This document shows positions 1 to 64,000 of a DNA stretch of 64,000 nt, piece by piece. The notes below the pieces were generated by a model that was not told the origin of the DNA, did not search any database, and saw nothing but the letters and a program-made list of their open reading frames with translations. The DNA comes from Ensifer sp. IC4062. Lineage in GTDB: Bacteria; Pseudomonadota; Alphaproteobacteria; Rhizobiales; Rhizobiaceae. Both the position numbers and the translations under genes were made by a program. Positions within the stretch are counted from its first letter, which is position 1. Every line of letters starts with the position of its first letter. The stretch spans positions 1-64,000 of the forward strand of contig NZ_JADYVD010000037.1 of assembly GCF_020193575.1 (NCBI RefSeq). The letters are read 5' to 3'.

Positions 1-2
1 AT

Positions 3-236
3 CCACAGGTAGTGCGGGATATGGCGAGGGTCATCGCGGAGGTGGCCCACAATCGCGAGAAACTCGCACCTCTCATGGAGGGGTGCCTGAGAACCGCTGC
101 ACGTCGCTCCTGGGCATCCTCCTTTTCCGAGTTCCTCGGCTGGTGCGACCGCTCAGTGAACAATTCATCGCTTTCGCGTGCGACGATCATACGTCAGCGC
201 GAGACGTCCAATCCCGAGGTTGCGGCGGTGGGCTGA
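3..236 (+). CDS. C-terminal end of a probable glycosyltransferase (cut by window edge)
   Basis: The reading frame is open to the left edge and ends in TGA at 234-236, so only the last 77 or so residues are seen. The stretch with AEVAHNREKLAPLMEGC followed by an Arg/Ala-rich helix and a Trp resembles the last helices of group 1 glycosyltransferases, where this region packs against the sugar-nucleotide domain. The position directly before polysaccharide genes fits. No catalytic residue is visible, so the family call is inference. It could also be an unrelated protein tail. Confidence 0.4.
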   Translation, partial: PQVVRDMARVIAEVAHNREKLAPLMEGCLRTAARRSWASSFSEFLGWCDRSVNNSSLSRATIIRQRETSNPEVAAVG

Positions 237-273
237 CAAGCCCGCGCCGGTTTCAAGAAGAAGGGTCTATTGC

Positions 274-1452
274 ATGCGTCCAAGAATCCTCGTGACGGGA
301 ATTCCTGGCCACTACACGCGCCTTGCCAACGGCGCTCACGGCCTGTCGGTGTCCTATTCGGAGCGGCAGAAACAGCCGGAGACGAAGGAGGAGTTTCTTC
401 AGGAGCTTCGCAATATCAGCAACACCGGTAACTACCTGATCGGCGAGGGGGCGCTCCGCGCGATCGCGCCGCATGCGAAGCAGGTGCCGTTCTGGCATCT
501 CTACAACTGCAGCAAGAATGGTGTTGGTCTGGAAGAGTTCAACGCCAATTTCGATATCTGCGTGTTCACCTGCGCGAACCTTCTGCGCAAGGGCCTCTCC
601 GCCGATGCGGAAGCCGAGGTGCTGAGCAAACTCAACATGCCGATCGTCATGCTCGGCATCGGTCTCCAGAACCGCCGGGACCTCGAGAACAGCCTGCCTG
701 AAGGCACGAAGCGGCTCCTGAACGTCCTGAAAGAGCGGGAGCACTATTTCCTCACGCGCGGGTTCGAGACGGCAGGCTTCCTGAAGGACCAGGGCTTTAC
801 CTACGTCCAGCCGACGGGCTGCCCTTCCGTCTATTTCATGCCGCACAACATGCGCGCGTCGCTGAAGAAGCTGCCGCATGTGAAAGTCGGTAGCGCGCGG
901 ACGATCTTCTCCGGCTATCTTGGCGCCAATCACGATACGATCGTCGATGCCCATGCTCTGGCGCCCGAAGGCTCGCGCCCCCAATACGTGATCCAGGACG
1001 AGTTCCTGCACTTCGACATGAAGGTGGAGGCGAATGGCGACGGGCGCGTCTATGATTCCGCCTCCGGTTCGATGCTCGGCGAACTCAGCTATCCGGGCAC
1101 GGATCGGCTGAAGACATCCTTCGACATCCGCACCTTCTTCGACACGAACCAGTGGCGTGCCTGGGCCTCGTCCATGGACTTCAATTTCGGGCGGCGCTTC
1201 CACGGCTCGATCATCGCCATGCAAGCGGGTGTGCCAAGCCTGATGGTGGCGGTAGACGACCGGATGCGCGAAATGCTCGGCTATACGGGCCTGCCCGCGG
1301 TCGATGCCATCGATGTGGACAAGGCGGAAAACCGGGCCGAGTTCGTTGCCGATCACCTGGCCGGACTCAACGCATCCGAACTCGTCGACAGATATTCCGA
1401 TCGCGAGCGCACTTTCCGCACGGCGCTGCGCGAAATCGGCATCGGGCAATAA
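274..1452 (+). CDS. Polysaccharide pyruvyltransferase-family protein, copy 1
   Basis: 392 residues, cytoplasmic, no signal peptide. Family signs are the N-terminal ISNTGNYLIGEGAL (Gly-rich nucleotide-fold segment), the central PTGCPS, and the C-terminal GRRFHGSIIAMQAGVPSLM with the conserved His. These fit the pyruvyltransferase/GT-B-like family (PF04230) that adds pyruvyl ketals, or in some members other groups, to exopolysaccharide sugars. The ATG at 274 was chosen because a purine-rich AAGAAGAAGGG lies 8 bases upstream and the paralogue starts at the matching place; the frame is open back to 178. A close paralogue follows after 46 bases, so the two are probably co-transcribed. The exact substrate cannot be read. 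Confidence 0.75.
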   Translation: MRPRILVTGIPGHYTRLANGAHGLSVSYSERQKQPETKEEFLQELRNISNTGNYLIGEGALRAIAPHAKQVPFWHLYNCSKNGVGLEEFNANFDICVFTCANLLRKGLSADAEAEVLSKLNMPIVMLGIGLQNRRDLENSLPEGTKRLLNVLKEREHYFLTRGFETAGFLKDQGFTYVQPTGCPSVYFMPHNMRASLKKLPHVKVGSARTIFSGYLGANHDTIVDAHALAPEGSRPQYVIQDEFLHFDMKVEANGDGRVYDSASGSMLGELSYPGTDRLKTSFDIRTFFDTNQWRAWASSMDFNFGRRFHGSIIAMQAGVPSLMVAVDDRMREMLGYTGLPAVDAIDVDKAENRAEFVADHLAGLNASELVDRYSDRERTFRTALREIGIGQ

Positions 1453-1498
1453 TTCCTTTCGTGGGCGTGGCCCCAGACTTAAGAAATCAGGTGTTTCG

Positions 1499-2671
1499 AT
1501 GCGTATCTTGCTTACAGGAATCCCGTCATATCTGCAGCGTACTGTAGCGGGCGTATCCGGGTCGGAGGTCCGCCACAGGCCCTATTTCGATGAGGTCAGG
1601 ACAAAGAAGGACCTCATCGACCAGGTGCGCAAAATCGCCAACACGGGCAACTATCTGATCGGCGAGGGGGCGGCCAGCGCCCTGCGCGGACACGACGTCA
1701 CCTATGTGCCGTTCTGGCATCTCGCCAACAGTCGCAACTCCGACGAGGTCTACGAGCGCTTCAACGAGGAGTTCGACGTCTGCGTCTTCGCCTCGGCAAA
1801 TCTCTTGCGGCCTGGTTACTCCGCGGATCTCGAAGCGGACGTGTTCGACAAGCTGAAGATGCCCGTAGTGGTGATGGGCATCGGCATACAGCGCAGAGAG
1901 GGGCTCAAGGAAAATCTGCCGGCCGGCACGCTCAAATTCTTGGAAGTGCTCAGAAAAAAAGAGAGCTTCTTCCTGACCCGAGGTTATTTCACCGCCGAGT
2001 TCCTCCGGGAGCAGGGGATGAAATCCGTGAGGCCCACGGGCTGCCCTTCTCTTTTCTTTGCCCCGAACGAGATGAAACGCTCGCTCACCGCTCTCGCCAA
2101 CCCGGAGCTCGCGACCGCCCAGAAGATCGCCTTCGGCGGCTATCTCGGCAGTGTCGCCGATACCATCGTCGATGCGCACGCGCTCCTGAAGCACGACAGC
2201 GTTGCAAGCTATGTCGTCCAGGACGAAGTGGTCGCCTACAACCTCTCCCTGCCTGGCGAGGACGACGTGCATGTCTACGACCGGGCAAGCGGACGCATTA
2301 CCGGGCAGACCGAATACAAGCATTCCGAGAAATGGCAGAGGAAGCACGAGCTACTGGTGTTCTTCGATACCAACCAGTGGAGAAGCTGGGTCAGTTCTCG
2401 CGATCTCTGCTTCGGCCGCCGGTTCCATGGCTGCATCATCGGCATGCAAGCCGGGGTGCCGTCGCTCATGATCGCGGTCGATGATCGCATGCGGGAGATG
2501 CTGGAGTTCATCGGTTTCCCCTATATGGAAGCAGCGATCTGGAACCGCGAGACGGACAGGAAGGCCTATCTGGCGAATTTTCTTTCCAAGATCGACTCGC
2601 AGGCCGTTATCGACCGGTACTCGGCTTGTGAGGCCAACTTCCGCACTGCTCTCGCGCATGTCGGCCTCTAG
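1499..2671 (+). CDS. Polysaccharide pyruvyltransferase-family protein, copy 2
   Basis: 390 residues, aligned end to end with the preceding gene: ILLTGIPSY against ILVTGIPGH at the start, ANTGNYLIGEGA, PVVVMGIGIQ, RPTGCPSLFF, FFDTNQWRSWVSSRD and GRRFHGCIIGMQAGVPSLM. Middle segments differ clearly, so this is an old duplication and not a recent one. It likely acts on another sugar of the same glycan or as part of a heteromeric enzyme; both are inference. The ATG at 1499 aligns with copy 1. Its stop overlaps the next start by 14 bases, which implies translational coupling to the glycoside hydrolase. Confidence 0.75.
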   Translation: MRILLTGIPSYLQRTVAGVSGSEVRHRPYFDEVRTKKDLIDQVRKIANTGNYLIGEGAASALRGHDVTYVPFWHLANSRNSDEVYERFNEEFDVCVFASANLLRPGYSADLEADVFDKLKMPVVVMGIGIQRREGLKENLPAGTLKFLEVLRKKESFFLTRGYFTAEFLREQGMKSVRPTGCPSLFFAPNEMKRSLTALANPELATAQKIAFGGYLGSVADTIVDAHALLKHDSVASYVVQDEVVAYNLSLPGEDDVHVYDRASGRITGQTEYKHSEKWQRKHELLVFFDTNQWRSWVSSRDLCFGRRFHGCIIGMQAGVPSLMIAVDDRMREMLEFIGFPYMEAAIWNRETDRKAYLANFLSKIDSQAVIDRYSACEANFRTALAHVGL

Positions 2672-3785
2672 GCTGCGGAGGCGGCGGGCCGCGGTCGCCT
2701 TTTGCGGTTGGCTTGCGCTCGTCCAGCCTGCCTGTGCCGATGACGTTCCGGCTGCGCGGATAGGGGTAAACCGCGTAAATCTCGGATGGCTGTCCCACAG
2801 CGAGCAGGAAAGGATACTCAAGGACATCGCTGCGAGTGGAGCGACCGACGTGCGCCTTTCTCTGTCGCGCCCCGTAGACAAGAGCATCGAGGCGCTGGCC
2901 ATTGCCAGTCGGCTCGGTCTCAGGATCCTTCTCGAAATCCAGCTTGCGAACAAGAGCTACTACCCGGAGAGCGCCCGCCCGCGGACAGGCTTCGGGCGTC
3001 TATGGGACATCTATCGGCTCTCCGATCTCGATCTCGATCTCTACCGTAAGGGTTTGCGCGAGGCGCTCCTGCGCATCGACGCGCTGGGCATTCGCCTTGA
3101 GGCTATCGAGCCCGGCAACGAGATCAACCACGCGGGCTACAACGGTGATCTTGCAGTTTATCCGAAGTCAGGCGCTCCGACGCCGCGCAGCATCGCGGAT
3201 CTCAAGAATCGGCTGACGTTCGAGCGGGGTCTGGACAATTACGTCCGCGTTCTCGAGATCAGCCGCGAGGAAGTGCGCGCCACAGTGCACAGCCGCCACG
3301 CAACCGTCGTGTCCGCCGGGCTTTCCGACATGAGCGCCGAGGAGGCCGACAAGCGCGGCGTGGAACGGCTTGATCCGCGCATGTTCGTCGCGGCTCTTCG
3401 CCATCGGGGCGCCGACAGCTTCATCGATGCCTATGGGATCCACATCTATCCGGGCCGGAAAGCGGCGGCGGCGCTGGCGACCCGTGTGAACGGCCTCCTC
3501 GATTTCTGCCGGGCAGCCGATCAGGGCAAGCCGTGCTGGCTGACGGAATGGGGTATTGCCAATCCCGCTCGTACCTGTCCCGTCGATGATCGTGCGCGAG
3601 AAGGGGCGGTGCGCGCCATGCGCACCACGCTTCGCGAACTGATGGAGGCGGGGCGACTGTCGGCAGCGTATTATTACGATTGGGACACGGAACCGTCCTA
3701 CAGCCTCTGGCGGTGCGGCGGGTTGAGCCCAGCCGGTGCCGCGGCGATCCGACCGGCCGACATCCAAGGGGCGCGGGCGAGATGA
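2658..3785 (+). CDS. Exported glycoside hydrolase, TIM-barrel clan A type
   Basis: 375 residues. The N-terminus has an Arg-rich start, a hydrophobic core and a cleavage-like QPACA-DD, so export through Sec is likely. Two motifs mark a retaining clan GH-A barrel: [12 protein letters not shown] (Asn-Glu, candidate acid/base) and [12 protein letters not shown] (Glu, candidate nucleophile), with YGIHIYPG between them. GH39/GH5-like families are the nearest match I recognise. It probably trims or degrades the polysaccharide made by neighbouring genes in the periplasm. The ATG at 2658 lies inside the end of the upstream gene and gives the signal peptide directly. Confidence 0.65.
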
Positions 3786-3838
3786 GGGGGGACATTCATC
3801 TGCCGCAAGCGGATTTCGACGGCGTTGGGAAACACCGC

Positions 3839-4720
3839 ATGAAGGGCATCATTCTTGCAGGTGGCAGGGGGACCAGACTCTATCCGGTGACGATCTCGGT
3901 CTCGAAGCAATTGCTTCCGGTCCACGACAAGCCGATGATCTATTACCCGCTCGGCACGCTCATGCTGGCTGGAATTCGCGACATTCTGGTGATCACGATG
4001 CCGAGGGACAGGCCGCTCTTCGAAGAGCTGCTTGGCGACGGAAGTCAACTCGGCCTCTCGATTTCCTATGCGGAGCAGTCCGAACCGAACGGCCTTGCGG
4101 AAGCTTTCATCATCGGTCGAGAATTTGTCGGGAACAGTCCGGTCGCGCTGATCCTCGGAGACAATATCTTCTACGGCGCAGGCCTTCCTGAGCTCTGCCG
4201 GGAGGCTGCGGCCCGCAAAGGCGGCGCCACCATCTTCGCCTATCGGGTGGACGACCCGGAGCGTTACGGTGTCGTGAGCTTCAATAGCCGCAACGGGCGC
4301 GCCGAGATCATCGAGGAAAAGCCGCAACGGCCGAACTCGAGCTGGGCCGTGACAGGGCTCTACTTCTATGAGAACAGCGTGCTTGACGTTGCGACCTCGA
4401 TCAGACCGTCCGCCCGCGGCGAACTGGAAATCACTGACGTCAATCGCGCCTATCTTGACCGTGGGGATCTTCATGTCTGCCGCCTCGGCCGGGGCTACGC
4501 CTGGCTCGATACCGGTACCCACGACAGCCTGCACGATGCCGCCTCCTTCGTGCGTACGATCGAGCACCGCCAGGGCGTCAAGATCATGTGTCCGGAAGAG
4601 ATCGCCTTCGAGCTCGGCTATGTCTCTGCCGATCAGGTGCTCGAGCGCGCCGCCTTGCTCGGCAATAACGAGTACGCTGGCTACCTCCAGCGACGCATCA
4701 GGGAGCTTGCGGATGCTTGA
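3839..4720 (+). CDS. rfbA: Glucose-1-phosphate thymidylyltransferase
   Basis: 293 residues, the usual RmlA length. It makes dTDP-glucose from dTTP and glucose-1-phosphate, the first step towards dTDP-rhamnose. The N-terminal [16 protein letters not shown] is the nucleotide-binding signature, followed by [25 protein letters not shown] with the metal-binding Asp, and the C-terminal [10 protein letters not shown]. The ATG at 3839 was chosen because the protein then begins at the conserved signature; upstream in-frame residues overlap the hydrolase gene. Its TGA overlaps the rfbC start. Confidence 0.95.
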
Positions 4721-5276
4721 AATAAGAGCCCTTGGCCTCGACGGCGTCCTGGAAGTCGTGCCGCGCAAGTTGAGCGACGAGCGTGGCTTCTTTTCGGAGA
4801 CCTACAATGCCGAGACTTTGTCAGCGCACGGCATTGCGCTGATCTTTGTGCAGGACAACCACTCCTATTCCGCACTCGCGGGCACGTTGCGCGGCCTTCA
4901 CTACCAGCTTCCGCCGCGCGCCCAGGCCAAGCTCGTCCGGGTCGTGCGGGGGAGGGCGCTCGACGTGGTGGTCGATATCCGCATGGGATCGCCGACGTTC
5001 GCGCAATGGGTTGCGGTCGAGCTCTCGGCTGAAAGATGGAACCAGATTCTCGTGCCCGTGGGGTTCGCCCATGGTTTTGTCACTCTCGAACCGGAGACGG
5101 AGGTCCTTTACAAGGTGAGCGAGCACTATTCCGCAGAGCATGAGCGCGCGATCCGCTTCGACGATCCGCAAATCGGGATAAAGTGGCCCGTCGCCCCTGA
5201 TCGTTTGCGATTGTCCGCGAAGGATCGGGACGCATCGCTGCTGGCCGATGCCGCCCTATTTGTTTTTGGCGGGTGA
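4713..5276 (+). CDS. rfbC: dTDP-4-dehydrorhamnose 3,5-epimerase
   Basis: 187 residues, RmlC cupin fold. It double-epimerises dTDP-4-keto-6-deoxyglucose at C3 and C5. Visible family motifs are [29 protein letters not shown] with the active-site His, KLVRVVRG, and [12 protein letters not shown]. The ATG at 4713 lies within the last codons of rfbA, an overlap typical of coupled translation. Gene order here is A-C-B, with no D gene (dTDP-4-dehydrorhamnose reductase) following. Confidence 0.95.
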
Positions 5277-5286
5277 GGGGGCAGCC

Positions 5287-6354
5287 ATGCGTGTTCTCAT
5301 CACAGGTGGCGCCGGCTTCATCGGTTCTGCGGTCTGCCGGCATCTGGTTGCCAATGGCGCCGAGCGGATCGTCAATGTCGACAAGCTGACCTATGCCGGC
5401 AATCTCCAGTCCTTGCGAGCGGTGGACAATCACCCGAACTATGTTTTCTACCGGGCGGATATCAGAAACGAGCAATCGCTGCTGGACATCATGCGCCTCG
5501 AGCGCGTCGACGCCGTCATGCACCTCGCCGCCGAGAGCCACGTCGATCGGTCGATCGACGGGCCCGGCGCGTTTGCAGAAACCAACGTTCTCGGCACTGT
5601 CCGTCTGCTTTCCGCGGCGCTGACCTACTGGTCGGAGCTCGGTCCGACAGCGCGCGAGCGGTTTCGCTTTCACCATGTCTCCACCGATGAGGTGTTCGGA
5701 GACCTCCCTTTCTCCGGCGGTCTTTTCTGCGAAGAGACGCGCTACGCGCCTTCGTCGCCTTATGCGGCCTCGAAGGCGGCAGCGGATCATTTCGTTCGTG
5801 CGTGGCACCAGACTTACGGGCTGCCGGTGGTGCTCTCGAACTCCTCCAACAATTACGGGCCGTTTCATTTTCCCGAGAAGCTTATCCCCCTGACGATCAT
5901 CAATGCGATCGAGGAAAAGCCGCTGCCGCTCTATGGGTCGGGAGCGAACGTCCGCGACTGGCTCCACGTCGACGACCATGCACACGCGCTGGAGCTGGTG
6001 ATGAAGGAGGGGAGGGCAGGGGAGAGCTACAACATCGGCGCCCGGGCCGCGCGCAACAATCTGTCAGTGATGGAAAGCATCTGCGATCACCTTGACATCC
6101 GCTTGCCGCGCAAGTGCGGCGAAAGCTATCGGGATCTCATCACGCTTGTCACCGACCGGCCCGGTCACGATCGGCGCTATGCGATCGACCCTTCCAAGAT
6201 CGAGCGTGAGCTTGGCTGGAGGCCGACGCGGGATTTTGAGGCGGGTTTGAGCGAAACGATCGATTGGTATCTCGCCAACGGCTGGTGGTGGGAGCCGATC
6301 CGACGCGAGCGCTACAACGGCGCGCGTCTCGGCGGACGCCGGAGCGTTGCGTGA
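5287..6354 (+). CDS. rfbB: dTDP-glucose 4,6-dehydratase
   Basis: 355 residues, extended short-chain dehydrogenase fold. It converts dTDP-glucose to dTDP-4-keto-6-deoxyglucose using tightly bound NAD. The N-terminal ITGGAGFIGSAVCRHL is the NAD-binding glycine motif; HLAAESHVDRSI, the STDEVFGDL catalytic segment, and SPYAASKAAADH with the Tyr-x-x-x-Lys pair are all intact. The ATG at 5287 follows a GTGAGGGGGCAGCC ribosome-binding region 10 bases after the rfbC stop. It is the last gene of the cluster in this window. Confidence 0.95.
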   Translation: MRVLITGGAGFIGSAVCRHLVANGAERIVNVDKLTYAGNLQSLRAVDNHPNYVFYRADIRNEQSLLDIMRLERVDAVMHLAAESHVDRSIDGPGAFAETNVLGTVRLLSAALTYWSELGPTARERFRFHHVSTDEVFGDLPFSGGLFCEETRYAPSSPYAASKAAADHFVRAWHQTYGLPVVLSNSSNNYGPFHFPEKLIPLTIINAIEEKPLPLYGSGANVRDWLHVDDHAHALELVMKEGRAGESYNIGARAARNNLSVMESICDHLDIRLPRKCGESYRDLITLVTDRPGHDRRYAIDPSKIERELGWRPTRDFEAGLSETIDWYLANGWWWEPIRRERYNGARLGGRRSVA

Positions 6355-6513
6355 GAATTGTCGTGCGGGGCAGCTGGCAGAAAATCTCGTAGATGGATTT
6401 CGCTGGATTCCGTGGAACGTAAGCCGAAATTTCCCTGGGGATCGCGTGAACGTGGATTGCGCGAATCCTCGCTTGCAGCAAGGGAGTTCACCCGACTTCA
6501 GCATGGACGTCGA

Positions 6514-7290
6514 ATGTTGAAAATTCATAGAATCTTGTCTCTGTCCAAAATCACCGTTGTTGCCCTTGCCATTTGCCTTCTTACGTCCAACGCTAATGCT
6601 CAGTCATCGCGGCAGCACTTCATTGTGCCGACGCCGGGAGGAAGGATTTTGGTCGAGAGCTTTGGAAGCTGCTCGAACGCAACCTGCCCGGCAGTTCTGA
6701 TCTTGAGCGGCAGTAAGGGCTTTGGAGCGGTCGTCTATGACGAGATCGGCCGGACGTTCCGGACGGCAGGTTTGAATGCCTATCTCGTTCATGTCCTGTC
6801 GGCGGCTGACCTTGACGCCATCGCCACGGCGAGCGGAGCGCGAGCGCGCATCGCCTATTATGCGCAGCGGTTGCCAGACTGGATTTCGGCCGTTCAGGGG
6901 GTGGTCACTTATCTTGAGACTCGGCCACACCATGGGGGCAAGGTCGGCATTCTCGGAATTTCTCTTGGCGCGCAGATTGCTTCGGCCGCTTCGGTCGGGA
7001 GGTCCGATATTGACGCCCTGGTGCTGGTCGATGGAGGTTTTCCGAATGGCGATTCGCAGCCTAGCCGCCCATTGCCACCCCTGCTTTTGATCTGGGGCAG
7101 CGCCGATCAAACATTTCCCTTGTCGATCGCCCGAGAGCTGCGACAGACGGCCCAGCGGCTTGGTGGGATTGTCACCCTCGATGTTTATGAGGATGGGGCG
7201 CACAACTTCTTCTTGAGATCGGGAACCCGGAACGCCGGGGCAGCTCACCAGAGTGCCGTCGAGTTTTTTGTGACGCATTTGTCTCGGTAA
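6514..7290 (+). CDS. Exported alpha/beta hydrolase, dienelactone hydrolase-like
   Basis: 258 residues with a clear signal peptide ending in NANA-Q. The nucleophile elbow reads GILGISLGAQ, so the nucleophile is Ser and not the Cys of classic dienelactone hydrolases. A later WGSADQTFPL supplies a candidate Asp, and EDGAHNFF the catalytic His. A Cys pair (SCSNATC) near residue 50 may form a disulfide in the periplasm. The ATG at 6514 is preferred since it opens directly into the signal peptide; the frame runs further upstream without a better start. The substrate is unknown. It is separated from rfbB by 159 bases and is probably a separate unit. Confidence 0.65.
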   Translation: MLKIHRILSLSKITVVALAICLLTSNANAQSSRQHFIVPTPGGRILVESFGSCSNATCPAVLILSGSKGFGAVVYDEIGRTFRTAGLNAYLVHVLSAADLDAIATASGARARIAYYAQRLPDWISAVQGVVTYLETRPHHGGKVGILGISLGAQIASAASVGRSDIDALVLVDGGFPNGDSQPSRPLPPLLLIWGSADQTFPLSIARELRQTAQRLGGIVTLDVYEDGAHNFFLRSGTRNAGAAHQSAVEFFVTHLSR

Positions 7291-7578
7291 TCCTACAGGC
7301 TGGAGCCTTAGCGTAGGAGTCCGCCCCTCCCGCAAACGGCCGCATAAAGCGGGGCAAGATTTGGTTCGAGGTCGCGGACCTCTTTCGCAACAAGGCGTAC
7401 GAGATTTACGCCGTACTACTCACAACACTCGGCGGCCCAATCCGAAGCTTTGCGCTCGCGATCTGATGTGTACAGGCAAAGGCAACCGTGTTGAGAGGAT
7501 TCGCTAGCATCCCCCGTACGCGCCGAGCTACAAAAGACTCGCCGCGGAAGCTAGAAAGATAAACAGGAAACTGCACGA

Positions 7579-9069
7579 TTACGATGCGCGCCCATCCGTG
7601 ACAGTCACTCGCATCAGCTCGATATCCGCGTTCAGCGGTCGATCGTCCGCATAGGCGGGAATGGCGGCACGGATTCGCTCGTAAAGTGCATTTGTGCGCT
7701 GTGCCCGACCGATCGCACGCGGCTGCAGGTCATAGGCTTGGGCCGCGGCCAAAAGCTCAATGGCGAGGATTGTCTTGAGGTTGTCGAGGATCGCCAGCAC
7801 CTTCGAGGCAGCCGGCGTCGCGTGGGTGAGCATATCTTCCTGCAGGGCAGACGTGATGCCACCGTCGAGGCTGGCGGGCGCGGCGAGGCGACGGTTCTCG
7901 GCGGCGAGCGAGGCCGCGGTGTACTGGGCGATCATGAAACCCGAGGTAACCCCGCTGTCGCCCGCAAGGAAAGCTGGGAGACCGCTGACCAGCGGGTTCA
8001 CCAGTCGGTCGATGCGGCGTTCGGAAATGGCCGCGACCTCCGCAACCGCAACAGCCAGCGCGTCCATTGCCAGGCCGAGCGCGGCACCGACGGCGTGGGC
8101 CTGCGAATGAACCTCGGGCGCCTCGGGCGAACCCGAGACCGCAGGGTTATCCGTGAGGCTTGCAAGTTCGCGATTGACGACGTCACCCGCATTCGCGAGC
8201 ACGTCTTGCGCGGCACCATGAACATGCGGCACGGCGCGCAGGCTCAACGGATCCTGAGTTCGATTTCCTGCAGTAGCGGCGAGCATTGGACTGCCTCGGA
8301 GGTAATCTCGCAACTTCGCCCCGACATTCTGCAGGCCCGCCGAAACTCGAAGCGACAGCGGACCGGGGGCGAAGGCATTTGCCTGGCTACCGAGGTTCTC
8401 ATAGCTCATGGCCGCTGCCGCATCCGCCCAGTCGAAGAGCCTTTCGGCGCGCGCAAGCGCAAGGGCGGCAAGACCGGTTGCACAGGGCGTGCCGTTGACG
8501 AGGCTCAAGCCCTCCTTGGCCTCGAGATGTAACGGCGAAATCCCGAGCAGTAAGAGCGCCTCGGCACCGCTCAACCCGCCCTTGCCGTCGTCAACGCTGC
8601 CATGGCCGATCAGCACAAGTCCGATCGCGGCCGCGTGGGTGAGATAGCCGACGGAACCGCGTGACGGGATGTGGGGAATTAGGTCGGCATTGAGCAGCGC
8701 CAGCAGCGCCTCGACGACCTCGATCCGCACGCCGGAGTACCCATGCGCGAAATTGGCGATCTGCGCCGCCATCACAGCGCGCGCTTCGCTACGCCCAAGC
8801 CGCTCGCCAACGCCGCCGGCATGGCTCAGGATGATGTTGCGCGAAAGAGCCTGCTGGTTCTCGCGGCTGATGACGACATCGCAAAGTGCTCCGACGCCCG
8901 TATTGATGCCGTAGCCACGAATGCCGCGCTCCACCAGCGCATCAACGATGCGGCGGGCATCAACGATCCGAAGACGCGCCCGCTCCGACAAGGTAAGGCG
9001 AGCGCCGTCGGCGATGGCGGCGATCTCCGGCCATTTCAACGGCCCATCGATGGTAATCGTTTCAGTCAT
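7579..9069 (-). CDS. hutH: Histidine ammonia-lyase homologue lacking the MIO triad (HutH2-like)
   Basis: 496 residues, full length for the aromatic amino acid lyase family. Conserved features are YGINTGVG (catalytic Tyr loop), SLVNGTPCATGLAAL, SLRAVPHVHGAAQD, GFMIAQYTAASLAAEN and ALQEDM. The cofactor site is abnormal: where the family has GSVG-Ala-Ser-Gly-Asp-Leu, this protein reads GSVGYLTHAAAIGLVLIG, an in-frame loss of the three residues that cyclise to the MIO electrophile (junction at 8646/8647). Histidine deamination by the known mechanism is therefore doubtful. The ATG at 9069 was chosen since earlier in-frame Met codons overlap hutV. It is the last gene of the importer operon, right after hutV. 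Confidence 0.85.
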   Translation of the reverse strand: MTETITIDGPLKWPEIAAIADGARLTLSERARLRIVDARRIVDALVERGIRGYGINTGVGALCDVVISRENQQALSRNIILSHAGGVGERLGRSEARAVMAAQIANFAHGYSGVRIEVVEALLALLNADLIPHIPSRGSVGYLTHAAAIGLVLIGHGSVDDGKGGLSGAEALLLLGISPLHLEAKEGLSLVNGTPCATGLAALALARAERLFDWADAAAAMSYENLGSQANAFAPGPLSLRVSAGLQNVGAKLRDYLRGSPMLAATAGNRTQDPLSLRAVPHVHGAAQDVLANAGDVVNRELASLTDNPAVSGSPEAPEVHSQAHAVGAALGLAMDALAVAVAEVAAISERRIDRLVNPLVSGLPAFLAGDSGVTSGFMIAQYTAASLAAENRRLAAPASLDGGITSALQEDMLTHATPAASKVLAILDNLKTILAIELLAAAQAYDLQPRAIGRAQRTNALYERIRAAIPAYADDRPLNADIELMRVTVTDGRAS

Positions 9070-9070
9070 T

Positions 9071-9889
9071 CTACTCGGGTCTTGTCTGCCTGCGTTGGAC
9101 GAAGCGTGCGACATAGTCATTTGCCGGATTGTCGAGAATATCGTTCGGTGAGCCGACCTGCACGACCTGACCATCCTTCAGAATGGCAATCTCGGACCCG
9201 ATGCGCAGGGCCTCATCGAGATCATGGGTGATGAAGACAATGGTCTTTGCGAGGTTCTGCTGCAATTGCAGCAATTGGTCCTGCATGTCGCCACGGATCA
9301 GCGGATCGAGCGCGCTGAAGGCCTCGTCCATCAGGATCACGTCGGTATCTGCGGCGAGCGCCCGCGCAAGCCCGACGCGTTGCTTCATGCCGCCCGAGAG
9401 TTGATGCGGGAATTTCGCGTCATAGCCCGAAAGCCCCACCGTCTCTATCCATTTCATCCCGATCTCGCGGGCGTCAGCTTTGGATGTGCCGCGCACACGT
9501 TGGCCGTAGACGACATTCTGAAGCACCGTGCGGTGCGGCATCAGGGCAAAACTTTGGAAAACCATGCTGACGCGTCGCATGCGGAAAGAGCGCAGCGTCT
9601 TGGCGTCGAGGTCGAGAATATTGTTGCCGTCAAAGATGACTTCGCCGCTCGTCGGCTCGATAAGCCGGTTGATGTGGCGCACCAGCGTTGATTTGCCGGA
9701 GCCGGAAAGCCCCATGATCACGAAGATCTTGCCGGCGCCGATCTTCAGGCTGACATTGTTGAGGCCGATACTGCAGCCGGACCGGGCAAGAATGTCAGGC
9801 TTACCCAGACCCTCTCTGGCCATGGCGAGCGCCTTCTTCGCGTCATGGCCGAAGATCTTGTAGACGTTGCGGATCTCGATGTCAGCCAT
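9071..9889 (-). CDS. hutV: ABC transporter ATP-binding protein, histidine/betaine type
   Basis: 272 residues, ProV/OpuAA-like but ending soon after the ATPase core, so without CBS domains. Walker A is GLSGSGKST, the signature LSGGMKQRVGLARAL, Walker B VILMDEAFSALD, and the switch His lies in FITHDLDEAL. It would drive uptake through the HutW permease with HutX. The ATG at 9889 gives an 8-base overlap with the end of hutW. The product matches the S. meliloti hutXWV importer, described as taking up histidine and also proline and betaines; substrate here is inferred from that gene order. Confidence 0.85.
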   Translation of the reverse strand: MADIEIRNVYKIFGHDAKKALAMAREGLGKPDILARSGCSIGLNNVSLKIGAGKIFVIMGLSGSGKSTLVRHINRLIEPTSGEVIFDGNNILDLDAKTLRSFRMRRVSMVFQSFALMPHRTVLQNVVYGQRVRGTSKADAREIGMKWIETVGLSGYDAKFPHQLSGGMKQRVGLARALAADTDVILMDEAFSALDPLIRGDMQDQLLQLQQNLAKTIVFITHDLDEALRIGSEIAILKDGQVVQVGSPNDILDNPANDYVARFVQRRQTRPE

Positions 9890-10739
9890 TGCGGGCGTCC
9901 TCCGTCCGGGGCTTGCCGAAGCCCTGCGTGATGCGATCGAGCACAATTGCGAGAATGACGATGCCGATGCCCGCCTCCAGGCCCTTGCCGACGTCGAGCG
10001 TCTGGATCCCGTTCAGCACCTGCTCGCCGAGGCCGCGTGCGCCGATCATCGAGGCGACGACGACCATCGACAGCGCCATCATGATCGTCTGGTTCAGGCC
10101 GGCCATGATGGTCGGGGTGGCGAGCGGCAGCTCCACGCCGAACAGGATCTGCGCCGGACTGCCGCCGAAAGCGGTTGCCGCCTCGACAACCTCGCCGTCC
10201 ACCTGGCGGATGCCGAGGTCGGTCAGACGGATTAGCGGTGGAACCGCATAAATAATGGTCGCAAGGATCGCCGGCACCTTGCCGAGGCCGAAGAGCATAA
10301 GCGCCGGGATCAGGTAGACAAAGCTCGGCATGGTCTGCATTACATCGAGAACCGGCAAGGTGACGTTGCGCACCACGCGGCTCTTGGCGACGAGAATGCC
10401 GATGGGCACGCCGATCATCACCGAGACGATGGTCGCCATCAGCATCAAGGCGAGCGTCTGCATCGTCAGGTCCCAGAGGCCGAGTACGCCGACTGCTATC
10501 AGCAGGAGGCCGACGGCGATCGTCAGCGTCCAGCGCTTTGAACTTTGCCAGGCAAGCGCCATGAAGGCGAGAATCACGAGCCACCAAGGCAAGCCACGCA
10601 GGATCCATTCAATGAACAGCACGGCCTTCAGGATGACGCCGCTGATCGCCTTGAATACCCAGCCGTAGTTGGTGACGAGAGCCTGAATGAACTCGTTCAC
10701 CGGCCCGCGGATCGAAAGATTGAGAGAGTCCGGAAACAT
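9882..10739 (-). CDS. hutW: ABC transporter permease, histidine/betaine type
   Basis: 285 residues, ProW-like inner membrane permease. There are at least six hydrophobic segments, including one near residues 55-70 (WWLVILAFMALAW) and one near 75-90. The cytoplasmic coupling loop with EAATAFGGSPAQILFGVELP is the EAA-type motif that docks to the ATPase. It follows hutX after 140 bases that hold a strong inverted repeat, and overlaps hutV. Only one permease gene is present, so a homodimer is expected. Confidence 0.85.
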   Translation of the reverse strand: MFPDSLNLSIRGPVNEFIQALVTNYGWVFKAISGVILKAVLFIEWILRGLPWWLVILAFMALAWQSSKRWTLTIAVGLLLIAVGVLGLWDLTMQTLALMLMATIVSVMIGVPIGILVAKSRVVRNVTLPVLDVMQTMPSFVYLIPALMLFGLGKVPAILATIIYAVPPLIRLTDLGIRQVDGEVVEAATAFGGSPAQILFGVELPLATPTIMAGLNQTIMMALSMVVVASMIGARGLGEQVLNGIQTLDVGKGLEAGIGIVILAIVLDRITQGFGKPRTEDARNG

Positions 10740-10817
10740 CGGAACCGTTCCTTAGCTCAAGAACCTGCCGGCGGTTATCGCCGCCTGTTCGCGGCACGTC
10801 GGCAGCTCCTGGCACCG

Positions 10818-10854
10818 CCGCTTCTTTCCGTCAACCAGGGGCGGAAGGAAGCGG
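10818..10854 (-). other. Intercistronic hairpin between hutX and hutW
   Basis: Arms 10818-10830 and 10842-10854 pair over 13 positions with one mismatch around an 11-base loop. No T-run follows on the minus strand, so it is unlikely to be a full terminator. It sits after the binding-protein gene, where such hairpins often stabilise the upstream message so that the binding protein exceeds the membrane subunits. That role is inference. Confidence 0.55.
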
Positions 10855-10879
10855 CAAGCGCAGGCGATGAAGGGTGTCG

Positions 10880-11914
10880 TTACTTGAGGCTCGCTTCGAT
10901 CTTACCGCGTGCCTCGTCGGAGACCCATTTGCCCCATACATCGGACTTGGTCTTCAAGAATTCGGCCGCCGCGGCAGCCGCATCGACCTTGTTGTCGACC
11001 ATGTATGCGAGACTGCCGTTGACGTCCTCGAGCGGGAAGGTCGCCTTTTCGAGGATCTCGATAATCTCCGGCGCCTCGGAAGCGAAGGTGCTGTTGACGC
11101 CGTAGGCGACGTCGACCGAGGGAAAGGCGCAAGCCTGATCACGCTTGCCGTTGGCGCTGCTCAGTTCTTTCCAACAGGCCTCGTTATAGGCGGGTTCTTC
11201 GAGCTGGATCAGCTTGAACTTACCCATGATCGCGGTTGGCGACCAGTAGTAGAAGAGGATCGGCTCGCCCTGGAGATAGGCGGAGGTGATCGCGGAGTCG
11301 AGTGCGGTGCCCGTGCCCGGACGGAAGTTCACATAGGCTTCGCCAAGCTTGTAGGCTTCGAGCTTGGCGGTGCTGATGCCCTCGCAAGTCCAGCCGGACG
11401 GGCAGTTCAGAAAGCGGCCCTTGGACGGCTCCTCCGGATCGGCGAAGATTTCGACGACCTTCGGATCGGAGAGTTGGGACACGCTCTTGAGGTCCGAGGC
11501 TTTGGGCTCAATGTTGCGCGCCGGATCGCCGTGAATGACGTAGTCCGGCACGAACCAGCCTTCGCTGGCGCCGACGAAGGTCTTGCCGACAGCCACCACC
11601 TTCTTTTCCTCTACCGCCTTATTCCAGACGTCCGAACGGCCCAGCCATTCCTCGGCAAAAATCTGAACGTCGTTATTGGCGGTTGCCTGTTCCAGCGTCA
11701 CAGAATTGCCGGGGATGGAATCCACCTGGCAATCATAGCCCTTCGAGAGGATCGTCTTCATGACTTCGGTGATGAAGGCGCCGCTTTCCCAGTCGATGCC
11801 GGCGAAGGTCACGGTCTTGCCGTCGCCGCAGTAGGAGGCGCTGGCGCTACCGGTGGATGCCGCCAGCATCAGACCGGCGGCGGCGAAGGTGAGTTTCATT
11901 GTGCTGATCGACAT
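10880..11914 (-). CDS. hutX: Periplasmic substrate-binding protein of histidine/betaine ABC importer
   Basis: 344 residues with a signal peptide ending in SASA-SYC. It belongs to the OpuAC/ProX-type binding proteins: FAGIDWESGAFITEV, EEWLGRSDVWNKA, a Trp/Tyr-rich region FYYWSPTAIMGK, and a helical C-terminus. The paired Cys residues (NCPSGWTC and later CWKEL...QAC) suggest disulfides. Of two close ATGs, the one at 11914 was preferred because AAGGGGA sits 7 bases upstream; the other at 11920 touches that sequence. It is the first gene of the operon, transcribed away from the GntR gene. Confidence 0.85.
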   Translation of the reverse strand: MSISTMKLTFAAAGLMLAASTGSASASYCGDGKTVTFAGIDWESGAFITEVMKTILSKGYDCQVDSIPGNSVTLEQATANNDVQIFAEEWLGRSDVWNKAVEEKKVVAVGKTFVGASEGWFVPDYVIHGDPARNIEPKASDLKSVSQLSDPKVVEIFADPEEPSKGRFLNCPSGWTCEGISTAKLEAYKLGEAYVNFRPGTGTALDSAITSAYLQGEPILFYYWSPTAIMGKFKLIQLEEPAYNEACWKELSSANGKRDQACAFPSVDVAYGVNSTFASEAPEIIEILEKATFPLEDVNGSLAYMVDNKVDAAAAAAEFLKTKSDVWGKWVSDEARGKIEASLK

Positions 11915-12196
11915 GCGCATTCCCCTTTTTTGATGTTCGCTTCGACTGCAGTTTTGATGAGTGTGCCTGTTAAGGGGCGATTGTTTCCTCTTCCCCGGCT
12001 GTGACGTCCCCGCCGATGTCGACGACGCCAATGTCGTGATCGACGCTTTCCGAAATGGGTCGCCTGATCCTGTATGATGTTGTATATGGAACTATAGATG
12101 TTTTGCGCTGGCGCGCAAGAACGAAATAAACGAAAAGGATTCTTCATCGTTTGCGAAGCATTCGGTCGATACAGCGGTATGGAGGGACCTATCCTG
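11915..12196. promoter_or_regulatory. Divergent promoter region of hutXWV-hutH and its GntR regulator
   Basis: A 282-base intergenic space between divergent genes. The AT-rich part at 12069-12100 contains repeated TGTAT steps (TGTATGATG, TTGTATATGG, ACTATAG), resembling the GT-TA-AC character of HutC-family operators. I see no perfect palindrome, so the operator position is a suggestion. The GGAGGG at 12181-12186 is the ribosome-binding site of the regulator. Confidence 0.45.
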
Positions 12197-12937
12197 ATGA
12201 CGAGAGCGGAGCGTAAGAACGAGAGGGCGGCGTTTGAAGACGGACCGGTACCGCGCTATGAGGCGGTCAAGCACTTTATTCGTAGCCGCATCGAAAGTGG
12301 TGAATGGCCGGCGCACCATCGCATCCCATCAGAGAATGAGATCATCACCGATTTCGCCGTCAGCCGCATGACCGCCAACCGCGCGCTGCGGGAACTCGCC
12401 AATGAAGGGGCGATCACCAGGGTGCAGGGTGTCGGCTCCTTCGTTGCTCCGCAAAAGGGCAGCACGGCGTTGCTCGAGGTCCGCAACATCGCCGACGAGA
12501 TCCGCGAGCGCGGACATACGCACACATCCCGCATTGAGCTGATGAAGCAAGAGGAGGCCACGCCGGAGATCGGTTACTCCCTGGGGGTCGCCACCGGCGC
12601 GCGCGTCTTCCATTCGATCATGGTTCACTTCGAGAACGGGCTTCCGATCCAGATCGAGGATCGTTTTGTAAATCCGGCGATCTGCCCCCGCTACATGGAA
12701 CAGGACTTCACCGAAATGACGCCGAACGCCTATCTAACGGCGATCGCACCCATTACCCGGACGGAACAGATCGTTGAGGCAGTCTCGCCGCAGCCCTGGG
12801 AACGCAAGCTGCTCGGCATTGGCCGGAATGAGCCCTGTCTCATGATCAGGCGCCGCACATGGTCCGACACTGCGAACGTGACGACAGCACGTCTCCTTTA
12901 CCCAGGGACCCGATATCGCCTCGAGGGCATCTCTTAA
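12197..12937 (+). CDS. GntR-family regulator, HutC subfamily
   Basis: 246 residues. The N-terminal winged helix (YEAVKHFIRSRIESGEWPAHHRIPSENEI then VSRMTANRALRELANEG) is followed by a UTRA ligand domain with EIRERGHTHTSR, FHSIMVHFENGLPIQIEDRFVNP and the terminal YPGTRYRLEG. HutC proteins repress histidine-use genes and are released by urocanate. Divergence from hutX suggests it controls that operon and itself. Given that the neighbouring lyase may not make urocanate, the true ligand is an open point. ATG 12197 has GGAGGG at a good distance; an upstream ATG at 12179 overlaps that site. Confidence 0.85.
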   Translation: MTRAERKNERAAFEDGPVPRYEAVKHFIRSRIESGEWPAHHRIPSENEIITDFAVSRMTANRALRELANEGAITRVQGVGSFVAPQKGSTALLEVRNIADEIRERGHTHTSRIELMKQEEATPEIGYSLGVATGARVFHSIMVHFENGLPIQIEDRFVNPAICPRYMEQDFTEMTPNAYLTAIAPITRTEQIVEAVSPQPWERKLLGIGRNEPCLMIRRRTWSDTANVTTARLLYPGTRYRLEGIS

Positions 12938-13115
12938 CAATTGCTACGGTCGCGAGGGGGGCGAGGTCCTCATCAAAGAACTAGACAAGCGTAAGATGGG
13001 CGGCATACGGACACCAGCACAAGTGAATTGGGCCAATAGTCTCGCTGGAGAAGTTTTAGGCCCCGGCTGGATAGTCGTATCGCGGGGGCCGGTGTCTCCC
13101 CGCGATACTTCGGCT

Positions 13116-13667
13116 CTACATGGAGTCGACCATGGTGCAGAGCTGCGCCATCGTCGTACCGCCGGTAGCGGAAGTACCCGCCGCCGAACCAGATGACGTT
13201 GATCCGGTGGTGGTGCTTGCAGTGGTTTCATCCGAAACTTGGGGCGTGGTTCCAGCCGCCGAACCGCTTGCCTCGCCTGATGCGCTCCCGGTTCCCCCAG
13301 CCGATGCCGTTTGCATGGTATTGCAATCCTGCTTGATCTGGTTCTGCTGCTCGGCCGTGAGCTTCGACCAGTTCGCCTTGATTTCGTCCTGGCTGCGCAA
13401 GGTCGAACCCGAGGCATCTGAGAAGAGCGCATTGCGAACCGGTTCGGGCCACTTCATCTGCATCCCCTGCGTCCCGGAGTCACCCCCCGACGTGGTGCCG
13501 GACGTGCCGTTCGAGGCGGACCCGGATGTCCCGCCCGACGCCGACCCCGATGTCCCGCCCGACGAGGATCCCGATGTCCCTGATGAGGAGCCAGAACCGC
13601 CTTGAGCGACAGCGGCGGATGCCATGGCGAGCGAGATCGCCGCTGCGAAAAGATAATTGTATTTCAT
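13116..13667 (-). CDS. Secreted Gly/Ser/Thr-rich low-complexity protein
   Basis: 183 residues with a signal peptide ending AVAQ. After it come about 50 residues of imperfect 6-8 residue repeats built from GTSGSASGG-like units, then a folded-looking segment (MKWPEPVRNALFSD ... KANWSKLTAEQQNQIKQDCNTM) and a second Ser/Gly/Thr-rich stretch before QLCTMVDSM. The middle segment with a Trp, a Gln-rich helix and a Cys is the only conserved-looking part. The repeats at DNA level are a short minisatellite around 13490-13605, so length may vary between strains. Function unknown; a periplasmic or cell-surface role is inferred from the signal peptide. Confidence 0.7.
   Translation of the reverse strand: MKYNYLFAAAISLAMASAAVAQGGSGSSSGTSGSSSGGTSGSASGGTSGSASNGTSGTTSGGDSGTQGMQMKWPEPVRNALFSDASGSTLRSQDEIKANWSKLTAEQQNQIKQDCNTMQTASAGGTGSASGEASGSAAGTTPQVSDETTASTTTGSTSSGSAAGTSATGGTTMAQLCTMVDSM
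13490..13605. repeat. Imperfect tandem repeat encoding the Gly/Ser-rich segment
   Basis: Units of about 18-24 bases of the form GATGTCCCGCCCGACG recur four or five times with substitutions, best seen at 13526-13580. They encode the low-complexity part of the secreted protein on the minus strand and give an apparent acidic Asp/Pro repeat in an overlapping + frame, which is a shadow. Confidence 0.65.
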
Positions 13668-13859
13668 CTGCGTCGTCCTTCTTCTTAGCGCGCAACGCGC
13701 AGCGCCCGAACCGGCCGAGCTCCGTAAGGTTCCGCTTTCCAATCGTTGCCAGAGCTTTTTTCCGTTGGAGCACCAGCTAGCTCCCCCGGAGACACCACTG
13801 CGCTTATGACGGGTCGTTCTTGTCGCCTGCTGCGCTCGGCGGCTCCTTGTCGATCGTTC

Positions 13860-14003
13860 TCACGCCATCGGCATTGACCTTGGTGTCTTCAATCCGAGTG
13901 GAACTGGTGGAAGGAACCTGTCGACGTAAATATAGAAAATCGCGCACGCGAATATGATAATTGCGGCCCCGATCAACGCGAGCCGCTCCCAGCGTCCGTT
14001 CAT
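13860..14003 (-). CDS. Small single-span membrane protein, possibly frameshifted at its end
   Basis: 47 residues: MNGRWERLALIG, a hydrophobic span AAIIIFACAIFYIYV, then a short tail. GGGAGAAGAC sits just upstream of the ATG at 14003. The tail is suspicious: shifting by one base near 13918 continues in a polar, Lys/Asp-rich sequence (STSSTRIEDTKVNADGVRTI) to a stop near 13804, which looks much more like a natural periplasmic tail than the Pro-rich end read here. Either a frameshift has occurred or there is a sequence error. Function unknown. Confidence 0.45.
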   Translation of the reverse strand: MNGRWERLALIGAAIIIFACAIFYIYVDRFLPPVPLGLKTPRSMPMA

Positions 14004-14578
14004 TTGTCTTCTCCCGTCGATCCATATGTGAGAACCGAAACGGAGTCGAAATGTTCCCAGACCATCGTGAGTGCCCCTCGTGTCTCCGATGAGTTCTCGC
14101 CAATGACGGCACCTTCCGCGGGGCACGCGTGGTGACGGCCACCGGGGGGCGGTTCCTGCAGTTGCTCTCGAAGCAACCGGTCTATCGCTGCGGGCCTGGA
14201 CCCTGGAGCATTTCTGGGAGCCGCGATTAGAGCCCGAACCATCACCGAACCTCCGCAAAATCCCGTTCTTACTGCTGACAAGGATCAGGCAGCGTCGAGG
14301 ATGCTGCGATGTGTTCAACTACCTCCTAGGGAGCCCAGCAAATGGCGCGCACATCCGTCGGGGCAAGTTGCCTTCGTCGGATGCGGCGAAGAGTAGATCC
14401 GATGGAGCGGTGGCACAAAACTACTAGCCCGCTCTGGCTGCAGGGGAGCTGGATTCTTCGATTCCAGCAGGGGTTGGCAAATTAAATCCAAACGGGTGCG
14501 GCGGACTCACGCTTTTGCGAGTTTACCCGGTAGGCGCCCACGTACTTTTTGGGTGAATTTGCTATCGGGAGGAACTCC
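14004..14578. other. Gene-poor stretch with no confident gene
   Basis: 575 bases. A minus-strand frame of up to 93 residues (14000-14281) ends against the small membrane protein and might be a small gene (it ends VWEHFDSVSVLTYGSTGEDK), but I see no ribosome-binding site or recognisable motif that would settle it. The right end holds the GGGAGGA ribosome-binding site of the next gene at about 14567-14573. Confidence 0.3.
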
Positions 14579-14836
14579 ATGGCGGAGAGCATAAAGCGAA
14601 AACTGATGAAGGCGAGCGACATTCCCGCCTTCGTGGAAGAGATAATCGCGACGGGCTGCGATATCTGCGCCGTCGGCCATGACAAATATGTGCTTAGTGA
14701 GCTGGATGCGGTAGCGGACGAGCTGGACCGCATTGGCGACAAGTATGGCGACCGCGATTTTCTTAAGCCCGAGATTGTCGCCTACCTCCGCTCCATCGGC
14801 CGGTACATCGATGTTGGTGCGGACGGGGCTGAGTAA
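14579..14836 (+). CDS. Small conserved-looking hypothetical protein
   Basis: 85 residues, acidic and predicted mostly helical: KRKLMKASDIPAFVEEIIATGC, AVGHDKYVLSELDAVADELDRIGDKYGDRDF and YLRSIGRYIDVG. A strong ribosome-binding site (GGGAGGA) precedes the ATG. No signal peptide or membrane span. I do not recognise the family. It stands alone, flanked by non-coding DNA. Confidence 0.6.
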   Translation: MAESIKRKLMKASDIPAFVEEIIATGCDICAVGHDKYVLSELDAVADELDRIGDKYGDRDFLKPEIVAYLRSIGRYIDVGADGAE

Positions 14837-15186
14837 CCGGCGGGACTTAACTCGCAGCCGTTTCGTTGCCTTGGGCAGGCGTTCGCAGGAACAGCCCCTT
14901 TTTGCGGAATTCTTCAGTTGAATCAGCATCGTAGTTCCAAAGAGTGCAATTTCGGTTCTGAAACTGGGTGAGTGAGTCACCAAAATTCTATGCTTGGCAT
15001 GGGTTCGCGGGCATGGACCGTTCAAACAGAGGTGTTGCACATCGCCGCATTTGTTGCTTTTCATCGCACATTGAATCGCAACAGGAGCGGTGGTGTTGCG
15101 AAGCCTTTGCGATGTTGTGTTGCGTCTGACCGATTGCGGAGGACGGACCCGCGCATCGCGTTCTCACGGTAGCTCTCGGTCATCGG
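14837..15186. other. Intergenic stretch with no recognisable gene
   Basis: 350 bases between the small hypothetical gene and the convergent kinase-like gene. Codon structure is poor in all frames and I see no RNA gene, clear terminator or IS end. Confidence 0.4.
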
Positions 15187-15702
15187 TCATAAGGGTGCGG
15201 AGGTACGCGCAATGACGTAAGAGACGGCCTGGTCCAGCGACACTGCAGAGGTGTCAAGGATATCGCAGCCACTCGCTTTCGCCTCTCGTCTCAAAAAATT
15301 CGCCCAGCTCATCATCTCGGAATTAGCGAGTTCGGGCTGCTGACGGTCGATGATCAGACGCTTCGCTCTCGTCTCATCATCGCAATCAACGAGGATTGGG
15401 ATGTAATCGGACCAACCTGCAGCCGCTGCCCCTTCAGCTACGAATGCAAGGCGAGTTTGACCTTCGAAGACTACCTTCCGTCCAGTCTCGGCAATCTTAG
15501 CCAGCGTGCTCATCCATTCAATGGTCTTGGCCCGCTGCCACGCCTCACTCGACCCATATTCTGTCACTATGTCCTCGAAGGCGGGCACGCCTATCCGGTC
15601 AAAAAAGAGAACTTCGACATTGTCTCGAAAGCGTTCCGAGATGGTCCGAGCAATCGTGGTCTTGCCCGACCCAGAAGCTCCGATCAAAATAGCGACAGGC
15701 AT
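15187..15702 (-). CDS. P-loop kinase-like ATP-binding protein
   Basis: 171 residues. The N-terminal ILIGASGSGKTTIA is a Walker A, followed by LFFDRIGVPAF and a lid-like Arg-rich region (DDETRAKRLIIDRQQPE). The size and order match small nucleoside/shikimate-kinase-like or AAA-type P-loop proteins of unknown substrate. The ATG at 15702 follows GGAGAAGGACGC and places the Walker A at residues 6-13. It is divergent from an acetyltransferase with 60 bases between, so the two may share a promoter region. Confidence 0.65.
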   Translation of the reverse strand: MPVAILIGASGSGKTTIARTISERFRDNVEVLFFDRIGVPAFEDIVTEYGSSEAWQRAKTIEWMSTLAKIAETGRKVVFEGQTRLAFVAEGAAAAGWSDYIPILVDCDDETRAKRLIIDRQQPELANSEMMSWANFLRREAKASGCDILDTSAVSLDQAVSYVIARTSAPL

Positions 15703-15762
15703 GGTGCGTCCTTCTCCTTCCTGATGCGATGCTCGAATCACGACGTAGAGGCACAGCCCCAG

Positions 15763-16272
15763 ATGATTGATTTCAGGCCACTGACCGAAGCAGATTTTCC
15801 GATATTGTGTGAATGGCTAAATAGACCTCACATGCGTGCTCACTACCAGAAGACGCCAATAGCGATCGAGGAAGTTCAGGGGAAGTATTCTGAGCGCCTG
15901 AGCCCAAGCCATCCCACCCATTGCCATATAGCTTGTTATAATGGTGAGCCTTTTGGAAAATTGCAGTGCTATTTGCTTCGCGACTATCCCGATTTCGCAT
16001 CTGAGATAGGCGAGCACGACGGCGTAGCGGTCGACCTATTTATCGGTGACGAGCGTTTCATAGGGAGGGGTTTCGGAAAGGCTATGCTTCGCTCCTATGT
16101 GCTGAACGTGGTTCCTTCCATTTTTCCCCAAGACTGCAAATGCTTCATCTGTCACGCTAAAGAGAACAAAATAGCTATTCGTGGTTCGCTGTCCGCAGGG
16201 TTTCTGCCGTATCGAGACGTCATCGAGCGCGGGGTGGAAAGTGTGCTGCTTTCATTCGACCGACCGATCTAG
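15763..16272 (+). CDS. GNAT acetyltransferase, AAC(6')-like
   Basis: 169 residues. FRPLTEADFPILCEWLNRPHM, YNGEPFGKLQCY, VAVDLFIGDERFIGRGFGKAM and SLSAGFLPYRDV follow the order of the aminoglycoside 6'-N-acetyltransferase and siderophore acetyltransferase branch of the GNAT fold; the RGFG segment is the acetyl-CoA pyrophosphate loop. Substrate cannot be assigned from sequence: resistance is possible but not shown. ATG 15763 gives a protein that starts at the conserved first strand. Its GC looks lower than its neighbours, in keeping with the start of the mobile region just downstream. Confidence 0.7.
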   Translation: MIDFRPLTEADFPILCEWLNRPHMRAHYQKTPIAIEEVQGKYSERLSPSHPTHCHIACYNGEPFGKLQCYLLRDYPDFASEIGEHDGVAVDLFIGDERFIGRGFGKAMLRSYVLNVVPSIFPQDCKCFICHAKENKIAIRGSLSAGFLPYRDVIERGVESVLLSFDRPI

Positions 16273-16309
16273 ACGGATTGGGACTTAAAGCCGAACTGGG
16301 CCGTCATGC

Positions 16310-16922
<613 letters not shown>

Positions 16923-17322
16923 ATAGACATAGACGACACCGGGCGGGTCGGCTCCCTGCCATCGCCTGTCGTCGCGCGCATAAGCCCAAAGCTGCCCGGT
17001 CTTTGTCTTTCCCCGACCCGGATCGAGCACCGGGGCGGTCGTCTCGTCAGCGAAGAGCCTGGACGAGGCCTTCAGATGCTCGAGCAGCCTTTGATGAACC
17101 GGGCGCAGATGCCAGGCGGCTCGGCCGACCCAGTCGGCGAGTGTCGAGCGGTCCAGGTCGATCCCTTGGCGCTTGTAGATTTGAGCCTGCCTGTAGAGGG
17201 GCAAGTGGTCAGCGTATTTGGAGACCAGCACCTGAGCGACGGTCGCCTCGGTCGGAATGCCGCCTTCGATCAGCCGCGCGGGAGCCGGAGCCTGGACGAC
17301 GACTTCCTCACAAGCACGGCGG
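16923..17322 (-). mobile_element. IS66-family transposase (TnpC) internal fragment
   Basis: The minus strand reads VVQAPAPARLIEGGIPTEAT, VSKYADHLPLYRQAQIYKRQG, LADWVGRAAWHLRPV, LFADETTAPVLDPGRGKTKTGQLWAYARDDR and breaks off after VVYVYG. This is the central part of the large IS66 transposase including the ADETT catalytic Asp. Both ends are lost: the 3' side runs into an IS3 fragment and the 5' side into an HD-domain gene remnant at about 17323. No IS66 inverted repeat is seen. Confidence 0.8.
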
Positions 17323-17645
17323 GTCGCACTTCTCGTTTCTGGCGACGAGGCACGAACGATCGCCTATCTCCATGACATCGTTGAGAAGGGAAGGGGATGG
17401 ACGCTCGACCGGCTGAAGGAAGAAGGCTTCCCGTCGCCGATCATATCTGCTGTGGATGCTTTGACGCGACGGTCAGACGAGTCCGACGACGAGTTTGTCA
17501 GGCGCGCGGCCTCCAATCCTTTGGCTCTTCCCGTCAAACAAGCCGACCTGGAGGACAATCTTTGGCAGGTTGATCAAGCCGGCGGTGACGCGGAATGTAT
17601 CGGCGTGGCCTCGATATCTTGCGCGGCGAAAAGAACAGACGCTAG
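17323..17645 (+). pseudogene. HD-domain hydrolase, 5'-truncated and frameshifted
   Basis: Reading starts abruptly with VALLVSGDEARTIAYLHDIVEKG (second His-Asp of the HD motif), WTLDRLKEEGFP, IISAVDALTRR and VKQADLEDNLWQ. The first His of the HD site and the whole N-terminus are replaced by IS66 sequence. After GGDAE the frame shifts near 17597; the next frame continues YRRGLDILRGEKNRR and stops at 17643-17645, a natural-looking end. It was probably a small HD phosphohydrolase destroyed by transposition. Confidence 0.7.
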
Positions 17646-17731
17646 GGATGCTTGCCATGCCATGAAATGGAGGCTTTTCAAAGTCCGGATGTGTTGGTGT
17701 GAGATTGATGCGGAAGCGGTCGCGGCGGCGC

Positions 17732-18156
17732 TCAATATCGAACCGATCGGAAGCGGCCCGCCTGGTCCAACAGTGCTTTGACGGAAGACGATTGCCACTT
17801 CCGGCCACCTGGCGGCCGCTCATGCATTTGGTCCAGTGAGGCCGCAATAGCGCTTAGCGACAGATTGCGGCCGGCGATGGCGATTCCCGCAACCAGCCGC
17901 ATACGGTGGTACTCGGGCGGCCGGCGCGGCGATCGGAGACAAAGCTCGCGTTTCCGCCGCTGTTGGCCAACGAGGTGAGCGCTCCTGACACTATCGATGC
18001 TGGTGGCAGGGAGCCAGGTAAGGCGAATTGATGCTGCGACCATGCCAGCCGATTTCTTACCACGGAGAAGCCTTGCTTGCCGGCACGCAAATGGGTCAGT
18101 CTTGCGCGATGCCTCATGTGCGACTATATTTCGCCTCAAGTGAACGGAGATGAACA
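17732..18156 (-). pseudogene. Possible serine-recombinase C-terminal remnant
   Basis: On the minus strand a segment with NLSLSAIAASLDQMHERPP, then GGRKWQSSSVKALLDQ resembles the C-terminal helix-turn-helix tail of resolvase/invertase-type recombinases (repeat helix followed by G-KW-VxxVL). The upstream part of the same frame has no catalytic Ser domain and looks non-coding. The call rests on this one short similarity. Confidence 0.3.
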
Positions 18157-18588
18157 ATGCTGGCTTTTGAGAATGTGGCCGACGTCTTGGGTTTGCCGGC
18201 GAAGGAAGCGGCAGCGCGTTCTCCGCTCGGGCTGATTACCCGCATAGAGGGGGGGTTGCCCGTCGCGGCATTGGAGCGCGTGGTCCACCTTCTGGCTCCA
18301 AATGACAGCCAATTCAAGTATCGCTTGGTGCCGAAGGCGACCTATGAACGCCGAAAGGCGACGCTTCGGCTCTCGCCGGACGAGGGGATGCGCGTCGCGC
18401 GAGTCGCCAGGGTCTGGAATCTGGCACTGGATGTTTGGCAAAGCGAGGAGGAGGCCCGGGATTTCCTGTTTCGGCCCCACCCGATGCTCGAGGACAAACG
18501 TCCGATTGATGTGGTCATTCAGAGCGAGATCGGCGCCGAACTCGTCTTGGAAACCCTCGCAAGCCTGAAATACGGCAGCGCTGCGTGA
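18157..18588 (+). CDS. Antitoxin of Xre/MbcA/ParS type
   Basis: 143 residues. The N-terminal half is a degenerate Xre-like helix bundle (FENVADVLGLPAKEAA, PLGLITRIEGGLPVAALERVVHLLAP); the C-terminal half is the toxin-binding domain (LSPDEGMRVARVARVWNLALDVW, ARDFLFRPHPML, PIDVVIQSEIGAELVLETLASLKYG). It pairs with the RES toxin that starts inside its stop codon. By analogy it neutralises the toxin and represses the operon. The ATG at 18157 follows GGAGATGAACA. Confidence 0.88.
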   Translation: MLAFENVADVLGLPAKEAAARSPLGLITRIEGGLPVAALERVVHLLAPNDSQFKYRLVPKATYERRKATLRLSPDEGMRVARVARVWNLALDVWQSEEEARDFLFRPHPMLEDKRPIDVVIQSEIGAELVLETLASLKYGSAA

Positions 18589-19067
18589 GCGCCCAGATTC
18601 TTGAGCGCACGCTGACGGCATTTCGAACAGGCGACCCGAAAGGCACCTATCCCATCTTCGACGCAACCGGCTCGACGATTGCCCCGGGGCGCTGGAATAC
18701 TCCAGCAAGCCCGATCATCTACAGCAGCGAGCACTACTCAACGGCGGTGCTCGAAAAGTTGGTGCATGGCAGCGGTCGATTGCCGCCAAACCAGCACTAC
18801 GTGGAAATCACAATACCGCACGGCTTGACCTATGAGGTCTTTTCGCCGCCGGGCCTCCCAGGCTGGGACACGATGCCGCCAACAGTGAGCAAGGGATTTG
18901 GCGAGCGATGGTGCCTGGAACGGAGGAGCGTAATCTTGCTGGTCCCTAGTGTTGTCGCCCGGCTCGACCGCAATATTCTGATAAATCCAGCTCATGCGGA
19001 GTTCCCTGAAATTAGGGTCAGCCTTCATCAGCCGGTTTACTGGGATCGTCGCCTCTTCGGATCGTAA
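18585..19067 (+). CDS. RES-domain toxin
   Basis: 160 residues, GTG start overlapping the antitoxin TGA by 4 bases. The RES fold is shown by FRTGDPKGTYPIFDATGS, GRWNTPASPIIYSSEHYSTAVLEKLVH (Arg, Tyr and Glu expected at the NAD-binding site) and HQPVYWDRRLF. RES toxins degrade NAD or transfer ADP-ribose to a cell target. All expected parts are present, so the toxin may be active. The gene end overlaps the remnant of a tyrosine recombinase on the other strand. Confidence 0.87.
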   Translation: MSAQILERTLTAFRTGDPKGTYPIFDATGSTIAPGRWNTPASPIIYSSEHYSTAVLEKLVHGSGRLPPNQHYVEITIPHGLTYEVFSPPGLPGWDTMPPTVSKGFGERWCLERRSVILLVPSVVARLDRNILINPAHAEFPEIRVSLHQPVYWDRRLFGS

Positions 19068-19142
19068 CCAATGCGTCTTGCCTGTTTACGTTCAGCGTCA
19101 GTGCAATAGCTCGCCGCCTGCGTCACCGACTTTGCTTTTGTC
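19066..19142 (-). pseudogene. Second remnant of a tyrosine recombinase C-terminus
   Basis: The minus strand reads KSVTQAASYCTDAERKQARR, matching KSVTQAASYYNNAERKNGRA at the end of the integrase remnant 500 bases to the right. It carries the catalytic Tyr position in SYC/SYY. Only about 24 codons remain; similarity stops near 19142. It shows that two integrase copies once lay here. Confidence 0.6.
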
Positions 19143-19221
19143 GTTGGCAGGAACTCTATCCCGATTTCGCCATTGTTATCGATCAATTCCTCGGAATGAG
19201 GAATTCCAAGGAGGTGGGATC

Positions 19222-19572
19222 GTGGAGGTCAGCGCCAGTGACCGCGAACTTATCGCGGTGATGAGACAGTACTTTGCGGCCAAAGCCGAGCTGGAGAGCT
19301 TGAGAACACGATTGGAGGCGGCACGAAAGGCAGCCGGCGAGGCGATCGGCGTATTCTACGATCCCCGCCAGAACGCCGAGCACGCCGCCGACCTGCAACG
19401 CATGCATCGCTTGAAGGGCGAGATAGTCGCTCTGATGCATCGTGCTGAAGCTTGGTGGAAAGCAGCATCGGCCGCTGACAGGCGCGACAGATCGGAGGCG
19501 GAAGCAGAACCGGAAGAATGGCAGTCGTTTGAAAGGCGAGCCGATGCACTCTTCGGCCATAGTGACGTTTAG
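19222..19572 (+). CDS. Small coiled-coil protein, unknown function
   Basis: 116 residues from a GTG at 19222 with an excellent AAGGAGGTG six bases upstream, which decides the start. The protein is charged and helical, with heptad-like runs (ELIAVMRQYFAAKAELESLRTRLEAARKAAGE; LQRMHRLKGEIVALMHRAEAWW) and an acidic tail. It sits between the two integrase remnants, so it is probably island cargo. I do not recognise the family. Confidence 0.55.
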   Translation: MEVSASDRELIAVMRQYFAAKAELESLRTRLEAARKAAGEAIGVFYDPRQNAEHAADLQRMHRLKGEIVALMHRAEAWWKAASAADRRDRSEAEAEPEEWQSFERRADALFGHSDV

Positions 19573-20488
19573 ACGATCAGCCGGGCCGCCCGTCCATTCT
19601 TCCGTTCCGCGTTGTTGTAATAGCTCGCTGCCTGGGTCACTGACTTGTGCAGCGACTGCTGCATCGCCTCCGGCAGCGGAATGTCGCGGTTTGCTGCCTC
19701 GGTCAAATAGCCGGATCTTAAGCCATGGGCCGAAAACAGCGCCGGGTCGGGGCCGGTTTGCTGGCAGCGGCGCTTGAGGATCAGGTTGACCGATTGCGGC
19801 GTCAGCGCCCGTCGATCGATATTTTGCCACTGATCGATGCGCCGGAAAACCGGGCCCGATCGCGCACGTCGACCAGTCGATTGGAGGCGCATGTTTCGAG
19901 GAGCTTTGCGAGCACCTCGCCAGTGACTGCCTTCCTGCTCTTGCGTTGCCGGGGCCGGGCGCTCGCGCGAACGGCAAGCCGCAGCGCGGACTTGAGCGAT
20001 GGCGCGGCAAAAGCGCCGGTCAGACCGCGCCAGCGCGTGAGGATCGACCAGGAGGTCAGTCGCCGCCGCACCGTCCCTGGCGCGTGTGGGCCGTCGGCCC
20101 TGAGCAGGCGTTCGGCGCGCAATCCGACCTCGACGTCGGCCGGCATGCCGTGGGCCGGATCCTCGGCGCGCTTTGCAGGATCCCAGAGGTGATGGGCGAC
20201 GAATTTGAGCAGCAGACTTTCCGGCGCCGCCCAGGGGAGGGTGGAGCCGGTCGCCAGCCGGCACCAGGCCTCGAGGTAACCGAGGTCCGAGGCAAGCGCC
20301 CTGAGCGTGTTCTCGTCCATGCCTTCGGCGGCGAGATGTTTCAGCGTCGCGACGTCGTCATCGGTCAGAAGCGCGGCGAGCTGGTCACGCCGGTCGAACG
20401 GCAGGATGGCGTCAAGCGCATCGAGCTCTTCGGCGCGGCGATGCACCGCTTGGCTGTCCGAACCCGTTACTCTATGTTTGTCGATCAT
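19569..20488 (-). pseudogene. Tyrosine recombinase/phage-type integrase with internal deletion
   Basis: The N-terminal SAM-like and core-binding part is intact (LDAILPFDRRDQLAALLTDDDVATLKHLAAEGM; DLGYLEAWCRLATGSTLPW; APGTVRRRLTSW). After LVDVRDRA the frame breaks near 19860 and the central catalytic region, including the first catalytic Arg, is gone. The other frame resumes at FRRIDQWQNIDRRALTPQSV and keeps HGLRSGY and LHKSVTQAASYYNN, that is the His-x-x-Arg, second His and Tyr. A deletion plus frame change makes it inactive. It likely mobilised this toxin-rich island. Confidence 0.75.
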
Positions 20489-20558
20489 GGATTCAGCCTC
20501 CGACGCTCTTGTGGGCATTGCAGAAAATCCGCGTGTTCCGGAAAAGTGGAGCATTGGA

Positions 20559-20837
20559 ATGGCGTCTGTCGTCACCGCTGCGGCGGTTTCCAGGAATTTC
20601 GGAGCCTATCAGGATGCCGCCGTGCGCGAGCCGGTGATCATCACCGAGAATGGCCGGCCGCGCACCGTGCTCATCGCCTATGAGGACTATCTGCGGCTGT
20701 CGCGCCGCGATCGCCGCGTCGAGGCGACGGCGGACGTGAGCGACGCCGATCTCGCCGCTATCGAGAAGGCGGATATGGAGCCGAGCCTCGATCATCGCAA
20801 TGCCGAACTGCTGACGGACAAGCATGCTGCCGACTGA
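20559..20837 (+). CDS. Phd/YefM-type antitoxin, apparently orphan
   Basis: 92 residues. VVTAAAVSRNFGAYQDAAVREPVIITENGRPRTVLIAYEDYLRL is the DNA-binding/dimer domain of type II antitoxins; the acidic C-terminus (VSDADLAAIEKADMEP) is the usual toxin-embracing tail. ATG 20559 was chosen at the start of the conserved fold, with GTGGAG upstream. A following gene seems to begin at 20824 (ATGCTGCCG) but loses any toxin-like sequence within a few codons, so the partner toxin appears deleted. Confidence 0.7.
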   Translation: MASVVTAAAVSRNFGAYQDAAVREPVIITENGRPRTVLIAYEDYLRLSRRDRRVEATADVSDADLAAIEKADMEPSLDHRNAELLTDKHAAD

Positions 20838-20890
20838 AGTCTTCGGTGATCATGCTGCTTGCGGCGGCTGTGGGTGCAACGGATGCAATG

Positions 20891-21277
20891 TCATGCCGCC
20901 TCGATGTCCGTGCGCGAGAAATCATCGCCTTTGTAGAGGAGCGGTTCATTGCGTGTCTTGGCGAGCGCATAGGAGAAACAGTCGCCATAGTTCAGACCGG
21001 CCGGATGTCGGCCTTTGCCGTAGCTGCGCCAGGCTCGCCTTGCGACGGCGATCTGTTCCGCGTCGACAGCGACGATTTCGACACCCGCCTTGTGGAGCCA
21101 TAGATCGAGCTCGGCCGCTCCTGCCTCGCCGAGGCGCGCCTCGATGACAATGGCGAGTTCAAGGATTGTCGCGGCGGAGATGAAGCGCCGTGGAGCATCG
21201 ACGACTTTCTGTTCGCAGGTTTCGGCTTCCGGCTCGTCGAAGGCGATCGCGACGATGGCGGAGGTGTCGATGACCAT
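20891..21277 (-). CDS. vapC: PIN-domain ribonuclease toxin VapC
   Basis: 128 residues. The four PIN acidic positions are visible: [15 protein letters not shown], the ISAATILELAIVIEAR Glu, LNYGDCFSYALAK Asp, and the late LLYKGDDFSRTDI Asp. VapC toxins cleave tRNA or rRNA using Mg. The start overlaps the vapB stop by one base (TGATG), typical of the pair. Nothing suggests damage. Confidence 0.9.
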   Translation of the reverse strand: MVIDTSAIVAIAFDEPEAETCEQKVVDAPRRFISAATILELAIVIEARLGEAGAAELDLWLHKAGVEIVAVDAEQIAVARRAWRSYGKGRHPAGLNYGDCFSYALAKTRNEPLLYKGDDFSRTDIEAA

Positions 21278-21531
21278 CAGCTGGGGAGCCCATTTTCGTC
21301 ATATCCCAAAATCTCGTCGGCAGAGCGGTTGTCGACAACCGGCAGCCTCGCCCAACGTTTACGGCTGGCGGCAAGCTCCTCGAGGAGGACATCGCGATTT
21401 CCGGCATTCGCGAGCCGCCGCAGCCGTTCCTCCAGCGCCCGGCGGGTCGCCATGGTAATGGTCTCGCCGGTTTTCTCGGCCAGTGCCTTGGCAAGCCGTT
21501 CCGTCTCTAGATCTTTAATGCTGAGAGCCAT
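21277..21531 (-). CDS. vapB: VapB-type antitoxin, Rv0623/PSK family
   Basis: 84 residues. [37 protein letters not shown] is the ribbon-helix-helix-like N-terminus of the PSK-type VapB family; the C-terminus ([16 protein letters not shown]) is the conserved toxin-binding end. Just upstream on the minus strand AGGAACCA occurs twice in tandem and contains the ribosome-binding site, a plausible operator for autorepression. Confidence 0.88.
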
Positions 21532-21716
21532 TTTTGGTTCCTTGGTTCCTAATCATCTATATTCTACCTCGTCCCGGTGTCGGCGCAAGCGCCGTGGCGT
21601 GGTATCTGGCGGAAACCGTCCGAGGTTCGAGCGCTAGAGCCGGTTCGCCACGTCTCGGTTTTAGCGAGCCGATCTAGGACCTCGTGCGGTGCCGATGCCG
21701 AAAAACGGAGGCCAGC

Positions 21717-22209
21717 ATGTCGGGTCACCCTCATCATCATGGTCGTGACTACCATCACGCAGAGGACCGGTGGAAACATAACGGCGTTCGCGTCATCAAG
21801 GGGGACCAACTCGATGACAACACGGCCCAGACTCCCGGCATGTATCGGGCCAGGCGGCCATCAATCAAGCGCGTGTGGGCGCCCAGAAGATCTGGGCGAG
21901 CCCAATGCCAAGACCGGCGTGCATCACCATGGTCCGCTCGAAAGCGTAATCTTTGTCGTTCGCGGCAAGGCGCGCATGCGTTGGGGTGACAGGCTCGAAT
22001 ACGTCGCGGAAGCCGGCCCAGGCGACTTCATCTACGTACCACCCTTTGTGGCACACCAAGAAATCAATGCCGATCCCCACAACGTGCTCGAATGCGTGCT
22101 GGTGCGATCCGACAACGAGGCGGTGGTGGTCAATATCACCGATGTCGATCCGGTGGAAAAGCCGGAGGAAGTCTATTGGGTCGATCCAATCCACAAACAT
22201 CCAGGCTGA
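21717..22209 (+). pseudogene. Cupin-domain protein with frameshifts
   Basis: Three frames are needed to follow one protein: MSGHPHHHGRDYHHAEDRWK...TPGMYRA (21717 to about 21850), then GQAAINQARVGAQKIWA (about 21850-21895), then NAKTGVHHHGPLESVIFVVRGK...GPGDFIYVPPFVAHQEIN to the stop at 22209. The last part holds the cupin metal ligands (HHHG...E and a later His). A short deletion also seems present before NAKTG. A good ribosome-binding site (CGGAGG) precedes 21717. The shifts kill the gene unless they are sequence errors. Confidence 0.7.
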
Positions 22210-22434
22210 CCGTTTGGGAGCCTCTGTTTCGCTCGGCGGGACGGACTTCGCTTCACGTTGCCTTGCAGTGCGCGTCGTCGGAAAGCGCTATGGAAGTCGA
22301 CCGCTTGCGCCAGGATGCCCGCGTTCCTTGAGGATCGGCAACGAACTGGCGGACAGGCGCTGATGCCCCGGAGCGGTTGTCGTCCATAACCGCTTGATTC
22401 AGCCTCCAAGATACCGACACGGGGCTTTCATTGC

Positions 22435-23358
22435 TCAATCGGATCCACCCGGCGGCATGCCCCTGATGAAGTCGATGAAGGCCCGCAGGGGCGTGGGCAC
22501 CAGCCGGCGCCCGGGGTAGTAGAGGAAGGGCCCGGAAAAGCTCAGCCACCACGGCTCCAGTACGGGCTCCAGCGCTCCGCTTTGGAAGTGCGGACGCAGC
22601 CAGTCCTCGAAGATCGAGACGATGCCGGTTCCGGCAATCGCCGCTGCGATGCCGAGATCCGAGCCACCGCCCGCCTGCACCACGAGGGATGTGGGCGGGT
22701 CAATCGCGACGGCCTCGCCGTCGCGCTCGAACTCCCAGGGACTGATTGGCCGGCCGGCGAAACGGCCGCGGATACAGCTGTGAGAAAGCAGGTCGCGCGG
22801 ATGCTGCGGCCTGCCGTGCACATCAAGGTAGGCTGGCGAGGCGCCGCTCGCATAGCGCTGGATGCGAGGCCCGATCGGCACGGCGATCATGTCTTGCTGC
22901 AGCCGTTCGTCGTAGCGGATCCCGGCGTCGCAGCCCGCGGCGATGACGTCGACAAAACTCTCGTCGGTCATGATTTCCAGCCGGATGTCGGGATAGGCGG
23001 CGAGGAAGGCCGGCACGATATCCGGCAGCACAAGCCGCGCGGCGCTCACCGGCACGTTGAGTTTCAGCGTGCCCGCCGGGCGGTCGCGAAAGTCGCGGGC
23101 GAAATCGAGCGCGGCATTGATCTCGCCGAATGCCGGTCCGAGCCGCTCCATCAGCCCCCGGCCAGCCTCGGTCGTCACCACGCTGCGGGTGGTGCGGTTG
23201 AGAAGCCTGACGCCGAGCTCCGCCTCGAGGCGCCGCACGGCGTCGCTCAGTGCCGAGGCGCTGATGTCGCTCGTCCGGGCCGCCTCCCGGAACCCCCCGG
23301 CCCGAGCCACCTTCATGAAAGCGCCCACATCCGCCATGTCGGGCCTGTCACGTTCCAT
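22435..23358 (-). CDS. LysR-family transcriptional regulator
   Basis: 307 residues. N-terminal helix-turn-helix: FMKVARAGGFREAARTSDISASALSDAVRRLEAELGVRLLNRTTRSV; then an effector domain with LKLNVPVSAARLVLPDIVPAFLAAYPDIRLEI and CDAGIRYDERLQQDMIAVPIG. The ATG at 23358 follows GGAGCGGGA. It is divergent from the aldo/keto reductase with 117 bases between; LysR proteins usually control the divergent neighbour and themselves. Confidence 0.9.
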   Translation of the reverse strand: MERDRPDMADVGAFMKVARAGGFREAARTSDISASALSDAVRRLEAELGVRLLNRTTRSVVTTEAGRGLMERLGPAFGEINAALDFARDFRDRPAGTLKLNVPVSAARLVLPDIVPAFLAAYPDIRLEIMTDESFVDVIAAGCDAGIRYDERLQQDMIAVPIGPRIQRYASGASPAYLDVHGRPQHPRDLLSHSCIRGRFAGRPISPWEFERDGEAVAIDPPTSLVVQAGGGSDLGIAAAIAGTGIVSIFEDWLRPHFQSGALEPVLEPWWLSFSGPFLYYPGRRLVPTPLRAFIDFIRGMPPGGSD

Positions 23359-23475
23359 ATTCCCGCTCCTTCCAATTGTCCGGCCTGTCGTACAGCCTGT
23401 CCGGATTGTAGCTGATTGTCCTACCAACGGAACAGGCTTAATCCCGTTTTCGTGGCTCAAAACGGAGATCAGCGT

Positions 23476-24345
23476 ATGTCCAGTATTGCAAAATCAGGAA
23501 CTTTCATGCTCGGCGACCGGGCGGTGAACCGGCTCGGCTATGGGGCGATGCAGCTCGCCGGCAAGGGCGTTTTCGGTCCGCCGCGGGATCGCGGGGAAGC
23601 CGTCGCGGTCCTGCGCGAAGCGGTTGAGAACGGCGTCAACCACATCGACACCAGCGATTTCTATGGCCCGCACGTGACGAACGAGATCATACGGGAAGCG
23701 CTCCACCCCTACCGGGACGACCTCGTCATCGTCACCAAGGTGGGCGCCAGGCGCGGCGCGGATGCTTCATGGATCCCGGCCTTCACGAAGGAGGAACTGA
23801 CGCAGGCCGTGCAGGATAATCTGCGGAATCTCGGACTTGACGTGATCAACGTCGTGAACCTCCGCGCCATGTTCAGCGTGCACGGTCCGGCCGAAGGTTC
23901 GATCGAGGAGCCGCTCACGGTGCTGGCCGACCTCAAGCGTCAGGGGCTGATCCGGCATATCGGCCTTTCCAACGTGACCACAAGACAAGTCGAGGAAGGC
24001 TGCAGGATCACGGAGATCGTCTGCGTGCAGAACATGTACAATCTCGCCAACCGCAGCGACGATGCCATGATCGACCGGCTCGCCGCGGAAGGCACCGCCT
24101 ATGTGCCCTTCTTCCCGCTCGGCGGCTTTTCGCCCCTGCAATCCTCGACGCTGTTGGACGTGGCTGCCCGGCTCGGCGCAACGTCGATGCAGGTGGCGCT
24201 CGCCTGGCTGCTGAAACGCGCGCCAAACATCCTGCTGATCCCCGGCACCTCCTCGCGCGTGCATCTGAGAGAGAACCTCGCCGCTGCCGAAGTCGATCTC
24301 CCGGCAGGGGCGATGGCCGAACTCGACGTAATGGTGCCCGCCTGA
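23476..24345 (+). CDS. Aldo/keto reductase family oxidoreductase
   Basis: 289 residues, NADPH-dependent TIM-barrel reductase. Seen: NHIDTSDFYGP (Asp and Tyr of the tetrad), VIVTKVGARR (Lys), GLIRHIGLSNVT, and NILLIPGTSSRVHLRENL (cofactor binding). The position of the usual catalytic His reads VVNLRAMFSV, as in the pyridoxal-reductase-like branch, so the substrate may be a small aldehyde. The ATG at 23476 was chosen by ribosome-binding site CGGAGATC. It is probably controlled by the divergent LysR. A strong terminator follows. Confidence 0.88.
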   Translation: MSSIAKSGTFMLGDRAVNRLGYGAMQLAGKGVFGPPRDRGEAVAVLREAVENGVNHIDTSDFYGPHVTNEIIREALHPYRDDLVIVTKVGARRGADASWIPAFTKEELTQAVQDNLRNLGLDVINVVNLRAMFSVHGPAEGSIEEPLTVLADLKRQGLIRHIGLSNVTTRQVEEGCRITEIVCVQNMYNLANRSDDAMIDRLAAEGTAYVPFFPLGGFSPLQSSTLLDVAARLGATSMQVALAWLLKRAPNILLIPGTSSRVHLRENLAAAEVDLPAGAMAELDVMVPA

Positions 24346-24715
24346 AGGTGAACCTGCAAATGGACCAAGGCGCGGCGGGCGACCGCCGCGCCCGCCTTTT
24401 GTACCGGCCGAGCCTGCGGCAGCGGCGGGGAAACCTCAGGCGGCCATTCTGGACGGTCGAAACGGAAAACTGGACTTTGACCCATGGTCGGTGCTGCCCG
24501 AGGCCGACTTGTGAGCCGTCGGCTAAAGCCTGCTTCGGATGGAAAGAGCCGATCTGCCGATGATGCGCTCCAGTAGGAGTTGCAGTCTATTGCCCCGGAC
24601 ATCGCGCCGTGCCGCCGGCGCTGCCTTTCTCGACGTTCACTCGACGAAGCAGGTATCGCGGCCAATCGTAGTTCTCGCCGCCAATTGTAACAAACGATGT
24701 TGCAAATAAAACTGC
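24346..24715. other. Intergenic stretch before the LysR remnant
   Basis: 370 bases. Apart from the terminator at its left end I see no gene. The missing N-terminal third of the following LysR gene would be expected here, but no helix-turn-helix sequence is readable in any frame, so it was replaced, not just frameshifted. Confidence 0.45.
24369..24400 (+). terminator. Rho-independent terminator after the aldo/keto reductase
   Basis: A perfect stem GCGCGGCGG/CCGCCGCGC with a four-base loop (24370-24391) is followed by CCGCCTTTT. It lies 24 bases after the stop codon. Confidence 0.8.
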
Positions 24716-25369
24716 ATGCTCTATGCTCGCAAGGGCGCAGCCCGGCTGCTGCTGCGCCACGTCGTGCCGGTGTACCTGGCGCGATATCCGGGCGTCGAGC
24801 TCGACCTCGTCAGCGAAGGGCGGCTTGTCGATATCGTGGATCTAGGGTTCGACGCCGGCGTGCGGCTCGCCGACGCCGTGACACAGGACATGATCGCGGT
24901 GAGGATCAGCAACGATCTACGCTTCCTCGCCGTCGCCGGTCCAGACTATGTGAGCCGTTTCGGCAAACCCGTTGTTCCGGACGATTTGCGTCGACATCGC
25001 TGCATCCGCCAGCGCCTGCCAAGCGGCAAGCGCTACCGCTGGGAGTTTGAGAAGCGAGGCCAGGAAATCGTCGTCGATCCTCCAGGTAACCTGACGCTCG
25101 ACGACAACGACCTGATGGTCGAAGCGGCCGCCGATGGCTTGGGCATCGCCTATGTGCCGGAAACGGCCGCAAGCGACCTTCTGGCCGCGGGCCACCTCAT
25201 TGCGGTGCTTGAAGACTGGTGCCCGCCGTTCTCCGGCCTGATTCTCTACTATCCCGGGCATCGCCATGTTCCGGCGGCATTGCGCGCGCTCATCGACCTG
25301 CTGAGGGAACCCGACACGAAGACCGCCATCGACGCGGCGATGGCGACCCATCGGCAGCGGGAAATCTAG
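24716..25369 (+). pseudogene. LysR regulator lacking its DNA-binding domain
   Basis: 217 codons covering only the effector half: ARLLLRHVVPVYLARYPGVELDLV, VDIVDLGFDAGVRLADAVTQDMIAV, RRHRCIRQRLPSGKRYRWEFE and the closing FSGLILYYPGHRHVPAALRALIDLL. A LysR needs about 90 more residues at the front for the helix-turn-helix, and they are absent. Its sequence parallels the intact regulator at 22435-23358. An expressed inhibitor fragment is conceivable but there is no evident ribosome-binding site. Confidence 0.75.
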
Positions 25370-25513
25370 CCCGCGACGAGGACCCGCCGTTGGGCCAGAT
25401 CGGTGAATGGCGCACGAGGAGGATTCCAAACGCATTCCCGTCGCGCAAGAACCTTGTCTACCCCCAAGGTGGTGCGGTCCGAACCGCCCAATCCCCGTTA
25501 CAGCAGTTGCTGA

Positions 25514-26509
25514 TTAGGCTCTCTGCTGAAAGTATCGGAGTGCTGGCGAAATGAACTCCGGATTTTCCCAGGTTGCATAACGCGCGCGAAGGAGCGATGG
25601 AAGACTGGCGGTCTCGGGACCAGCCTCGGCGAGCATTTCACGCACCGTTTGGAAATAGCCAAGCACGGCCTCAGGAAGCTCGGCGCCGCCGAGATTTCCA
25701 TGCCCCGGCACAATCAGGCGCGGCTGCAACCGCATCATATCGTTGAGAGCGGTTTCCCACTTTGCAACGTCAATGTCGCCGGCACCGATCATAGGCGGGA
25801 AGAACGGGACGATCGGAAACATCCGCTCTTCGAGAAGGTCTCCCGCGAACAGGATGCGCTCCTGAGGCAAGAAGACGATCTGATCCCCCGGAGAATGGGT
25901 GGTGCCCCAGGTCCTTAGCCGGACCTCACGGCTGCCGAGATCGATCACGGTCTCGGCAGTGTCGTATGTCTCATGCGGTGGCGTCAGTTTGATCCCATCC
26001 AGCAGATGCTTCTGCCCGTCCGGCAGAATGCCGGCTTTGAAGCCGTCCAGCAAGATCTGACCCGAGCGCTGTAGAAAGTCCCGTTGCGCACTGTTGTAGT
26101 AGATGCGTGCGTCGCTCCTGAACACTTGGGCACCGAAGCCGTGTTCCGGATGTGCGTGGGTGACCGTCAGGATGATCCGGCGCCCCGGTGCGAGTTCCCG
26201 CGTCAGGCGCAGAACATTCTCGGCGCTCTCGATACCAAGACCGCAATCAACCACCAGTACGCTTTCTGTACCGACGATGGTTCCGATATTCGGAACGAGC
26301 GGGATGCGCTTGTCGGGCACAAGAAAGGCACCTGGCGCGATCTCCGCCGGAAAACGCGTATCCACAGTCGGCAGGGGCCGCGCGGGCGGTGACAAGGTGG
26401 CCTGCTCTTGAGCGCTTGCGGGGATCGGAACCATTCCCGCCAGTCCAGCCAGGACCGTCAGCTTCAGCAAATCGCGTCTGTCTGCGTATGCTGCTTTTTC
26501 ACTCTCCAT
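25514..26509 (-). CDS. Exported metallo-beta-lactamase-fold hydrolase
   Basis: 331 residues. The N-terminus RRDLLKLTVLAGLAGMVPIPASA looks like a Tat/Sec export signal. Metal motif THAHPEHGFG follows the HxHxxH pattern with Glu in place of the usual Asp; GTTHSPGDQIVFLPQERILFAGDLLEE and LIVPGHGNLGG supply the remaining His/Asp ligands. Members include quinoprotein-associated and SoxH-like hydrolases of unclear substrate. ATG 26509 has GGAGAG seven bases upstream. The next genes upstream on the same strand are a tautomerase and an SDR, suggesting one operon. Confidence 0.8.
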   Translation of the reverse strand: MESEKAAYADRRDLLKLTVLAGLAGMVPIPASAQEQATLSPPARPLPTVDTRFPAEIAPGAFLVPDKRIPLVPNIGTIVGTESVLVVDCGLGIESAENVLRLTRELAPGRRIILTVTHAHPEHGFGAQVFRSDARIYYNSAQRDFLQRSGQILLDGFKAGILPDGQKHLLDGIKLTPPHETYDTAETVIDLGSREVRLRTWGTTHSPGDQIVFLPQERILFAGDLLEERMFPIVPFFPPMIGAGDIDVAKWETALNDMMRLQPRLIVPGHGNLGGAELPEAVLGYFQTVREMLAEAGPETASLPSLLRARYATWENPEFISPALRYFQQRA

Positions 26510-26551
26510 CACACGTCTCTCCATGTTCAGCAGTTCTATATCGAAACGGCG

Positions 26552-26764
26552 TCAGCCCTTGGCCCGGTACTCTTCCGGCATGATGAAGACCTCGTCCGCA
26601 CGTCCGTATCCCCCATCGGGCACTTCCTCGATCAGGACCATCGTGGTCGGACGAACAACCTCCCCGAAGTAGCCGACCATGAGTTCGGTCGTCTTGTGGA
26701 TCAGCTCTTCCTTCTGCGCCGTCGAAAGCGAGGCCTGGGGCAGTTTGTAGTTCGCGAAAGGCAT
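26552..26764 (-). CDS. 4-oxalocrotonate tautomerase-family protein
   Basis: 70 residues. After Met removal the N-terminal Pro (PFANYKLPQ) would be the catalytic base; ELIHKTTELMVGYFGEV and TTMVLIEEVPDGGYGRADEV match the small tautomerase fold, though slightly longer than classic 62-residue members. Located between the MBL-fold hydrolase and the SDR on the same strand, so likely co-expressed. Substrate unknown. Confidence 0.82.
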   Translation of the reverse strand: MPFANYKLPQASLSTAQKEELIHKTTELMVGYFGEVVRPTTMVLIEEVPDGGYGRADEVFIMPEEYRAKG

Positions 26765-26793
26765 GGTGTGTTCCTCGGATTTGAGGGTTGCGA

Positions 26794-27531
26794 TTAGACC
26801 GCGCCGCCATTGGCGCGGATGGTTTGACCGTTGATCCAGCCGCTTTCCGGCCCAGCCAAGAAAGCGACGGCGTTGGCGATGTCGTCGGGACGGCCGAGGC
26901 GGCCGAGCGGGATCATCCGCGTGATGCCTGCGACCAGTTCCTCGGACTTGCCTCGCATGAAGAAATCGGTTTCGACCGGACCGGGCGCGATTGCGTTTAC
27001 GGTGATTCCGCGCGGGCCTAGCTCCTTGGCAAGCACGTGCGTCAGCGCCTCGATCCCGGCTTTCGTCGCGGCGTACAATCCGTAACCGGGCTGGTAGAAG
27101 CCCACCACGCTTGAGGACACGCTGATAATCCGCCCGCCGTCGCGCAGCCGCTTGGCGCCTTCGCGCATGCCGCGGAACGTGCCGCCGAGATTAACGGCAC
27201 AGTGGTCTTCGATGTCCGCGTCCGTAGCGTCGGCGACGGGTGACAGCCGCATCATGCCTGCATTGTTGACCAGTAGATCAACCGGCCCGAACGCAGCTTC
27301 AGCCGCATCGAACAGGGCAGGCATACCGGCCGGGTCGCCGACGTCAGCCTGCACCGCAACCGCTTTGCCGCCTGCTCGCCCAATGTCCTCTACGACATGA
27401 CGGGCTGCAGCCTCATCCCGCGAATAGTTCACCGCGACAGCACAACCTTCCCAGGCCAGCCGCCGTGCGATTGCCGCGCCGATGCCCCTGCCGGAGCCGG
27501 TCACAATTGCGGTTTTGTCTTTCAGCCTCAT
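26794..27531 (-). CDS. Short-chain dehydrogenase/reductase
   Basis: 245 residues, classical SDR. IVTGSGRGIGAAIARRL (cofactor motif), LLVNNAGMM, ISVSSSVVG and YGLYAATKAG (catalytic Ser, Tyr and Lys), GPVETDFF, and the terminal GWINGQTIRANGG are all intact. GGAGGTC lies six bases before the ATG at 27531. Divergent from a LysR gene with 96 bases between, which may regulate this three-gene operon. Confidence 0.9.
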   Translation of the reverse strand: MRLKDKTAIVTGSGRGIGAAIARRLAWEGCAVAVNYSRDEAAARHVVEDIGRAGGKAVAVQADVGDPAGMPALFDAAEAAFGPVDLLVNNAGMMRLSPVADATDADIEDHCAVNLGGTFRGMREGAKRLRDGGRIISVSSSVVGFYQPGYGLYAATKAGIEALTHVLAKELGPRGITVNAIAPGPVETDFFMRGKSEELVAGITRMIPLGRLGRPDDIANAVAFLAGPESGWINGQTIRANGGAV

Positions 27532-27627
27532 TTCTTGACCTCCGTTGCTAGGCAAGGAAGTAGGGAAACTTGGAGGCGGGATAATCCCCCTTTTGCGGGC
27601 AACAAAATTCGGCTATCCCGAACAAAC

Positions 27628-28521
27628 ATGGATCGCCTCGATGGAATGCGTCTTTTCGTGCGGGTCATCGACCGTCGCAGTTTCACGGCCGCGGCGGCCG
27701 ATCTTGGTATTCCCCGTTCCACGGCAACCGAAGCGATCAGGCGGCTCGAGCGCGATCTCGGCAGCCGGCTGTTGGAACGCACCACCCGGCATGTCGCGCC
27801 CACGCCGGATGGCGAAGCCTATTACCGGCGGTGCCTGTCGATCCTCGCCGATATCGACGAAGCGGAGGGTGTTTTGCGGGGCGGTGAACCCTCCGGGGTG
27901 CTCCGCATCGATGCGCACGGCGCACTGACGCGGGCTTTCCTACTGCCGCGCCTGCCGGACTTCCTGGAAGCGTACCCACAGATCAGGTTGCAGATCGGCC
28001 AGGGCGACAGGCTGGTCGACCTGGTGCGCGAGGGGGTGGATTGCGTCATCCGGGCGGGCGAACCGGATGACAGCGGTCTGATCATGCGCAGGCTCCCCGA
28101 TATTCCAGAGCAGACCTGCGCCAGCCCTCAATATCTCGACCGTCATGGGCTGCCCGCTTCGGTCGATGACCTCGGCGGACATCAGATGATCGGCTTCGTG
28201 TCGTCGCGCACGGGCCGTGTCATGCCGCTGGAGTTCCAGACCGCCGAGGGGGTCAGGGAGGTGACACTTCCCTGCCGCGTGACCGCCAACGAGGCGGAGA
28301 CGGCGCATCATCTGGCACGGATGGGTTACGGGCTGATTCAGGCGCCACGCTATCGCTTCCGGGAGGATCTGGCGCGAGACGCTCTTGTCGAGGTCCTGCC
28401 GGATCAACCGCCGCCGCCTCTGCCGCTCGCCGCCTACTATCCGCAGAACCGCCAACTGTCGCCGCGTGTGCGGGTTTTCCTCGACTGGGTGGTGGCGGTC
28501 TTTGATGCGGCAGATCTATAG
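27628..28521 (+). CDS. LysR-family transcriptional regulator
   Basis: 297 residues. Helix-turn-helix LFVRVIDRRSFTAAAADLGIPRSTATEAIRRLERDLGSRLLERTTR at residues 8-55, then an effector domain (LRIDAHGALTRAFLLPRLPDFLEAYPQIRL, DCVIRAGEPDDSGLIMRRL). The ATG at 27628 starts at the usual MDRLDGMRLF. Divergent from the SDR-tautomerase-MBL operon. Confidence 0.9.
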   Translation: MDRLDGMRLFVRVIDRRSFTAAAADLGIPRSTATEAIRRLERDLGSRLLERTTRHVAPTPDGEAYYRRCLSILADIDEAEGVLRGGEPSGVLRIDAHGALTRAFLLPRLPDFLEAYPQIRLQIGQGDRLVDLVREGVDCVIRAGEPDDSGLIMRRLPDIPEQTCASPQYLDRHGLPASVDDLGGHQMIGFVSSRTGRVMPLEFQTAEGVREVTLPCRVTANEAETAHHLARMGYGLIQAPRYRFREDLARDALVEVLPDQPPPPLPLAAYYPQNRQLSPRVRVFLDWVVAVFDAADL

Positions 28522-28837
28522 TTTTATGCACTTGGCAGTGCAAGGCTCAGATGTGGGCGCCCACTGCCAATCGTGACCATTCGCACCGCAGCCGCACACA
28601 CGGAACGCACTTCTGAGGCGTAACTGAGACCGGCTGCTTTCTAATAGCTTCGCTCCAGACTTTTCCGGTCCGCTGACGGTCGGTCGACCTCCCGATGCTA
28701 TCACTGCACTTGAGCCGCCTAACAGCCGTAACGTTTCTTAACGCCATGACATACCTGGCAAACCCCCGTATCGCTATCACCTGATCAGGATCATCCGAAG
28801 GCGCACATGCCGGTGGATCAAACTGAAGGTCGTATTC
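28522..28837. other. Promoter-bearing intergenic region before the RND operon
   Basis: 316 bases. The left end has the hairpin; the right half is AT-richer with GTAACGTTTCTTAACGCC at about 28728-28745, which contains CTTAA as in the motif before the two-component genes further right. No gene is seen. Confidence 0.4.
28532..28570 (+). terminator. Candidate hairpin after the LysR gene
   Basis: Nine perfectly complementary bases TTGGCAGTG (28532-28540) and CACTGCCAA (28562-28570) enclose a second palindrome, GTGGGCGCCCAC. No T-run follows, so it may be a Rho-assisted or regulatory structure. Confidence 0.4.
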
Positions 28838-30070
28838 ATGGGTGGGATATCCCGATCACTCTTTTCCAGCCTGCGTCCGGTCATCGGCGCGCTGTCTCTC
28901 TGGCTTGCTTTCGTCTCGGCCGCACAGTCCGACGAGCAGATGCCCGTCACCGTCGTCGTCGCCCGTCAGGATGACGTCATCGAAAGGGTGCCCGTCGTCG
29001 GCTCGCTGATCGCGCGGGAGGAAATCGAGGTTCACCCCTTCATTCAAGCACGGGCGATCGAGCATATTCTGGTCGAGATTGGCCAAAGGGTTGAAAAGGG
29101 CCAGCCGCTTGCGGTTCTCGACACAACCGAAGCGGTGATGCTGCTCGGCAAGAACGAAGTAAGCCTCCTGCGCGCCCGCACCGCCGTCGAGGTGCAAGCC
29201 AGCAAGCTTGAGGTGGCCGCGGTGACCGAGGTGGAAACCCGCAAAAATCTGGAACGCAGCCGTACGCTGCAGCCGAAGGGAGCCGTGTCGCAGCAAGTGC
29301 TCGACCAACACCAAAACACCCATGCCCGCGCACTGGCGGAACTGGGTCTCGCACGGCAGTCGCTTCAGCTTGCCAAAGCCGACGCGGAACTGATCGTCCG
29401 CGAGCGCCGTGAGATAGAGCTCACGATCGAACGCAGTACGGTGAAGGCGCCGGATGCCGGGTTGGTTTTAAAGAGAAGCGCGCGCATTGGCGCCATCACT
29501 TCGAGCTCCGCCAGTCCGCTCTTTGTCATCGCTAAGAACGCGGCAATCGAATTCGTCGCTCAAGTCACTGAGACGAGCTTCATACAGCTCCAAGAGGGCA
29601 TGCGGGCGGAAATCTCGCTTTCGGGGCATGACCGTCCGCTCAGCGGCACGCTGCGGCTGAACGCGGCGGAACTGGATCCGACGACCCGCAGCGGCGAAGT
29701 GCGCATTGAACTCGACGAGACCGCAGGGCTGAAGCCGGGCGCCTTCGCCCGCGGCAGCATCTACGCCTCGGCGCGCCGCAACATTCTCCTTCCTGGCAGC
29801 GCGGTGAAGACCGCGAGTGGTGCAAGCAGCGTTCTCGTCGTCAGGGAGGGTGTCGTCGATGTCCGCCCGGTAACCGTCGGCGCGCGTCAGGACGGGCTAG
29901 TCGAGATTGTCGCCGGCGTCAGCGTCGGAGAGATGGTGGTCTTGAAATCGGCAAGCTTCCTGAAGGCCGGCGAGAAGATCCGCCCGGTTATCGCCACCTC
30001 AGTCCAACCCTCCGCAAGCAACCTTGAAGCCGGCCTTCCCACGTCCGAAACAACCGGAGCATTCCAGTGA
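28838..30070 (+). CDS. RND efflux periplasmic adaptor (membrane fusion protein)
   Basis: 410 residues. Signal peptide to about residue 32; barrel-sandwich half motifs GSLIAREEIEVHP and EIGQRVEKGQPLAVLDT; an alpha-hairpin of about 100 residues (LRARTAVEVQASKLEVAAV ... ALAELGLARQSLQLAKADAEL); then STVKAPDAGLVLKRSARIG and a beta-barrel. It links the inner-membrane pump to an outer-membrane channel, which is not encoded next to it. Stop and next start overlap (TGATG), so the pump is translationally coupled. Confidence 0.9.
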   Translation: MGGISRSLFSSLRPVIGALSLWLAFVSAAQSDEQMPVTVVVARQDDVIERVPVVGSLIAREEIEVHPFIQARAIEHILVEIGQRVEKGQPLAVLDTTEAVMLLGKNEVSLLRARTAVEVQASKLEVAAVTEVETRKNLERSRTLQPKGAVSQQVLDQHQNTHARALAELGLARQSLQLAKADAELIVRERREIELTIERSTVKAPDAGLVLKRSARIGAITSSSASPLFVIAKNAAIEFVAQVTETSFIQLQEGMRAEISLSGHDRPLSGTLRLNAAELDPTTRSGEVRIELDETAGLKPGAFARGSIYASARRNILLPGSAVKTASGASSVLVVREGVVDVRPVTVGARQDGLVEIVAGVSVGEMVVLKSASFLKAGEKIRPVIATSVQPSASNLEAGLPTSETTGAFQ

Positions 30071-33000
30071 TGAACGGCAATATCTCGGCCTGGGCGATCC
30101 GCAACCCGCTCCCGTCCATCCTCCTTTTCGTCGTCCTGACGGTTGTCGGCCTCTACAGTTTCGCGAGGTTGCCGATCACCTATTTCCCGGCGATCATCAC
30201 CCCGGCCGTGAAGGTCACGATCGAGCAGTCCGGCGCGACGCCGGTCGAGCTCGAGACAGAAGTTACGCTCCGGGTCGAGGACGCGATCGCCTCGCTGCCA
30301 TCGATCAAGGAACTGTCGTCGACGATCGGCGAGGGCCGGTCCGTGACGACGGTGGAATTTGAACTCGGCGCGATCTCGCCCGACCGCGCGATGGCCGATG
30401 TGCGCGATGCGGTCACGAGGATCAGGGGCGATCTGCCCGGCACGATCGACGAGCCCATGATCGAACGGATCGAGGAGGAGACGCAGTCCATCGTCACGTA
30501 TGCGGTGTCGAGCCAGGACATGACCGTGGCGGAACTCTCCTGGTTCGTAGACGACGTGGCGAGCAGAGATCTGCTGGGCCTGGCGGGCGTCGGTCGCGTT
30601 CAGCGGATCGGCGGGGCCGACCGGGAAATCCGTGTCGAACTCGACGCCGACCGCATGCAGGCGCTCTCGCTCTCCGTCAGTGCGGTAAACGAGACGATCA
30701 GGCAGGCTCAGCTCGACCGGTCCGGGGGGCGAAGTGAGATGGCAGGCCGCGAGCAGGTCCTGACCACGGCGGCCGCAGCACGTACGGTGACCGAGCTAGC
30801 CGAGCAGCGCCTGTCTCTGTCCGGGGAAAACTCCGTGCGGCTCGGGGATATCGCAAGCGTCCGCGACACCGTCGCTGAACCGCGTGGTTTCGCAACCCTG
30901 GACGGGTCCGATATCGTCGGCTTCGCCGTCTACCGTTCGCAGGGGGCAAGCGATGTCGCGGTAGCAGAGGCGGTGTCGGGTGCCGTCGAGAAACTGGCGG
31001 CCGACCATCCTGACCTTCGCTTCCGTCTCGTTGACGACAATGTCTCGTACACCGAGGGAAACTACCGCTCCGCGATGAGCACCTTGCTGGAAGGCGCGGC
31101 ACTATCCGTTGTCGTCGTCTTTCTCTTCCTGCGCGACTGGCGCGCAACCCTCATCGCAGCGGTGGCCTTGCCGCTTTCCATCATCCCCACCTTCTTCGCC
31201 ATCGATCTTCTCGGCTTCTCGCTCAACATCCTCAGCCTGCTGGCGATCACGCTGGTGACCGGCATCCTCGTCGACGATGCGATCGTCGAGATCGAGAACG
31301 TCGTCCGCCATCGCAACATGGGAAAACCCCCCTACCGCGCCGCGCTCGAGGCGTCCGGCGAGATCGGCCTGGCGGTGATTGCGATCTCTGCGACAATCAT
31401 CGCCGTCTTCGCGCCAGTTGGCCTGATGACCGGTGTGGTCGGCCTCTATTTCCGCGAATTCGGCCTGACGGTCGCCGTTGCCGTCTTCTTCTCACTTCTG
31501 GTGGCGCGGCTGATCACGCCAAGCATGGCCGCGTATGTGATGAATGGTGCGCCGCAGACAGACGGCCAAAGGGGCCGGTTCACAACGACGTACGAGCGTC
31601 TGTTGCGGGGGAGCCTGCGCTGGAAATGGGTGACAGTCGGGTGCGCGGTCGCCCTGTTTGCGGCCGCGACGACCATGCTGATTTCTGTGCCGACCAGTTT
31701 TTTGCCAGACGAAGACACCGGCCGGCTGATGCTGACGGTCGAGCTGCCGCCCGGCGCCACTCTCGCCGAGACCCGCATGGCCACAGACGTTATCGCCGCC
31801 GAGATCGGCAAGCGCGACGAGGTGGAGGGCGTACTGGCGAGGGCCGGAGCGAGCATGGGCGGCCTACAGGACGTGCGCTATGCCACCGTTTCGCTCGACC
31901 TTACCCACAAGAGTGAGCGCGAGCTCTCGTCCTTCGCGATCGAGGCAGAATTGGCAGCGGCGCTTGCGGGCATCCCGGACGTCCGCCTGCGCTTTCTCAA
32001 CGACCGAGGCGGGCGCGACCTGACGTTTTCGGTTCTCGGCAGCGACGGCCAAGCCGTCGAGGCAGCGGCCGACCGGATCCTGAGGGACATGGCGGAGGAC
32101 GATAGCTTCGTCAGCCCCGCGAGCGACAACACCGCCATGCGGCCGGTACTGAGGATGATGCTTCTCTCCGACAAGGCGGCGACGCTTGGTGTCTCGGCCG
32201 CGTCGGTGGCCAGTACGATGCGCCTCTCGACCATCGGCGAGGTCGATTCACGACTGGCTAAATTCGTTGAGGCATCGCGACAGATCCCGATCCGGGTCGT
32301 GCTCGATCGTGAAGCACGCGGACGAATGCCGATCTTCGAGACGCTGAACGTATCTACCATCGACGGAAAGCAGGTACCGCTGTCGGCGGTTGCCGAGATC
32401 GGCTTCGACGAAACGGTTGCGGCGATCGACCGTTATGACCGCCAGCGCCGTATAGAGATCGGCGCGAACATGGCGGCGGGCCTCACCTCCGGCCAGGGGC
32501 TCGACCGGCTGTGGCAACTAGAAAGCGTAAGGAACCTTGCCGACGGCGTGCGCATTCAGGCGACGGGCGATTCCGACACCGAGGGTGAAGTGTTTGCGAG
32601 CTTTGCGGTCGCCATGGGTGCTGGGATCATGCTCGTCCTCATCGTCCTGATCCTCTTGTTTAAGAGCGTGCTGTTCCCCTGGACCATCCTCGCCTCGCTG
32701 CCATTGTCGATCGGTGGTGTCGCGGCTGCACTTCTTTTGACCGGTTACGCGATCTCGCTGCCCGTCGTGATCGGCATCCTGATGCTGATGGGCATCGTGA
32801 CGAAGAACGCCATCATGCTCGTCGATTTCGCCATCGAGCGGGAGGCGCACGGGCTTTCTCGTGGAGACGCGATGGTGGAGGCCTGCCTGGAACGGGTGCG
32901 CCCGATTGTAATGACAACCCTCGCAATGGCTGGTGGCATGCTGCCCTCCGCCTTCGGCGTGGGCGATGGCGGAGAATTTCGCGCGCCGATGGCGGTCGCC

Positions 33001-33168
33001 GTGATCGGAGGGCTGCTCGTCTCCACCGTCCTGTCGCTGGTCGTCATCCCTTCGCTGGATCTCATCCTTTGGGGCGTCGGCGATTGCCTGGGTCGTCTCC
33101 TCCAGCCTTTCCTCCAGTCGGCTGAAGCGGATGACAAAAGCCCCGGCACCAGCGCGCCGATTCTCTGA
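30070..33168 (+). CDS. RND-family inner membrane efflux pump
   Basis: 1032 residues, standard size. The first membrane helix is followed by PAVKVTIEQSGATPVELETEV; the TM4 proton-relay region reads GILVDDAIVEIENVVRH with the paired Asp residues; TM10-11 has GIVTKNAIMLVDFAIERE and PIVMTTLAMAGGMLP. Two large periplasmic loops and the duplicated fold are present. HAE1/AcrB-like drug pumps are the nearest class. A GTG three bases earlier is an alternative start. No outer-membrane factor gene is nearby. Confidence 0.92.
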   Translation: MNGNISAWAIRNPLPSILLFVVLTVVGLYSFARLPITYFPAIITPAVKVTIEQSGATPVELETEVTLRVEDAIASLPSIKELSSTIGEGRSVTTVEFELGAISPDRAMADVRDAVTRIRGDLPGTIDEPMIERIEEETQSIVTYAVSSQDMTVAELSWFVDDVASRDLLGLAGVGRVQRIGGADREIRVELDADRMQALSLSVSAVNETIRQAQLDRSGGRSEMAGREQVLTTAAAARTVTELAEQRLSLSGENSVRLGDIASVRDTVAEPRGFATLDGSDIVGFAVYRSQGASDVAVAEAVSGAVEKLAADHPDLRFRLVDDNVSYTEGNYRSAMSTLLEGAALSVVVVFLFLRDWRATLIAAVALPLSIIPTFFAIDLLGFSLNILSLLAITLVTGILVDDAIVEIENVVRHRNMGKPPYRAALEASGEIGLAVIAISATIIAVFAPVGLMTGVVGLYFREFGLTVAVAVFFSLLVARLITPSMAAYVMNGAPQTDGQRGRFTTTYERLLRGSLRWKWVTVGCAVALFAAATTMLISVPTSFLPDEDTGRLMLTVELPPGATLAETRMATDVIAAEIGKRDEVEGVLARAGASMGGLQDVRYATVSLDLTHKSERELSSFAIEAELAAALAGIPDVRLRFLNDRGGRDLTFSVLGSDGQAVEAAADRILRDMAEDDSFVSPASDNTAMRPVLRMMLLSDKAATLGVSAASVASTMRLSTIGEVDSRLAKFVEASRQIPIRVVLDREARGRMPIFETLNVSTIDGKQVPLSAVAEIGFDETVAAIDRYDRQRRIEIGANMAAGLTSGQGLDRLWQLESVRNLADGVRIQATGDSDTEGEVFASFAVAMGAGIMLVLIVLILLFKSVLFPWTILASLPLSIGGVAAALLLTGYAISLPVVIGILMLMGIVTKNAIMLVDFAIEREAHGLSRGDAMVEACLERVRPIVMTTLAMAGGMLPSAFGVGDGGEFRAPMAVAVIGGLLVSTVLSLVVIPSLDLILWGVGDCLGRLLQPFLQSAEADDKSPGTSAPIL

Positions 33169-33316
33169 AGGTGCGCGCAGACGGGGCCGCTCGACCATCG
33201 GTCGGCCCCGTCACATCTCTCTGCAGTTCGCAACAGATCACAATATATCGTCATGCCGGCGCCGCCCCGGCTTTGAGAAAACATGTAGACGTTTCCCCTC
33301 AAAGGCCTGGACAATC

Positions 33317-33934
33317 ATGAACCACGCGCAAGTCCCCTTCTTCCAGCTCTACCGCATCAACGCGCTTCGAGCGCTTGGCGGCCTCGCCTTCGGACTGCTT
33401 TCCGTCACTGCTGCGCCGCCCGTCGCTCCCCTGGCCGGAGCCGCATTCGACGTCTTGGGCACGCTGGCAATTTTCGTCGCGATAACGGGCCGCGCCTGGT
33501 CGCTCTTATATATCGGCGGGCGAAAGAACGCCGAACTGGTGACCGAGGGTCCCTATTCGCTCACTCGTAACCCGCTGTACTTCTTCAGCCTGATCGGCAT
33601 TGCCGGCATCGGCGCGCAGAGCGGCAGCATTCTGTCGATGGCCGCCTTCCTGCTGACGGCCTATCTGGCCTTCGACATGGCCATGCGCGGCGAAGAGACG
33701 TATCTGCGCAGCCGCTACGGCAAGGATTTCAACGACTATGCGCGCTCCGTGCCGCGCCTCTGGCCGGACATCTCGCTCTGGCGGGAATGTGACGGCCTGC
33801 CGCTTCGCTCGTCGAGTGCGGTCAGGAGCGTGCGGGATAGTGTCGTCTTCCTCGCGGCCTGGGCCGTGATAGAGATCATCAGACTCGGCCAGTCGGCCGG
33901 CATCCTCCCCGTCCTCTGGACCCTGCCGGTCTGA
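33317..33934 (+). CDS. Membrane isoprenylcysteine methyltransferase-like protein
   Basis: 205 residues with about five hydrophobic segments. ELVTEGPYSLTRNPLYFFSLIGIAG and the late RGEETYLRSRYGKDFNDYARSVPRLWP are the SAM-binding signature of the ICMT/PEMT-like membrane methyltransferases (the NPLY-F and E-LxxRYG-xYxxxxPRxxP pattern). Bacterial members methylate lipids or small hydrophobic compounds. Its place between an efflux pump and a two-component regulator hints at envelope modification under stress, which is inference. Confidence 0.8.
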   Translation: MNHAQVPFFQLYRINALRALGGLAFGLLSVTAAPPVAPLAGAAFDVLGTLAIFVAITGRAWSLLYIGGRKNAELVTEGPYSLTRNPLYFFSLIGIAGIGAQSGSILSMAAFLLTAYLAFDMAMRGEETYLRSRYGKDFNDYARSVPRLWPDISLWRECDGLPLRSSSAVRSVRDSVVFLAAWAVIEIIRLGQSAGILPVLWTLPV

Positions 33935-33965
33935 AGCGAGCCGCGACGCCTTCCCAAGCTTCGCA

Positions 33966-33977
33966 ACAAAACTTAAT
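33966..33977 (+). promoter_or_regulatory. Shared 12-base motif before the response regulator
   Basis: ACAAAACTTAAT lies 65-76 bases before the response regulator start and recurs exactly at 35833-35844, before the histidine kinase. Candidate binding site for the regulator itself. Confidence 0.5.
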
Positions 33978-34042
33978 AAAGCGAAACACGTGCGTCCTGC
34001 GGCAACGGTAGTGTTGCCCATTTCAGGTAGGGAAGAACGGCG

Positions 34043-34765
34043 GTGCAAGCGACGAGCGCCAACGCGAAAATTCTCATTGTCGAGGACGATCCGGAGATCG
34101 GCAGACTGCTTGCGTTGACCGTGCAGGAGAACGGCATGAGCCCGACCGTCGCCGAAGACGGTCACGTGATGAATGCCCTGTTGCGCAGCAACGATTTCGA
34201 CCTCATCATCCTCGACGTCATGCTGCCGGGCGAAGACGGCCTGAGCATCTGCCGCCGCATCCGCTCGGAAAAGACCACACCGATTATCCTTCTGACCGCG
34301 CTCGGCGAGGAGATCGACCGCATCGTCGGACTGGAAGTCGGTGCCGACGATTATGTCACGAAACCCTTCAGCCCGAGGGAGGTCGTGGCCCGTATCCGCA
34401 GCCTGCTGCGGCGAGCCTCCTACGGCCTGGTCAACACCGCCGCCCAGCGCAGGCTGCGCTTCGAGGGCTGGCAGATCGATCCGCTGCGCCGGCAGTTGCA
34501 CGATCCGAGCAGCGCCCGCGTAGCGGTGACGACCACGGAATTCGACCTTCTTCTCGCCTTCTGCCGCAATCCCGGCCGGGTCATCACACGCGAGGAGTTG
34601 CTCTCGCTTACCCATACCGGTCTCGCCGGCCCGATCGAACGCAGCGTCGACGTCCATATCAGCCGTCTGCGACAGAAGATCGAGGCGGATCCGAAGAACC
34701 CTGTCCTGCTGCAGACGGTCAGGCTCGGCGGCTACATGTTCACTGCGAGCGTCGAGCAGGCTTGA
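34043..34765 (+). CDS. OmpR-type response regulator
   Basis: 240 residues, GTG start with GGTAGGGAAGAACGGCG upstream. Receiver domain: acidic pocket VEDDPEIG, phospho-acceptor Asp58 in LIILDVMLPGEDG, Thr in LLTALG, Lys in DYVTKPFSPREV. C-terminal winged helix: VTTTEFDLLLAFCRNPGRVITREELLSLTHT and SVDVHISRLRQKIEADPKNP, QTVRLGGYMF. Probably phosphorylated by the kinase at 35940-37268, with the MipA gene between on the other strand. Confidence 0.93.
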   Translation: MQATSANAKILIVEDDPEIGRLLALTVQENGMSPTVAEDGHVMNALLRSNDFDLIILDVMLPGEDGLSICRRIRSEKTTPIILLTALGEEIDRIVGLEVGADDYVTKPFSPREVVARIRSLLRRASYGLVNTAAQRRLRFEGWQIDPLRRQLHDPSSARVAVTTTEFDLLLAFCRNPGRVITREELLSLTHTGLAGPIERSVDVHISRLRQKIEADPKNPVLLQTVRLGGYMFTASVEQA

Positions 34766-34780
34766 GGAGTTCCGCGCAAC

Positions 34781-34808
34781 AAAAAAGCCGGGCGCTCGCC
34801 CGGCTTTT
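34781..34808. terminator. Bidirectional Rho-independent terminator
   Basis: AAAAAA, an eight-base stem GCCGGGCG/CGCCCGGC, then TTTT: works on both strands. It separates the convergent response regulator and MipA-type genes. Confidence 0.9.
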
Positions 34809-34828
34809 GCGTTTCTGCAGGATTGCTT

Positions 34829-35677
34829 TCAGAACTTGTAACCGACGAACAGGGAGGCGGACGGCTGCAGTTCCTCCTCGACGATCGGGCTGTCGGCCGC
34901 GTCGCCGGTCAGGATGCCGACACCGGCTTCACCGCGGATGAGCCAGTTCTCGTCCAGCAGATACGTGGCGGAGGCCGCGACAGCGACGCGTTTCAGGCCA
35001 GCCTTCGCCTCGTATTGGGGAAGGCCGGAGCGTGCCGATTGGGCCGCGTTGACGCCGAAATAGGCCTCCATATGCTTGTCGTTGGCCACGACCGCCTCGA
35101 TACTGGCGCCAAGTATCAGCCGCTCGGTGACGGGCGCCTGGTATTCCGCGCCGAAGGTTCCGATCAGGCTTTCGCTGCCTTCGATCGTCTGGTCGACCGC
35201 CGCATAGAGTTCGAGCCCGTTCCAGTCGTAGGACACCTTGGCGCCCACCGTCGCCGCAAAGTCGATGTCGCCCAGACCGTTGAGCCGATCTGCATCGTCC
35301 TCGTCGCGGCCGCCCTCGTAGCCTACCCTTGCAGACAGGGCGAAGCCGTCTTGCCGGAACGGTGTAATCGTCACACCTCGCGGGTCGATCTCCAGCCATT
35401 CGCCATAGGTGAACACGATGAAGGGAACGGCCTGCACTTCGAACTCGTCGCCGCCTTCATATTCCGGCTCGTAGATGCCGCCGGCGCCGACGATCAGGCT
35501 CCAGTTCCGCTCGGGTTTCTTGGCGCTGAACCGCTCCTGGTCGAAGGGCGGTTCAGGGGCCGCGTCCGACAGGCTCGCATCGGCGCATAGTGCGCCATGG
35601 GTCGTGCCGATAAGCATGAAGGTGACGCAGAAGGCGCCGGATAGAAGTCGCCGATCGGTCCGTTGATGAAATGACAT
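34829..35677 (-). CDS. MipA/OmpV-family outer membrane protein
   Basis: 282 residues. Signal peptide ends near ALCA-D. The mature part begins with WSLIVGAGGIYEPEYEGGDEFEVQAVPFIVF and GVTITPFR, typical of MipA/OmpV beta-barrels, and ends in aromatic Phe (SLFVGYKF) as outer membrane barrels do. In E. coli MipA links to murein enzymes; in other bacteria such genes are induced by antimicrobial compounds. GGAGCACCC precedes the ATG at 35677. Placed between the two halves of a two-component system, so likely a target of it. Confidence 0.85.
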   Translation of the reverse strand: MSFHQRTDRRLLSGAFCVTFMLIGTTHGALCADASLSDAAPEPPFDQERFSAKKPERNWSLIVGAGGIYEPEYEGGDEFEVQAVPFIVFTYGEWLEIDPRGVTITPFRQDGFALSARVGYEGGRDEDDADRLNGLGDIDFAATVGAKVSYDWNGLELYAAVDQTIEGSESLIGTFGAEYQAPVTERLILGASIEAVVANDKHMEAYFGVNAAQSARSGLPQYEAKAGLKRVAVAASATYLLDENWLIRGEAGVGILTGDAADSPIVEEELQPSASLFVGYKF

Positions 35678-35832
35678 GGGTGCTCCAGTGGTTTGACACG
35701 GCGCCGCCAGGGCGGGCTGCGTATGCAACACTTTCCTCATGTCATGGATGAATTCGGGGGCGCGTGTCTTTATGTTACGCTTTGTTGCAGATGCGACATG
35801 GCCATCCAGTCGACCAGCCGTCACTTGTCGAC

Positions 35833-35844
35833 ACAAAACTTAAT
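35833..35844 (+). promoter_or_regulatory. Second copy of the 12-base motif, before the kinase
   Basis: ACAAAACTTAAT, identical to 33966-33977. It lies about 96-107 bases before the kinase start and also upstream of the divergent MipA-type gene, so one site could serve both. Confidence 0.5.
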
Positions 35845-35939
35845 GTCGGACGGGCGGGGAAGTGGCTATCCTCCGGGCGCGTTCGGAAACATGGGCCGGC
35901 TGTTCGCGGGAAGCACGGGCAGGACTCCGAGGAGAATTT

Positions 35940-37268
35940 GTGCGACTTCGATTACCCCGATGGACCTCGACGATCCATGGCCAGATAACCGCCGTCATCT
36001 TCGCGTGCCTGATTATCGCCTTCGTCATCGGCTCGACGCTGGAACGCTGGGTGCGGAACGAGTACAACGCTCCTGACCTGGAAGCCATGTCAGCCCGCAT
36101 TTCCGCCATTGCCGCGGTTCTCGCGGAGGCAACTGCCGAGGAAAGGAAGGTCGTGCTGGCGGCGGCCAACCGGGGCGCGCAGGCACTTTCCCTGCGTCCG
36201 CTCTCCTATTTCGATGACGTCACGACTTCATCGCCGGACGAGCCACTCGTTCAGGTTGCCATCGATCGTCTGCTTCCTCCGGAGGACTGGCCTGTTCCCT
36301 TCGGAGGGTGGAGAACCTTCGTCGACGGCAAGCGCGTCCTCGCCGCAAAGGTAGACGCACACACGCTGGTGGTGACGGAACTGCAGCCGGACAGCTTTCT
36401 CCGCAACGACGCGCTGAGGTTCGGGTCGAATTACCTTGTGGCGACGGTGACGCTGATCATCTTGTTTTCCGTCTTCGCCGTCTGGGCGATCACCAGACCG
36501 CTGCGCCGCATCGCGTCGTCGGCCATGGAGGCTGATATCTCGGTCGGGTCGGCACCCTTCGAGGAGCGCGGCAGCGTCGAGATCGTCACGCTCGCCCGCG
36601 CGCTTAACACCATGCAGAACCGCATTTCCACTATGGTTGAGGCACGTACGCGGATGCTGCGTGGCATCAGCCACGATCTGCGCACTCCCCTGACGCGTTT
36701 GCGGCTTCGCGCCGAGCGCGTGAAGGAGCAGGAGGTGCGCGAGGAACTGCTGACCGATGTCGAGCGCATCGACCGCCTGCTGAAGGAAAGCCTCGGCTAT
36801 TTGCGAGACAATCACCAGCAAGAAGCGTTTCAGCGTGCAGATCTCGCCTCCATACTACAGACCGTATGCGACGAATTCGCCGATATGGGGCACACGGTAA
36901 GCTATAGCGGTCCGGCACGGATGGTGGCGAACTTCAAGCCTCTGGCGCTTACGCGCGCTGTTACCAATCTTTGCGAAAACGGCGTAAAATTTGCAACGAA
37001 GCTCGATGTCGAACTTCGGACAGACGGCCGCAATGCAATCATCGATGTCATGGACAACGGCCCAGGCATTCCTGAAGAATATCGAAGCCGCGTTCTCGAA
37101 CCCTTCTTCAAAATGGACGCCGCACGCGGGAACACGGACGCGGGCTTCGGCCTTGGTCTGTCTATCGTGACGGAGATCATTCAAGCCCACGGCGGCAAGC
37201 TGGAACTCCTTGACCGGCGCCCGCACGGACTCACCGCTACCATCACCTTGGCGTTGTCGCGCGCGTGA
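35940..37268 (+). CDS. Sensor histidine kinase
   Basis: 442 residues from a GTG at 35940, chosen because GAGGAG lies five bases upstream and it places the first membrane helix at residues 15-35; the frame is open further up. Order: TM1, periplasmic domain of about 125 residues, TM2 at about 164-185, HAMP (RPLRRIASSAMEAD), HisKA with phospho-acceptor His245 in LRGISHDLRTPLTRLR, then N box AVTNLCENGVKFA, G1 DNGPGIPEE, F box EPFFKMD and G2 GFGLGLSIV. EnvZ-like. Partner of the upstream OmpR-type regulator. Confidence 0.92.
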   Translation: MRLRLPRWTSTIHGQITAVIFACLIIAFVIGSTLERWVRNEYNAPDLEAMSARISAIAAVLAEATAEERKVVLAAANRGAQALSLRPLSYFDDVTTSSPDEPLVQVAIDRLLPPEDWPVPFGGWRTFVDGKRVLAAKVDAHTLVVTELQPDSFLRNDALRFGSNYLVATVTLIILFSVFAVWAITRPLRRIASSAMEADISVGSAPFEERGSVEIVTLARALNTMQNRISTMVEARTRMLRGISHDLRTPLTRLRLRAERVKEQEVREELLTDVERIDRLLKESLGYLRDNHQQEAFQRADLASILQTVCDEFADMGHTVSYSGPARMVANFKPLALTRAVTNLCENGVKFATKLDVELRTDGRNAIIDVMDNGPGIPEEYRSRVLEPFFKMDAARGNTDAGFGLGLSIVTEIIQAHGGKLELLDRRPHGLTATITLALSRA

Positions 37269-37455
37269 GACAGATGGCAGATGACAGTATGGAAGAACAG
37301 GGTGCCATATCGGCTCTAAGCGGTCTTTGCCCCATCGCATATCAGACGGCAGCGATGGGTCGAAGGGAGCCGTTCTTCACGAACGCTGTGCACGGCTTGT
37401 TGCGAGGATGTTCACGTTCTGGACTAATACGATCGCATAATGTATCGACGGGAAC

Positions 37456-37899
37456 TCACCATCTATTTGTGGTGATCAGGTGCAAGGCAGAATTGCCTCT
37501 TGTGACCGCCGCTGCTGACAGCTTGCGATCGAATGTCGCCAGCTGGCCCCCACGCTTCTTGGCGAGCGCAAGCAGATAGGTGTCAGTTACCTGCCCCGAC
37601 GTTAAGATCTTCGTGGGAGCGATATCACCTGACCCGACAAGGCTCACATCGTCCGGCCAAAAACTATGACCGGGGAGCGACCGCAATTTGCGGACGATCT
37701 CCATCACGAGTGACGGTGAACCGGGAGAGTTGGGATATTTGGGGTTGCCGACAATCCGTATGACACCATTTTCGGTAATGGGGCAGGTAGCCCACGCGGT
37801 CTGACCCATCGCCGCGAACCATTCGTGCGCATCGTCATGGGCTACATGGCCCGGATCGATTAAGGCAATCAGCACATTGACGTCGAGCAGGAAAGTCAC
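37456..37899 (-). CDS. PIN-domain ribonuclease toxin (VapC-like)
   Basis: 147 residues. FLLDVNVLIALIDPGHVAHDDAHEWF supplies the first acidic residues, PITENGVIRIVGNP the Glu, QVTDTYLLALAKKRGGQLATFDRKL the last Asp pair. This long, TA-associated PIN group (MJ1121-like) differs from the vapC at 20891. It overlaps its antitoxin by 4 bases. Confidence 0.85.
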   Translation of the reverse strand: MTFLLDVNVLIALIDPGHVAHDDAHEWFAAMGQTAWATCPITENGVIRIVGNPKYPNSPGSPSLVMEIVRKLRSLPGHSFWPDDVSLVGSGDIAPTKILTSGQVTDTYLLALAKKRGGQLATFDRKLSAAAVTRGNSALHLITTNRW

Positions 37900-38123
37900 G
37901 GCAGTTCGTCACGCAAGGCGTTCACGATTTCGAGCGTCACTGGCGGCGCATCCGGCCGAACTGACAGGAGAGGAATGCCATTGCGCTCGCCGCTGCTGCG
38001 CGGTCGGCTGAGAGACCGTCTCGCCAGCTCGGAAATGACCTCGCCGACGCTCCGGTGCTGCTGGGCTGCCATCGCCTTTGCGGCGATCAGGACATCGTCG
38101 TCGATTGCCAGGGTCGTTCTCAT
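37896..38123 (-). CDS. Ribbon-helix-helix antitoxin
   Basis: 75 residues. MRTTLAIDDDVLIAAKAMAAQQHRSVGEVISELARRSL is a CopG/RHH-type DNA-binding N-terminus; the tail with LLSVRPDAPPVTLEIVNALRDELP binds the toxin. The ATG at 38123 is preferred since GAGG lies five bases before it; an ATG at 38144 lies inside the operator-like repeats. Confidence 0.82.
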   Translation of the reverse strand: MRTTLAIDDDVLIAAKAMAAQQHRSVGEVISELARRSLSRPRSSGERNGIPLLSVRPDAPPVTLEIVNALRDELP

Positions 38124-38130
38124 ATCAGCC

Positions 38131-38157
38131 TCATCGCGCATCAATCATCACGCATCA
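38131..38157 (-). promoter_or_regulatory. Tandem operator-like repeats before the antitoxin gene
   Basis: TCATCGCGCATCA (38131-38143) and TCATCACGCATCA (38145-38157) differ at one base with a 14-base period, and reach into the ribosome-binding region of the antitoxin. RHH antitoxins bind such repeats to repress their own operon. Confidence 0.6.
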
Positions 38158-38413
38158 TATAAAGCAAGTGGTCCGCCATCTCAAGGTGGATACCGAAAGG
38201 ACGCGGTCATTGAACCAATCTGTTCACTGGCGGAAACGGTTGAAATCACATTCTCAAATCTGTGCGCGAACCCCGGATCTCCGGTTCGAATCTGCTCAAG
38301 GCGAGGGATATCAGTCCACTCCCGAAATCCGAGGAGCTGTAGCGGCGGCGTTCTAATCAATGCCGTCTGGTCCCAGGTGCAATTCCTCCGTTCGCACGCC
38401 CGGGACTTATCAG

Positions 38414-39583
38414 CTAAGACGCCGATGTCAGCTTGACGTTGCCGCCATGGCCGCCGCCGCCGAAGACCTGCCGATCACCGAAGGACGACCGCAACTGGTT
38501 GCGCGCGCCAGGAAGGCCAAGTTCTGGGAACAGCAGCTCGGATACGCGGTAGGCCTCTTCCACGTGTGGATAGCCGGAGGCGATCACCGTATCGATGCCG
38601 AGCTCCTGGTATTCGCGGAGCCGCGCGGCGACGGTCTTTGGCGAGCCCACCAGGGCAGTGCCCGCGCCGGAACGCACCAGGCCGATGCCGGCCCACAGGT
38701 TCGGCGAGACTTCGAGCTTGTCGCGCCGTCCGTTGTGGAGTGCCACCATGCGCGCCTGGCCAACCGAATCGGAGTTCTTCGTGAGCACCTCCTGCGCGGC
38801 GGCGATGGCCTCGTCCGACAGTTTTGAGATTAGCCGGTCGGCGGCTTCCCATGCCTCTTCATCCGTTTCTCGCACGATGAAATGCAGGCGAATGCCGAAG
38901 GTCGCCTCGCGACCTTTCGCGGCGGCGGCCTTGCGCGCATGGGCGACCTTTTCCGCCACCTGTGCCGGTGGCTCTCCCCACGTCAAGTACTTGTCGACGA
39001 GGCCGCCCGCAAACTCGATCGCCGCGTCCGACGAACCGCCGAAATAGATCGGCGGGCGGAGCTGCTGCACCGGCGGCAGACCAAGCCGGGCGTCAATCGC
39101 CTTGATGTACTTGCCATCGAGGGTAGACCTGCCGGTTTCGATCAGTTCGTTGAAGACCTGGAAGAATTCGGCCGCGTGGTCGTAGCGCTCGTCATGCGGC
39201 AGGAAGATGCCGTCTCCGCCGAGTTCCTGCGCGCTGCCGCCGACCACGATGTTCAGCAGCAGCCGGCCGTTCGATACGCGGTCGAGTGTGGAGGCCAAGC
39301 GCGCATAATAGGCCGGCGTCGCCGTGCCGGGGCGGATTGCCACCAGGAATTTCAGCTTCTCGGTGCGGGCGGCGAGGTCGGCGGCCAAGACGAAGGACTC
39401 TTCGCATGCTGCGCCGACCGGAATGAGTACGCCTGAATAGCCGAGGCGGTCGACGGCGATTGCGATCTCGCGGAAATAGCCCGGATCCGAGGGGCGGCTG
39501 AGTTCATCCGAACCGAGATAGGCGCCGTCGCCGGAACTCGGGATGAACCAGAGGAAATCGAGAGGCTGGTCGGATTTGGTCAT
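38414..39583 (-). CDS. ssuD: FMNH2-dependent alkanesulfonate monooxygenase
   Basis: 389 residues, SsuD-like bacterial luciferase fold. Signs are [20 protein letters not shown]-type [22 protein letters not shown] (SsuD Cys region), [47 protein letters not shown], and [14 protein letters not shown]. It splits sulfonates into aldehyde and sulfite with reduced flavin, which must come from a reductase such as that at 53224. The start at 39583 gives the conserved N-terminus. Downstream of the amino-acid-type importer on the same strand, with its own possible promoter in the 183-base gap. Confidence 0.9.
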
Positions 39584-39766
39584 GAAGTGTCTTTCTGCTA
39601 GGCCAGCGGCCGGTTGTCTGGAGAGCGCCCGCAAGCCAAGGCAAGCGTGTTTCCGAACAACATAATGAAGTCTATAGTTTCAGTAAGGAAATGATTTCTC
39701 TTTTGCCGGTTAAGCCGGAATTTTTCATCGCCGTGGGCGTGCCGGAGAGGCGCATTTCCCGTCTTG

Positions 39767-40840
39767 TTATGGCGCTTGATGCCTACCGGCCGAAAACCGA
39801 CCTTCGAGCCACCGGCTGTAGCGCGAGGCCCCGGAGCATACGACGAAATAGACCGCCGCGGCGACCAGGTATGCTTCATTGTAGAAACCCAGCCAATCGG
39901 GATCGGCGGCGGAGGCGCGGGCGGCGTTGAGGAGATCGAAGATGCCGATGACGGCGAGCAGCGATGTTGCCAGGAGAAAACCGATAGCGAGATTGACCAT
40001 GCCCGGAATCACGATGCGCAAGGCTTGCGGCAGGATGATTAGTTGCTGGGTGCGCCAGTAGCCGAGACCGAGCGCTGTCGCCGCCTCCGTCTGCCCGGAG
40101 GGAATTGCCTGCAGGCCGGCGCGGATAACCTCGGCAACATAAGCGGCCCAGAACAGCGTCACCATGATCATCGCGCGCAGCATTTTGTCGATCGAGAGTC
40201 CGTCTGGCAGTGCCATCGGCAGGATCAGCATGGCGACGTAAAGGATGCCGACCATAGGCGTTCCGCGCATGAGCTCGATATAGAGGACGGAGAAGGTGCG
40301 CAAACCGCCGAGCTTAGAGCGGCGGGCAAGCGCCAGCAGCAACGCAATCGGCGTTGCTGCTGCAAAGCAGACCGCCCAGACGAAAAGCGTCACCGGCAGG
40401 CCGCCCCATTGATTTGACGGAATTGGCGTGGCGCTGAAGGCGCCCTGCATCAGGAACCAGCAGGCGAGAACGGCGAGCGGCCAAGCGAGAAGGAGCGGCC
40501 GTCCCCAGAAGCGCGGCAGCGCGCTCGCCGTCAGGATCAACGCCAGCAGCAGGATGACGAGTGCCGGCCGCCATTGCAGGTCCGGCGGATAGAAGGCGAA
40601 AAGGATGAAGCGCAGCTTCGCCATGACGAAGGCCCAGCAGGCGCCGGCCCGTGTGCAGGCATCGGCGTCACCGGTGAAAGTGGCGTCGAGCACTGCCCAG
40701 CGGAAGAGCGGCGGCAGGACCTGCGCGAGGAGCAGCAGCGTAGCGAGAGTTATCAGGGTGTTGGTGCGGGTGCCGAACAGGCCGGTGCACAGGACCGTCA
40801 GGATGCGGGCGAGGGTGTTGCGGGAGCGGGCGATACTCAT
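39767..40840 (-). CDS. Polar amino-acid ABC transporter permease, AapM-like
   Basis: 357 residues, HisM/AapM type. Long N-terminal extension with extra membrane segments, then the permease core (FSVLYIELMRGTPMVGILYV, AAYVAEVIRAGLQAIPSGQTEAATALGLGYWRTQQLIILPQALR) carrying the EAA coupling loop. It forms a heterodimer with the AapQ-like protein, whose gene overlaps by 4 bases. No AapP-type ATPase gene follows, contrary to usual aapJQMP order. Confidence 0.85.
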   Translation of the reverse strand: MSIARSRNTLARILTVLCTGLFGTRTNTLITLATLLLLAQVLPPLFRWAVLDATFTGDADACTRAGACWAFVMAKLRFILFAFYPPDLQWRPALVILLLALILTASALPRFWGRPLLLAWPLAVLACWFLMQGAFSATPIPSNQWGGLPVTLFVWAVCFAAATPIALLLALARRSKLGGLRTFSVLYIELMRGTPMVGILYVAMLILPMALPDGLSIDKMLRAMIMVTLFWAAYVAEVIRAGLQAIPSGQTEAATALGLGYWRTQQLIILPQALRIVIPGMVNLAIGFLLATSLLAVIGIFDLLNAARASAADPDWLGFYNEAYLVAAAVYFVVCSGASRYSRWLEGRFSAGRHQAP

Positions 40841-42036
40841 CGGGCGAACCCTCTCAGAGCGATGCGGCTGTTGTAGGCGTTCATCAAGGCGGAGAGGGTC
40901 AGGTTGATGGCAAGGAAGGTGCCGATGAGTGTAGCCAGAGCCTCCATGGACTGACCGGTTGTGTTGGCCGTCGTATTGATGACGCTTACGAGATCGGGAA
41001 AGCCGATGGCGACCGCAAGGCTCGAATCCTTGGTGAGGTCGAGATAACTCGATGTCGTCAGCGGCGTGATGACGCGCAGCGCCTGCGGCAGAACGACGAG
41101 GTGGATGATTTGACCGTCATGGAGGCCAAGTGCCCGCGCGGCCTCCCATTGACCGGAGCCGACCGACTGGATGCCCGCGCGCACGATCTCCGCGATGAGG
41201 GCGGAAAATTTTACGACCAGGCCGGTGAGCAGCGCCGCGAACTCTGGCGAGAGATTGACGCCGCCGCGGATGTTGAAGCCGGACAGCGACGGTACCTCGG
41301 CGACGGGCTGTGCGCCGGAGAGGAAGAGGAAAACGAGGGCTGCGGCAAGGACCAGGCCGATGGCAACCGCGCCGGAGCGGCGCGTCAGCCGGCCCGCGAA
41401 CCGAAGCAGCAGCAGGGTTGCCATGCAAGCGCAAGTCGTGAGCGTCAGTGCCGCATGAAGGCCCACGGGCCCTGCCTCTAATGACAGCGAGGGCAGATAG
41501 ACACCGCGATTGGTGAGGAAGACCGTACCGAAGAAGACGGAGGCCTGACGCGGGGCCGGCAGGGCTTTTGCGATGGAAATCCAGAAGAAAAGCTGGAGCA
41601 ACAGCGGCGTGTTGCGGGTGATCTCAATGAACCAACGCACGAGTCCGGAGAGCAGCAGGTTGCGCGAAAGCCCGGCAATGCCGATGGCAACACCGCAGAT
41701 CGTCGCGAAGAAGCAGCCGAGCAGCGAGACCTTCAAGGTGTTGAGAAGCCCGGCAATAATCGCCCGGAGATAGGTGTCGCCCGCCCGGAACCCGATGGGG
41801 CTTTCGCCGATCTCGAAATTGGCGGAGCTGTAGAGGAAACCGAAGCCGGGCAGGATGCCGACGCGCGCCATGGTATCGAGCACGTTCGAAACGAACAATG
41901 CGCCGAGGGCGGCTAGTGCCACGAGAAAGGCAAGCTGACAGAATGGCCAGCCGCCCCACCAGGCGCGGAACTTCCCGATGATGCCGAGCCGTGGAGAGCC
42001 CGGCAGAAGGGTGCGGAAAACGCGTCGGTCAGACAT
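40837..42036 (-). CDS. Polar amino-acid ABC transporter permease, AapQ-like
   Basis: 399 residues. Core motifs RWFIEITRNTPLLLQLFFWI and LTGLVVKFSALIAEIVRAGIQSVGSGQWEAARALGLHDGQIIHLVVLPQALRV, with around eight membrane segments, match the long AapQ/BztB permeases. The ATG at 42036 shares its A with the TGA of the binding-protein gene, so translation is coupled. The frame continues upstream into that gene but is a shadow there. Confidence 0.87.
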   Translation of the reverse strand: MSDRRVFRTLLPGSPRLGIIGKFRAWWGGWPFCQLAFLVALAALGALFVSNVLDTMARVGILPGFGFLYSSANFEIGESPIGFRAGDTYLRAIIAGLLNTLKVSLLGCFFATICGVAIGIAGLSRNLLLSGLVRWFIEITRNTPLLLQLFFWISIAKALPAPRQASVFFGTVFLTNRGVYLPSLSLEAGPVGLHAALTLTTCACMATLLLLRFAGRLTRRSGAVAIGLVLAAALVFLFLSGAQPVAEVPSLSGFNIRGGVNLSPEFAALLTGLVVKFSALIAEIVRAGIQSVGSGQWEAARALGLHDGQIIHLVVLPQALRVITPLTTSSYLDLTKDSSLAVAIGFPDLVSVINTTANTTGQSMEALATLIGTFLAINLTLSALMNAYNSRIALRGFAR

Positions 42037-43067
42037 CAGCGGAAGGGCGGCGAATAGAGCAGGCCGCCATCGGTCCAGAGGCTGTTGTAGCCGCGCTCCC
42101 AGCCGAGCGGCTTCAGGTGGCGATCGAAAATCTCGCCATAACTGCCGACGGTCTTGATGATGTTGTAGGCCCATTTCGGGTCGAGGCCGAGTTCGTTGCC
42201 GAAGGACGGATCGACGCCGAGGAAGCGCTGGATGGCCGGATCGTCCGACTCCAGGAATTCGTCGACATTGGCAGAGGTGATGCCCCATTCCTCGGCCTGG
42301 ATGGTGGCGTTCACCGTCCAGTTCACGAGCTCCAGCCAGCGGTCGTCGCCGCCGGCGATTGCCGGTGCGAGCGGCTCTTTGGAAAGGCGCTCGGGTAGAA
42401 GCACATACTCGTCAGGATTCTTCAGCTGCGTGCGCTTGCCGACGAGATCGGAGGAATCCTGCGTGATCGCGTCAACGCGGCCTGATTCCAACGCATCGAT
42501 GAACTGTCCGGTATCCTCGATCGTGACCGGCGTAAACGCCTTACCGGTCTTGCGGAAGAAGTCGGTGACGTTGAGTTCGCCGGTCGTGCCGCTCTGGGCG
42601 GCGATGGTCGCGCCGTCGAGATCGGTGGCCTTCGTCACGCCAAGGTCCTTGCGCACGAGAATGCCCTGGCCGTCATAGAAGATCGTCGGGCCGAAATGGA
42701 AGCCAAGCTTGAATGCGCGGGTGGTCGTGACTGTCACGCCGGACAGCAGGATGTCGAACTCGCCGCTCTGTAGCGCCGGAAGTCGCTGCTGCGGCGAAGA
42801 ACTGGTGAACTCCACCTTGTCCGGCGTGCCGAAAACGGTGATCGAAAGAGCTCGGCCAAAATCGATGAAGAAGCCCTGCCATTTGCCGTTGCTGTCCGGC
42901 GCGAAGAAACCGGGCGTCGTGCCGACGCCGACCTTGATCGCACCACGCTGGTTGATCTTGTCGAGCGTCGGGCCGGCATGGGCAAGGCCCGATAGCATGA
43001 CGGTCGCAAGGAAGGTGGCGGCCGCCGCCGACTTGATGGCCCGCCGGAAGGTCTTTTGCACTAGCAT
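42036..43067 (-). CDS. Periplasmic amino-acid-type binding protein, AapJ-like
   Basis: 343 residues, signal peptide ending LAHA-G. Family 3 binding protein: LDKINQRGAIKVGVGTTPGFFAPDSNGKWQGFFIDFGRAL, QQRLPALQSGEFDILLSGVTVT, VAAQSGTTGEL-like IAAQSGTTGELNV, and NVDEFLESDDPAIQRFLG late, as in AapJ/BztA. Next to ssuD, its ligand may be a sulfur-bearing amino acid or sulfonate such as cysteate; that is inferred from context only. Confidence 0.87.
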   Translation of the reverse strand: MLVQKTFRRAIKSAAAATFLATVMLSGLAHAGPTLDKINQRGAIKVGVGTTPGFFAPDSNGKWQGFFIDFGRALSITVFGTPDKVEFTSSSPQQRLPALQSGEFDILLSGVTVTTTRAFKLGFHFGPTIFYDGQGILVRKDLGVTKATDLDGATIAAQSGTTGELNVTDFFRKTGKAFTPVTIEDTGQFIDALESGRVDAITQDSSDLVGKRTQLKNPDEYVLLPERLSKEPLAPAIAGGDDRWLELVNWTVNATIQAEEWGITSANVDEFLESDDPAIQRFLGVDPSFGNELGLDPKWAYNIIKTVGSYGEIFDRHLKPLGWERGYNSLWTDGGLLYSPPFR

Positions 43068-43143
43068 GTTGAAATGTCCCCATTTTTAGAAAGAACTGAG
43101 CTTCTGCCGCATGGGCGCTCTGCCGACTCGTGGAAGCTTTGAT

Positions 43144-43167
43144 GATAATATCCATAAATTTAGTGTA
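43144..43167 (-). promoter_or_regulatory. Sulfur-locus motif before the AapJ-like gene
   Basis: Read on +: GATAATATCCATAAATTTAG, running into TGTA. It carries the ATCCATAAA core and, on the minus strand, TACACTAAAT. Core 83-88 bases before the start codon. Related copies occur at 43431, 52921, 54131 and 63078. Confidence 0.5.
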
Positions 43168-43430
43168 TTTAAGGAACAAGCGCCCAAATTTGCCAGCCTG
43201 AAGCGAAAATTGCTTCCCGCAATGAGCGCGTCGACGTTTGACTTCCCTCGACGGGAAAGCTGGCGGCGAGGTGCCGCAGTGGCGCCAATAAAGCGCGTGA
43301 CTGACTCGCCGTGCTTGAGAAAGGCACGTTCGACTGGTTTCGTCCCTGCCTCGAGAAGTGCTGCCGCTCGACGGAAAACGCTATCCCAAGTCCCGTCCCT
43401 TCCGTGAAACAATATTTCCCGCTCGACCCA

Positions 43431-43462
43431 GCATATAATCCATTAAATCTATGTACTAAATG
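43431..43462 (+). promoter_or_regulatory. Sulfur-locus motif before the SsuA-like gene
   Basis: GCATATAATCCATTAAATCT followed by ATGTACTAAATG. Contains ATCCAT 64-69 bases before the start and TACTAAAT nearer to it. Confidence 0.5.
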
Positions 43463-43506
43463 TGGTGCTGCTAATCTTGCCTTCTCACGTTGCGAGGGAA
43501 AATCCG

Positions 43507-44538
43507 ATGCGCCAGCAATCCGAGACCAGTTTCTTCAAGGGCCTGTCGCGCCGCGGCCTGATCAAAGGGGCGAGCGCAGCGGCGGCCGCCGCGGCCGGCG
43601 TGATCGGCGCCCGATCGACGCGCTATGCCATTGCCGGCAATCTTATTCCCATCAAGCTCGAATGGACCGAGGTCGCCGCCTGCCATTCGCCGGTTGGCTT
43701 TGGCCTCGCCAAGGGCATCTATGCCAAGTACGGCCTCGACGTGGAACTATTCTACCAGGGATCGAGCGGGCAGACGCTGATCCAGGCACTCGCCACCCGC
43801 AAGGCTGAGGCCGGCCCCGGCCTTCTCTACGATTGGCTGAAGCCGATCGAGCAGGGTTTTGATGTGCGGCTTTTCGCCGGTTCGCACGGCGGCTGCCAGA
43901 GCATCCTCGTTAAGCCCAACTCCGACATCAAGACGCTGACCGATCTCAAGGGCAAGACGATTGGCACCTTCGACGTCATGTCGCCCTCGCGTGTGGCCTT
44001 TTCGGTCGCGCTCGCCAAAGTCGGCCTCAACCCGGAAACCGACGTCACCTGGAAGGTCTTCCCTTTCGATCTCGTCGCCGAAGGCGTGCTGAAGGGCGAA
44101 GCGGACGCGGTCGCGCACATGGACCCTTGGGCCTATTCCTATGAGAAGAAACACGGTTTTCGCCGCGTGGCCGATACCCAGACCGGTACATTCCAGGACC
44201 GTGTCTGCTGTGTGCTCGGTGTCAACGGCGAATATTACGAGGCCAACAAGGACGCCATCAAGCGCGTCGCCGCTGCGAACCTCGAAATCCACCAATACAC
44301 GGCAAAGCACCCGGATGAGGTGGCGAAGTGGTATTTCGACACGCTGAAACCCGGCTTGCCGCTCGAGGACCTGACCGAGGTTCTGTCCGTTTTCACCTAT
44401 CATGACCACTGGTTCGGCAAGGAGCTGCTGAAGGAAGTCAAGACGGGTTATGAGGACCTCAAGCTGACGGGCGTGATCGACGCTTCCACTGATCCGGAAG
44501 AGATCGCAAGCCGTATCACCATCGACATCTTCGCGTGA
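43507..44538 (+). CDS. Sulfonate-type ABC substrate-binding protein (SsuA-like)
   Basis: 343 residues. Twin-arginine signal LSRRGLIKGASAAAAAAAG, so export in folded form is likely. NrtA/SsuA/TauA-type fold: EVAACHSPVGFGLAKGIYAKYGLDVELFYQGSSGQTLIQALATRKAEAG, LKGKTIGTFDVMSPSR, GEADAVAHMDPWAYSYEK. Two Cys residues sit at VCCVLG. ATG 43507 has GAGGGA at seven bases. First gene of an importer operon continuing to 46333 and probably to the MetY gene. Confidence 0.85.
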   Translation: MRQQSETSFFKGLSRRGLIKGASAAAAAAAGVIGARSTRYAIAGNLIPIKLEWTEVAACHSPVGFGLAKGIYAKYGLDVELFYQGSSGQTLIQALATRKAEAGPGLLYDWLKPIEQGFDVRLFAGSHGGCQSILVKPNSDIKTLTDLKGKTIGTFDVMSPSRVAFSVALAKVGLNPETDVTWKVFPFDLVAEGVLKGEADAVAHMDPWAYSYEKKHGFRRVADTQTGTFQDRVCCVLGVNGEYYEANKDAIKRVAAANLEIHQYTAKHPDEVAKWYFDTLKPGLPLEDLTEVLSVFTYHDHWFGKELLKEVKTGYEDLKLTGVIDASTDPEEIASRITIDIFA

Positions 44539-44542
44539 TCCG

Positions 44543-45544
44543 ATGAGCGCGGCGGTCGAGGAAAGTTTTGACGAGGCGGGGCGGCGATCCGTCACGCTGC
44601 CTTTTGCCCGGATCTGGCGTAGCGGGCTTCTTGCGGGCGGCACCTGGCTTGTGGCGGCAGCGCTGACCTACGGGCTGCCCGATGTCATTAGTTGGGGCGC
44701 GACGGAGCTATTTGCGGCCGTCGTGCTCACCGGCGCGGGCATTCTTCTTGCGCTCTCCGTGACGGTCCACCGGCTTGGCAGCGTGGGCCGCACGCTCGTC
44801 CACTATGGACCCTGGTTCGTCGTGCTCGGCCTCTGGTTCGCCGCGTGGGAGGTGGTGACGGCCAAGCTTGGCTGGCTGCCAAAACCCTTCTTTTCGCCGC
44901 CGCAGGGCCTCTTGCAAGCCTATGTTACAGACTGGGAGCGGCTGCTCATCTGCATCGCTTATACTGGCCGCCTCTGGGGACTCGGCTTTTTCTCGGGCAT
45001 TGTCGTTGGCTTTGCCGGTGGCGTGGCGCTCGGCTGGTCGAAGCGGTTCGCGTATTGGGGCATGCCGCTCTTGAAACTCATCGGCCCGGTGCCGGCAAGT
45101 GCCTGGATCCCTTGCATCTTCTTCATCTTCCCGACGACGTTCCAGGCCTCGATCTTCCTCGTGGCGCTGGCGTCCGGCATTCCCGTAGCGATCCTTACAG
45201 CGGCCGGGGTCAGCCAGGTGAACCGGTCCTTCTATGATGTGGCGCGCACGCTCGGGGCAGACAACCGCTTCCTCGTCTTGAAGGTGGCGATCCCGGCCTC
45301 GCTGCCGAACGTCTTTGTCGGCGTCTTCATGGGGCTTTACTACTCATTCGCCGTGCTGGTGGTGGCCGAAATGCTCGGCGCCAAGTTCGGCCTCGGCTGG
45401 TATCTCCAGTTCAACACGGCTTACTCGGCTTACGCCAACGTCTATGCGGCTCTCATCATCATGGCTCTGATCTGCGCGGGGCTCGTGCGCCTGCTCTTCC
45501 TCGTGCGCGACCGCCTTCTCGGTTGGCAGAGGGGGATTCTCTAA
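44543..45544 (+). CDS. ABC transporter permease, SsuC/TauC family
   Basis: 333 residues. An N-terminal extension with two extra hydrophobic segments precedes the usual six-span core: GPWFVVLGLWFAAWEVV, then the coupling loop VNRSFYDVARTLGADNRFLVLKVAIPASLPNVFVG. Four bases after the binding-protein stop; its TAA is directly followed by the ATG of the ATPase gene. Confidence 0.87.
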   Translation: MSAAVEESFDEAGRRSVTLPFARIWRSGLLAGGTWLVAAALTYGLPDVISWGATELFAAVVLTGAGILLALSVTVHRLGSVGRTLVHYGPWFVVLGLWFAAWEVVTAKLGWLPKPFFSPPQGLLQAYVTDWERLLICIAYTGRLWGLGFFSGIVVGFAGGVALGWSKRFAYWGMPLLKLIGPVPASAWIPCIFFIFPTTFQASIFLVALASGIPVAILTAAGVSQVNRSFYDVARTLGADNRFLVLKVAIPASLPNVFVGVFMGLYYSFAVLVVAEMLGAKFGLGWYLQFNTAYSAYANVYAALIIMALICAGLVRLLFLVRDRLLGWQRGIL

Positions 45545-46333
45545 ATGTCTTTGGCCTTACTGAGAGCCAGCTTTCCGAACAGCATTGCGCTCGACGTCGA
45601 CGGCGTTTCCCATCGTTACGAAATCGACGGAAGTGCGCTTCAGGTTCTCGACAACGTGAGTCTCACGATCGAACGGGGCGAGTTTGTCGCGCTGCTTGGA
45701 CCCTCCGGCTGCGGCAAGTCCACGCTGCTGCGCCTTGCAGCCGGGCTGGAGACGCCAACGACCGGTGCCGTGCTGGCAGACGGCCGGCCGATAACCGCGC
45801 CGAACCCGGACCGCATCCTCGTTTTCCAGGACGCGACGCTCTTTCCCTGGCGCACGGTTCGCGCCAATGTTGCGACGGGCCTTGAAGCGCGTGGCGTCAT
45901 CCGCGAGCGGGAATACCGCATCGGCGAGGTGCTGAGACTGGTGAAGCTGGAAGGTTTTGCCGATTTCTATGCGCACCAGCTTTCCGGCGGCATGGCGCAG
46001 CGGGCCGCGCTCGCTCGCGCCCTCGTCAATGACCCGAAGCTGCTCCTGCTTGACGAACCTTTCGGCAAGCTCGATTCGCTGACGCGGCTGAAGATGCAGA
46101 ACGAACTTCTCCACCTCTGGAAGAGCGGCGGCTTCACGGCGCTGCTCGTCACGCACGATGTAGAGGAGGCGCTGCTGCTCGCCGACCGCGTCATCGTGCT
46201 GTCGGACCGGCCGGCCTCCATCGTCGCGGAAGTGCGTGTCGAGCAGCCCCATCCGCGCCGACGGGATAGTGCCAATCTCGTCGCGCTGCGCCGCTCGTTG
46301 CTCGAAAAGCTCGGGATTTCCCATGATGCCTAG
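45545..46333 (+). CDS. ABC transporter ATP-binding protein, SsuB/TauB family
   Basis: 262 residues. Walker A GPSGCGKST, Q loop VFQDATLFPWRTV, signature LSGGMAQRAALARAL, Walker B KLLLLDEPFGKLDS, switch LVTHDVEEALLLADR. Energises the importer with the preceding permease and binding protein. Its last codons overlap a short membrane-protein gene. Confidence 0.9.
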   Translation: MSLALLRASFPNSIALDVDGVSHRYEIDGSALQVLDNVSLTIERGEFVALLGPSGCGKSTLLRLAAGLETPTTGAVLADGRPITAPNPDRILVFQDATLFPWRTVRANVATGLEARGVIREREYRIGEVLRLVKLEGFADFYAHQLSGGMAQRAALARALVNDPKLLLLDEPFGKLDSLTRLKMQNELLHLWKSGGFTALLVTHDVEEALLLADRVIVLSDRPASIVAEVRVEQPHPRRRDSANLVALRRSLLEKLGISHDA

Positions 46334-46619
46334 CGGACGAACCTATCAGGTTGTGTTTGTCGCCGGAGGGGTCGTTGCGCTGCTTGCCCTCGGCTGGTGG
46401 TGGCTGATCTTCAGTAAGGTCGTCGAGAACGATTACCTGACCGTCGGCCAGGCGGTCACCTGCATCGTGGACGCGAGCGATCTTTGCGCGCTCGCTCAGG
46501 CGCTCTGCACCAACGACCATCTCTACGGAATCCGGTGGTACGCGCCGGAAGCCTTCTGGGCCGCTGCGGCCGTCCTCGTCGCGGGCGTCCTTTTGTCCGC
46601 CCGTCCCTCGCGCGCCTGA
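46323..46619 (+). CDS. Small two-span membrane protein of the importer operon
   Basis: 98 residues starting with two ATGs (46323, 46326) inside the end of the ATPase gene. Hydrophobic spans VVFVAGGVVALLALGWWWLIF and, after a Cys-bearing loop (AVTCIVDASDLCALAQALC), AFWAAAAVLVAGVLLSA. Three Cys in the loop on the outer side could form disulfides or bind a ligand. The overlap and the next gene 26 bases on place it within the operon. Family not recognised; it may be an accessory to the importer. Confidence 0.6.
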   Translation: MMPSGRTYQVVFVAGGVVALLALGWWWLIFSKVVENDYLTVGQAVTCIVDASDLCALAQALCTNDHLYGIRWYAPEAFWAAAAVLVAGVLLSARPSRA

Positions 46620-46645
46620 GGGCGCCTTATCCAAGGAGTAGTTTC

Positions 46646-48007
46646 ATGACGATCCACCAATCTCCCGAGGCTGCCGAGCAGGATATCGTGCAAGCGCCGA
46701 CCGGGACTGCGACTTTCAAGAGCCGGCATCCGGAAACAATTGCGCTGCACGGCGGTAGCTTCCGCTTCGATCCGGCCAGCGGCGCGGTGGCCGTGCCGAT
46801 CTATCAGACCACGTCCTTCCAGCTGCCCGGTACGGACGGCGCCGACAAGCTCTTCGCATTGGAAGCCCCCGGTCACCTCTATACCCGGGTCTCCAACCCG
46901 ACACAGGACGCTTTCGAGCAGCGCCTTGCGGAACTTGAGGGCGGTGCGGCCGCGTTGGCGCTCTCTTCCGGCCAGGCAGCCTCGGCCTTCGCCATCCTCA
47001 ATGTCGCGAGCACCGGCGACAATATCGTCAGCGCTGCCGGCCTCTACGGCGGCACCTGGGCGCTCTTTGCCGCTACATTGAAGCGTTTCGGTATCGAGAC
47101 ACGCTTCGTCGATGCGGCGGACCCGAAGGCCTTCGAGAAAGCGACCGACGAGCGCACTCGCGCATACTACGCGGAATCCCTGCCAAACCCGAAATTGGAG
47201 GTCTTCCCTATCGCCGAGGTGGCCGCCATCGGCCGGCGTCACGGCATTCCGTTGATCGTCGACAACACGGCCGCCCCCCTCATTATCCGGCCGCTGGAGC
47301 ACGGCGCCGCAGTCGTCGTCTATTCGACGACGAAATATATCGGTGGCCACGGCACCTCGATCGGCGGCGCGATCATCGATAGCGGCACGTTCCCGTGGGC
47401 GGAGCATCCGACCCGCCAGCCGAATCTCACAGAACCGGATCCGAGCTACCAGGGCAAGACCTGGATCGAGAAGGCGGCGGCGATCGCTTTCCATCCCTAT
47501 ATCCTGCGCGCACGTGCCGTGCTGCTGCGTGATCTCGGCGCGGCGATCAGCCCGCAGAATGCCTTCCAGTTCATCCAGGGTCTCGAAACCCTGCCGCTGC
47601 GTTTGCGCCAACACAATGAGAATGCGGTCAAGGTCGCCGAGTATCTCAAGGATCACCCAAAGGTGGAGCGCGTGATCTTCCCAAAATTCCAGGAAGGCAC
47701 CGCGCGGGCACGGGCGGAAAAATATCTCAAAGCCGGCCACTTCGGCGCGCTTGTCGGCTTCGAGCTGAAGGGCGGACGCGAGGCGGGACGCCGCTTCATC
47801 GATTCCCTCCAGCTGTTCTATCACCTGGCAAACATCGGAGACGCCCGGTCGCTCGCGATCCATCCGTCGACGACGACGCACTCCCAGTTATCGCTGGAGG
47901 ACCAACTGGCGACTGGCGTGACGCCCGGCTACGTGCGGCTGTCCATCGGACTGGAGCATCCGGACGACCTGATTTTTGATCTGGATCGTGCAATCGCGCT
48001 CGCGTGA
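46646..48007 (+). CDS. metY: O-acetylhomoserine sulfhydrylase-family PLP enzyme
   Basis: 453 residues, Cys/Met metabolism PLP family. HPETIALHGGSFRFDPASGAVAVPIYQTTSF, YTRVSNPTQDAFEQRLAELEGG, SSGQAASAFAIL, VDNTAAPLIIRPLEHGA and the Schiff-base Lys in YSTTKYIGGHGTSIGG; the length and C-terminal HPSTTTHSQLS fit MetY more than cystathionine enzymes. It adds sulfide or a thiol to O-acetylhomoserine, so it can capture sulfur freed by the operon. AAGGAG precedes the ATG at 46646. Confidence 0.88.
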   Translation: MTIHQSPEAAEQDIVQAPTGTATFKSRHPETIALHGGSFRFDPASGAVAVPIYQTTSFQLPGTDGADKLFALEAPGHLYTRVSNPTQDAFEQRLAELEGGAAALALSSGQAASAFAILNVASTGDNIVSAAGLYGGTWALFAATLKRFGIETRFVDAADPKAFEKATDERTRAYYAESLPNPKLEVFPIAEVAAIGRRHGIPLIVDNTAAPLIIRPLEHGAAVVVYSTTKYIGGHGTSIGGAIIDSGTFPWAEHPTRQPNLTEPDPSYQGKTWIEKAAAIAFHPYILRARAVLLRDLGAAISPQNAFQFIQGLETLPLRLRQHNENAVKVAEYLKDHPKVERVIFPKFQEGTARARAEKYLKAGHFGALVGFELKGGREAGRRFIDSLQLFYHLANIGDARSLAIHPSTTTHSQLSLEDQLATGVTPGYVRLSIGLEHPDDLIFDLDRAIALA

Positions 48008-48159
48008 GGCCGCGGGATCCGTGTGCGCATGAGCACCTCCGGCGTTGATACATGCGCCGGGCACACCCGTTCCGCGGTTTGAACGGCTTGGAACCTCGAT
48101 CCGCGCCTTTTGATGCATCGGCCTTCCAGCCAGCATATCCCCTTCCTTTCGAGGATCAC

Positions 48160-49200
48160 ATGACCATCCACACCAAGTCCGTCCATCTGCCGACGATCGA
48201 CTTTTCCCGCTTTCACGGCGATGCCACCGAGCGCGAGGAATTCATCAAGGAACTGACCCGCGTGCTGCACGATCACGGATTCTTCTATCTCATCGGCCAT
48301 GGCGTGCCTCAAAGCCTGATCGACGAGGTGCTCGCTGCCTCGAAGCGCTTCTTCGCCCTGCCGGAGGCAGACAAGCTGTCGATCGAAATGGTGAAGTCGC
48401 CGCATTTCCGTGGTTATAATCGCGCCGGCTACGAGCGCACCCGCGGCGAACAGGACTGGCGCGAACAACTCGACATCAACACGGAAGGCGAGCCGGTCCA
48501 AGCTGGTCCGGACACGCCGTGGAACCGGCTCTATGGCCCCAACCAATGGCCGGAAGCGCTGCCGGAATTGAAGCCGTTGCTCTTGCGCTACCAGGCGGAA
48601 GTGACCCGCATCGGCATCGACGTGCTGAAGGCCATCGCGCTTGCGCTCGGCCAGCCGGAGAACGCCTTTGCCGAAATTTACGATCCCTCGCCCTCCCAGC
48701 TCCTGAAGCTCATCCGCTATCCAGGCCGTGAGGCCGCCGGCAGCGATCAGGGGGTCGGGGCGCACAAGGATGGTGGCTTCGTCACCGTGCTTCTCCAGGA
48801 CACGACACCGGGCCTGCGCATCCGCACGGAAGAGGGCACCTGGATCGAGGCTCCTCCGGTGCCGGGCACCTTCGTAATCAACAGCGGTGAACTCCTTGAA
48901 TTGGCGACGAACGGCTTCGTGCGCGCCGACGTGCATGATGTCGTCACGCCGCCCGCCGGCACCGAGCGCTTTTCCGTCGCTTTCTTCCTCGGCGCCCGAT
49001 ACGACGCCGCGATCCCGGTGATCCCGCTGCCGGAAGATCTGAAGCGCGGCGAGCGCGGCGTCACGGTTGACCCACTAAACCCGATCTTCCGCGAGGTCGG
49101 CATCAACCACCTGAAGAGCCGCCTGCGCTCCCATCCGGATGTCGCGGCAAAGCACCATCCAGACCTGCTGCACCTCCTTGAGCTACCGGCAAAGGCCTGA
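48160..49200 (+). CDS. 2-oxoglutarate/Fe(II)-dependent dioxygenase, isopenicillin N synthase-like
   Basis: 346 residues. The N-terminal LPTIDFSRF and HGFFYLIGHGVPQSLIDEVLAASKRFFALP are DIOX_N features; the Fe site reads AHKDGGFVTVLLQD (His-x-Asp) and DVHDVVTPP (His), with RFSVAFFLG giving the Arg for 2-oxoglutarate. Not TauD-like in sequence, but could oxidise a sulfur-bearing substrate brought by the importer. ATG 48160 follows GAGG; the frame upstream is open for 36 codons. Confidence 0.85.
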   Translation: MTIHTKSVHLPTIDFSRFHGDATEREEFIKELTRVLHDHGFFYLIGHGVPQSLIDEVLAASKRFFALPEADKLSIEMVKSPHFRGYNRAGYERTRGEQDWREQLDINTEGEPVQAGPDTPWNRLYGPNQWPEALPELKPLLLRYQAEVTRIGIDVLKAIALALGQPENAFAEIYDPSPSQLLKLIRYPGREAAGSDQGVGAHKDGGFVTVLLQDTTPGLRIRTEEGTWIEAPPVPGTFVINSGELLELATNGFVRADVHDVVTPPAGTERFSVAFFLGARYDAAIPVIPLPEDLKRGERGVTVDPLNPIFREVGINHLKSRLRSHPDVAAKHHPDLLHLLELPAKA

Positions 49201-49322
49201 TGGCGACCAGCAAGCCCCCATGGTCCAGGCTGGACGGCCGAGTCAGAGGTGAAGATGGATCTTCTGCAGTCGGCGTGCGCCATCCGTTTCCCCAGACGGG
49301 CCAACCGACGGAGATTGTTCGC

Positions 49323-49955
49323 ATGGCATCGTTCGCATCTGAGGCCGAGACCCTTATCCTTCCAGGTCTGAACGGTTCACCCGAAGGCCATTGGCAGCGG
49401 TACTGGGCGCGTGACCAGGTAGGCAGTCGCGTCGTCGAGCAGGATGACTGGACGTGTCCTTCTCTCAATAGCTGGCGTGCACGTCTAGAAGATGAAATTG
49501 CCGCGGCGGAGGGTGACGTTTGGCTGGTCGGTCACAGTCTTGGCTGCATCCTCGCGGCGTATCTTGCCGAAAGGCCGATAGCGTCGCGCGTGCGCGGTGC
49601 GCTCCTCGTTGCGCCGTGCGACCTGGAAACCACGGAAAACATGCACCCTTGCGTGATCAAGTTCGGCGCCATGCCGCTCAAGCGGCTCCCGTTCCGGAGC
49701 CTCGTCGTTGGAAGTATCGATGATCCCTACATGAGCATCGGTCTCCTCAGGCTGACGGCGCGCGCATGGGGCAGTGCGCTCGTCGACATTGGTGCGGCGG
49801 GCCATATAAATATCGCCAGCGGCTTCGGCCTCTGGCAGGCCGGATATGCACTCCTCGAGCTGCTGAAGTCACAGGGCGAGGGGCCGGCTTACAACTGTGC
49901 AGCCGACCGGTTTTTTTCATCGGCGCTCGCTGGCAGTGGACTGGCGATGGACTGA
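49323..49955 (+). CDS. Small serine hydrolase, RBBP9/YdeN family
   Basis: 210 residues. ETLILPGLNGSPEGHWQRYWA and the nucleophile VWLVGHSLGCILAAYLA match the RBBP9/YdeN esterase family; a late GAAGHINIASGFG holds the catalytic His, and IDDPYMS the Asp. ATG 49323 has GGAG upstream. Last gene of the + operon. Substrate unknown, perhaps an ester intermediate of organosulfur breakdown. Confidence 0.75.
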   Translation: MASFASEAETLILPGLNGSPEGHWQRYWARDQVGSRVVEQDDWTCPSLNSWRARLEDEIAAAEGDVWLVGHSLGCILAAYLAERPIASRVRGALLVAPCDLETTENMHPCVIKFGAMPLKRLPFRSLVVGSIDDPYMSIGLLRLTARAWGSALVDIGAAGHINIASGFGLWQAGYALLELLKSQGEGPAYNCAADRFFSSALAGSGLAMD

Positions 49956-49958
49956 CGC

Positions 49959-49993
49959 CTCTCCCCCGAACACGTTCAGCCGTTTCGGGAGAG
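49959..49993. terminator. Hairpin between convergent operons
   Basis: CTCTCCC...CGAA (49959-49970) pairs with TTTCGGGAGAG (49983-49993) with a small bulge. No T-run. A second perfect nine-base hairpin, GGGCATCGC/GCGATGCCC (50069-50077 and 50092-50100), surrounds the tauC stop codon. Together they probably end transcription from both sides. Confidence 0.5.
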
Positions 49994-50083
49994 ATGACAC
50001 AAGTACGAAAGGTTAGAGCACCCCGCGCGAATCCCAATTCACGCGGGTTGCCGAGATGCGGAAAATTGGGGCATCGCGGGCCA

Positions 50084-50971
50084 TTACCTATGCGATGCCC
50101 AGGGGACGAGCCGCCGCTCTATCAGCCGGGCGACGTACTCCAGGAGAATGGCGATCAGCGCGATAACGACGATGCCAGCAATGACGACGTCGGTAACGAG
50201 GAACTGTGCCGCCGACTGGATCATGAAACCGATGCCGCTCGTCGCTGCGACGAGTTCGGCCGCGACCAATGTCGTCCAGCCAGCGCCAAGCGCGATGCGG
50301 ACGCCGGTAAGAATGGACGGGACGGCACTCGGCAGGACGACCTGTACAAGGACCTGCCTCGGGGTTGCGCCGAGCGAGCGCGCCGCGTTGACATGATCTC
50401 GCGAGACCGAACGCACGCCTGCGGACGTCGATAATATGATCGAGGGCAGCATGGCCAGCGCGATTACGGTGATCTTGGATGTTTCGCCGATGCCGATCCA
50501 GATGATGATGAGCGGCAGGTAGGCCAGCGGGGGCAGGGGACGCAGGAACTCAACAACAGGGTCGAGTATGCCGCGGCCGATGCGGCTCGTTCCGACGGCC
50601 AAGCCTGCGGGAATGCCGATCAGGATCGAGGCGATCAGGGCGCCAAAGATGCGATAGAGGCTCGCGCCGACGTGCTCGAAAAGTGTCGCGTCGACGAAGC
50701 CCGTGACGATCAGGTTGTAGGTCGCGATGACGACCTGGTGGGGCGATGGCAGGAACACCGGCGAGACCAGCTCATGGGCAGAGGCAAGGCTCCACAGCCC
50801 GAGGATAACGGCAACGGTGAGGGTGGAAATCACGACGATGGGGATGGGCTTTGGCGTGCCGGCGGCTCCTGTGGCAGGCTTTGCGCCAGGCGTCTCGTTG
50901 TCACTCGAGCGTTCGGCCGCTTCTGCTTCGGCAAGCCGCGATACCGGGCGAAGTTCTGTCAACAGCGTCAT
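50084..50971 (-). CDS. tauC: Taurine-type ABC transporter permease
   Basis: 295 residues. Six core membrane segments after a polar N-terminus of about 45 residues; FLRPLPPLAYLPLIIIWIGIGETSKITVIALAMLPSII and VNAARSLGATPRQVLVQVVLPSAVPSILTGVRIALG with the coupling loop are characteristic of TauC/SsuC. Overlaps tauB by 4 bases. No tauD gene follows. Confidence 0.88.
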   Translation of the reverse strand: MTLLTELRPVSRLAEAEAAERSSDNETPGAKPATGAAGTPKPIPIVVISTLTVAVILGLWSLASAHELVSPVFLPSPHQVVIATYNLIVTGFVDATLFEHVGASLYRIFGALIASILIGIPAGLAVGTSRIGRGILDPVVEFLRPLPPLAYLPLIIIWIGIGETSKITVIALAMLPSIILSTSAGVRSVSRDHVNAARSLGATPRQVLVQVVLPSAVPSILTGVRIALGAGWTTLVAAELVAATSGIGFMIQSAAQFLVTDVVIAGIVVIALIAILLEYVARLIERRLVPWASHR

Positions 50972-51774
50972 GCGGCGGCCTCGTTCGGGAGCGAATGGAT
51001 CAAGCTCGTCAAGGCGTCATGCAGGCGCTTGAACGATGGCGATGCCTTGATCTTCTCAGTCGGGGTACCGGCCAGCACCTCGGCGCTGAAGCCGGCTTCG
51101 ATCTCGGCGGTGAGGCGGCCGGGGTGGGGAGAAAGCACCAGCACGCGCGAAGCGAGGATGAGGGCTTCGTCAATGCTGTGGGTGATGAGAACCGCGCCGG
51201 CCCCGCTGCGGTGCTGGACGCGCAGGAGCAACTCCTGCATGCGCGAGCGCGTCAACGCGTCGAGCGCGCCAAGCGGCTCGTCGAGTAGGAGGAAGCGCGG
51301 CTCTGCTGCCAGCGCGCGGGCGATGCCGACGCGCTGGCGCATGCCGCCGGAAAGCTCCCAGATGTGGCGCTCGCCCGCGTCCCCAAGGCCCACCAGTTCC
51401 AGTAGCTGTTGTGCGCGCTCGTGGCGCGCGGCACGTGACACGCCGTTCAGCTTCAGCGGAAAGGCCACGTTGTCGCGGGCATTGAGCCATGGGTAGAGCG
51501 CGTCGTCCTGGAACACGACTGCCCGGTCGGCGCCGGGGCCTTGGATCGGCACGTCGTCGACGGCAATCGTGCCAGATGTTGGTGCGATGAAGCCGGCTGC
51601 AAGGTTCAGCAGGCTCGTCTTGCCGGACCCGGACCGGCCGATAATGGCGATGAGTTCGTGCGAGGCGACCTGCAGGTTGATGCCATTGAGAACGAAACGG
51701 TCGTCATTTGCGGCACGAAGCCCCGCTCGTGGCGGGTAGCGTAGCGAAACGTCGCGAAAGGACAAAACACTCAT
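50968..51774 (-). CDS. tauB: Taurine-type ABC transporter ATP-binding protein
   Basis: 268 residues. Walker A GRSGSGKTSLLNL, VFQDDALYPWLNARDNVAFPL (Q loop as in TauB/SsuB), signature LSGGMRQRVGIARAL, Walker B FLLLDEPLGALDA, switch LITHSIDEALILA. Follows tauA after 84 bases. Confidence 0.9.
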   Translation of the reverse strand: MSVLSFRDVSLRYPPRAGLRAANDDRFVLNGINLQVASHELIAIIGRSGSGKTSLLNLAAGFIAPTSGTIAVDDVPIQGPGADRAVVFQDDALYPWLNARDNVAFPLKLNGVSRAARHERAQQLLELVGLGDAGERHIWELSGGMRQRVGIARALAAEPRFLLLDEPLGALDALTRSRMQELLLRVQHRSGAGAVLITHSIDEALILASRVLVLSPHPGRLTAEIEAGFSAEVLAGTPTEKIKASPSFKRLHDALTSLIHSLPNEAAA

Positions 51775-51858
51775 GGAAGGGTCCTCCTCTGCGTAGGGTG
51801 GCGACCCGGTCGTGCTCCCACGCTCGGGCCGCTGGTCCGCCGCAGGACGGGTGTTGCC

Positions 51859-52863
51859 TCAGTGGGCGAGCTTGGCCGCATCCGTGACCCATCGGGTAGA
51901 TACGTAAGGTGAATAGTCCGAAAGGGCTGCAGGGATCTTGCCTTGCTCGAGCAGGAAGGCGGACGTGTCGGCTACTGCCTTTGTCGTGCCGCCGCCGAGC
52001 AGCGCCTCGCCGAGCTGTTCTTCCAACGTCGGGAAGGTGTAGCCCTTCAGCAGGGCGGGGACCTCTTCTCGCTTGGCTCCGGTCAAGCGTGCGATCTTCT
52101 CGGCTTCCGGCGAAGTTGCGTTCCAGGCGTCCGGGTTAGCGCGATAGGCCGCTGTTGCGTCACCTGTCACCTTGACGAAAGCCGTCACGACGTCAGCATG
52201 CTCTTCGGCGAACTTCTTGCTGACGATCCAGGCATCGAAGGTCGGGCCGCCCCAGTCGGCGACGTCCGCCGAGGTCGCAAGTACCGTGCCCGACTTTTTC
52301 AACTGGGCCAGAACGGGATCCCAGACATAGGCGCCATCGATGTCTCCACGCTCCCAGGCGGCGGCGATTTCAGGCGGGCGCAGGTTGAGGATTTCGACGG
52401 CTTTCGGTTCGACGTTCCAGTGCTTGAGTGCCGTCAGCAGGCTGTAGTGGGCTGTGGAGACGAAGGGCGTCGCGATCTTCTTGCCGACGAGGTCCTCCGG
52501 CTTTGCGATCGACCTGACCGCCAGCGCCTCCGCCTCGCTGATCAGCCCGACGACGAAGATGGTCTCGACGGGCAACTCGCGGCTGGCCGCGGCCGCAAGC
52601 GGGGAGGACCCGACATAGCCGATGTCGAGCGAGCCTGACGCGATCGCCGCGATCACGTCTGCTCCGCCGTCAAACTTCTGCCAGTTGATCTTTGCGCCGG
52701 TGGCCTTCTCGTAGGTGCCGTCGGCTTGGGGAACCCGGGATGGCTCCACGATCGGCTGATAGCCAATGTTCAACGTCACTTCTTCTGCAGCCGCCGACTG
52801 GAGCTGAGCGGTAAAGGCAACGGCAATCGTTGCCGCCAACAGGGTCCTGCGGGTTATGTTCAT
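51859..52863 (-). CDS. tauA: Taurine-type periplasmic binding protein
   Basis: 334 residues, signal peptide ending SAAA-EE. LNIGYQPIVEPSRVPQADGTYEKATGAKINWQKFDGGADVIAAIASGSLDIGYVGSSPLAAAASRELP and RPPEIAAAWERGDIDGAYVWDPVL closely follow TauA. First gene of tauABC. The motif at 52921-52946 lies just upstream. Confidence 0.92.
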   Translation of the reverse strand: MNITRRTLLAATIAVAFTAQLQSAAAEEVTLNIGYQPIVEPSRVPQADGTYEKATGAKINWQKFDGGADVIAAIASGSLDIGYVGSSPLAAAASRELPVETIFVVGLISEAEALAVRSIAKPEDLVGKKIATPFVSTAHYSLLTALKHWNVEPKAVEILNLRPPEIAAAWERGDIDGAYVWDPVLAQLKKSGTVLATSADVADWGGPTFDAWIVSKKFAEEHADVVTAFVKVTGDATAAYRANPDAWNATSPEAEKIARLTGAKREEVPALLKGYTFPTLEEQLGEALLGGGTTKAVADTSAFLLEQGKIPAALSDYSPYVSTRWVTDAAKLAH

Positions 52864-53223
52864 GGTCCTCTCCTCGATCTGATACTCTTACCCGGTTACT
52901 GCATGCGGGCTGATCTTCAAGCTATATAATCAATAAAATTAGTAGAGAACGTTTCGTCTCATTGTTCTGGGCCGCCGCAATTTATTTTGCGTCACCTGGT
53001 AGCGAAGAAGAAAATGGTCGCCGCCCGAGGCCGAGGATCATTGTGCATCCCGAGAACCTCCTCGACACGATCCTGTTCGAGCTTTGCAACGCCGAAATTC
53101 CTATCTTCCAAGGATCGACTTGGCTGCAGTTCGTTGCTGCGACGCGCCGCTGCCATCATTGAGGACGAGGGGAAAAGAAGCCGACGGGCGGAGAATTGCA
53201 GGGGGGCGCTCGGGCGCCGGCAC
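52864..53223. other. Intergenic region between tauA and the flavin reductase gene
   Basis: 360 bases. Left part AT-rich with the regulatory motif and presumably the tauABC promoter; right part holds no recognisable gene or terminator. Confidence 0.45.
52921..52946 (-). promoter_or_regulatory. Sulfur-locus motif before tauA
   Basis: On +: GCTATATAATCAATAAAATT then AGTAGA. On the coding strand it reads TCTACTAATTTTATTGATTA, matching TACACTAAATTTATGGATAT before the AapJ-like gene at most positions. Core 66-71 bases before tauA. Confidence 0.55.
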
Positions 53224-53772
53224 TCAGCCTTTCAGCGGGGCGAAACCGCCGTATCGGCCGTTGTTGTAGACGAGCGACTGGCCACCGCCGACAAGCACTT
53301 CGACCACGCGGCCGAGGATAATGCCGTGGCTGTGGCGCTCGATGATCTCGTCCACCTCGCAATCGATGGCGGCCAGTGCCCCCACCAATACGGGAGCGCC
53401 GCTTAGACGCGTCGTCCAGTTCGCGCCTTCATAGCGTGCCTCGCCCTTCGTTCCACCAAATCCGGCAAACCGGTTTGCGACGGCCTCATGCTCGCTTGCG
53501 AGTATGTTGACGCAGAAGTGGCCGTGGCGCCGAATGATCGGGAAGGTGGACGAGGCGCGGTTTATGTTGACAATCATCGTCGGCGGCTCCAGCGACAGAG
53601 CTGTCGCGGAGGTCACTGTCGCTCCGGTCCGGTCCGGTCCCACGCCGGCGCTGATCACGGAGACGGCGCCGCACACTGTTCGCATCGCCGCCTTCAACAG
53701 AGCGGGATCGATGATCGCACCCGCGGTCGCGACGTCCTCCCGCGCGTTGCACGTCAACTTGGCCATGTTCAT
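53224..53772 (-). CDS. Flavin reductase domain protein
   Basis: 182 residues. ALLKAAMRTVCGAVSVISAG, GATVTSATALSLEPPTMIVNINRASSTFPII, HFCVNILASEHEAVANRFAG and GVAALDCEV-like GALAAIDCEVDEIIERHSHGIILGRV match the HpaC/SsuE-like flavin reductase domain. It probably supplies FMNH2 to the nearby monooxygenases (38414, 60211, 63381) and SfnB-type enzymes. ATG 53772 follows GGGGAGA at six bases. Confidence 0.9.
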   Translation of the reverse strand: MNMAKLTCNAREDVATAGAIIDPALLKAAMRTVCGAVSVISAGVGPDRTGATVTSATALSLEPPTMIVNINRASSTFPIIRRHGHFCVNILASEHEAVANRFAGFGGTKGEARYEGANWTTRLSGAPVLVGALAAIDCEVDEIIERHSHGIILGRVVEVLVGGGQSLVYNNGRYGGFAPLKG

Positions 53773-54201
53773 TTGCAGTCTCCCCTGTCTCGCTCGGGCG
53801 GCAGCATTTGGGCGCAAGAATGCGAACCGTAAGCCACGTTGTCAACTAAAGTTATCGATTTACTCAACATATGCCGTAACTCCCAAGCGCGGAACGGCGG
53901 ATCCAGGATGAAGACGTGATCGCCGCAGCCAAGAAGATCGACCTGCATTGGCTTCTGTTCCTCACGAGAAAAACCTTCACCTGGAGACGGCTCTCAGGGG
54001 AGGTCTTGGCGAATCCCATGGGGCAGCTGAGGCGCTTGTGTCAGCGGCTCTCCGAGCCAGCCGATCGACACTTCTCCCGAAACGGAATTCCCCTTCGGGG
54101 GGAAACTTTGAAAAGAATGCTACTTTGTTTATGGATTAAGTCTACTAATGTTCCCCTTAGTTTTGGGCATGCAGCCCGCTCGGCAACCACGGAGAGGACT
54201 A
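53773..54201. other. Divergent intergenic region before the metQ genes
   Basis: 429 bases. Contains a short perfect-looking hairpin TTCCCC-TTCG-GGGGAA region at 54088-54104 and the motif at 54131. No gene is evident. Confidence 0.45.
54131..54150 (+). promoter_or_regulatory. Sulfur-locus motif before metQ copy 1
   Basis: ATGGATTAAGTCTACTAATG. The inverse complement holds TTAATCCAT, and TCTACTAAT is shared with the tauA site. ATGGAT lies 66-71 bases before the start codon, the same distance as at tauA. Confidence 0.55.
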
Positions 54202-55056
54202 ATGGCTCGTACAACTACTGCTGCCACGCCGATTAAGCGGATTCTCGGGATCACAGCGGTCATTTTGGCGGTTGCCATGAATGCAGGGCTGGCCCTGGCC
54301 GAAAGCTTGACGATTGGCGTCACGCCGGGGTCGCTTGCGGATTCGGTCGAGGTGGCGGCAGCCGAAGCGCGCGGCAAGGGGCTCGACGTCAAGGTGATCG
54401 AATTTACGGATTGGGCGACGCCGAACGTTGCGCTCAATGCCGGCGATCTGGACGTGAACTACTTCCAGCATCAGGCCTTCCTCGACAACGCCGTGAAGGA
54501 GACCGGATTCAAGCTGAAGAGTGTCGCCGTCGGCCTCCTGCCGAACCTCGGGCTCTATTCCTCTAAGTTCAAGAGCTTCGACGCCCTGCCACAAGGTGCC
54601 CGGGTCGGCGTAGCGAACGACCCAGTCAATCAAGGAAGGGGATTGCAACTTCTCGAACGGGCCGGGTTGATCAAGCTGCGCGCGGGTGTCGGCGCCCGGG
54701 GAACGCTCGACGACATCGTCGAGAATAAGCGCGAGCTGCAGTTCGTCGAGATCGAGGGGCCGCAACTGGTGCGGGCGCTGGACGACGTCGATCTGGCGCA
54801 GGGGTATCCGGCGCACTATGTCAATGCCGGAAAGCCGGAGGTTGCCGGGCAGGCGCTGCTCTACTCCGGCATCGGCGACGTTCACTTCGCGATTCGCTTC
54901 GTGACCCGCGAAGACAATGCAGAGGATCCGCTCGTACGCCGCTTTGTCGAGATTTACCAGAACTCTGATGCAGTGAAGGCACAGATCCACAAATCGTTTG
55001 CGGACAACGATAGGCTCTACAGCCTCCCGTGGACGCAAGCCGCGTCCGTGAACTGA
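54202..55056 (+). CDS. metQ: MetQ-type substrate-binding protein, copy 1
   Basis: 284 residues, NlpA/MetQ family (D-/L-methionine or related sulfur compound). Signal peptide ends LALA-E, with no lipobox Cys, so it is a soluble periplasmic protein. LTIGVTPGSLADSVEVAAAEARGKGLDVKVIEFTDWATPNVALNAGDLDVNYFQHQAFLDN, VANDPVNQGRGLQLLERAGLIKLR are strongly conserved. GGAGAGG precedes the ATG at 54202. Confidence 0.9.
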   Translation: MARTTTAATPIKRILGITAVILAVAMNAGLALAESLTIGVTPGSLADSVEVAAAEARGKGLDVKVIEFTDWATPNVALNAGDLDVNYFQHQAFLDNAVKETGFKLKSVAVGLLPNLGLYSSKFKSFDALPQGARVGVANDPVNQGRGLQLLERAGLIKLRAGVGARGTLDDIVENKRELQFVEIEGPQLVRALDDVDLAQGYPAHYVNAGKPEVAGQALLYSGIGDVHFAIRFVTREDNAEDPLVRRFVEIYQNSDAVKAQIHKSFADNDRLYSLPWTQAASVN

Positions 55057-55107
55057 CGCGCGCACGCCCGCCGTCTCGAACTCAACCTTTTTCCCCGAGG
55101 AATTGTC

Positions 55108-55911
55108 ATGAAACTAGTCACCCTCAGTGTCGTTGCGGCACTGGTTCTCTCGTTCACGAACGCTGTCCACGCCGAGACCGTGAAGGTCGGAGTGGTGCCT
55201 GGCGCCTATGCTGAGACCATCGAGGCCCTCATTCCCGAGGCAAAGGCAGCGGGCATCGACATTGAGCCGGTGGAATTCACCGACTGGACCACACCAAACG
55301 TCGCGCTCGACGCCGGTGACATCGACGTCAACTATTTCCAGCACCGCCCATTCCTCGACAACGCGATCAAAGATCGCGGATATAAGCTTGGTGACCTCGG
55401 GACCGGGATTCTCGCGAACATCGGACTATATTCGCTCAAGCACAAGAGCGTTGACGAGATCCCGGAGAACGGGACGGTTGCCATAGCCAACGATCCGGTA
55501 AATCAGGGGCGCGGGCTGCTGCTGATTGAAAAGGCGGGTCTAATCAAGCTCCGCGACGGCGTTGGTTTTCAGGGTACGCTCGACGATATCGTCGAAAACC
55601 CCAGGAACCTTAGCTTCACCGAGGTGGAGGGTCCGCAGCTGGCGCGCGTCACTAGCGATGTCGATCTTGCACTCGGCTATCCTCATTTCATCGCGGCATC
55701 CGGCCTCTTCGATCCTGCCTCGGGGCTCATCTATTCCGGGATCGACGACCGTCGCTTTGCCATCCTTTTCGCGGTGCGCGAGGACCGGAAAAACGATCCG
55801 CTGCTGAAGAAGCTGGTGGAGCTCTACCAACATTCGGATGCCGTTCGCCGGGCCGCCGACAAGGCTTATCACTCCAACGACAAGCTCTATACGCTCTCAT
55901 GGCTGAACTGA
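55108..55911 (+). CDS. metQ: MetQ-type substrate-binding protein, copy 2
   Basis: 267 residues. Homologous throughout to copy 1 (VEFTDWTTPNVALDAGDIDVNYFQHRPFLDN, IANDPVNQGRGLLLIEKAGLIKLRDGVGFQGTLDDIVEN) but clearly diverged. Signal peptide ends NAVHA-E. CGAGGAATTGTC precedes the ATG. Its end overlaps metN by 13 bases. Two binding proteins for one transporter suggest two substrates. Confidence 0.9.
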   Translation: MKLVTLSVVAALVLSFTNAVHAETVKVGVVPGAYAETIEALIPEAKAAGIDIEPVEFTDWTTPNVALDAGDIDVNYFQHRPFLDNAIKDRGYKLGDLGTGILANIGLYSLKHKSVDEIPENGTVAIANDPVNQGRGLLLIEKAGLIKLRDGVGFQGTLDDIVENPRNLSFTEVEGPQLARVTSDVDLALGYPHFIAASGLFDPASGLIYSGIDDRRFAILFAVREDRKNDPLLKKLVELYQHSDAVRRAADKAYHSNDKLYTLSWLN

Positions 55912-57041
55912 CCAAAAACACTCTTGCGCCAGGACCGAAACCCTCGCGCGCCAGGTTGGCAGTTCGCAACGTTCCGGTTGTCACCGTGCCGGCCACTGCC
56001 CGGGCTGGAACTGTTGCCTTCCAGGCCCTCGGTAAGACCTATGTCTCGTCTACGGGCACGGTAACGGCGCTCGAGGCGATCGACGTTGAGATTCCAGCCG
56101 GCAACATCTTCGGCATCATCGGGCGCAGCGGTGCAGGCAAATCCAGTCTTCTGCGCACGATCAACCGCCTGGAGGATCCGACGGAAGGCCGGGTTCTTGT
56201 CGACGGACAGGACATCGGGCGCTTGGGCGAAGACGGGCTCGTCGCGCTCCGCCGCCGGATCGGCATGATCTTCCAGCACTTCAATCTGCTGTCGGCCAAG
56301 ACGGTGCGGCAGAACGTGGCGCTGCCGCTTCTGGTCGCGGGGGTGGAGAAGCGGCACATCGACGAACGGGTGGACGAGGTGCTCGCTCTCGTGGGGCTGG
56401 AGGGCAAGCACGACGTCTATCCCTCGCGGCTGTCCGGTGGCCAGAAGCAGCGGGTGGGCATTGCGCGCGCGCTCGTGCACAGGCCGGAGATCCTGCTCTG
56501 CGACGAGGCGACATCGGCGCTGGACCCTGAGACGACGCTGTCGATCCTTCAGCTCCTGAAGGCGATTAACGGCACGATGGGACCCACGATCATCCTCATC
56601 ACCCACGAGATGAGCGTCATTCGCGAAATCTGCGAGAACGTGCTGGTGTTGGAGCAGGGACGGATCGTCGAGAAGGGGCCGGTCTGGCAGGTTTTCGGCA
56701 CTCCGAAGCACGCCGCGACCCGGGCGCTGCTGAAGCCGCTCAGCCGTGATGTTCCCGACGATATCGCCGCTCGTCTCGTGCTGTCGCCGGTCAATGGCGG
56801 GGAGGCGGTCGTCGAGGTCCGCTACACGGGCGTCGAAGGTGCGGGTCCAGACCTGTCGCGACTGACAAGCGCGTTTGCGGGCCAGGTGCGATTGCTGCAC
56901 GGATCCGTCGATCGCATACAAGGCCATGCGCATGGAACACTGCTTCTCGCGGCGAGGGACGTCTCGCAAAAGCATCTCGACGCCCTAAAGGGTCATGTCG
57001 CCAGCACAAGGATACTGGGCTATGTCCGTCGCGATGTATAA
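55899..57041 (+). CDS. metN: Methionine-type ABC transporter ATP-binding protein
   Basis: 380 residues. An N-terminal extension of about 45 residues precedes the ATPase core: GRSGAGKSSLLRTINRLEDPTEG, FQHFNLLSAKTV, LSGGQKQRVGIARALVHRPEILLCDEATSALDPETT, LITHEMSVIREICENVLVLEQG. The C-terminal 90 residues (VVEVRYTGVEGAGPDLSRLTSAFAGQVRLLHGSVDRIQG...TLLLAA) form a NIL/ACT-like domain that in MetN binds methionine and inhibits transport. Confidence 0.92.
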   Translation: MAELTKNTLAPGPKPSRARLAVRNVPVVTVPATARAGTVAFQALGKTYVSSTGTVTALEAIDVEIPAGNIFGIIGRSGAGKSSLLRTINRLEDPTEGRVLVDGQDIGRLGEDGLVALRRRIGMIFQHFNLLSAKTVRQNVALPLLVAGVEKRHIDERVDEVLALVGLEGKHDVYPSRLSGGQKQRVGIARALVHRPEILLCDEATSALDPETTLSILQLLKAINGTMGPTIILITHEMSVIREICENVLVLEQGRIVEKGPVWQVFGTPKHAATRALLKPLSRDVPDDIAARLVLSPVNGGEAVVEVRYTGVEGAGPDLSRLTSAFAGQVRLLHGSVDRIQGHAHGTLLLAARDVSQKHLDALKGHVASTRILGYVRRDV

Positions 57042-57675
57042 CCGCCTCTGGCTGGCCCTCCTCGATACCGTTCAGATGGTCGGCATATCGGCGCTGATCG
57101 CACTTTTGATCGGTATTCCGATCGCCGTCTTCCTCGTCGTGTCGGCGCCCGGGGGATTTTACGAGGCGCCGCGGTTGAACCGCGCCATCGCTGCGGTGGT
57201 GAACGGCTTTCGTGCGACGCCCTTCATCGTCCTGCTCGTCGCCCTTCTGCCACTGACCCGTTTCCTGGCAGGGACGACCATCGGCGTCTGGGCAGCGATT
57301 GTCCCTCTGTCGATCAGTGCCACACCGTTCTTCGCCCGCATTGCCGAAGTGAGCCTGCGAGAGGTCGACAAGGGGCTGATCGAGGCCGCGCAGGCCATGG
57401 GCTGTCGCAAGTGGCACATCGTGCGCCACGTACTTCTCCCGGAAGCGCTGCCCGGCATCGTCGGCGGTTTCACTATCACCGTGGTGACGATGATCGGTGC
57501 CTCCGCCATGGCTGGCGCGGTAGGGGCCGGCGGGCTGGGCGACATGGCTATCCGCTATGGCTACCAGCGCTTCGATACGGCCGTTATGGCCGCGGTGATC
57601 GTCGTGCTGATCGCAATGGTGACGATCGTTCAGTTCGCCGGTGATTTCGCTGTGCGGCGTCTGCGCAATCGCTAA
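57022..57675 (+). CDS. metI: Methionine-type ABC transporter permease
   Basis: 217 residues, five or six membrane segments. NGFRATPFIVLLVALLPLTRFLAGTTIG and EAAQAMGCRKWHIVRHVLLPEALPGIVGGFTITVVTMIGASAMAGAVGAGGLGDMAIRYGYQRF are typical MetI. The ATG at 57022 overlaps metN by 20 bases with AAGGA upstream; ATG 57034 is an alternative. Confidence 0.9.
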   Translation: MSVAMYNRLWLALLDTVQMVGISALIALLIGIPIAVFLVVSAPGGFYEAPRLNRAIAAVVNGFRATPFIVLLVALLPLTRFLAGTTIGVWAAIVPLSISATPFFARIAEVSLREVDKGLIEAAQAMGCRKWHIVRHVLLPEALPGIVGGFTITVVTMIGASAMAGAVGAGGLGDMAIRYGYQRFDTAVMAAVIVVLIAMVTIVQFAGDFAVRRLRNR

Positions 57676-57693
57676 CGGATAGGAAAGCGAAAA

Positions 57694-58941
57694 ATGAGCA
57701 AGATCATCCTCGATCCGGAGAGCCGAACCAACCGCAGCCGGGGTCCGGCACCTGCAACATCCGCCCACCGGATCTGGACCGATGCCGAGGCGATCGACGT
57801 GGCAAGCGCGTTGGCGGCCCAGTATTCGATCGAGGCGGCCCGGCGCGACAGGGAACGGATCCTACCGTGGGACGAGATAGAGGCCTACAGCGAAAGCGGG
57901 CTCGGAGCCATCACCGTGCCGAAGGCCTATGGTGGGCCCGAACTCTCCTTCGTGACACTGGTGCGAGTGTTCGAAATCCTCTGTGCTGCCGATCCGTCGC
58001 TGGGGCAGATCCCGCAGAACCAATTCGGCGTCTTGGCGCTTTTGCGCGACCTCGGCTCAGAGGAGCAGAAGCACCGCTTTTACGCCCACATCCTCAAAGG
58101 AGAGCGAATCGGCAACGCCGGTCCCGAACGGGGGCGCAAGGCGATCGATCACGTCACCACGCGCCTCACCGCCAAACCAGGTGGTCTAAGGCTCTCCGGC
58201 CGGCGCTTCTACTCGACCGGCGCCCTATTCGCCCATTGGATTCCAACCCGGGCGATCGACGACCAAGGACGCGCCGTCCAGGTATGGGCGCGCTACGACG
58301 CCCCGGGCGTGACGGTCATCGATGACTGGTCATCTTTCGGTCAGCGTACGACCGCCAGCGGAACGGTGGAATTTGACGACGTGCCGGTAGAGCCGCTACA
58401 GGTGCTGCCCGTCTGGACGGCCGCCGACAAGCCGGGACTCTGGGGACCGATCTCGCAAATCATCCAGGCCGCGATCGACGCCGGCATCGCACGCTCTGCG
58501 ATCGATGACGCAGCCGCTTTTGTTCGCGATCGCGCCCGGCCCTGGATGGACTCCGGCCTGGAGAGGGCCGCCGACGATCCGACGATCCTTCACGAGATAG
58601 GCCACCTTGAAACCGAGTTCGAGGCCGCGCAGGCGCTGCTCCACCAGGCGGCGGGATTGCTCGATGAATTGAGCACGCGACCGGTGACGGCAGAGGTGAG
58701 CGCGCAGGCCTCCGTCGCCGTCGCCGAGGCGAAGATCCTCACCACCGAGATTGCACTGGAAGCCAGCGAGAAGCTGTTCGACCTGGCTGGTTCCAGCGCC
58801 ACCCGTGCCGCGAACGCCCTCGACAGGCACTGGCGCAACGCCCGCGTCCATACGCTGCACGATCCGGTCCGCTGGAAGTACCATCTTCTCGGAAACTACT
58901 ACCTCAACGGCGGCTATCCGGCACGCCATCAATGGAACTGA
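57694..58941 (+). CDS. sfnB: SfnB-type flavin oxidoreductase, copy 1
   Basis: 415 residues, acyl-CoA dehydrogenase fold of the SfnB/DszC sulfur-acquisition branch. ESGLGAITVPKAYGGPELSF, DPSLGQIPQNQFGVLALLRDLGSEEQKHRF, DDWSSFGQRTTASGTVEFDDVPV and LDRHWRNARVHTLHDPVRWKYHLLGNYYLNG are the branch hallmarks. Members oxidise organosulfur compounds with FMNH2 instead of acyl-CoA. Follows metI by 18 bases. Confidence 0.9.
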   Translation: MSKIILDPESRTNRSRGPAPATSAHRIWTDAEAIDVASALAAQYSIEAARRDRERILPWDEIEAYSESGLGAITVPKAYGGPELSFVTLVRVFEILCAADPSLGQIPQNQFGVLALLRDLGSEEQKHRFYAHILKGERIGNAGPERGRKAIDHVTTRLTAKPGGLRLSGRRFYSTGALFAHWIPTRAIDDQGRAVQVWARYDAPGVTVIDDWSSFGQRTTASGTVEFDDVPVEPLQVLPVWTAADKPGLWGPISQIIQAAIDAGIARSAIDDAAAFVRDRARPWMDSGLERAADDPTILHEIGHLETEFEAAQALLHQAAGLLDELSTRPVTAEVSAQASVAVAEAKILTTEIALEASEKLFDLAGSSATRAANALDRHWRNARVHTLHDPVRWKYHLLGNYYLNGGYPARHQWN

Positions 58942-58957
58942 AAGAGCGGGTGAACGC

Positions 58958-60193
58958 ATGAACATGGCATCCGATCCGAGGGTCCAGCCGGCGCCGAGGC
59001 CGCCTGCAAAACCGGCCCTTATTGCCAATGACGCGGAGGCGCTCGCAGCAGCGCGCCAACTCGCAGCCGATTTCGCCCGCAATGCCAGCGCGCGCGATGC
59101 CGGCCGCCTGCTGCCTTGGAGCGAGCTCGAGCGCTACAGCGCCAGCGGCATCTGGGGCGCCACGGTGCCTCGCGCCTTTGGCGGGGCCGAGATCTCCACG
59201 GTAACGCTTGCGCGTGTGATCGCAACCGTCGCGGCGGCCGACGGCTCGCTGGCGCAGATCCCGCAGAATCACTTCTATGCGCTAGAGGTGCTGCGAGTTG
59301 GAGGCTCGGAAGAACAGAAGCGCTTCTTCTTCGGTCGCGTGCTCGCCGGCGACCGGCTTGGCAACGCACTGGCCGAAATCGGCAAACGCGATTTCAAGCG
59401 GCGCACGCGCCTGGTCCGCGACCCGGCCGGCTGGTACGTCGAGGGCGAAAAGTTCTACTGCACCGGGGCCATCTATGCACATTGGATCCCAACGTTGGTC
59501 GTGGCAGAGGAAGCTGGCGATGAGGTCAGCTATCTCGCCTTCGTGCCGCGCGACGCGGAAGGCGTGACGGTGATCGATGACTGGGACGGCTTCGGCCAGC
59601 GCGTGACGGGCAGCGGGTCAGTGCGGTTCGCGCGCGTTGGCGTCGAGCCGGAATGGATCGTTCCTTTCAAGGCCTCGTTCGACAGTCCGACGACGATCGG
59701 TCCGCACGCCCAAATCATGCATGCCGCAATCGACCTCGGCCTCGGTCTGGGCGCCTTCGAGGAAACGTTGCGCTTCGTGCGCGAGCGGTCGCGCCCGTGG
59801 ATGGACTCCGGGGTGGAGCAGGCGTCCGACGATCCGCTCACGCTACACCAAGTTGGCCACGTCCGAGTGCGCCTGCGCGCCGCGGAGGTCATGGTCGAGC
59901 GCGCGGCCGCCCAGGTAGACGCCGCGCAGCGGGCGCCCGATGAGGACAGCGTGGCGCAGGCCTCAGTTGCCGTGGCCAAGGCGCGCATCCTGACCACCAG
60001 GGCGGGCCTGCTTGCGGCCGGGAAGCTTTTTGAACTCTCCGGCACCTCCTCAACCCAGTCGGAAGACAACCTCGATCGCTACTGGCGCAATGTGCGCACG
60101 CATACACTCCATGATCCGGTCCGCTGGAAATACCAGGCGGTCGGAAACTTCCATCTCAATGGCAGGCGCCCACCCCGTCACGGCGCGATCTAG
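58958..60193 (+). CDS. sfnB: SfnB-type flavin oxidoreductase, copy 2
   Basis: 411 residues, paralogue of the preceding gene: ASGIWGATVPRAFGGAEIST, DGSLAQIPQNHFYALEVLRVGGSEEQK, DDWDGFGQRVTGSGSVRFARVGV, LDRYWRNVRTHTLHDPVRWKYQAVGNFHLNG. 16 bases from the first copy, so same operon. A start two codons later (MASD) is possible. Confidence 0.9.
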   Translation: MNMASDPRVQPAPRPPAKPALIANDAEALAAARQLAADFARNASARDAGRLLPWSELERYSASGIWGATVPRAFGGAEISTVTLARVIATVAAADGSLAQIPQNHFYALEVLRVGGSEEQKRFFFGRVLAGDRLGNALAEIGKRDFKRRTRLVRDPAGWYVEGEKFYCTGAIYAHWIPTLVVAEEAGDEVSYLAFVPRDAEGVTVIDDWDGFGQRVTGSGSVRFARVGVEPEWIVPFKASFDSPTTIGPHAQIMHAAIDLGLGLGAFEETLRFVRERSRPWMDSGVEQASDDPLTLHQVGHVRVRLRAAEVMVERAAAQVDAAQRAPDEDSVAQASVAVAKARILTTRAGLLAAGKLFELSGTSSTQSEDNLDRYWRNVRTHTLHDPVRWKYQAVGNFHLNGRRPPRHGAI

Positions 60194-60210
60194 CGGACAC
60201 TCGGCACATC

Positions 60211-61575
60211 ATGAAGAAGCAAATCATTCTCAACGCGTTCAACATGAACAGCGTTGGCCACATCAATCACGGACTGTGGGCGCATCCGCGCGACCGATCC
60301 GTCGAATACAACACGATCGCGTACTGGGCTTCGCTGGCAAGAACGCTTGAGCGTGGTCTTTTCGACGGCATCTTCATCGCCGACATCATTGGTGTCTACG
60401 ACGTCTATCAGCGATCGGTCGATCTGACGCTCAAGGAATCCATCCAGCTCCCGGTCAACGATCCGTTGCTGCTGGTCTCGGCCATGGCCGCGGTGACGCA
60501 GAACCTCGGCTTCGGCATTACCGTCAATGCCAATGCCGAACCGCCCTATACCTTCGCGCGGCGGATCTCGACACTTGATCACCTTACCGGCGGACGCATC
60601 GGCTGGAACATCGTCACCGGTTATCTCGACAGCGCGGCGCGCGCGGTCGGGCAGGAGGGGCTGACGGCGCACGACACGCGCTACGACCGGGCGGAGGACT
60701 ATCTGGAAGTGCTCTACAAGCTTTGGGAGGGCAGTTGGGATGATGACGCCGTGCGTGCCGACCGGGCGGCACGTGTGTATGCGGATCCCGCCAAAGTCCG
60801 GCCCGTGCACCACGAGGGGCCGTTCTATCGCGTGGAGGGCTATCATCTATCTGAGCCATCGATCCAGCGGACCCCGGTGCTCTACCAGGCCGGAACATCG
60901 GGGCGCGGCCGTCGGTTCGCGGCGCACCATGCCGAATGCATCTTCGTCACCGCGACGGACAAGCAGACAGCGCGCGCGACGGCGCGAACGCTGCGGCAGG
61001 AGGCTGTTGCTGCGGGGCGCCGGCCGGAGGACATCAAGATCTTCATCGGCATCTCCATCATTCCGGGACGGACCGAGCGCGAGGCGCAAGAAAAGCGCCA
61101 GGAATATCTTCGCTATGCCAACCCGGAGGCGGGTCTGGCGCACTTCTCGGCGAGCACCGGCATCGACTTTTCCCAGTACTCGCTCGACGAGCCGATCGCA
61201 TATGGCACGTCCAATGCGATCCAGTCGGCGAGTGAACTGGCGCAGAAGAAACGCTGGACCAAGCGCAATCTCCTCGATGAACTCGCGCTTGGCGGGCGCT
61301 ATCCTCTGGTCACGGGGACGCCCACGGGGATCGCGGAGGAACTGGAAAGCTGGCTGGACGAGGGAGAGATCGACGGTTTCAACGTGGCGAAGACCGTCAC
61401 GCCAGAATGCTTCGAGGACTTCGTCGAACTGGTCGTCCCCGTACTGCAGGAGCGCGGCCGCTACAAGACGACGTACGGCCAGTCGAGCCTGAGAAATCGC
61501 CTTTTCGGCGCGGGTGACCGCTTGCCGGACCGCCATCCGGGCATGCGCTTCCGTCGCTTGAAGAAAGAAGGCTGA
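60211..61575 (+). CDS. NtaA/SnaA/DszA-family flavin-dependent monooxygenase
   Basis: 454 residues, luciferase-like. KKQIILNAFNMNSVGHINHGLWAHPRD, FDGIFIADIIGVYDVYQ, TVNANAEPPYTFARRISTLDHLTGGRIGWNIVTGYLDSAARAVG, HEGPFYRVEGYHLSEPSIQRTPVLYQAGTSGRGRRFAAHHAECIF match the group that oxidises nitrilotriacetate, sulfones and related substrates with FMNH2. Last gene of the metQQNI-sfnB operon. In the DszA/DszC pair the SfnB/DszC-type enzyme makes the sulfone and the DszA-type enzyme opens it; a like pairing here is inference. Confidence 0.9.
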   Translation: MKKQIILNAFNMNSVGHINHGLWAHPRDRSVEYNTIAYWASLARTLERGLFDGIFIADIIGVYDVYQRSVDLTLKESIQLPVNDPLLLVSAMAAVTQNLGFGITVNANAEPPYTFARRISTLDHLTGGRIGWNIVTGYLDSAARAVGQEGLTAHDTRYDRAEDYLEVLYKLWEGSWDDDAVRADRAARVYADPAKVRPVHHEGPFYRVEGYHLSEPSIQRTPVLYQAGTSGRGRRFAAHHAECIFVTATDKQTARATARTLRQEAVAAGRRPEDIKIFIGISIIPGRTEREAQEKRQEYLRYANPEAGLAHFSASTGIDFSQYSLDEPIAYGTSNAIQSASELAQKKRWTKRNLLDELALGGRYPLVTGTPTGIAEELESWLDEGEIDGFNVAKTVTPECFEDFVELVVPVLQERGRYKTTYGQSSLRNRLFGAGDRLPDRHPGMRFRRLKKEG

Positions 61576-61719
61576 AACGCTCGCTCGTCGCTTCGGCTGG
61601 TGAATGCACCATGCCATGTCAGCCTCTTCAGCGACGGGGCCATAACGCGCCGTCCGCCGGTGGCGGAGCGTCAGATACACAGATGCGCCCTTGGTTGGCG
61701 GTGGCTGGAAAGTCGTCAG

Positions 61720-61754
61720 GTGTTGGGGCCGCCTGAAGCAGGTGGCCCCAACAC
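61720..61754 (-). terminator. Strong hairpin after the third SfnB/DszC-type gene
   Basis: GTGTTGGGGCC (61720-61730) and GGCCCCAACAC (61744-61754) are perfectly complementary over 11 bases with an inner CCT/AGG extension. It lies 6 bases after the minus-strand stop codon and between convergent genes. No clear T-run on either side. Confidence 0.65.
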
Positions 61755-61760
61755 GAGGAG

Positions 61761-63029
61761 TCAACTCCAAGGATGACGGGGCGGGTTGAGGCCGTTCAGA
61801 TAGAAATTGCCCACGTGGAAGAACTTCCAACGCACAGGATCGTGCAGGGTATGAGCCCGCGCATTCCGCCAGTGGCGGTCGAGATTGTGATGGGCAAGCG
61901 TCGAGCGTGTCCCGGCCAACTCGAACAGTTTGTTCGTGGCGAGGATCGCGATTTCCGTCGTCAGCACTTTGGCTTCGGCCGTCTTGACCGTCGCCTGCGC
62001 AATCGTCTCCTCTGTCGGGTTCTCCAGCCCCATGTCGATTGATTCGCCGGCGATATCCAGTAATGCCTCGGCAGCGTGCAGTTTGATCTTGAGGTCGCCG
62101 ATTGCCGCGATTGTGAAGGGATCTTCTCCTGCCGTCTCCTTGCCGCTGTCGATCCACGGGCGGCTTTGCGTCTTGATGAAGGCGATTGCGTCGTCGATGG
62201 CGCCGCGCGCGATGCCGCCATCGATGGCGGCCTGGATCATCTGCGAGACGGGGCCGGCGATGGTTGGCCGGTCGAAGGCTGCGACCGGCAGCACCCGGTT
62301 CTTCGGAACGCGGACGTTCTCAATCTTGACCGAACCCGACGCCGTCGTCCGCTGTCCGAAGCACGACCAGTTGTTCGTAACCGTGACACCTGGCGCATCG
62401 CGGTCGGTAAAAACCAGAAAACCCTTGCCGTTCTCGTCGACTGCTACGACGGGTATGATGTGCGCCAGCAGCGCGCCGGTTGTGTAGAATTTCTCTCCTT
62501 TGAGGAGGACGTGGTCGCCCTCGTCAGCGATGCGGGTCTCGAAGGCCGCGACGTTCTTACTATTCAGTTCCGAGAAGGCGTTGCCGAAACGCAGGCCAGA
62601 AAGCACCCAGCCGAAGAATTCCTTTTTTTGCTCCTCCGTTCCGTCAAGATCGATGTGGCTGTTGATGGCCAAGTGGTTCTGCGTGATTTGGGCGATGGAG
62701 GGATCGGCGGCAGCAAGGATGGCGATCACGCGGGCTAGCGTCCTGTAGGAGACAGCCGCGCCGCCATGAGCTTTGGGAACGTTGATGCCCCACAGGCCGC
62801 TTTGCGAATAGGCATCGATTTCGGCGAGCGGAAGAAGTCCCTCCCTGTCGCGAAGGGCGGCGCCCGGTGCAAACTCGGCGGCGAGGCTTTTAGCGACTCT
62901 TATAGCCTCCTCGTCGCTGCGAATGATGTGCGCGGGCTTGTCAGGCCGGGGTCGTGGTGGAACCGGGTCATTGGAATTGACGCGCGGATGTAACGCATAG
63001 TCGATCGGTTGCTGTTCAATCGCTCCCAT
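61761..63029 (-). CDS. SfnB/DszC-type flavin oxidoreductase, copy 3
   Basis: 422 residues. SQSGLWGINVPKAHGGAAVSYRTLARVIAILAAADPSIAQITQNHLAI, SGLRFGNAFSELNSKNVAAFETRI, NNWSCFGQRTTASGSVKIENVRVP, LDRHWRNARAHTLHDPVRWKFFHVGNFYLNG. Same branch as copies 1 and 2 but more diverged and with a longer N-terminus. Divergent from the monooxygenase at 63381, to which it may be functionally paired. Confidence 0.9.
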   Translation of the reverse strand: MGAIEQQPIDYALHPRVNSNDPVPPRPRPDKPAHIIRSDEEAIRVAKSLAAEFAPGAALRDREGLLPLAEIDAYSQSGLWGINVPKAHGGAAVSYRTLARVIAILAAADPSIAQITQNHLAINSHIDLDGTEEQKKEFFGWVLSGLRFGNAFSELNSKNVAAFETRIADEGDHVLLKGEKFYTTGALLAHIIPVVAVDENGKGFLVFTDRDAPGVTVTNNWSCFGQRTTASGSVKIENVRVPKNRVLPVAAFDRPTIAGPVSQMIQAAIDGGIARGAIDDAIAFIKTQSRPWIDSGKETAGEDPFTIAAIGDLKIKLHAAEALLDIAGESIDMGLENPTEETIAQATVKTAEAKVLTTEIAILATNKLFELAGTRSTLAHHNLDRHWRNARAHTLHDPVRWKFFHVGNFYLNGLNPPRHPWS

Positions 63030-63380
63030 AACGGGGTGCTCCCTTGTTGATCACGCGAGGAGTCTTCCAGATAGTGACTTAAATCCATAGGAACAATGTA
63101 TTACATACTTGCGCCCGACGGGGAAAATCGTTCGCCTCGTTGCGGCCGCAGCGAACTGCAGCGCAAGCGTCGCGGCGAAAAGCATTCCCGTCGGCAAAGA
63201 GCGGCACTACGCGGCTGCTGATACGCTTCGTGACGCGCCGCCGGATCAAGGGTCAAATGCCAGGATGGCTCGCGATGGAGGAAAAATATTCTCGTTAGTA
63301 GTATATTAAAAAGATAGACTAACTGTGATTATCCAAAGGCCCGCTCTAGTGTCGAGGACCTCTTGAGCTAGGAGCAGACG
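63030..63380. other. Divergent regulatory region at the right end
   Basis: 351 bases. Both ends are AT-rich; GTTAGTAGTATATTAAAAAG then ATAGACTAAC (63294-63323) forms an imperfect inverted pair of TTAGT/ACTAA about 60-85 bases before the next start. The middle shows no gene. Confidence 0.5.
63078..63095 (-). promoter_or_regulatory. Sulfur-locus motif before the third SfnB/DszC-type gene
   Basis: On +: ACTTAAATCCATAGGAAC. ATCCAT lies 54-59 bases before the start codon; the reverse strand reads TATGGATTTAAGT, like ATGGATTAAGT before metQ. Confidence 0.45.
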
Positions 63381-64000
63381 ATGACGCGCCAAATCCGTTT
63401 CAACGCCTTCGACATGAACTGCGTCGGGCACCAGTCGCCAGGACTCTGGGCGCATCCGCGCGACAAGTCTTGGAAATACAAGGACTTGGATTACTGGCAG
63501 GATCTCGCTCGCACGCTCGAGCGCGGCATCTTCGACGGCATCTTCATCGCCGATGTCATCGGCTACTACGATGTCTACAAGGGCTCGAACTACCACGCGA
63601 TCCACCAGGCGGCACAGATTCCGGTCAACGATCCGCTACAACTCGCCGCCCCGATCGCCCTTGCGACCGAGCATCTTGGCATCGGCATCACCGCCTCAAC
63701 CTCCTTCGAGCATCCCTACACCTTCGCGCGCCGCATTGCGACCGCCGACCACCACACGAAAGGCCGTGTCGGCTGGAACATCGTCACCTCCTACCTGGAG
63801 AGCGGCGCCAAGAACATCGGCGAGGGGGGGCTGCGTCGGCATGACAACCGCTACGACGTGGCGAACGAATATGTCGAGGTGCTCTACAAACTCCTCGAAG
63901 GTTCGTGGGAAGAGGGCGCGGTCGTGCGCGATGGCGAGAAGCGCATATTCACGCATCCGGAGAAGGTCCACGAGATAGGCCACAAGGGCAAGTACTTCGA
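63381..64000 (+). CDS. NtaA/DszA-family monooxygenase, 5' part (cut by window edge)
   Basis: The first 206 codons are seen and no stop occurs before the window ends. TRQIRFNAFDMNCVGHQSPGLWAHPRDKS, FDGIFIADVIGYYDVYKGSNYHAI, ASTSFEHPYTFARRIATADHHTKGRVGWNIVTSYLESGAKNIG and VEVLYKLLEGSWEEGAVVRD parallel the gene at 60211. GGAGCAGACG precedes the ATG. Probably a full-length gene continuing to the right. Confidence 0.9.
   Translation, partial: MTRQIRFNAFDMNCVGHQSPGLWAHPRDKSWKYKDLDYWQDLARTLERGIFDGIFIADVIGYYDVYKGSNYHAIHQAAQIPVNDPLQLAAPIALATEHLGIGITASTSFEHPYTFARRIATADHHTKGRVGWNIVTSYLESGAKNIGEGGLRRHDNRYDVANEYVEVLYKLLEGSWEEGAVVRDGEKRIFTHPEKVHEIGHKGKYF

Follow-up and report, generated by a model that had tools for sequence, protein, structure and literature searches.

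In our study, the lyase gene directly 3' of hutXWV in Ensifer sp. IC4062 was found to encode a conserved histidase-family protein that is devoid of the MIO-forming residues, and this protein is probably a hercynine trimethylammonia-lyase, which would form urocanate and trimethylamine. Its placement among the imidazole-betaine lyases in general appears a good deal surer, although it is likewise predicted from sequence. The hercynine reading is supported by the residue changes and their conservation, by the operon partners, and by the presence of HutH and of an ergothioneine cluster at other sites in the genome. The window, that is, the whole stretch of DNA analysed, was 64,000 nucleotides long and contained the following features.

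7579..9069, minus strand: MIO-free histidase-family lyase (HutH2/HutH1 type), 496 amino acids and a stop codon, proposed hercynine trimethylammonia-lyase
8605..8658, minus strand: lyase loop GSVGYLTHAAAIGLVLIG without the MIO-forming Ala-Ser-Gly and the next Asp, from sequence and alignment
9071..9892, minus strand: hutV, betaine/proline/choline-type ABC transporter ATPase (TIGR01186 proV, 347 bits, cut-off 327)
9882..10739, minus strand: hutW, permease of the hutXWV transporter (best match choline permease TIGR03416, 291 bits, below the cut-off of 363)
10880..11917, minus strand: hutX, periplasmic binding protein (ProX-type match of 105 bits, below the cut-off of 215; PDB matches 7yle and ProX 1r9l)
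12098..12937, plus strand: divergent HutC repressor, start codon uncertain (TIGR02018, 297 bits, cut-off 220, scanned from 12188 on)

The lyase frame extended from 9174 to 7579 on the minus strand and contained 496 open codons from the ATG at 9069, which lies one base past the hutV stop. The Pfam Lyase_aromatic model (482 bits) identified a full-length aromatic amino acid lyase, and the protein fell under both curated HutH cut-offs (TIGR01225, 447 against 539; NF006871, 460 against 524). The loop was found to be GSVGYLTHAAAIG, compared with GSVGASGDLAPLAH in histidases; the A-S-G-D of HutH was replaced by a single Tyr and Asp145 is therefore lost too. One scan of genome contigs gave 535 confirmed relatives, and the best 80, which were 58–90% identical to the window lyase, all contained the three-residue shortening with the loop GS[VA]GYL at the same place, so that the HutH-defining Ala-Ser-Gly triad was absent from the window lyase and from all 80. 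Because these 80 read alike, a nine-base sequencing error is ruled out. No shifted Ala-Ser-Gly or Ser-Ser-Gly was found elsewhere in the loop when it was read by eye. The dN/dS of the lyase was 0.09–0.16 between the window and six relatives, the ratios being rough as dS was above 1 in all but one of these comparisons, and gave no support to a pseudogene or decaying gene. The window lyase is a conserved protein, neither an error nor a decaying gene.

The loss of the MIO triad from a histidase homologue, claimed in the first-pass annotation, was thus confirmed, with GSVGYLTHAAAIGLVLIG lying in an intact frame. That the loss is exactly Ala-Ser-Gly held as far as the length of three residues is concerned; MAFFT set the gap at 143–145, the exact triad is one of several equal alignments, and Asp145 is also gone. 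The loop was also said to hold the only length change, which was incorrect, as further small indels were found outside the loop between HutH and the window lyase. The rest of the fold and the frame had been called intact, which is right for the open frame and overlooked a linked pair of substitutions, Leu for Tyr280 and Ala for Phe329. The alignment that it proposed showed a shared deletion (all of the best 80 of 535 relatives) and constraint on other active-site residues (five kept in 86 of 86 rows and Asn195 in 84, with the dN/dS values above); the sequencing error and the shifted triad that it had named were looked for, with the results given above.

The active-site residues were compared in an alignment of 111 proteins in P. 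putida HAL numbering, with Tyr53 as the anchor. The GS[VA]GYL set consisted of 86 rows and contained the window twice (itself and L001), and all counts on it are to be read in this way. Tyr53, His83, Gln277, Arg283, and Glu414 were conserved in all 86 rows and Asn195 in 84, whereas the Ala-Ser-Gly triad with Asp145 was absent in all 86. Tyr280 was substituted by Leu in every row, and Phe329 was substituted by Ala (84 rows, including the window) or Gly (two rows). All 20 ASG-bearing rows, 11 of them by printed tally and nine by eye (eight canonical HutH and one aminomutase), contained Tyr280 and Phe329. The same residue pattern was present in all of 14 further lyases from other genomes, two of which repeat earlier loci, position 329 being Ala in four of them and Pro in ten; in two of the 14, Ile replaced the Leu after the loop Tyr. 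According to PDB entry titles, the mutants D145A, Y280F, F329A, and F329G of P. putida HAL have been deposited. Three positions that were mutated singly at the bench in HAL are all altered jointly in the GS[VA]GYL lyase family. The roles given here to Tyr53, His83, Asn195, Arg283, Glu414, and other active-site residues are those that we take the histidase literature to assign, and the imidazole-binding, carboxylate-binding, and base residues of HutH (Y53, H83, N195, R283, E414) were all present in the window lyase. The changes are selective: the residues holding the imidazolyl-alanine and taking its proton are kept, and those making or using MIO are removed.

The window lyase resembled HutH of P. 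putida (1b8f) in its fold (TM 0.93), in the residues binding imidazole and carboxylate, and in its operon and regulator, and differed from it in lacking the MIO triad, Asp145, Tyr280, and Phe329. An AlphaFold model of the window lyase with 34 sequences (pLDDT 88, pTM 0.90) matched HALs with a TM of 0.90–0.93 and the T. denticola ergothionase (PDB 6s7j) with a TM of 0.91 in Foldseek. In a 2026 survey, ergothionase is described as lacking MIO and as acting on an imidazole betaine with the release of trimethylamine (PMC13405746). The T. denticola enzyme shared with the window lyase the histidase fold, the missing triad, Leu at 280, and the retained Tyr53, His83, Gln277, Arg283, and Glu414. Unlike the window lyase, it contained a loop one residue shorter than that of HutH (three in the window lyase) and kept Phe329, and ergothionase-type proteins contained Ser instead of Asn at position 195. 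In sequence matching with the window lyase, ergothionase scored 159 bits, below the HALs (up to 298). In a tree of 41 rows comparing the GSVGYL group with other lyases, the group formed one clade with support of 81/82, below the star level of the tool, and arose only once in 79% of bootstrap trees. Five other MIO-less rows fell apart from this clade, the exact place of some being unsure owing to long branches, and 6s7j and L084 were outside it. The simplest reading of the tree would be that MIO was lost at least twice.

The importer encoded beside the lyase was of the betaine type. In all 18 HutX rows compared, which came from the window and from 17 of the 18 HutX/W loci (the truncated L028 copy was excluded), tryptophan occupied the positions equivalent to ProX W65, W140, and W188, a trio that we take to be the quaternary-amine box. 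The window shows the features by which a candidate hercynine lyase might be recognised, namely a MIO-free lyase with histidine-binding residues, an adjoining betaine-type importer and HutC, and HutU in the genome.

The neighbourhoods of the best 80 of the 535 relatives were examined with a crude gene caller (longest ORFs weighted by GC3), which misses genes, for example at L012, so that the counts are lower bounds. HutC was present in at least 65 of the 80 loci, HutU, HutI, HutF, or HutG in at least 31, and HutC or any of these four in at least 75; the five loci in whose flanks none of them was called count against the hercynine reading. HutX/W or an opine/histidine ABC transporter was found in at least 67 of the 80 (18 and 49 loci, respectively), and 13 were without a call. 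The opine/histidine type was the commonest importer, and the one binding protein of this type that was compared with the PDB had binding proteins for nopaline and octopine as its nearest matches. These transporters weigh against the hercynine reading and leave room for other N-substituted histidines. A gene of the N-methyl-L-tryptophan-oxidase type was located directly 3' of the lyase in at least nine of the 80 loci (L050, L053, L054, L060, L061, L068, L072, L073, and L078); its longest-ORF start was at most 25 bases from the lyase stop in seven of the nine, and the two members scanned gave 414 bits with the N-methyl-L-tryptophan-oxidase model (cut-off 257). This neighbour suggests that the same operon handles N-methylated histidines, and it was also counted in favour of the hercynine reading.

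HutH and the MIO-free lyase were found to adjoin each other in many loci. On a Klebsiella pneumoniae plasmid (OW849440.1, L086/L102), a MIO-free lyase, whose loop starts with GSVGYL, replaces HutH in the hut operon; its neighbours included a transporter annotated as OpuC-type and a gene annotated as Ves/HutD, and profile scans also identified HutU, HutI, HutG, HutF, and HutC. A BCCT betaine/carnitine/choline transporter accompanied the lyase at two loci from the phylum, L115 (genome G566, 400 bits) and L116 (genome G332, 391 bits), where the lyase was present between HutU and HutI. Three unrelated types of quaternary-amine importer (ProXWV-like, OpuC-like, and BCCT) thus accompany the lyase and HutU in different lineages. 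Scans of six HutUs (L075, L102, L100, L111, L115, and L116), each from a locus of the hut type or from the window genome, identified them as urocanate hydratases, under the thio and S-methyl-thio cut-offs.

A few loci were of a different composition. No HutC or hut catabolic gene was called in the flanks of L024, L025, L036, L056, L074, L108, L109, and L117, and the substrate of these lyases may differ. On an R. beringeri plasmid (L088:7944-9494), a GSVGYL lyase was accompanied, as annotated, by an ABC transporter, a CoA transferase, a 3-hydroxyacyl-CoA dehydrogenase, and an enoyl-CoA hydratase; an acrylate product would perhaps go to beta-oxidation instead of HutU. A further MIO-less subfamily (L091:7944-9449 and L092:7833-9344) contained a loop one residue short and Arg in place of His at position 83, with hutC, a glycine betaine binding protein, and an ornithine cyclodeaminase as annotated neighbours, and is perhaps a lyase for a different betaine.

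The window genome contained two other histidase relatives. Canonical HutH adjoined HutU at a separate locus (L100), where HutI and HutG were recognised by eye only. An ergothioneine cluster contained thiourocanate hydratase (1056 bits, cut-off 930), thiohydantoin desulfurase (594, cut-off 440), ErtE, and ErtD, and these genes adjoined a third lyase (L003), not the window lyase. The best PDB match of this third lyase was ergothionase (190 bits, against 130 for the best HAL). The lyase ORF of this ergothioneine-utilisation cluster is located at 10636-12372 on the minus strand of L099 (G000:C131:83000-102999); it is MIO-less, with the loop GSMGCADIGLM and His instead of Gln at position 277. The genome contained only two HutU-family proteins, HutU and the thiourocanate hydratase, and both missed the S-methyl thiourocanate hydratase cut-off (694 and 739 against 880). 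A lyase on an A. tumefaciens plasmid (L098), 64.5% identical to the window lyase and in the same subclade, was found in a cluster with S-methyl thiourocanate hydratase (NF058531, 976 bits, cut-off 880), S-methyl thiohydantoin desulfurase (NF058532, 555 bits, cut-off 450), ErtD, and ErtE. The L098 cluster points to S-methyl-ergothioneine as the likely substrate there and suggests that substrates vary within the clade, which is a further point against the hercynine reading, although the occurrence of so close a relative in this cluster was also counted for it. Hercynine would be the best remaining substrate of the window lyase because histidine and ergothioneine are already served and the next enzyme for urocanate and its regulator are at hand. 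The best EgtD match in the window genome reached only 28.6 bits (cut-off 290.9), so that hercynine is probably not synthesised by the strain. The search of the window genome for a trimethylamine monooxygenase gave three partial FMO-like matches (60, 38, and 21 bits; Pfam cut-off 22) and no convincing candidate, which also tells against hercynine.

The window lyase is related to genes that carry histidase names. The lyase of locus L011 in S. meliloti, which we take to be hutH2, was 81% identical to the window lyase and was assigned to the same family. The order hutC-hutD-hutU-NCS1 permease-hutX-hutW-hutV-lyase-HutH was found in L111, L112, and L119. HutH of L111 was about 85% identical to P. 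putida HAL across the first 208 residues, the HutHs of the L112 and L119 genomes were 99% and 93% identical to it, respectively, and HutU of L111 matched PDB entry 1uwl, presumably the P. putida urocanate hydratase, with 1180 bits. These three loci were taken as Pseudomonas because of the HutH identities and the match to 1uwl. They share the gene order of the published Pseudomonas hutH1 beside hutXWV, and hutH1 is taken to be a MIO-free lyase on this ground. Published work describes Pseudomonas hutH1 as not needed for growth on histidine, and HutXWV as a histidine importer, the latter standing against the hercynine reading (PMC8871633). In another study, hutH2 is listed among putative selection targets in Sinorhizobium under osmotic tolerance and stress (PMC3410850). 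A loss of MIO or a betaine substrate of hutH2 or hutH1 was not found described in open-licence PMC papers, and a description elsewhere is possible.

Within the order, 249 genomes were compared, and 15 of them, counting that of the window, contained the lyase at 52% identity or more, the next best match being 41%; the 15 span five families, and in the five whose loop was read it was of the GSVGYL type. HutU exceeded its cut-off in all 15 lyase genomes, compared with 125 of the 249 in the order, the window genome being counted in both (hypergeometric P 2e-5, uncorrected for relatedness). Across the phylum, the lyase was found in 23 of 398 sampled genomes. HutH, judged by identity (51% or more) and not by loop, was also present in 58 of the 60 lyase genomes checked (39 of 40 in a first set, one of these HutHs being cut short by the end of its contig, and 19 of 20 in a second set of new genomes). 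Canonical HutH was not found in G566, whose completeness is 100, and in G013, for which no completeness is given. In G013, the lyase was the only histidase-family gene of the hut operon, and a MIO-less GSVGCGDL protein was the remaining relative. G566 contained a second MIO-less lyase (GSLGAADL) just 3' of the hut operon, at L115:4513-6045 on the minus strand (GSLGAADLAQLAQM), and an aryl-type ASG lyase.

We infer the substrate, products, and mechanism of the window lyase as follows. Hercynine (N,N,N-trimethyl-histidine, histidine betaine) would be imported by HutXWV. His83 and Glu414 would bind its imidazole, Arg283 and Asn195 its carboxylate, and Tyr53 would be the base taking the beta proton. 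Trimethylamine would be eliminated to give urocanate without MIO, the electrophile being unneeded because trimethylamine leaves readily by itself, and the loss of MIO, Tyr280, and Phe329 would make room for the three methyl groups. Urocanate would then enter HutU-HutI-HutF/HutG and would also relieve HutC. The suggestion of another chemistry in the first-pass annotation is well supported by sequence, as the residues framing the substrate and those serving as acid or base are retained, the parts making or using MIO are removed, and the neighbours fit a lyase that releases trimethylamine.

Other activities were weighed against this reading. S-methyl-ergothioneine or another 2-substituted imidazole betaine is unlikely as the substrate: the L098 relative lies in a cluster of S-methyl thiourocanate hydratase, desulfurase, ErtD, and ErtE, but both HutU-family proteins of the window genome miss the S-methyl cut-off, and HutC or a hut catabolic gene was called at 75 of the best 80 of 535 loci, Ert genes not having been scanned locus by locus. 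Conversion of ergothioneine to thiourocanate and trimethylamine was our first guess as the main reading and was dropped, as the thiourocanate/Ert cluster of the window genome adjoins another lyase. Ergothionase activity is quite unlikely for the window lyase, which shares with 6s7j the MIO-free histidase fold and Leu280 but scores lower with it than with HALs; the known ergothionase type, with Ser195, is outside its clade, and the ergothioneine cluster has its own ergothionase-like lyase. The opine/histidine-type transporters (49 of the best 80 of 535 loci) and the adjoining oxidase-type gene (nine of the 80) would fit another N-substituted histidine, for example N-methyl histidine, N,N-dimethyl histidine, or an opine of the histopine kind. 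Without MIO, however, secondary and tertiary amines leave poorly, and the ProX-, OpuC-, and BCCT-type transporters of other lineages point to a quaternary amine, which makes such a substrate distinctly improbable.

The first-pass annotation also offered a ligand-binding or regulatory protein, which is not favoured. In histidase tetramers, each active site is built from several subunits, and the HutH and lyase genes adjoin in many loci, as a pseudoenzyme subunit, perhaps in mixed tetramers with HutH, would have it. This is nevertheless very unlikely, since the catalytic residues are invariant, no canonical HutH was found as a partner in G013 and G566, the lyase is the only histidase-family hut gene in G013 and on the Klebsiella plasmid, and relatives with the same loop occur in Ert-type and OpuC-type clusters. 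The least probable reading, to which we give hardly any weight, is a MIO-free ammonia-lyase acting on plain histidine; the histidine-binding residues are retained and the G013 operon contains this lyase as its sole histidase-family gene, but MIO is needed to turn ammonia into a leaving group, and 58 of the 60 lyase genomes checked also contain a HutH as judged by identity.

The histidase names of hutH2 and hutH1 differ from the reading proposed here for the window lyase, and public-record proteins named as histidases were found to lack the triad at L086, L096, and L098. In the 2026 survey, histidase-named matches to the Burkholderia ergothionase are treated as functionally distinct ammonia-lyases, and poorly annotated or divergent homologues are, by its own account, not covered (PMC13405746). 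On balance, we favour the view that hutH2 of Sinorhizobium and hutH1 of Pseudomonas belong to a MIO-free family that evolved apart from ergothionase and has hercynine as its main substrate. Such a family would provide a hut-pathway route from hercynine to glutamate in soil- and plant-associated bacteria, releasing trimethylamine and hidden under the histidase name. A substrate bearing its own leaving group would account for the loss of MIO, the defining cofactor of aromatic amino acid lyases, and the findings suggest that trimethylamine-forming lyases are under-counted.
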